A stretch of 14,839 bases of DNA from NCBI GenBank assembly GCA_016840305.1, contig JAEOSP010000524.1:1-14839 (forward strand), written 5' to 3'. Within the stretch, counting starts at the first letter, position 1. Each line of letters starts with the position of its first letter. A program made the translations under genes and the position numbers. The notes under the pieces are model-generated. The model made no database searches and had not been told where the DNA came from. It saw only the letters and a list, made by a program, of their open reading frames with translations. This document shows, piece by piece, positions 1 to 14,839 of this stretch. Source of the DNA: Candidatus Hodarchaeota archaeon (GTDB lineage: Archaea; Asgardarchaeota; Heimdallarchaeia; Hodarchaeales; Hodarchaeaceae).

Positions 1-51
1 GGTCGTAAGACTGTTAAAGAGAGTGACATTAAGTTAGCCGCAACCAAATAA
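1..51 (+). CDS. Archaeal histone, C-terminal end only
   Basis: The first 16 codons read GRKTVKESDIKLAATK followed by TAA at 49-51. This is the typical end of an archaeal HMf-type histone fold: the Gly-Arg-Lys-Thr-Val loop, which contacts DNA in the family, followed by the short last helix (ESDIKLA). The rest of the gene lies before the window. Archaeal histones wrap DNA as dimers and longer polymers. There is no C-terminal tail beyond the fold. A hairpin plus T-run terminator follows directly. Only the tail is visible, but the motif is very characteristic. Confidence 0.85.
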   Translation, partial: GRKTVKESDIKLAATK

Positions 52-86
52 ACTATTTTGAAAATAGTTCCTTAAGGAAATGGTTT

Positions 87-134
87 TCAAGATTTAGTAA
101 TTAAATCTTGATTTTCCCCCTTTTTTTTTTCTTT
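87..134 (+). terminator. Hairpin plus T-run terminator of the histone gene
   Basis: A 10-bp perfect stem, TCAAGATTTA (87-96) with TAAATCTTGA (102-111) around a 5-base loop, is followed by a C run and an uninterrupted run of ten T (121-130) and then CTTT. T-runs alone end transcription in many archaea; here a strong stem precedes one, as in bacterial intrinsic terminators. It serves the plus-strand histone gene. Confidence 0.7.
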
Positions 135-175
135 CAGATCACTTTTCTATAATTTTAGATGATTTCTAGTTTTTT

Positions 176-205
176 ATAAATAAAGAAAAAGGTTTTTACA
201 CCTTT
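176..205 (-). terminator. Terminator of gpmA
   Basis: Read on the minus strand, just after the gpmA stop codon (TAG, 210-212), there is a 6-bp stem AAAGGT/ACCTTT (188-193 with 200-205, 6-base loop) followed by a T-rich stretch (complement of 176-190). It faces the histone terminator, so the two genes converge with about 160 bases between their stops. Confidence 0.5.
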
Positions 206-209
206 ATGA

Positions 210-959
210 CTATTTTTTCACTTTCCCTTGATTTGCTACCTTTTGTATTGCTTGCTTGATGACTTCAGGATCACCAATATAGTAGTGTTTAATTGGTGAG
301 AGGTTTTCATCCAACTCATACACAAGAGGAATACCCGTAGGTATATTGAGTTTTAGGATTTCTTCATTTGGGACATCATCAAGGTATTTTACAAGAGCAC
401 GTAGGCTGTTACCATGAGCAGAAACTAAAACTCGTTTTCCTGCTTTTATTGATGGAGCTATTTTCTCATGCCAATAGGGAAGAACACGGTTAACCGTATC
501 TTGTAGGCATTCTGAAGTAGGCAATTCTTTTTTAGTAAGTTTTTGATATCTTGGATCCTTACCAGGGTATCGTTCATCACTTTCCTCTAATGAAGGAGGT
601 TTCACATCATAGCTCCGTCTCCATATTAAAACTTGTTCATTTCCATGCTTGACTGCAGTTTCAGCTTTATTAAGACCTTGTAAAGCTCCATAGTGACGTT
701 CATTAAGCCTCCAAGAACGACGGACTGGAATCCACATTAAATCCATCTCTTCTAATGCTAACCAAAGAGTTTTTATGGATCGTTTCAATACACTAGTGTA
801 AGCCAAGTCAAAAACATATCCTTCATTCCTTAAAACCTGTCCTGACGTAATAGCTTCCTTAACACCCCTTTCAGATAGACCAACGTCAGTCCATCCAGTA
901 AATATATTTAATTTGTTCCATGTTGATTCACCATGGCGTAAAAACACGATTTTGTACAC
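210..959 (-). CDS. gpmA: 2,3-bisphosphoglycerate-dependent phosphoglycerate mutase
   Basis: Interconverts 3-phosphoglycerate and 2-phosphoglycerate in cytoplasmic glycolysis/gluconeogenesis. The 249 residues match the full length of the bacterial GpmA family. The catalytic motif LRHGESTWN gives the phosphorylated His9; the second catalytic His is His182 in [22 protein letters not shown] holds the acid Glu87; Arg60 lies in the TSVLKRS motif. All family signatures are present, so it should be active. The start is GTG at 957-959, with a Shine-Dalgarno GGTGAT (complement of 966-971) six bases before it and a TATA-like element further out. Most archaea use the cofactor-independent enzyme (iPGM/ApgM), so a bacterial-type dPGM is likely acquired by transfer (inference). 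It is transcribed alone and ends in its own terminator. Function assignment is very secure. Confidence 0.96.
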
Positions 960-994
960 AGTATAATCACCGAATATTTTTTTTTCTGTTAATA

Positions 995-1006
995 TTAATA
1001 TTTATA
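995..1006 (-). promoter_or_regulatory. TATA box of gpmA
   Basis: On the minus strand the stretch reads ATAAATATTAAT, a good archaeal TATA element. It would place transcription start near 972-976, giving a leader of about 15 bases that just includes the GGTGAT ribosome-binding site. A 12-bp perfect palindrome, AATATTAATATT (991-1002), overlaps it. Confidence 0.45.
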
Positions 1007-1020
1007 CAATTAGATTAGAT

Positions 1021-1045
1021 ATTAATGAAAGGTGCTTCCATTAAT
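1021..1045. promoter_or_regulatory. 25-bp dyad upstream of gpmA, candidate operator
   Basis: ATTAATG (1021-1027) and CATTAAT (1039-1045) are perfect inverted repeats. The dyad continues inward with AAG (1029-1031) and CTT (1035-1037) after one mismatch, so 10 of 12 pairs match around a central T. It lies about 15 bases upstream of the gpmA TATA box and 35 bases past the end of the winged-helix gene. It may be a regulator site for gpmA or a hairpin ending the upstream transcript; there is no T-run beside it on the minus strand, which favours a regulator site. Confidence 0.4.
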
Positions 1046-1080
1046 TGTAATACCGAAGTACCTGGTGTTCATCAATCCAG

Positions 1081-1527
1081 TTATGGAATTAAATAAAGAA
1101 TTTTGTCATTTTTTCCCTTTATTTTTTCTATGATTCCCTTTGACGCAAGGAAGTTCAAATATACTCTCTCGGTACTGGTTTTACGCCTTGTTATTTTTGC
1201 TACTTGGCCAGCACTAACGGGCTCTTTAAATTGTTTTAATGTGTAAAAAGAATGGCGATATCGTCTTGGAACAGAAATAAATCCATTCACTCTCGATTTC
1301 AATTCTTTGTGTAATTGTTTGGAAATTTGTTCATATTTATCAGAGTTTAACATTAAATCTATAGCATCTTTCACTGTAATCGGTTTGGTTCGACTTTTCC
1401 ATTTTTTTGTTAGATCCTTGATAATCATACTTGCAGGAATTTTACTATTTTTAAGAATTTCAATAGCTCCCGGAGTGATTTGTAAATTGACAGCTTCTAG
1501 TTGGCTCAATAAGCTTTTTGTCGACAT
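1081..1527 (-). CDS. Winged-helix DNA-binding protein
   Basis: A 148-residue basic protein of unknown specific role. The C-terminal part (about residues 95-148) looks like a winged helix: a helix-turn-helix (VSAGQVAKITRRK, then TSTERVYLNFLASKGIIEKI) followed by a basic wing (GKNDKILYLIP). The N-terminal part (ITPGAIEILKNSKI, then a helix ending in KKW) resembles the small N-terminal domain of the archaeal DNA polymerase D small subunit, but only weakly. A longer TTG start at 1555-1557 is possible, but it falls inside a TATA box (TATAAAAC, complement of 1547-1554) whose expected start site is close to 1525. I therefore choose ATG at 1525-1527, giving a leaderless or nearly leaderless message. 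Probably a transcription regulator; its target is unknown. The adjacent gpmA dyad is a possible one. Confidence 0.7.
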   Translation of the reverse strand: MSTKSLLSQLEAVNLQITPGAIEILKNSKIPASMIIKDLTKKWKSRTKPITVKDAIDLMLNSDKYEQISKQLHKELKSRVNGFISVPRRYRHSFYTLKQFKEPVSAGQVAKITRRKTSTERVYLNFLASKGIIEKIKGKNDKILYLIP

Positions 1528-1546
1528 CTTTTTGTCCCGAATTTTT

Positions 1547-1554
1547 GTTTTATA
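1547..1554 (-). promoter_or_regulatory. TATA box of the winged-helix gene
   Basis: Minus strand TATAAAAC. Its centre is about 25 bases from the ATG at 1527, the usual distance between TATA box and transcription start in archaea, so the message would begin at or very near the start codon. This excludes the longer TTG start, which overlaps the element. Confidence 0.55.
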
Positions 1555-1686
1555 CAATTGGAAATTCAGAAACTAAAAATCTTCAAGTTATTTCGATTTT
1601 ACTATTATATGAAATTTGTCATTAATAACATTTCACCTTCAAATAAATTCTTCAATCTAAATGAACAAGTGTTTAGAGTAAAATCT

Positions 1687-2706
1687 CTAGCCTCCCAACT
1701 TGTTGGTTTGTGCAAAACTAGTGAGTTTTTTCTCTCCTTGAAGGGTCTTGATTTTAGTAATGTCTTGAATCATTTCAATTGTCCCTAAATATTCTCCCTC
1801 CGTGCTTCTCACAGCATGGTATTGAAAGTAGATGAATTTGTCTTTATGTGAAATCCAAAATTCATCAGAATTTCTCCTTTTCTCCTTAAAATTATCCAAA
1901 ATTTTGTTAACATGCACAATACTTTTAGGAGGATGGCAATGGCGGACGTTTCTTCCTAGTGACGCTAATGATCGTCTAAAAATAGGATTTTTGGAGGGGG
2001 TGAAGTATGTGAAATTATCGAATTCATCGATGAATGAAAGCTGAATTGGAAGATTTTTCATGATTTCCTCAAAGACATAACTTTTAATTCGACCTGTAGA
2101 GAAGTTTATCATTTTAGATGAAATCTCTTGATCAAAGTCTAAGTTTTTATGCGAATTAAGCCATTTCTGATCGGGAACAATGATGCAATAACCATAACTA
2201 TTGCTTAACGCTGATATTCGAATCCAATCTTTCTCTTTCAGCTTTTTTAGAGCATTGGGGAATATAATTGACTCTTCTCATTTTATAATCTTATGAATTG
2301 CTTGGATAAGTGGAGAAAAAGCTGTTATTATTGCTTGGGGTAGTGATATCTCGTAAGAGAGAATTTCATCAGTTTCTTGAATCTTACTCTGGATATCTGC
2401 AAAATCCTGTATTGAAATTTCCAGCACCTCACCCAGTGAGGATTGTTGTAAAAGAGGAAATAACAGCTCCTCTTGCCGCTGATAATGTTTCATAATATCT
2501 TGTAAAAGATAAAATTTTGCCCTTATTTCTACCATCAAAATTGGAGATTGTTCTTGTTTACCTTTTAACAGGATATTCTTAACTTGAGATAACAGTTCTT
2601 CAATAGCACGGTTTTCTTGTACTAAGATCTGTATGGGATGTCCTGGGGGTATTTGTGCTAATAATGGGGTTTTGTATTCTTCTTGTGTAATCTTTGTATC
2701 TTTCAA
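1687..2706 (-). pseudogene. DUF438-type hemerythrin-like/PAS protein interrupted by an in-frame TGA
   Basis: The frame runs from TTG at 2706 (AGGA ten bases upstream) to TAG at 1687, with one TGA at 2278-2280 (codon 143). The first half (142 codons) is hemerythrin-like: PPGHPIQILVQENRAIEELL, then MKHYQRQEELLFPLL. Past the TGA the same frame continues the family pattern EESIIFPNALKKL, then YGYC and a linker FSTGR. A PAS domain of the DUF438 kind follows: LPIQLSFIDEFDNFTYF, then RHCHPPKSIVHVNKILDNF, DEFW and EYLGTIEMIQDITKIKTLQG. The family is thought to sense ligands or redox state through the hemerythrin and PAS parts. The metal-binding stretch usually reading MW..HDEIR is here LEISIQDFADI, so metal binding is probably lost in the first half, while the PAS half is well kept. 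The usual N-terminal DUF438 domain is absent. Most likely a recent nonsense mutation or sequence error; readthrough is possible. TGA ends other genes here, so it is not a general sense codon. Confidence 0.78.
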
Positions 2707-2839
2707 TGTAAATCATTCCTGGATTATCCCCAATCTCTAACGTTGGACTAATATTGGTGTTCAACCTTAAGCCTTTTTTTCTGAAAAACGAATTTATTTC
2801 TATTCATTCATTTGGATTTGTGTTTCGTGTGTCTTCTCC

Positions 2840-2869
2840 TTCAGGTAGATTTATCCATGACAACCTGAA
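2840..2869. promoter_or_regulatory. Inverted repeat before the 2919 gene
   Basis: TTCAGGT (2840-2846) and ACCTGAA (2863-2869) form a perfect 7-bp inverted repeat with 16 bases between. It sits directly upstream of the TATA element at 2877-2884, a usual place for a dimeric regulator. No T-run follows, so a terminator role is unlikely. Confidence 0.35.
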
Positions 2870-2876
2870 ACTCTTT

Positions 2877-2884
2877 TTTATAAA
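2877..2884 (+). promoter_or_regulatory. TATA box of the Cys-rich protein gene
   Basis: TTTATAAA about 35-42 bases before the ATG at 2919. Predicted transcription start near 2907, giving a short leader of roughly 12 bases. Confidence 0.45.
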
Positions 2885-2918
2885 TTGATTATTGATAACT
2901 TTATTCTTTGTGGTTTGA

Positions 2919-3434
2919 ATGACGATTCATTTTCATGAATTTCGGCAGGAATGTGTTTTTAAAACCCAATCTATCTGTTCATACTGGGAAAAACCCACAG
3001 AATGTCATATTCTAGCTTGTCCATTCTATTCTAATAAAACAGGACCTGAGAGACGCAGGGCCCTCGAAAAGCAGCTTCAAGACAAAGTTACATTTGACCC
3101 GAGAGATTTCGATAAAGTCGGAAATACTGTTCAGGATGTCATAAAAAGTAGCAAAGATAAGATTATTATCTCAGATAGTTCGGGTTCAAATATTTCAAAA
3201 ACATCAGCGTTTGTAGAGAAAACAATCTCTCGCATGCACTGCATAGCCTGTGGGGAATTAATAACAGAGGATAAATTTATAACTATTCGAGATCCAAAAG
3301 GAATTATAATTTATCTTCATTCGAAGGGAAAATGCAGTCCCCGTCATGATCAATTGAAAATCGCTCGTGATCGCTGGCATAAACTACGCCAACACGGGGA
3401 GATAATTAGTAGTTCACAGGAAACTGAAAGCTAA
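2919..3434 (+). CDS. Cysteine-rich small protein, probable metal binder
   Basis: A 171-residue soluble protein I do not recognise. Two cysteine groups stand out. The N-terminal one has Cys12, Cys20, Cys29 and Cys34 (EC, SIC, TEC, ACPFY); the C-terminal one has HCIACGE (Cys108, Cys111) and later KGKCSPRH (Cys139, with His143 close by). Between them (about residues 40-100) lies a charged, poorly structured linker. The layout suggests two zinc-binding knuckles, or an iron-sulfur site at the N terminus; no enzyme motif is visible. Lysine and arginine are abundant (RRRALEKQ, ARDRWHKLR), which would suit nucleic-acid contact. It has its own promoter and an inverted repeat upstream, and it precedes the peptidase gene by 110 bases. 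Coding is well supported by the conserved-looking Cys pairs and start; function is unknown. Confidence 0.65.
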   Translation: MTIHFHEFRQECVFKTQSICSYWEKPTECHILACPFYSNKTGPERRRALEKQLQDKVTFDPRDFDKVGNTVQDVIKSSKDKIIISDSSGSNISKTSAFVEKTISRMHCIACGELITEDKFITIRDPKGIIIYLHSKGKCSPRHDQLKIARDRWHKLRQHGEIISSSQETES

Positions 3435-3544
3435 AATTGAATGGAATATTTCAAGCCTATCTCTTCATGAAATTGCTTCTTAGTGCAATTGAAGAAAGTG
3501 CTAAAATAATCGCAATTTCTTTTCACGTCGTGAAGGGAATATAT

Positions 3545-5590
3545 ATGATCACTCAATATGAACACATAAAATCGAATGATTTTACTCAACTTAAATTTGC
3601 TGAAGCTCCAGCGTTATCTTCTGACGGAAAACTAATTTTCACAGTTCGTACAACAAATGAACAGAAAAATAAGTATAAAGGAGCTTTATACTTCAAATCT
3701 AAAGATTCTGATGAATATACTCAGTTTTCAGCTGGTGTACATCTTGATACGATGGCCCAATTCTCCCCTTCAGGAGAACTTGTAGCTTTTCTTTCTTCTC
3801 GCTCAGAAACAGGAATGCAAGTCTATATTATGAATATGAATGGGGGTGAGGCAATTCAGGTCACAAAATTCCCTAAGGGAGTCGTGAATTTTACATGGAG
3901 CCATGATAGTCATTCATTGCTTGTATTAGCGAAAGTTAATGAAAAGGAACTGAAATTAATTACAAACCCTGAAAAATTAAAATCCTATGTGACTGATCCC
4001 GTTGGTTTTCAAATGGATCAAGCTTCGAAAGAAGAGAGTAAGCTACTCATCCAGGATCCTCGCGTCATAAAAAATGGTTACTACCGTGAAGGAACGAGTT
4101 ATCTGGAGGGAAGAACAGCACAACCCTTCCTAGTGTCCATTACTAATTTTAATAAGGATATTGCTCCGAAAAAGAAGTTTGACGTTTTTCATTTAGGAGA
4201 TATCAAGTTTCATTATACTCTAGGGGTATTCACGCTTGATAATAAGCGAATTGTATTAAGCAAGTTTGACGATGACCCTAGTATTACTTTAACAAGAGAT
4301 ATTCTGAGTATTAGTGTAGAAGACCAGTCGGATATACGTTTATTAGGAAAAGCCTTTGGTTGGGTGTCAAATTTTCAGCTTTCTCCAGATGGAGAGCATG
4401 TTTCGTTCTCTGCTGAACGACAGGAAATAGGTATATATGATGATGAACAGATATTCCTATTAAATCTAAAAGCAGAAAGCGATGCAAAAATTCATTGTAT
4501 TACATCAAAACTTCATCGTTCTTCAACTCTCTCCCAATGGCTTGATATTCACACAATCTTATTTCTCAGCCCAAGTAATGGTCGAATAACGATCAACAGT
4601 TTGGATATCAGAACTGGGATGGTAAATGAGGTTGTAGGGGGTGAAAGAAATATCAATTCATTTTCTGTTGCCACAGAAACAGGAGATATCGCTTTTGAAG
4701 TATCACATCACTCTTTTCCAAGTGATATTTTTATAATAAATTTAACTCAAGGAAATGAAAAACGAGTTACCAAAGTAAATCAATCATACCTTGATTCTCA
4801 TCCTCCTGCTAAAGTGGAAAATTTCGAGTTCCAACGAGACGGATTTAAATTTCAAGGTTGGATCTTTTTTCCTTCCGATTCATTAACAAAAGATAAAATA
4901 CCAGTCGTTTTGGAAATACATGGAGGGCCAGCTGCTATGTGGTCTCCTCACGAGAAAACTATGTGGCATGAATGGAATGCAATAGTTGGTAGAGGAAACG
5001 AAGTTGTGTTCTGTAATCCAAGAGGTTCTGAAGGTTATGGGATTGAATTTAGATCAGCGGTATTCGAGAACTGGGGAAAACTCCCTGCCGATGATATTCT
5101 AAAATCTCTTGATACTGCACTGGAATTGTATCCTGTACTTGACAAAAACAAGGTAAGCGTTACAGGAGGTAGCTATGGTGGGTATATGACTGCATGGCTA
5201 ATATCACAAACGAATCGATTCAAAGCTGCCATTAGTCAGAGAGGAGTATATGAATTCGTGGCTTTTGGAATGACAACAGATATTCCAATATGGTTTGAAC
5301 AGCAATATGGCGAATTAATTGAGAAATATTCACAGAATTGGCTAGATGCACCATTAACTCACGTAAGAAACATGAATACTCCATTATTGATTATCCATTC
5401 GGAGAACGATTTTCGTGTACCAATAGTAAATGCTGAACAACTGTTCTGGATGGGAAAACGGTATGGGAAAACGATGGAGCTAGTACGTTATCCTCGAGAT
5501 GGACATGAACTATCTCGAGGTGGTGAACCACGTCATATAATTGATCGAATAACTCGAATAATAGATTGGATAGAGAAATATTCACATTAA
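3545..5590 (+). CDS. S9-family serine peptidase (acylaminoacyl-peptidase/prolyl oligopeptidase type)
   Basis: Cuts short peptides, probably in the cytoplasm since no signal peptide is visible. With start ATG 3545 it has 681 residues, normal for S9 enzymes. Residues 1 to about 420 form a beta-propeller with WD40/TolB-like blades (APALSSDGKLIF, AQFSPSGELVAFLSSR, FQLSPDGEHVSFSA). The alpha/beta hydrolase domain follows: GWIFFPSD, VLEIHGGPAAMW (oxyanion region), NPRGSEGYG, nucleophile Ser543 in GGSYGGYMT, Asp622 in SENDFRVP and His654 in RDGHELSRGGEPRH. The triad is complete and points to the acylaminoacyl-peptidase/DPP branch (S9B/C). The frame is open back to ATG 3437, but the extra 36 residues resemble nothing in the family, and a GAAGGGA ribosome-binding site lies six bases before 3545. 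It is co-transcribed with the gamma-glutamyltransferase, 17 bases downstream, whose ribosome-binding site lies in the gap. Confidence 0.93.
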   Translation: MITQYEHIKSNDFTQLKFAEAPALSSDGKLIFTVRTTNEQKNKYKGALYFKSKDSDEYTQFSAGVHLDTMAQFSPSGELVAFLSSRSETGMQVYIMNMNGGEAIQVTKFPKGVVNFTWSHDSHSLLVLAKVNEKELKLITNPEKLKSYVTDPVGFQMDQASKEESKLLIQDPRVIKNGYYREGTSYLEGRTAQPFLVSITNFNKDIAPKKKFDVFHLGDIKFHYTLGVFTLDNKRIVLSKFDDDPSITLTRDILSISVEDQSDIRLLGKAFGWVSNFQLSPDGEHVSFSAERQEIGIYDDEQIFLLNLKAESDAKIHCITSKLHRSSTLSQWLDIHTILFLSPSNGRITINSLDIRTGMVNEVVGGERNINSFSVATETGDIAFEVSHHSFPSDIFIINLTQGNEKRVTKVNQSYLDSHPPAKVENFEFQRDGFKFQGWIFFPSDSLTKDKIPVVLEIHGGPAAMWSPHEKTMWHEWNAIVGRGNEVVFCNPRGSEGYGIEFRSAVFENWGKLPADDILKSLDTALELYPVLDKNKVSVTGGSYGGYMTAWLISQTNRFKAAISQRGVYEFVAFGMTTDIPIWFEQQYGELIEKYSQNWLDAPLTHVRNMNTPLLIIHSENDFRVPIVNAEQLFWMGKRYGKTMELVRYPRDGHELSRGGEPRHIIDRITRIIDWIEKYSH

Positions 5591-5607
5591 AATAAGGTGA
5601 TCAAACA

Positions 5608-7224
5608 ATGAGTGTAGATTTTTGGAGAAGGCCTAATTCTGGGCGTTCTGCAGTTCATTCGAAAAATGGTATAGTTGCCTCATCACAGCCGCTAGCTACT
5701 TCTACTGGATTACGAATATTGCAAGCGGGAGGAAATGCTTGTGATGCTGTTATTGCAGCAGCAACTGTTCTAAATGTAGTCGAACCATTTTCCACAGGTA
5801 TTGGTGGTGATGCTTTTGCACTACTACATATTCCAGGAGAAAAAAAGCCAGTTGCTATTAACGGATCGGGTTATTCATTCAAGGATCTTACATATGATCA
5901 TTTAGTGAACGAGGAAGGATTAAAGAAAATTCCACTAACTGGAGTTCTTCCAATCACGGTTCCAGGCGCATTAAGTATGTGGTCAATGATGCATAGCAAG
6001 TATGGCGTTTTAGATTGGGAGGATATTCTACAACCAGCAATTAACTATGCTAAATTCGGATTTCCCGTGAGTCCTGTTATTGCTCAAGTCTGGAATGAAT
6101 TAGTCCCAAAATTGTTACGACATGAAGGAGCAAGACAGAATTACTTAATTGATAAAGAACGGGCACCAAGAGAGGGTGAGATTTTTAAACAAAAATCTTT
6201 AACAAAGACGTTCGAAATCATTGCTATTGAAGGAACAGATGCTTTTTATAAGGGTGAGATTTCAAAGAGAATTATAGAGTTCCTACAAGAGGAAGGTAGT
6301 CGAATAGATTCCTCTGATTTGAATGATTTTTCTGCAGAATGGACTCAACCAATATCTCAGGATATTTACGACCATACTCTCTGGGAACATGGTCCTAATG
6401 GACAAGGATTGGTAACAATACAAATTTTAGCAATCGCTGAAGAATATGATATTGCACGATATCCCTTGAATTCAGTCGATTATCTACATTGCTTGATAGA
6501 GGCTAAAAAACTTGCTTTTTCAGATGCATATGCTTATTTATCAGATCCTAATTCAATGAAAGTTGATGTAGCAGAATTTCTTAATGATTCCTATGCTCAA
6601 ATTAGAGCAAGCCAAATTAATCCTCGTGTAGCTATTTCTCACTTACCCAAGATTCTGGATATGGGTAATGATACCGTTTATTTAACAGCGATAGATAAGG
6701 ATGGATTTGCGATTTCTTTCATCAACTCGCTTTTTTACGGATTCGGTTCTGGAATTGTTGATCCAGAAACGGGTATTACCTTCCAAAATCGCGGTGGGGG
6801 ATTTACTTTAGAAAAAGGGCATCCAAATCAATATGAACCGCGAAAAAAACCGTATCACACCATAATTCCAGCTATGGTTACTTCTCCATCAACTGATGAA
6901 CTATTATATAGTTTTGGTGTCATGGGAGGACATCATCAACCCCAAGGACAAGCTCAAGTCTTCCTGAATCTTGTATTACATGGTATGAATCCTCAAGATG
7001 CGATAGATACCCCTCGTTTTCACCATGAACAATTATCTAATATCATGGCAATTGAAGAGCCAGTGAATATAGATGTAAAAAGAAAATTACGAAAGAGAGG
7101 GCACAAAATTGTAGACTCTGTTGGTATCAATTTTGGTGGGGGCCAGATTATACAACGTACTTCTCATGGTAGTTTTATCGGGGGATCAGATCCTAGGAAG
7201 GATGGTCAAGCCCAAGGATATTAA
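5608..7224 (+). CDS. ggt: Gamma-glutamyltransferase family protein (YwrD-like, Ntn hydrolase)
   Basis: A full-length (538 residues) member of the gamma-glutamyltransferase superfamily, which hydrolyses or transfers gamma-glutamyl groups of glutathione and similar peptides. The family start is seen in DFWRRPNSGRSAV, then ILQAGGNACDAVIAAATVLNVVEP and FSTGIGGDAFAL. The precursor is expected to cut itself before Thr356 (MGNDTVYLTAIDKDG), giving a large chain of 355 and a small chain of 183 residues with Thr356 as nucleophile. GVMGGHHQPQGQAQ (437-450) is the small-chain signature of the YwrD-like group, not the classical exported GGT. No signal peptide is seen, so it is probably cytoplasmic. The ribosome-binding site AAGGTGATC (5593-5601) is seven bases before ATG and close to ideal. 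It follows the S9 peptidase by 17 bases; the pair suggests intracellular breakdown of peptides and gamma-glutamyl compounds. Which substrate it uses cannot be told. Confidence 0.92.
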   Translation: MSVDFWRRPNSGRSAVHSKNGIVASSQPLATSTGLRILQAGGNACDAVIAAATVLNVVEPFSTGIGGDAFALLHIPGEKKPVAINGSGYSFKDLTYDHLVNEEGLKKIPLTGVLPITVPGALSMWSMMHSKYGVLDWEDILQPAINYAKFGFPVSPVIAQVWNELVPKLLRHEGARQNYLIDKERAPREGEIFKQKSLTKTFEIIAIEGTDAFYKGEISKRIIEFLQEEGSRIDSSDLNDFSAEWTQPISQDIYDHTLWEHGPNGQGLVTIQILAIAEEYDIARYPLNSVDYLHCLIEAKKLAFSDAYAYLSDPNSMKVDVAEFLNDSYAQIRASQINPRVAISHLPKILDMGNDTVYLTAIDKDGFAISFINSLFYGFGSGIVDPETGITFQNRGGGFTLEKGHPNQYEPRKKPYHTIIPAMVTSPSTDELLYSFGVMGGHHQPQGQAQVFLNLVLHGMNPQDAIDTPRFHHEQLSNIMAIEEPVNIDVKRKLRKRGHKIVDSVGINFGGGQIIQRTSHGSFIGGSDPRKDGQAQGY

Positions 7225-7328
7225 TGAATTTTCATTCTTATCTTACCCCACGTTTTCTATTTATTTCAAAAATAATAATGCTTATATTCATACAGGTACA
7301 TCTTACTCGAAAAATTAAATTTGATATT

Positions 7329-7343
7329 TAGATATCTATTTTT
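7329..7343 (+). terminator. Weak T-run terminator behind the peptidase/GGT pair
   Basis: The palindrome TAGATATCTA (7329-7338) is followed by five T. The stem is only AT-rich, so confidence is modest; the position, about 100 bases past the GGT stop and before the next gene, fits the end of the two-gene unit. Confidence 0.35.
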
Positions 7344-7385
7344 CACACTTATTAGTACTACACAGTTAATTTTGAGTGAGTATTG

Positions 7386-8600
7386 ATGAATACTGATCTA
7401 AAAAAAGAATTTATTCAAAAAGCAAGAGCTGAGATATATTCCTGGTCTACGAATGATTTAACATGTCAATTAGCGAAAGAGGTAATGAGTATTGGTTTAG
7501 CTAAAATCAAATCATTTCTTCAAGCAGTAGAATCTGATCCAAGTGAAGTGCTTGTCGTTTTCGGTCCAGATGGGAGTATTACTAGAAATAAAACTCGTTT
7601 CAATGCAGGCGTTGGTTATGGTTGTGCTGTAGTGACAAAAGAGTATATTTTTCCAAGTTTATTGCATCCAAATGGTTGTGGATTTGGTCTTTATCACATT
7701 GAAGATTTACCCGCTTTATCCCTTCTAATGGATCGGTTAACGAATCTAAAGCATGATGGAGTTCCTGTGGGTGATAAAAAAGGAAAATGGGATGTATGGA
7801 AGTCGAATCACTTTATTGATATATTAAGAATTGATTCTTCATTCAAAAGCTTATCTAGTTACTCCAAATTCCTTCCTGAAGGAATTTATGCACTTATTCA
7901 TTCATCCCAACAGACCGAGAAACAGATGCTTAGCTATTGGAAAGAAGATGAATTTGTTAAAGTAAATACACCATTTGGGATGGTGGAAGGGTTGATAGAT
8001 CAATCAAGAGATGATTATTTAGAGTATTTTCAACGCGTGGAGGAATATTCAAAACAAAAGCGCACCTCGATAGCTGAAAAATTGTTTGGGGAAAAAAATT
8101 TCACTTGTATTTCAAACCCTACTCATCAAGGGTATTTCAAGGAAAATAACTTTTTTACCATGCGTCTTGGTCTATATAACACCCTCAATAAAACTGGTGA
8201 TAATTCTCTTCCACTTTTTCCGATTGGGTTTAATGCCTATTCTTTTATTTACTTATATGAAGGTCTACCGAACATAAAACAGATACAATGGACAGGAAAA
8301 CAACTCCAACAGGCAGAAGATAATGCTCATACATCTATCCTTGATAAAATTAATATTCTACCTCATGGTGGAGGATATAAGCTAATCTATCCATTTGATA
8401 AAGCAAGCATAGTTATACATAAGAATGAGTTTTATTATGAGCTTTCTCAAGCTCCAGTAGAGAGTCGTATGATTATACAGGATGTGGATGCCTTGGAATA
8501 TGGTTATAGGAGCCAATTCGAAGTTTTACCGATTGTAGATAGATTAGAACTTGGAAAATTCGCCGCACGATTTGTACCAATTCAAGTTATAAAGTATTAA
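7386..8600 (+). CDS. Divergent RtcB-superfamily protein (putative RNA ligase-like)
   Basis: A 404-residue protein with no close relative known to me, but with the ordered motifs of RtcB, the metal-dependent 3'-phosphate RNA ligase used in tRNA splicing. RtcB's DINCGVR region corresponds to PNGCGFGL (Cys98), GNHF to SNHFIDI (Asn141, His142), IHSGSR to LIHSSQQ (His172), the HN site to NPTHQG (His247), the late GSMGTASY region to FPIGFNAYSFIY, and the guanylylated-His motif HGAGR to PHGGGYKL (His327). Spacings between successive His residues (30, 75, 80) are near those in P. horikoshii RtcB (31, 95, 75), while the Cys-to-first-His gap is about 60 residues shorter. The metal Asp of DINC is a Pro, and Ser-Arg of HSGSR is lost, so activity may differ. 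I take ATG 7386; a TTG precedes it directly. It could also be a metal-binding protein that only shares the fold. Confidence 0.6.
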   Translation: MNTDLKKEFIQKARAEIYSWSTNDLTCQLAKEVMSIGLAKIKSFLQAVESDPSEVLVVFGPDGSITRNKTRFNAGVGYGCAVVTKEYIFPSLLHPNGCGFGLYHIEDLPALSLLMDRLTNLKHDGVPVGDKKGKWDVWKSNHFIDILRIDSSFKSLSSYSKFLPEGIYALIHSSQQTEKQMLSYWKEDEFVKVNTPFGMVEGLIDQSRDDYLEYFQRVEEYSKQKRTSIAEKLFGEKNFTCISNPTHQGYFKENNFFTMRLGLYNTLNKTGDNSLPLFPIGFNAYSFIYLYEGLPNIKQIQWTGKQLQQAEDNAHTSILDKINILPHGGGYKLIYPFDKASIVIHKNEFYYELSQAPVESRMIIQDVDALEYGYRSQFEVLPIVDRLELGKFAARFVPIQVIKY

Positions 8601-8606
8601 AGCTAA

Positions 8607-8618
8607 TTTTCTTTTTTT
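8607..8618 (+). terminator. T-run terminator after the RtcB-like gene
   Basis: TTTTCTTTTTTT begins nine bases past the stop codon; a second T-run (GTTTTTTTAA) follows at about 8650. Such T-runs end transcription in archaea without a hairpin. Confidence 0.45.
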
Positions 8619-8685
8619 CAGTTCGATCTAGTTTGAATCCCCACTTGGTAAGTTTTTTTAACCCAAAGATTGGTAAACACTTAGG

Positions 8686-9597
8686 ATGAAAGATCATCAA
8701 TCTGATAAATATATTACCAATATCTTTCCCTCATCTTCTGATGATTTTTCTTTCCCTGGGCGTAAATCCTTATTAGAAAGCTTGGAATTACAATTAGGGG
8801 TGAAAGGAGATGTATGGATCCACCATGCTTATTCTGTTCCTGCAAAAGATCCTCTATTGATTGATGAGCAATATGAAATACAATATCAAGATAAGATCAT
8901 TGTTCCTTCAGTTCTTCATACTCTTATAGATAAAGTAGGGAGTAGAAGAACTACGAGTCTTGCTGCAATTTGCTCAATGAAAAGCCCAGAACTGATTTTT
9001 CTCTTAGATCCAGCAACAATGAATTTATCCATAGTTTTTCAAGAAAAATTGTGGGTTACAGAGGTCCTATTAAAACAAGCAAATTTCCTGTATCCTTCAC
9101 CACATCCACGTGAACATGCTTTAACAAATCTGGAAAAAACAAAGGTCGAAATTATTAATTCTGATATTTCGATAGAACTTAATGGTCATCGAACAGAACG
9201 AGGCATAGAACAAGACGAAATTTTAATTCCTCTTGATTCAAATTACCGTCCAGTTCTCGGAGGACAAGATCCTGCCTCACGTTTTAAATCCCCAATTCCA
9301 AGATTGACAGATACAGGAGAACTGGTTCTAATGATTTCTGATGCAATATCCTCCTCTGCAAAAATGTATCTTGGTACGGTTAATGTTCGGCTTAATGAAG
9401 ACCAAGTTGCTCTTGAATACCCATTAGAAGTTAATATTGCATGTCTGAAGTTGTATCGTCGATTTGTTGATATTATCGAAGTGAATTCACCCTCCCATTT
9501 AGAAAAAACAGAACTCCAACAGATAAACTTTCGAATTTATCGAACAGAAATAACTCGTCCGATGCGACAGTTAATCGAGATTCTTCACATTCGGTGA
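8686..9597 (+). CDS. Hypothetical protein, 303 residues
   Basis: I do not recognise this protein. It is soluble, with no signal peptide or membrane segment and no clear nucleotide-binding or catalytic motif. The first third holds FPGRKSLLESLELQLGVKG and many Asp/Glu. The middle has EKLWVTEVLLKQANFLYPSPHPREHAL, and the second half alternates beta-type stretches (DISIELNGHRTERG, EILIPLDSNYRPVLGG, ELVLMISDAI, KMYLGTVNVRLNEDQVALEYPLEVN), which suggests a beta-rich domain of sandwich or barrel type. Only two Cys are present. The start ATG at 8686 has no clear Shine-Dalgarno, although TTAGG directly precedes it. Its last 27 bases overlap the 3' end of the opposite-strand ArsR gene. It lies 85 bases after the RtcB-like gene, with T-runs between, so it may be a separate unit. 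Coding is likely from length and composition; function is open. Confidence 0.6.
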   Translation: MKDHQSDKYITNIFPSSSDDFSFPGRKSLLESLELQLGVKGDVWIHHAYSVPAKDPLLIDEQYEIQYQDKIIVPSVLHTLIDKVGSRRTTSLAAICSMKSPELIFLLDPATMNLSIVFQEKLWVTEVLLKQANFLYPSPHPREHALTNLEKTKVEIINSDISIELNGHRTERGIEQDEILIPLDSNYRPVLGGQDPASRFKSPIPRLTDTGELVLMISDAISSSAKMYLGTVNVRLNEDQVALEYPLEVNIACLKLYRRFVDIIEVNSPSHLEKTELQQINFRIYRTEITRPMRQLIEILHIR

Positions 9598-10089
9598 ATC
9601 ATCATTATCATCATGTTCAGCAATCATTCTTTTCGCTTCCTCTACCCATATTCGTGTTAATTGAAGATCAGCTAGATCTTTTTGCTTAAGTTTTAACGAA
9701 TTTATCCGTGATTCGTACTCTTTGCGGCTGATCCCCTTTAATATGAATTTTCTTTCTAATTCTTCAATCTCAGCATTCACAATCCCATCCATTGATTGAA
9801 AGTATAGAATCATAGCAGTTGTGATTGCGTCATGTAGTTCTAAACTTGGCCCTGACATGTAGTACACATAATGAGGTGATGGAAATGGTTCTACGGATCG
9901 TTCACAGATATATTGGGTACCTAGAAGCTTCAGATGTTTCTCAACTGCTGGACGAGAAATATTTAACTTATCTGCAATCTCTTGAGGATTTGTTGGTTCT
10001 TGAGTGATGAGATCAATAATCTTTCTTCTAGTAGGATCTGCAAGAAGTTTCAAGAGTTCTCCAATACGTACATCGAATTTGTCAGCCAA
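9571..10089 (-). CDS. ArsR-type winged-helix regulator with C-terminal SHOCT-like helices
   Basis: A 172-residue transcription regulator. Residues 8-65 form an ArsR-type winged helix: LLKLLADPTRRKIIDLITQ, TNPQEIADKLNISRPAVEKHLKLL (helix-turn-helix, recognition helix SRPAVEKHLK), then the wing YICERSV and PHYVYYM. No Cys or His metal-sensing cluster is visible, so the signal is probably not a metal. The tail (about 105-140) is a helical hairpin IEELERKFILKGISRKEYESRINSL, of the SHOCT-like kind, which usually mediates protein contact. The start is TTG at 10087-10089 with GAGG nine bases before it; an ATG three codons upstream is followed at once by a stop (ATG-GTC-TAA), so it cannot be used. 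It is divergent from the bactofilin-like gene, which carries a similar helical module, and probably controls the shared intergenic region (inference). Confidence 0.85.
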   Translation of the reverse strand: MADKFDVRIGELLKLLADPTRRKIIDLITQEPTNPQEIADKLNISRPAVEKHLKLLGTQYICERSVEPFPSPHYVYYMSGPSLELHDAITTAMILYFQSMDGIVNAEIEELERKFILKGISRKEYESRINSLKLKQKDLADLQLTRIWVEEAKRMIAEHDDNDDSPNVKNLD

Positions 10090-10414
10090 TTAGACCATCC
10101 TCAAGATGAATGGTGTATCAAGTTCATCTTCTGTAAGATTTCTTCCCTTCTTTTACCAAATTGTCCTTTCTTCCAAAAATACTTAGTAAATTCTATAATT
10201 TGTTTGAATTAATAAAGCTAAGGGAGGTTTAACCCATGGGTTTATTGTATAAACTGAACAGTTTTGCCTCTAAACTTGCTTTATTAGAATATTATATAAT
10301 ACTTTGATCTATAAGGAGTATTAATGTTCAGGTACACAGAAATACAGTGATTAAACGTATGATCTGCTGTATTCAAGAAAAAACTTGGGGAACTAATGAA
10401 ATAGGTGATATATC
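10090..10414. promoter_or_regulatory. Divergent intergenic region with palindromes and promoter
   Basis: This 325-base gap separates the ArsR-type regulator (minus) from the bactofilin-like gene (plus). Two perfect palindromes lie close together: AACCCATGGGTT (10231-10242) and AAACTG-AA-CAGTTT (10251-10264). A TATA-like ATTATATAAT (10291-10300) gives a predicted start near 10321 and a leader of about 95 bases. A strong Shine-Dalgarno-like GGGAGG at 10222 precedes an ATG inside the first palindrome that opens a 23-codon frame (10236-10307), and AAGGAG (10313-10318) precedes an 8-codon frame at 10324-10350. I regard both as possible leader peptides only. The palindromes are candidate ArsR operators. 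Confidence 0.4.
10291..10300 (+). promoter_or_regulatory. TATA box of the bactofilin-like gene
   Basis: ATTATATAAT, a strong AT-rich TATA element on the plus strand. Predicted start near 10318-10323 gives a leader of about 95 bases, so repressor-bound palindromes just upstream (10231-10264) would be well placed to act. Confidence 0.45.
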
Positions 10415-11257
10415 ATGTCAAATAAAGAAATAAGTGATTTGAAAACCCTAATAAGAGCATTGGACATACGCTTAAAAGCTGAAGAAATAACTGAGGAAGA
10501 GCATCACTCTTTGAAGGAAAAATATGAACAGCGACTTAATGAGGAGATCAAACTCGTAAAAGAAAACAGTTTATTTCGAAACTTATCATATGTATCAATT
10601 TCAGGTTCAGGAAAGGTCACAGATTCTTATATTTCAATCTCAGGTTCAGGCAGAGTTGAAGGATGGAAAGGTGGAACGATAAAAATCTCAGGTTCAGGGA
10701 AAATATCTGAAGAGGAGATAAAAATCTCAGGTTCAGGTGTATTGCCAGGTGATCTTGTTGCAGAGGAGCTAAAAGTCTCAGGATCAGTAGAAGTTGGAGG
10801 TCCTCTTGAAGTATCCATTTTCAAAACATCAGGATCCTTCAAAGTTGAGGGTCCACTTTCAGTACATTCAAATCTTACTGTATCCGGTTCTGGAAAGATA
10901 GAAGGATCGTTATTAGCTCATCAAGCCTCTTTTATCTCCAGTGGTTCTATAAAAGTTGATGGAGACGTTTTTTGCAACGAGGCTGACCTTTCTGGTGCAT
11001 ATGAATTATTTGGATCTGTAAATTGTGATGAATCATTTTCGTCAGAACTAAATGGTAAATCTAGAATAAAGGGAGATCTAGTATGTGGCGGAGATGTTTA
11101 TATTGAACAAGGTTCAAGTAGAGGTTCTCTTACAGTAGAAAACATCCAAAGTTCAGGTGAAGTGTATCTTGAAGGTGTAAAAGCAAAATCGGTTAGCGGA
11201 AAGAAAGTTAAGCTCGGAGATGACTGCGAAATTGACTCTATTAAGGAGACAGGTTAG
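10415..11257 (+). CDS. Bactofilin-like beta-helical polymer-forming protein
   Basis: A 280-residue soluble protein with two parts. Residues 1-50 are a charged helical hairpin (DLKTLIRALDIRLKAEEITEEEHHSLKEKY in outline), similar to SHOCT and to the tail of the ArsR neighbour. From about residue 58 to the end it is a beta-helix of short repeated turns: SISGSGKV, SISGSGRV, KISGSGKI, KISGSGV, KVSGSVEV, KTSGSFKVEG, TVSGSGKIEG and further looser copies. Bactofilins and related archaeal and bacterial families (DUF583-type) build filaments from such helices and act as scaffolds. No membrane segment or signal is visible, so a cytoplasmic role is likely. The repeats show in the DNA too: CAGGTTCAGG occurs at 10602, 10641, 10689 and 10728 (spacing 39, 48 and 39 bases). 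GGTGAT (10404-10409) lies five bases before ATG. It is likely co-transcribed with the archaeoflavoprotein. Confidence 0.85.
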   Translation: MSNKEISDLKTLIRALDIRLKAEEITEEEHHSLKEKYEQRLNEEIKLVKENSLFRNLSYVSISGSGKVTDSYISISGSGRVEGWKGGTIKISGSGKISEEEIKISGSGVLPGDLVAEELKVSGSVEVGGPLEVSIFKTSGSFKVEGPLSVHSNLTVSGSGKIEGSLLAHQASFISSGSIKVDGDVFCNEADLSGAYELFGSVNCDESFSSELNGKSRIKGDLVCGGDVYIEQGSSRGSLTVENIQSSGEVYLEGVKAKSVSGKKVKLGDDCEIDSIKETG

Positions 11258-11304
11258 TCATTATACTGAAAATTACAGATAAAGAGAAACCACAAATCGA
11301 TAAA

Positions 11305-12123
11305 TTGGACCTAGCTTCATTTATCTCAAATCACCGAGATAATTTAATCGTATGGTGCTTAACAGGAGGGGGAGATTTTTTTGATGAGAACTATAAAGTA
11401 TTTTCAAAACTATATTTGGAGGGTCATCCAGTTCTGGCAATTTTTTCGAATGCCGGAGCTGTTGTACAGAATCGCTATGGTTTTTTTTGGAAACTCACTA
11501 AACTAAAATCGAAAAATGATAATGCTCTTTTTCTTTTTGAAAGCCAAGGAGGTTTACAAAATAACATACGGATTCTTCTTGAAAAAGCAAATATCCCTTA
11601 CAACGTGTTTCCTCAAGACCAAGCGTTCTCCCTTGGAATTTGGCTTGCAAACCAAAAAGTCAAATGTATTATTGCTAGCCCATTAACAGCGAATTCCGTA
11701 GCTAAACTTACTCACGGAATTGCTGATACATTGATTGTTAATATCTTGTCTTCAGGGAAAAAAGCGAATCAGCTGATAGGTATATTTCCAACTGATCGCA
11801 GTTCGGATTCAATTCTGACAACACTTCCAGTTCGTCAGAAAAAACCTCTACGAAAAGAAAGTATTAGTATCGATGTTTGTGCTTTTGGGGCTCTAGAGAT
11901 AAGTTCACCATCTCATTTGAAATTTTCATCAGAAAAGTGTGTGGGTTGTCAACACTGTGTCCAAAAATATCCTGATTATTTTAGTGTTAATGAGGAACTA
12001 GAGGTTCAAATTAGAAAAGTTGATCAACTTAACTCTCAGAAATTGGAAAGTGAATTCCAGATCTTTCATACTCCAAACGATATTGTATCCTTTGTTTCAA
12101 TGTTGGGAGTAGGAATTAATTAA
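11305..12123 (+). CDS. Archaeoflavoprotein (AfpA/DmrB-like) with a C-terminal cysteine cluster
   Basis: A flavoprotein of the HFCD family (fold of phosphopantothenoylcysteine decarboxylase), subgroup AfpA/dihydromethanopterin reductase-like. The signatures are LIVWCLTGGGDFFDENYKVF (flavin phosphate region), then IFSNAGAVVQNRYGFFW and, most telling, IIASPLTANSVAKLTHGIADTL, followed by GIFPTDRSS and TTLP. Members bind FMN and pass electrons from ferredoxin to a substrate. The tail adds Cys192, then Cys212, Cys215 and Cys218 (KCVGCQHCVQKYPDYF): a CxxCxxC group like half of a ferredoxin, which may hold an iron-sulfur cluster. The start is uncertain: TTG 11305 has no ribosome-binding site, while the frame is open back to 11245, just after the bactofilin-like gene's AAGGAG (11243-11248) and AGGT. 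An unusual start (ATT 11260 or CTG 11266) is possible. It converges with the GTPase gene; the stop codons are six bases apart. Confidence 0.85.
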   Translation: MDLASFISNHRDNLIVWCLTGGGDFFDENYKVFSKLYLEGHPVLAIFSNAGAVVQNRYGFFWKLTKLKSKNDNALFLFESQGGLQNNIRILLEKANIPYNVFPQDQAFSLGIWLANQKVKCIIASPLTANSVAKLTHGIADTLIVNILSSGKKANQLIGIFPTDRSSDSILTTLPVRQKKPLRKESISIDVCAFGALEISSPSHLKFSSEKCVGCQHCVQKYPDYFSVNEELEVQIRKVDQLNSQKLESEFQIFHTPNDIVSFVSMLGVGIN

Positions 12124-12129
12124 CTCTCT

Positions 12130-12684
12130 TTATACGATATTCAATTCCTTATATTTCTCTATATAATCTTTGATTGACATACCTAATTCCTCAAAAGCTT
12201 CCGTGACATTCAGTCCTGTTTTAGCTGAAGTTTTCAGGAATTTAATGTCGAAGGGGATATCCGTAATCTCGGATTGCATTTTTTTGACAAATTTATCCAC
12301 ATCACTTTGCTCGATTGCTTCTGGTAGATCACTTTTATTACCAAGAATAAGATAGGGTACTTCTCTCCCTACATTTGCAAAAAGCTCATCCCTCCATTTC
12401 TCGAGATTGTAAAGAGAATCGATGCGAGTTTGATCAAAAACTAAAATTGCTCCGTGTGATCCTTTGTAGTATAACGCTCTAACAGCTGAAAACCGTTGTT
12501 GACCTGCTAAGTCCCAAATCTGAAATTTATATTGAACTCCATCAATAGGAAGGTTTTGAACCGCAAAATCTGCCCCAATGGTCAAGATATATCCGCTTTG
12601 GAATCCTTTTCCAAGAAATCGTTCACGAAGTGATGTCTTTCCTACTCCACCATCACCGAGTAAACAGATTTTATACAATGGCAC
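12130..12684 (-). CDS. Ras/Rab-type small GTPase
   Basis: A 184-residue small GTPase with all five nucleotide motifs: G1 GDGGVGKT (10-17), G2 Thr35 (LTIGAD), G3 WDLAGQQRF (Asp58, catalytic Gln62), G4 GNKSD (116-119), G5 TSAKTG (152-157). It should bind and hydrolyse GTP. The WDLAGQQRF motif and the switch I sequence resemble Rab/Ras-superfamily members common in Asgard archaea, which also have many copies; they are counted among eukaryotic signature proteins. It has no C-terminal cysteine, so no prenylation; a short helical tail (SIKDYIEKYKELNIV) ends it. Start GTG 12682-12684 is preceded by GAGGG (complement of 12693-12697) eight bases upstream. It is transcribed alone, possibly from a TATA element at 12731-12738. 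Its partner (GAP, longin or other effector) is not in the window. Confidence 0.95.
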   Translation of the reverse strand: MPLYKICLLGDGGVGKTSLRERFLGKGFQSGYILTIGADFAVQNLPIDGVQYKFQIWDLAGQQRFSAVRALYYKGSHGAILVFDQTRIDSLYNLEKWRDELFANVGREVPYLILGNKSDLPEAIEQSDVDKFVKKMQSEITDIPFDIKFLKTSAKTGLNVTEAFEELGMSIKDYIEKYKELNIV

Positions 12685-12730
12685 AATTTACCCTCTAATA
12701 ATAACATGATTTTTGATTCGTTTTTCAGAT

Positions 12731-12738
12731 ACTTATAA
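12731..12738 (-). promoter_or_regulatory. TATA-like element of the GTPase gene
   Basis: Minus strand TTATAAGT, about 47 bases before the GTG start, giving a predicted transcript start near 12708 and a leader of about 20-25 bases that holds the GAGGG ribosome-binding site. Confidence 0.35.
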
Positions 12739-12819
12739 CTGGATTTCTTATTGTTACTTCCCCTTTAGAATACCCTCTAAGAAATGAATTATAAATTGTC
12801 GTATTTCTAGGGAATTTAT

Positions 12820-12900
12820 ATGTTTATTCCTTCAAATGCAGTCGTTGAACGTCTTTATCTACTAGGGGTTGTGTTAAACATTACTTATAAGCCGCTCTAA
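12820..12900 (+). CDS. Possible 26-residue leaderless small ORF
   Basis: In the 305-base gap between the GTPase (minus) and the membrane-protein gene (minus), a plus-strand ATG at 12820 opens 26 codons (MFIPSNAVVERLYLLGVVLNITYKPL). A TATA element TTATAAAT (12789-12796) stands at the distance expected for a transcript starting at the ATG, and AGGGAA lies close before it. The product would be a short amphipathic or hydrophobic peptide. Length alone makes it weak; it may be chance. Confidence 0.2.
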   Translation: MFIPSNAVVERLYLLGVVLNITYKPL

Positions 12901-12940
12901 ATAATAGCTCAGTGAATTTATTCTTGTCTAAGAAAAATGG

Positions 12941-12981
12941 TTCCCCATCTCGCTTCAAGTATATTTCGTATATTTGGGGAA
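12941..12981. repeat. Inverted repeat in the gap after the membrane-protein gene
   Basis: TTCCCCA (12941-12947) and TGGGGAA (12975-12981) are perfect inverted repeats around an AT-rich 27-base centre. It starts nine bases beyond the stop of the minus-strand membrane-protein gene (12990), so it may be the 3' end hairpin of the DUF58 operon. No strong T-run follows. Elsewhere in this 305-base gap I see only the GTPase promoter and a possible small ORF. Confidence 0.35.
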
Positions 12982-12989
12982 TTAGGACA

Positions 12990-13631
12990 TTAATTCTCAA
13001 TTTCAACATGTGGGGGTTGTTTGAAAACGTACCTTTGGGTAAGATATACCAGTGTTATCATCGTAAATGATGTTGCAATTCCGAGAGTTCCAAAGTTCCT
13101 CCCTAATTCGAAGTAGTAATTTGTAGAAAGATACATAACTATCCATGACAGGGAAATAGTTATCCAACCAATTATTAAAAACGAAATCACCTGATTACGT
13201 AGATTAAGACTGAGTCGTTTTCTCTCAAAACTTCCCTGTTTGTAGGAAGAATATTCCTTATCCAATTGAAGAAATCGTGCGAAAATGAACCAGAACTCGT
13301 AAAATAACCAGCATAATACAACTCCAAAAGTAAGAAAATAGGGATCATCGAAGTTGAGAATTATTCCAGTCGAAAAAATAATTGTAGTAATCCACCTTAA
13401 ACCAAGATTAAGGGTATAAATGCTGATGATTGTGACAATACTCAATATAATCGTTAATGTTATTACCAAAAGATAGAGAAATGGATTATTTGAGAAAAAA
13501 TGAAGTGACAGAATATCAATAGTGGAAACGAATGGAATTAAGGAAAAAAATATGAAGATGAAAAGCATGACGAGTCTCATTAACAGGATATATATTCCTA
13601 ACTGGCTTAATCTATTGGGTGTCATGTTCAT
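12990..13631 (-). CDS. Six-helix membrane protein of the DUF58 operon
   Basis: A 213-residue membrane protein, unrecognised. Likely helices: about 11-36, 50-74, 78-94, 98-121, 147-170 and 181-203, with a charged loop (LDKEYSSYKQGSFERKRLS) at about 122-142, probably cytoplasmic, and a short polar C-terminus. No transporter, channel or enzyme motif is visible. The ATG at 13631 is five bases behind the DUF58 stop; the ribosome-binding site AAGGTGA contains that stop codon (TGA 13637-13639), so the two are translationally coupled. A second ATG (codon 3) is less well placed. The context implies work with DUF58 and probably a MoxR ATPase at the cell envelope. MoxR-DUF58 operons often include membrane proteins of unknown function. 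Confidence 0.8.
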   Translation of the reverse strand: MNMTPNRLSQLGIYILLMRLVMLFIFIFFSLIPFVSTIDILSLHFFSNNPFLYLLVITLTIILSIVTIISIYTLNLGLRWITTIIFSTGIILNFDDPYFLTFGVVLCWLFYEFWFIFARFLQLDKEYSSYKQGSFERKRLSLNLRNQVISFLIIGWITISLSWIVMYLSTNYYFELGRNFGTLGIATSFTMITLVYLTQRYVFKQPPHVEIEN

Positions 13632-13636
13632 CTATT

Positions 13637-14839
13637 TCACCTTGTCCTCCTGATCTTTAACGCTTCAAACTTTGGACCATTAGGGAACCAGTGAATTTGT
13701 AGTAATCCAAGATTCGTGATTCTTGAAAGAATAAATTTCCGTTCCAATATAAGCATGGAATTAGCAATTTTTGATGCTACTGGTTCATGTGGGTTGAATT
13801 CATTTGAATCCTTAAGACAAGGTAAAATATGGATTACATCGTGTCCTGCTTTAACTAACTGACGTAAAAAATCTGCCATAAACAGATTATAAAGTGGGCT
13901 AATAAAAATTACCTGTGAAAAGGGAGGGATCGATTTGTTTACCTGTTTTTCCAATCTAAATTTGAATACAGAATCATGCGATGGATAAGAACTCTGAGTA
14001 TCAATCAAATATTCGTTAATACGTAAAAGTTGTCGTTTCCCAGTTGTAGGGGGAATTTTATGTATGAATTCTCCTACAGCAAAGAACCCAACCTTATTTC
14101 GCTGAGAAATAAGGTATTCGGATGCACCCAAGGCTGCTGTTACTCCTTCTTCCAGAACTCTATGTGCTGATGAAGTATGATCAAATACAATGAAAACACG
14201 AGCAGCTTGATCTAATGAGTATTCATTAGTAGCAAGTTGATTAAATTTCGCTGTAACTCGCCAATTAATTACCCTGAATTCATCTCCCAATTGATAATCT
14301 CGTACTCCTTGAAAATCAAAATCCCTGCCCTTATAAACTAAACTTGGGATACTGCCAGTCTCTGGTAACAATCGATGCCTAAAAACGGGCAGGTGTCGTA
14401 TTTTAATTAGTGCAGGTACAACTGTTATCAAACTAAGAACTTGTAATTCTCTGAAGTTCGAATACAGGTGAAACATATCCGAGGCACGCAGCCGAATGGG
14501 CCCAATACTGTACCTTCCTCGTACATAACACATAATTGAATAAGTTAAGGTTACTTCCTCACCATCATTTAGCCCTAATAACCAATTATTGGATCCAACT
14601 TCAACTGTACATCCGATGGGAATATCATCAGTGATTTCAAGTATGGGTATTCTTTTTCCTTCATTTTTTATTGTTAAGGTGACTTCTATTAGATCTCCTT
14701 TTACCTCTGTCTTCTTACGGGATACTTTACGAGATACTGATATTGAATCTAACAGAATTTCCTCTTCAGATAAAGAAAAGAAAAAAATGATAATTAAAGG
14801 TAATATTAATCCCGTGATCAGTAGATATTTTAAAATTAA
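13637..14839 (-). CDS. DUF58 family protein, 5' end outside the window
   Basis: At least 400 codons; the frame stays open from the TGA at 13637 to the right edge, so ATG 14533 is internal. The visible N-terminus is a membrane helix (LLITGLILPLIIIFFFSL), then an extracytoplasmic-type beta domain (LIEVTLTIKNEGKRIPILEI, IPIGC, NDGEEVTLTYSI), then the DUF58 signature RGRYSIGPIRLRASD, and FDFQGVRDYQLGDEFRVINW with RVTAKFNQL (about visible 177-200). A von Willebrand factor A-like part follows, with VFDHTSSAH, close to the MIDAS pattern DxSxS. Members typically pair with MoxR AAA ATPases and are thought to help assemble envelope or metal-enzyme complexes. It is translationally coupled to the following membrane-protein gene. 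The MoxR gene would be expected just upstream, beyond 14839. Confidence 0.92.
   Translation of the reverse strand, partial: LILKYLLITGLILPLIIIFFFSLSEEEILLDSISVSRKVSRKKTEVKGDLIEVTLTIKNEGKRIPILEITDDIPIGCTVEVGSNNWLLGLNDGEEVTLTYSIMCYVRGRYSIGPIRLRASDMFHLYSNFRELQVLSLITVVPALIKIRHLPVFRHRLLPETGSIPSLVYKGRDFDFQGVRDYQLGDEFRVINWRVTAKFNQLATNEYSLDQAARVFIVFDHTSSAHRVLEEGVTAALGASEYLISQRNKVGFFAVGEFIHKIPPTTGKRQLLRINEYLIDTQSSYPSHDSVFKFRLEKQVNKSIPPFSQVIFISPLYNLFMADFLRQLVKAGHDVIHILPCLKDSNEFNPHEPVASKIANSMLILERKFILSRITNLGLLQIHWFPNGPKFEALKIRRTR

Follow-up and report, generated by a model that had tools for sequence, protein, structure and literature searches.

Introduction

RNA joining by RtcB uses a 3'-phosphate end and proceeds via a His-GMP intermediate, and we know of no other RNA ligase family with this chemistry; the divalent metal of the known cases is Mn2+. 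The enzyme is described as essential in tRNA splicing in an excerpt of PMC8668186, which also gives the human RTCB equivalents of the metal ligands, and according to the excerpted text of PMC10630183 canonical RtcB holds metal A by Cys98, His234 and His329 and metal B by Asp95, Cys98 and His203. In human RTCB the mutant D119A, which corresponds to the loss of that Asp, retains weak guanylylation, C122A and H353A show none detectable, and none of the mutants ligates (PMC10944509, in excerpt). Archaeal rRNA is circularised via EndA and RtcB, the latter identified in one recent survey by the Pfam model PF01139 (PMC12918454, in part). Paralogues are also on record: RtcB2-PrfH repairs 16S rRNA that has been cleaved by colicin (excerpt of PMC9223846), so RtcB paralogues can specialise in repair, and 5'-phosphate capping is ascribed to Myxococcus RtcB3 by a reference title within PMC10630183.

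Here we describe an RtcB-like gene in a 14,839-nucleotide stretch of DNA (the window; contig JAEOSP010000524.1) from a Candidatus Hodarchaeota archaeon of the Asgard archaea. Asgard archaea have been argued to share an ancestor with eukaryotes, and close to half of the searched Asgard genomes carry a second, unnamed RtcB branch alongside canonical RtcB. This branch points to RNA or other phosphate-end processing that current family models overlook.

A divergent protein with the RtcB fold

The gene under study is the following.

7386..8600, + strand: RtcB-like gene, an ORF of 404 aa with its stop codon at 8598-8600

Its start codon is ATG 7386, with TTG 7383 as a possible alternative. Six motifs that a sequence-only reading of the window had quoted are all located in the protein, at residues 96 (NGCG), 140 (SNHF), 170 (LIHSS), 244 (NPTHQG), 281 (GFNAYS) and 326 (PHGGGYKL). 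An AF2 model of the protein (pLDDT 94.3, pTM 0.92) was used for a fold search, in which RtcB was the sole strong match, far ahead of everything else; the RtcB fold spans almost the entire length of the protein, and an unrelated fold, the outcome that the sequence-only reading had set against its own proposal, was not what the search returned.

That reading had also placed the sequence far from known RtcB, as it proves to be. Identity to RtcB in structure alignments is 14-17%, a Pfam search of the window protein to E <= 1 yielded two matches, both at chance level and neither to RtcB (PF01139), and a single-sequence search of the PDB was empty. The sole NCBIfam match at E <= 1 was NF007153 (E 4.6e-4, 19.3 bits against the 407 required), and the protein falls below the cut-off of every model in Pfam and NCBIfam. 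Across 102 scanned family members, five reach E 0.01 for PF01139 (best 8.7e-4), and the best match to NF007153 is likewise weak (E 2.1e-5).

Profile alignments bear out the claimed RtcB order for five of the six motifs; GFNAYS does not pair with RtcB PGSMGT, and Ser at its position 286 occurs in just 61 of 206 relatives. The Cys motif finds its RtcB counterpart in profile alignment only against RtcB2: with hhalign, C98 in the family segment pairs with the Cys of E. coli RtcB2 (E 1.5e-5, probability 79.6), whereas against canonical RtcB alone the Cys motif lies about six residues off and the segment reaches a probability of 11.5. The lack of an RtcB match in Pfam at E <= 1 and the empty PDB search would suit a protein unrelated to RtcB whose motif order is coincidental. 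The fold search, the profile alignments and the family HMM nevertheless all point to RtcB and refute that view computationally. Because RtcB stands far above the rest in the fold search and the ligands do not vary among archaeal and bacterial members, the resemblance exceeds chance, and we give coincidence practically no credence.

Two features that define canonical RtcB, the Asp ligand and the PF01139 score, were looked for and are both missing, so the protein is not canonical RtcB. On the evidence of the profiles, the predicted fold, the invariant catalytic residues and a wide distribution, the window protein is a member of a separate branch of the RtcB superfamily, much as had been supposed when it was called a new RtcB branch, and no library name was found for it. 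Homologues of 55-85% identity, where named, are nearly all from Promethearchaeota, Heimdallarchaeota, Hodarchaeota or Hodarchaeales, with one from Thorarchaeota. All family members listed with a source name are annotated as hypothetical protein, and a literature search found nothing on this divergent RtcB-like family.

An active site without one metal ligand

Conservation was counted over 206 non-identical full-length relatives from archaea and bacteria, and the putative active-site elements of the window protein, all on the + strand, are as follows.

7668..7682, + strand: P95-N96-G97-C98-G99, counterpart of RtcB DINCG and RtcB2 DIGCG, Asp ligand absent
7803..7814, + strand: S140-N141-H142-F143, counterpart of RtcB GNHF (N202, H203) by alignments and conservation
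7899..7901, + strand: H172, counterpart of RtcB H234 (metal A), 206/206
8124..8126, + strand: H247, counterpart of RtcB H329 (metal A), 205/206 with one gap
8364..8375, + strand: H327-G328-G329-G330, counterpart of RtcB HGAG; H327 (206/206) corresponds to the guanylylated His404
8592..8594, + strand: K403, counterpart of the RtcB C-terminal Lys (human K504, which contacts guanine), Lys in 154/206

C98, G99, H142, F143, H172 and H327 are invariant (206/206) and N141 is nearly so (203/206). Judged by alignment, equivalents of the nucleophilic His404 and of the metal-A ligands Cys98, His234 and His329 appear to be present. With C98, H172, H247 and H142 kept and Pro at the position of Asp95, site A would be complete and site B would lack only its Asp. 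The replacement of the Asp of DINC by Pro had been read correctly, and it is a trait of the whole family (Pro in 199/206; Ile, Ala or Val in the other seven). The next position, two before the Cys, is Asn in 203/206 and Asp in 3/206, and Asn96 may take the place of Asp95 at metal B. A sub-branch at loci L154, L155 and L156 (genomes G109, G141 and G129) has IDFCG for PNxCG and Ser or Gly for the Asn preceding the first His, and is possibly a further variant of the active site.

Since human D119A weakly guanylylates but never ligates, ligation by the window-type enzyme cannot be assumed. Another view is that nucleotidyl transfer has been lost and that the protein only hydrolyses a 2',3'-cyclic phosphate or another phosphodiester with a single metal at C98/H172/H247. 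It would fit the missing metal-B Asp, the human RTCB mutant of that Asp being ligation-dead (PMC10944509, in excerpt), and the existence of one clade without either guanine contact. We consider it improbable, as the nucleophilic His is kept in 206/206 and the phosphate-holding Asn in 203/206, and hydrolysis does not obviously demand either.

The window protein itself holds both residues that would contact guanine, D145 and K403 (the Glu206 and Lys480 positions). Among the 206 relatives, in counts uncorrected for kinship, 133 keep both the acid and the Lys, 45 have lost both and 28 have one. The 30 sequences listed without the Lys, mostly from a clade with members labelled Heimdallarchaeota/Kariarchaeaceae, lack the acid as well, which suggests that base specificity probably varies, and with both residues absent in 45/206 some members may do without GTP.

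Spacings were compared between the window protein and four canonical RtcBs of related genomes. Those between successive His residues are roughly similar, as claimed (30 against 31-32, 75 against 89-94 and 80 against 71-77), but the claim does not extend to the Cys-His spacing of 44, against 105-106. The protein is indeed about 75 residues shorter than RtcB, and from this last difference most of the loss lies between the Cys motif and NHF, where about 60 residues are absent; the SRG stretch past the H234 equivalent is also altered. RNA contacts could lie in these regions. A substrate different from that of canonical RtcB, as the sequence-only reading proposed, is plausible.

Distribution and maintenance

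In the Asgard phylum, 112 of 227 genomes match the divergent family at E <= 1e-3 and 102 at E <= 1e-20. The ten weaker matches comprise two short fragments and eight with E-values from 7.5e-5 to 4.6e-4; no fewer than three of the eight fall within a canonical rtcB gene. Canonical RtcB is present in 200 of the same 227 genomes, and a check for canonical rtcB, run on carriers of the paralogue as a proxy for the source genome of the window, found it in 26 of 29, some as fragments, including 11 of 12 Hodarchaeal ones; the three carriers without it are one 1.4-Mb Hodarchaeal assembly and two bacteria. The divergent paralogue is not a substitute for canonical RtcB. Elsewhere, in the phylum of a Bathyarchaeial carrier, the family occurs in only 2 of 200 genomes, one of them the carrier itself (E <= 1e-20). 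A survey of contigs from species representatives bore out 131 relatives, 80 of which were retained as 78 loci, assigned by record title to Asgard, Bathyarchaeota, Altiarchaeota, Methanocellales, DPANN and several bacterial phyla.

Each of the 12 Hodarchaeal genomes has one to three divergent copies. Second and third Hodarchaeal copies (L142-L148, L160, L078) belong to other clades, with neighbourhoods unlike that of the window-type gene. A Hodarchaeal frame of 349 aa (L106/L107, G011:C145:1816-2493) has weak RtcB similarity with DIGCG and GNHF motifs, and is apparently neither canonical nor of the window type.

A decayed or purely structural paralogue, as the sequence-only reading had allowed, would explain a divergent sequence with one ligand gone. 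The catalytic residues are, however, retained in 206 archaeal and bacterial sequences, and 102 of the 227 phylum genomes carry the family at E <= 1e-20. Selection on the gene is purifying, with a dN/dS of 0.22 in the sole Hodarchaeal pair whose dS is low and 0.07 in two pairs at dS of about 1.5, other pairs being near saturation, and the shortened copy L010 is interrupted by an assembly N run, not by a stop codon. Decay is disfavoured on these grounds, and we regard it as very improbable.

Gene neighbourhoods

Other features of the window are listed here.

2919-3434, + strand: 171-aa Cys-containing protein with no Pfam match over cut-off; its cluster lies upstream in 10 loci including the window
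8601..8685, + strand: 85-bp spacer with two runs of seven T
8686..9597, + strand: orphan of 303 aa, conserved Hodarchaeales neighbour and weak candidate partner
10415-11257, + strand: bactofilin-like protein (PF04519, E 4.4e-10), conserved within the Hodarchaeal block
11305-12123, + strand: flavoprotein whose C-terminal part is ferredoxin-like, resembling dihydromethanopterin reductase (TIGR02700, 98/251 bits, below cut-off)
12130-12684, - strand: small GTPase (TIGR00231, E 4e-26), presumably Ras/Rab-like by its motifs

The Hodarchaeal loci form a syntenic block in the order gamma-glutamyltransferase, RtcB-like gene and 303-aa orphan, followed in most of them by an ArsR-type regulator, the bactofilin-like gene and the flavoprotein-ferredoxin gene. 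The orphan has 52 homologues including itself, those with a named source being Hodarchaeal, Heimdallarchaeotal or Promethearchaeotal, with no precomputed Pfam domain among the 52; a fold search with its AF2 model (pLDDT 78) gave no clear match. It had been proposed as a partner of the RtcB-like protein, and in favour of this 12 of the 13 Hodarchaeal loci have it directly 3' of the RtcB-like gene; at the thirteenth (L010) the RtcB-like gene enters a gap in the assembly, and no orphan was detected. As the entire block is conserved, however, the adjacency carries little weight. Orphan homologues were sought in the other 66 loci and a further set of 20 and none was found, and the T-rich spacer between the two genes is possibly an archaeal terminator. 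A partnership is thus weakly supported.

Relatives outside the window-type block differ in having an excess of phosphoesterase-type genes beside them. Pfam families were compared between two sets of 148 ORFs, one adjacent to the RtcB-like genes and the other farther away. Among the adjacent ORFs, HD (16), AP_endonuc_2 (8), GDPD (5) and Metallophos (4) account for 33 of 148; in the distant set none of the four has two or more members, and together they make up at most 4 of 148. With the distant set taken as one each, Fisher tests give p = 9e-5 for HD and 0.02 for AP_endonuc_2, and p = 1e-7 for all four families combined, values to be read with the loci being non-independent, near-duplicates removed by hand and the four families chosen post hoc. 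The four folds are unrelated and all include phosphoesterases, a pattern suggesting that the enzyme depends on a partner which processes phosphate esters and differs between lineages.

The HD protein (PF01966, E 3.8e-14 in L023) lies beside the RtcB-like gene or one gene from it at 18 of 79 loci, from DPANN, Thor-type, Hel-type and other archaea and several bacteria. It is immediately adjacent on the same strand at 12 of the 79, with a 4-bp overlap of the gene ends in four of these, and it is absent at 61, many of which are short contigs. In the clade with Heimdallarchaeota/Kariarchaeaceae-labelled members, genes of a metallophosphoesterase and a GDPD cluster lie within two genes at five of seven opened loci (L149-L153); L142 and L143, both of genome G004, are without either neighbour. 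The metallophosphoesterase of L149 (3285-4871) matches models for an anti-phage phosphoesterase and for 2',3'-cyclic nucleotide phosphodiesterase without reaching their cut-offs, and PADLOC PDC-S10 at E 4e-17. In two bacterial loci the genes 3' of the RtcB-like gene (L069:11201-12436 and L072:3089-4321) start alike, with the HD gene on the opposite side; the second matches TIGR00375 at E 3e-63, below cut-off, and we take its product to be PHP-like by its motifs. No phosphoesterase-type neighbour was seen in the window or in the Hodarchaeal window-type block, so the partner argument reaches the window protein by homology only.

The same neighbours admit another interpretation, namely an RtcB-fold nucleotidyltransferase or cyclic phosphodiesterase for a small phosphate ester (a sugar, cofactor or lipid head-group), with the phosphoesterases in the same pathway. 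GDPD enzymes in known cases act on glycerophosphodiesters, and GDPD accounts for the 5 adjacent ORFs noted above. The AP_endonuc_2 family also includes isomerases, and one such neighbour scores similarly, always below cut-off, with epimerase, deoxyribonuclease IV and cobamide phosphodiesterase CbiR models. A few loci have metabolic genes nearby, among them ATP-grasp and pyruvate kinase, and the shortening by some 60 residues from the Cys motif to NHF would also suit a small substrate. Yet no single metabolic pathway recurs beside the RtcB-like gene, the neighbours differing by lineage, and a gene of a GCD14/TrmI-type tRNA methyltransferase cluster (the GCD14 assignment being that tested in L017) lies divergently upstream at seven Altiarchaeal-type loci (L017, L019, L026, L030, L042, L049 and L050). 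On balance we think a small-molecule substrate unlikely, if the most serious of the alternatives considered.

Proposed function and comparison with known RtcB systems

The reading we prefer, to which we would give about an even chance, is that of an enzyme of the RtcB superfamily that is active, has a rebuilt second metal site and acts on phosphate ends, most likely of RNA. Such an enzyme would bind a divalent metal and transfer GMP from GTP (or perhaps another nucleotide in some clades) onto His327. Asp95 holds the second metal in RtcB; here that metal would be coordinated otherwise, perhaps via Asn96 one residue on. From His327 the GMP would pass to a terminal 3'-phosphate or 2',3'-cyclic phosphate, most likely of RNA, and in several lineages an HD, GDPD or metallophosphoesterase protein would trim or prepare the same ends. 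The outcome would be the capping or joining of broken or processed RNA ends beyond ordinary tRNA splicing. Several points weigh against this reading: the failure of human D119A to ligate, the residues missing before NHF and the altered SRG stretch, the loss of both guanine contacts in 45/206 relatives, GDPD and isomerase-like neighbours that suit small molecules as readily as RNA, and a phosphoesterase link that is absent from the window's own clade, from L142 and L143 and from many other loci.

With canonical RtcB (PF01139; P. horikoshii PH1602 and human RTCB) the window protein shares the fold and equivalents of C98, H203, H234, H329, H404, N202 and the C-terminal Lys. It differs in being shorter, mostly from the Cys motif to NHF, in having P95-N96 in place of Asp95, in its changed SRG stretch and in the replaced Arg of HGAGR (HGGGY). 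The survey model PF01139 misses it; with canonical RtcB present, a second enzyme would not be necessary for circularising rRNA. RtcB2 of RtcB2-PrfH (TIGR03073, NF007153; E. coli) is also short, at 379 aa, and its DIGCG aligns with PNGCG, but RtcB2 retains the Asp and the window protein scores only 19.3 of 407 bits for NF007153. TIGR03073 was over cut-off in none of 20 carrier genomes, and no release factor appeared when 10 of the window's 28 ORFs were scanned with Pfam, or among the commonest 25 of 135 families of the 148 neighbour ORFs of relatives. Myxococcus RtcB3, going by its reference title, suggests that RtcB paralogues can adopt other phosphate-end chemistry.

Being naturally without a ligand that human RTCB needs for ligation (PMC10944509, in excerpt), the RtcB-like enzyme is a natural test of the role of the second metal. 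Set beside these systems, it may represent a third, functionally distinct class of the RtcB superfamily, a view that we hold tentatively and at somewhat less than even confidence, with a metal-B ligand shifted by one place (Asn/Asp at the second position before the Cys), a coupling to interchangeable phosphoesterases (HD, GDPD or metallophosphoesterase) and a role in phosphate-end repair or processing for which we found no matching described pathway; the family so delimited is common in Asgard and scattered in DPANN, Bathyarchaeia, Altiarchaeota and anaerobic bacteria.
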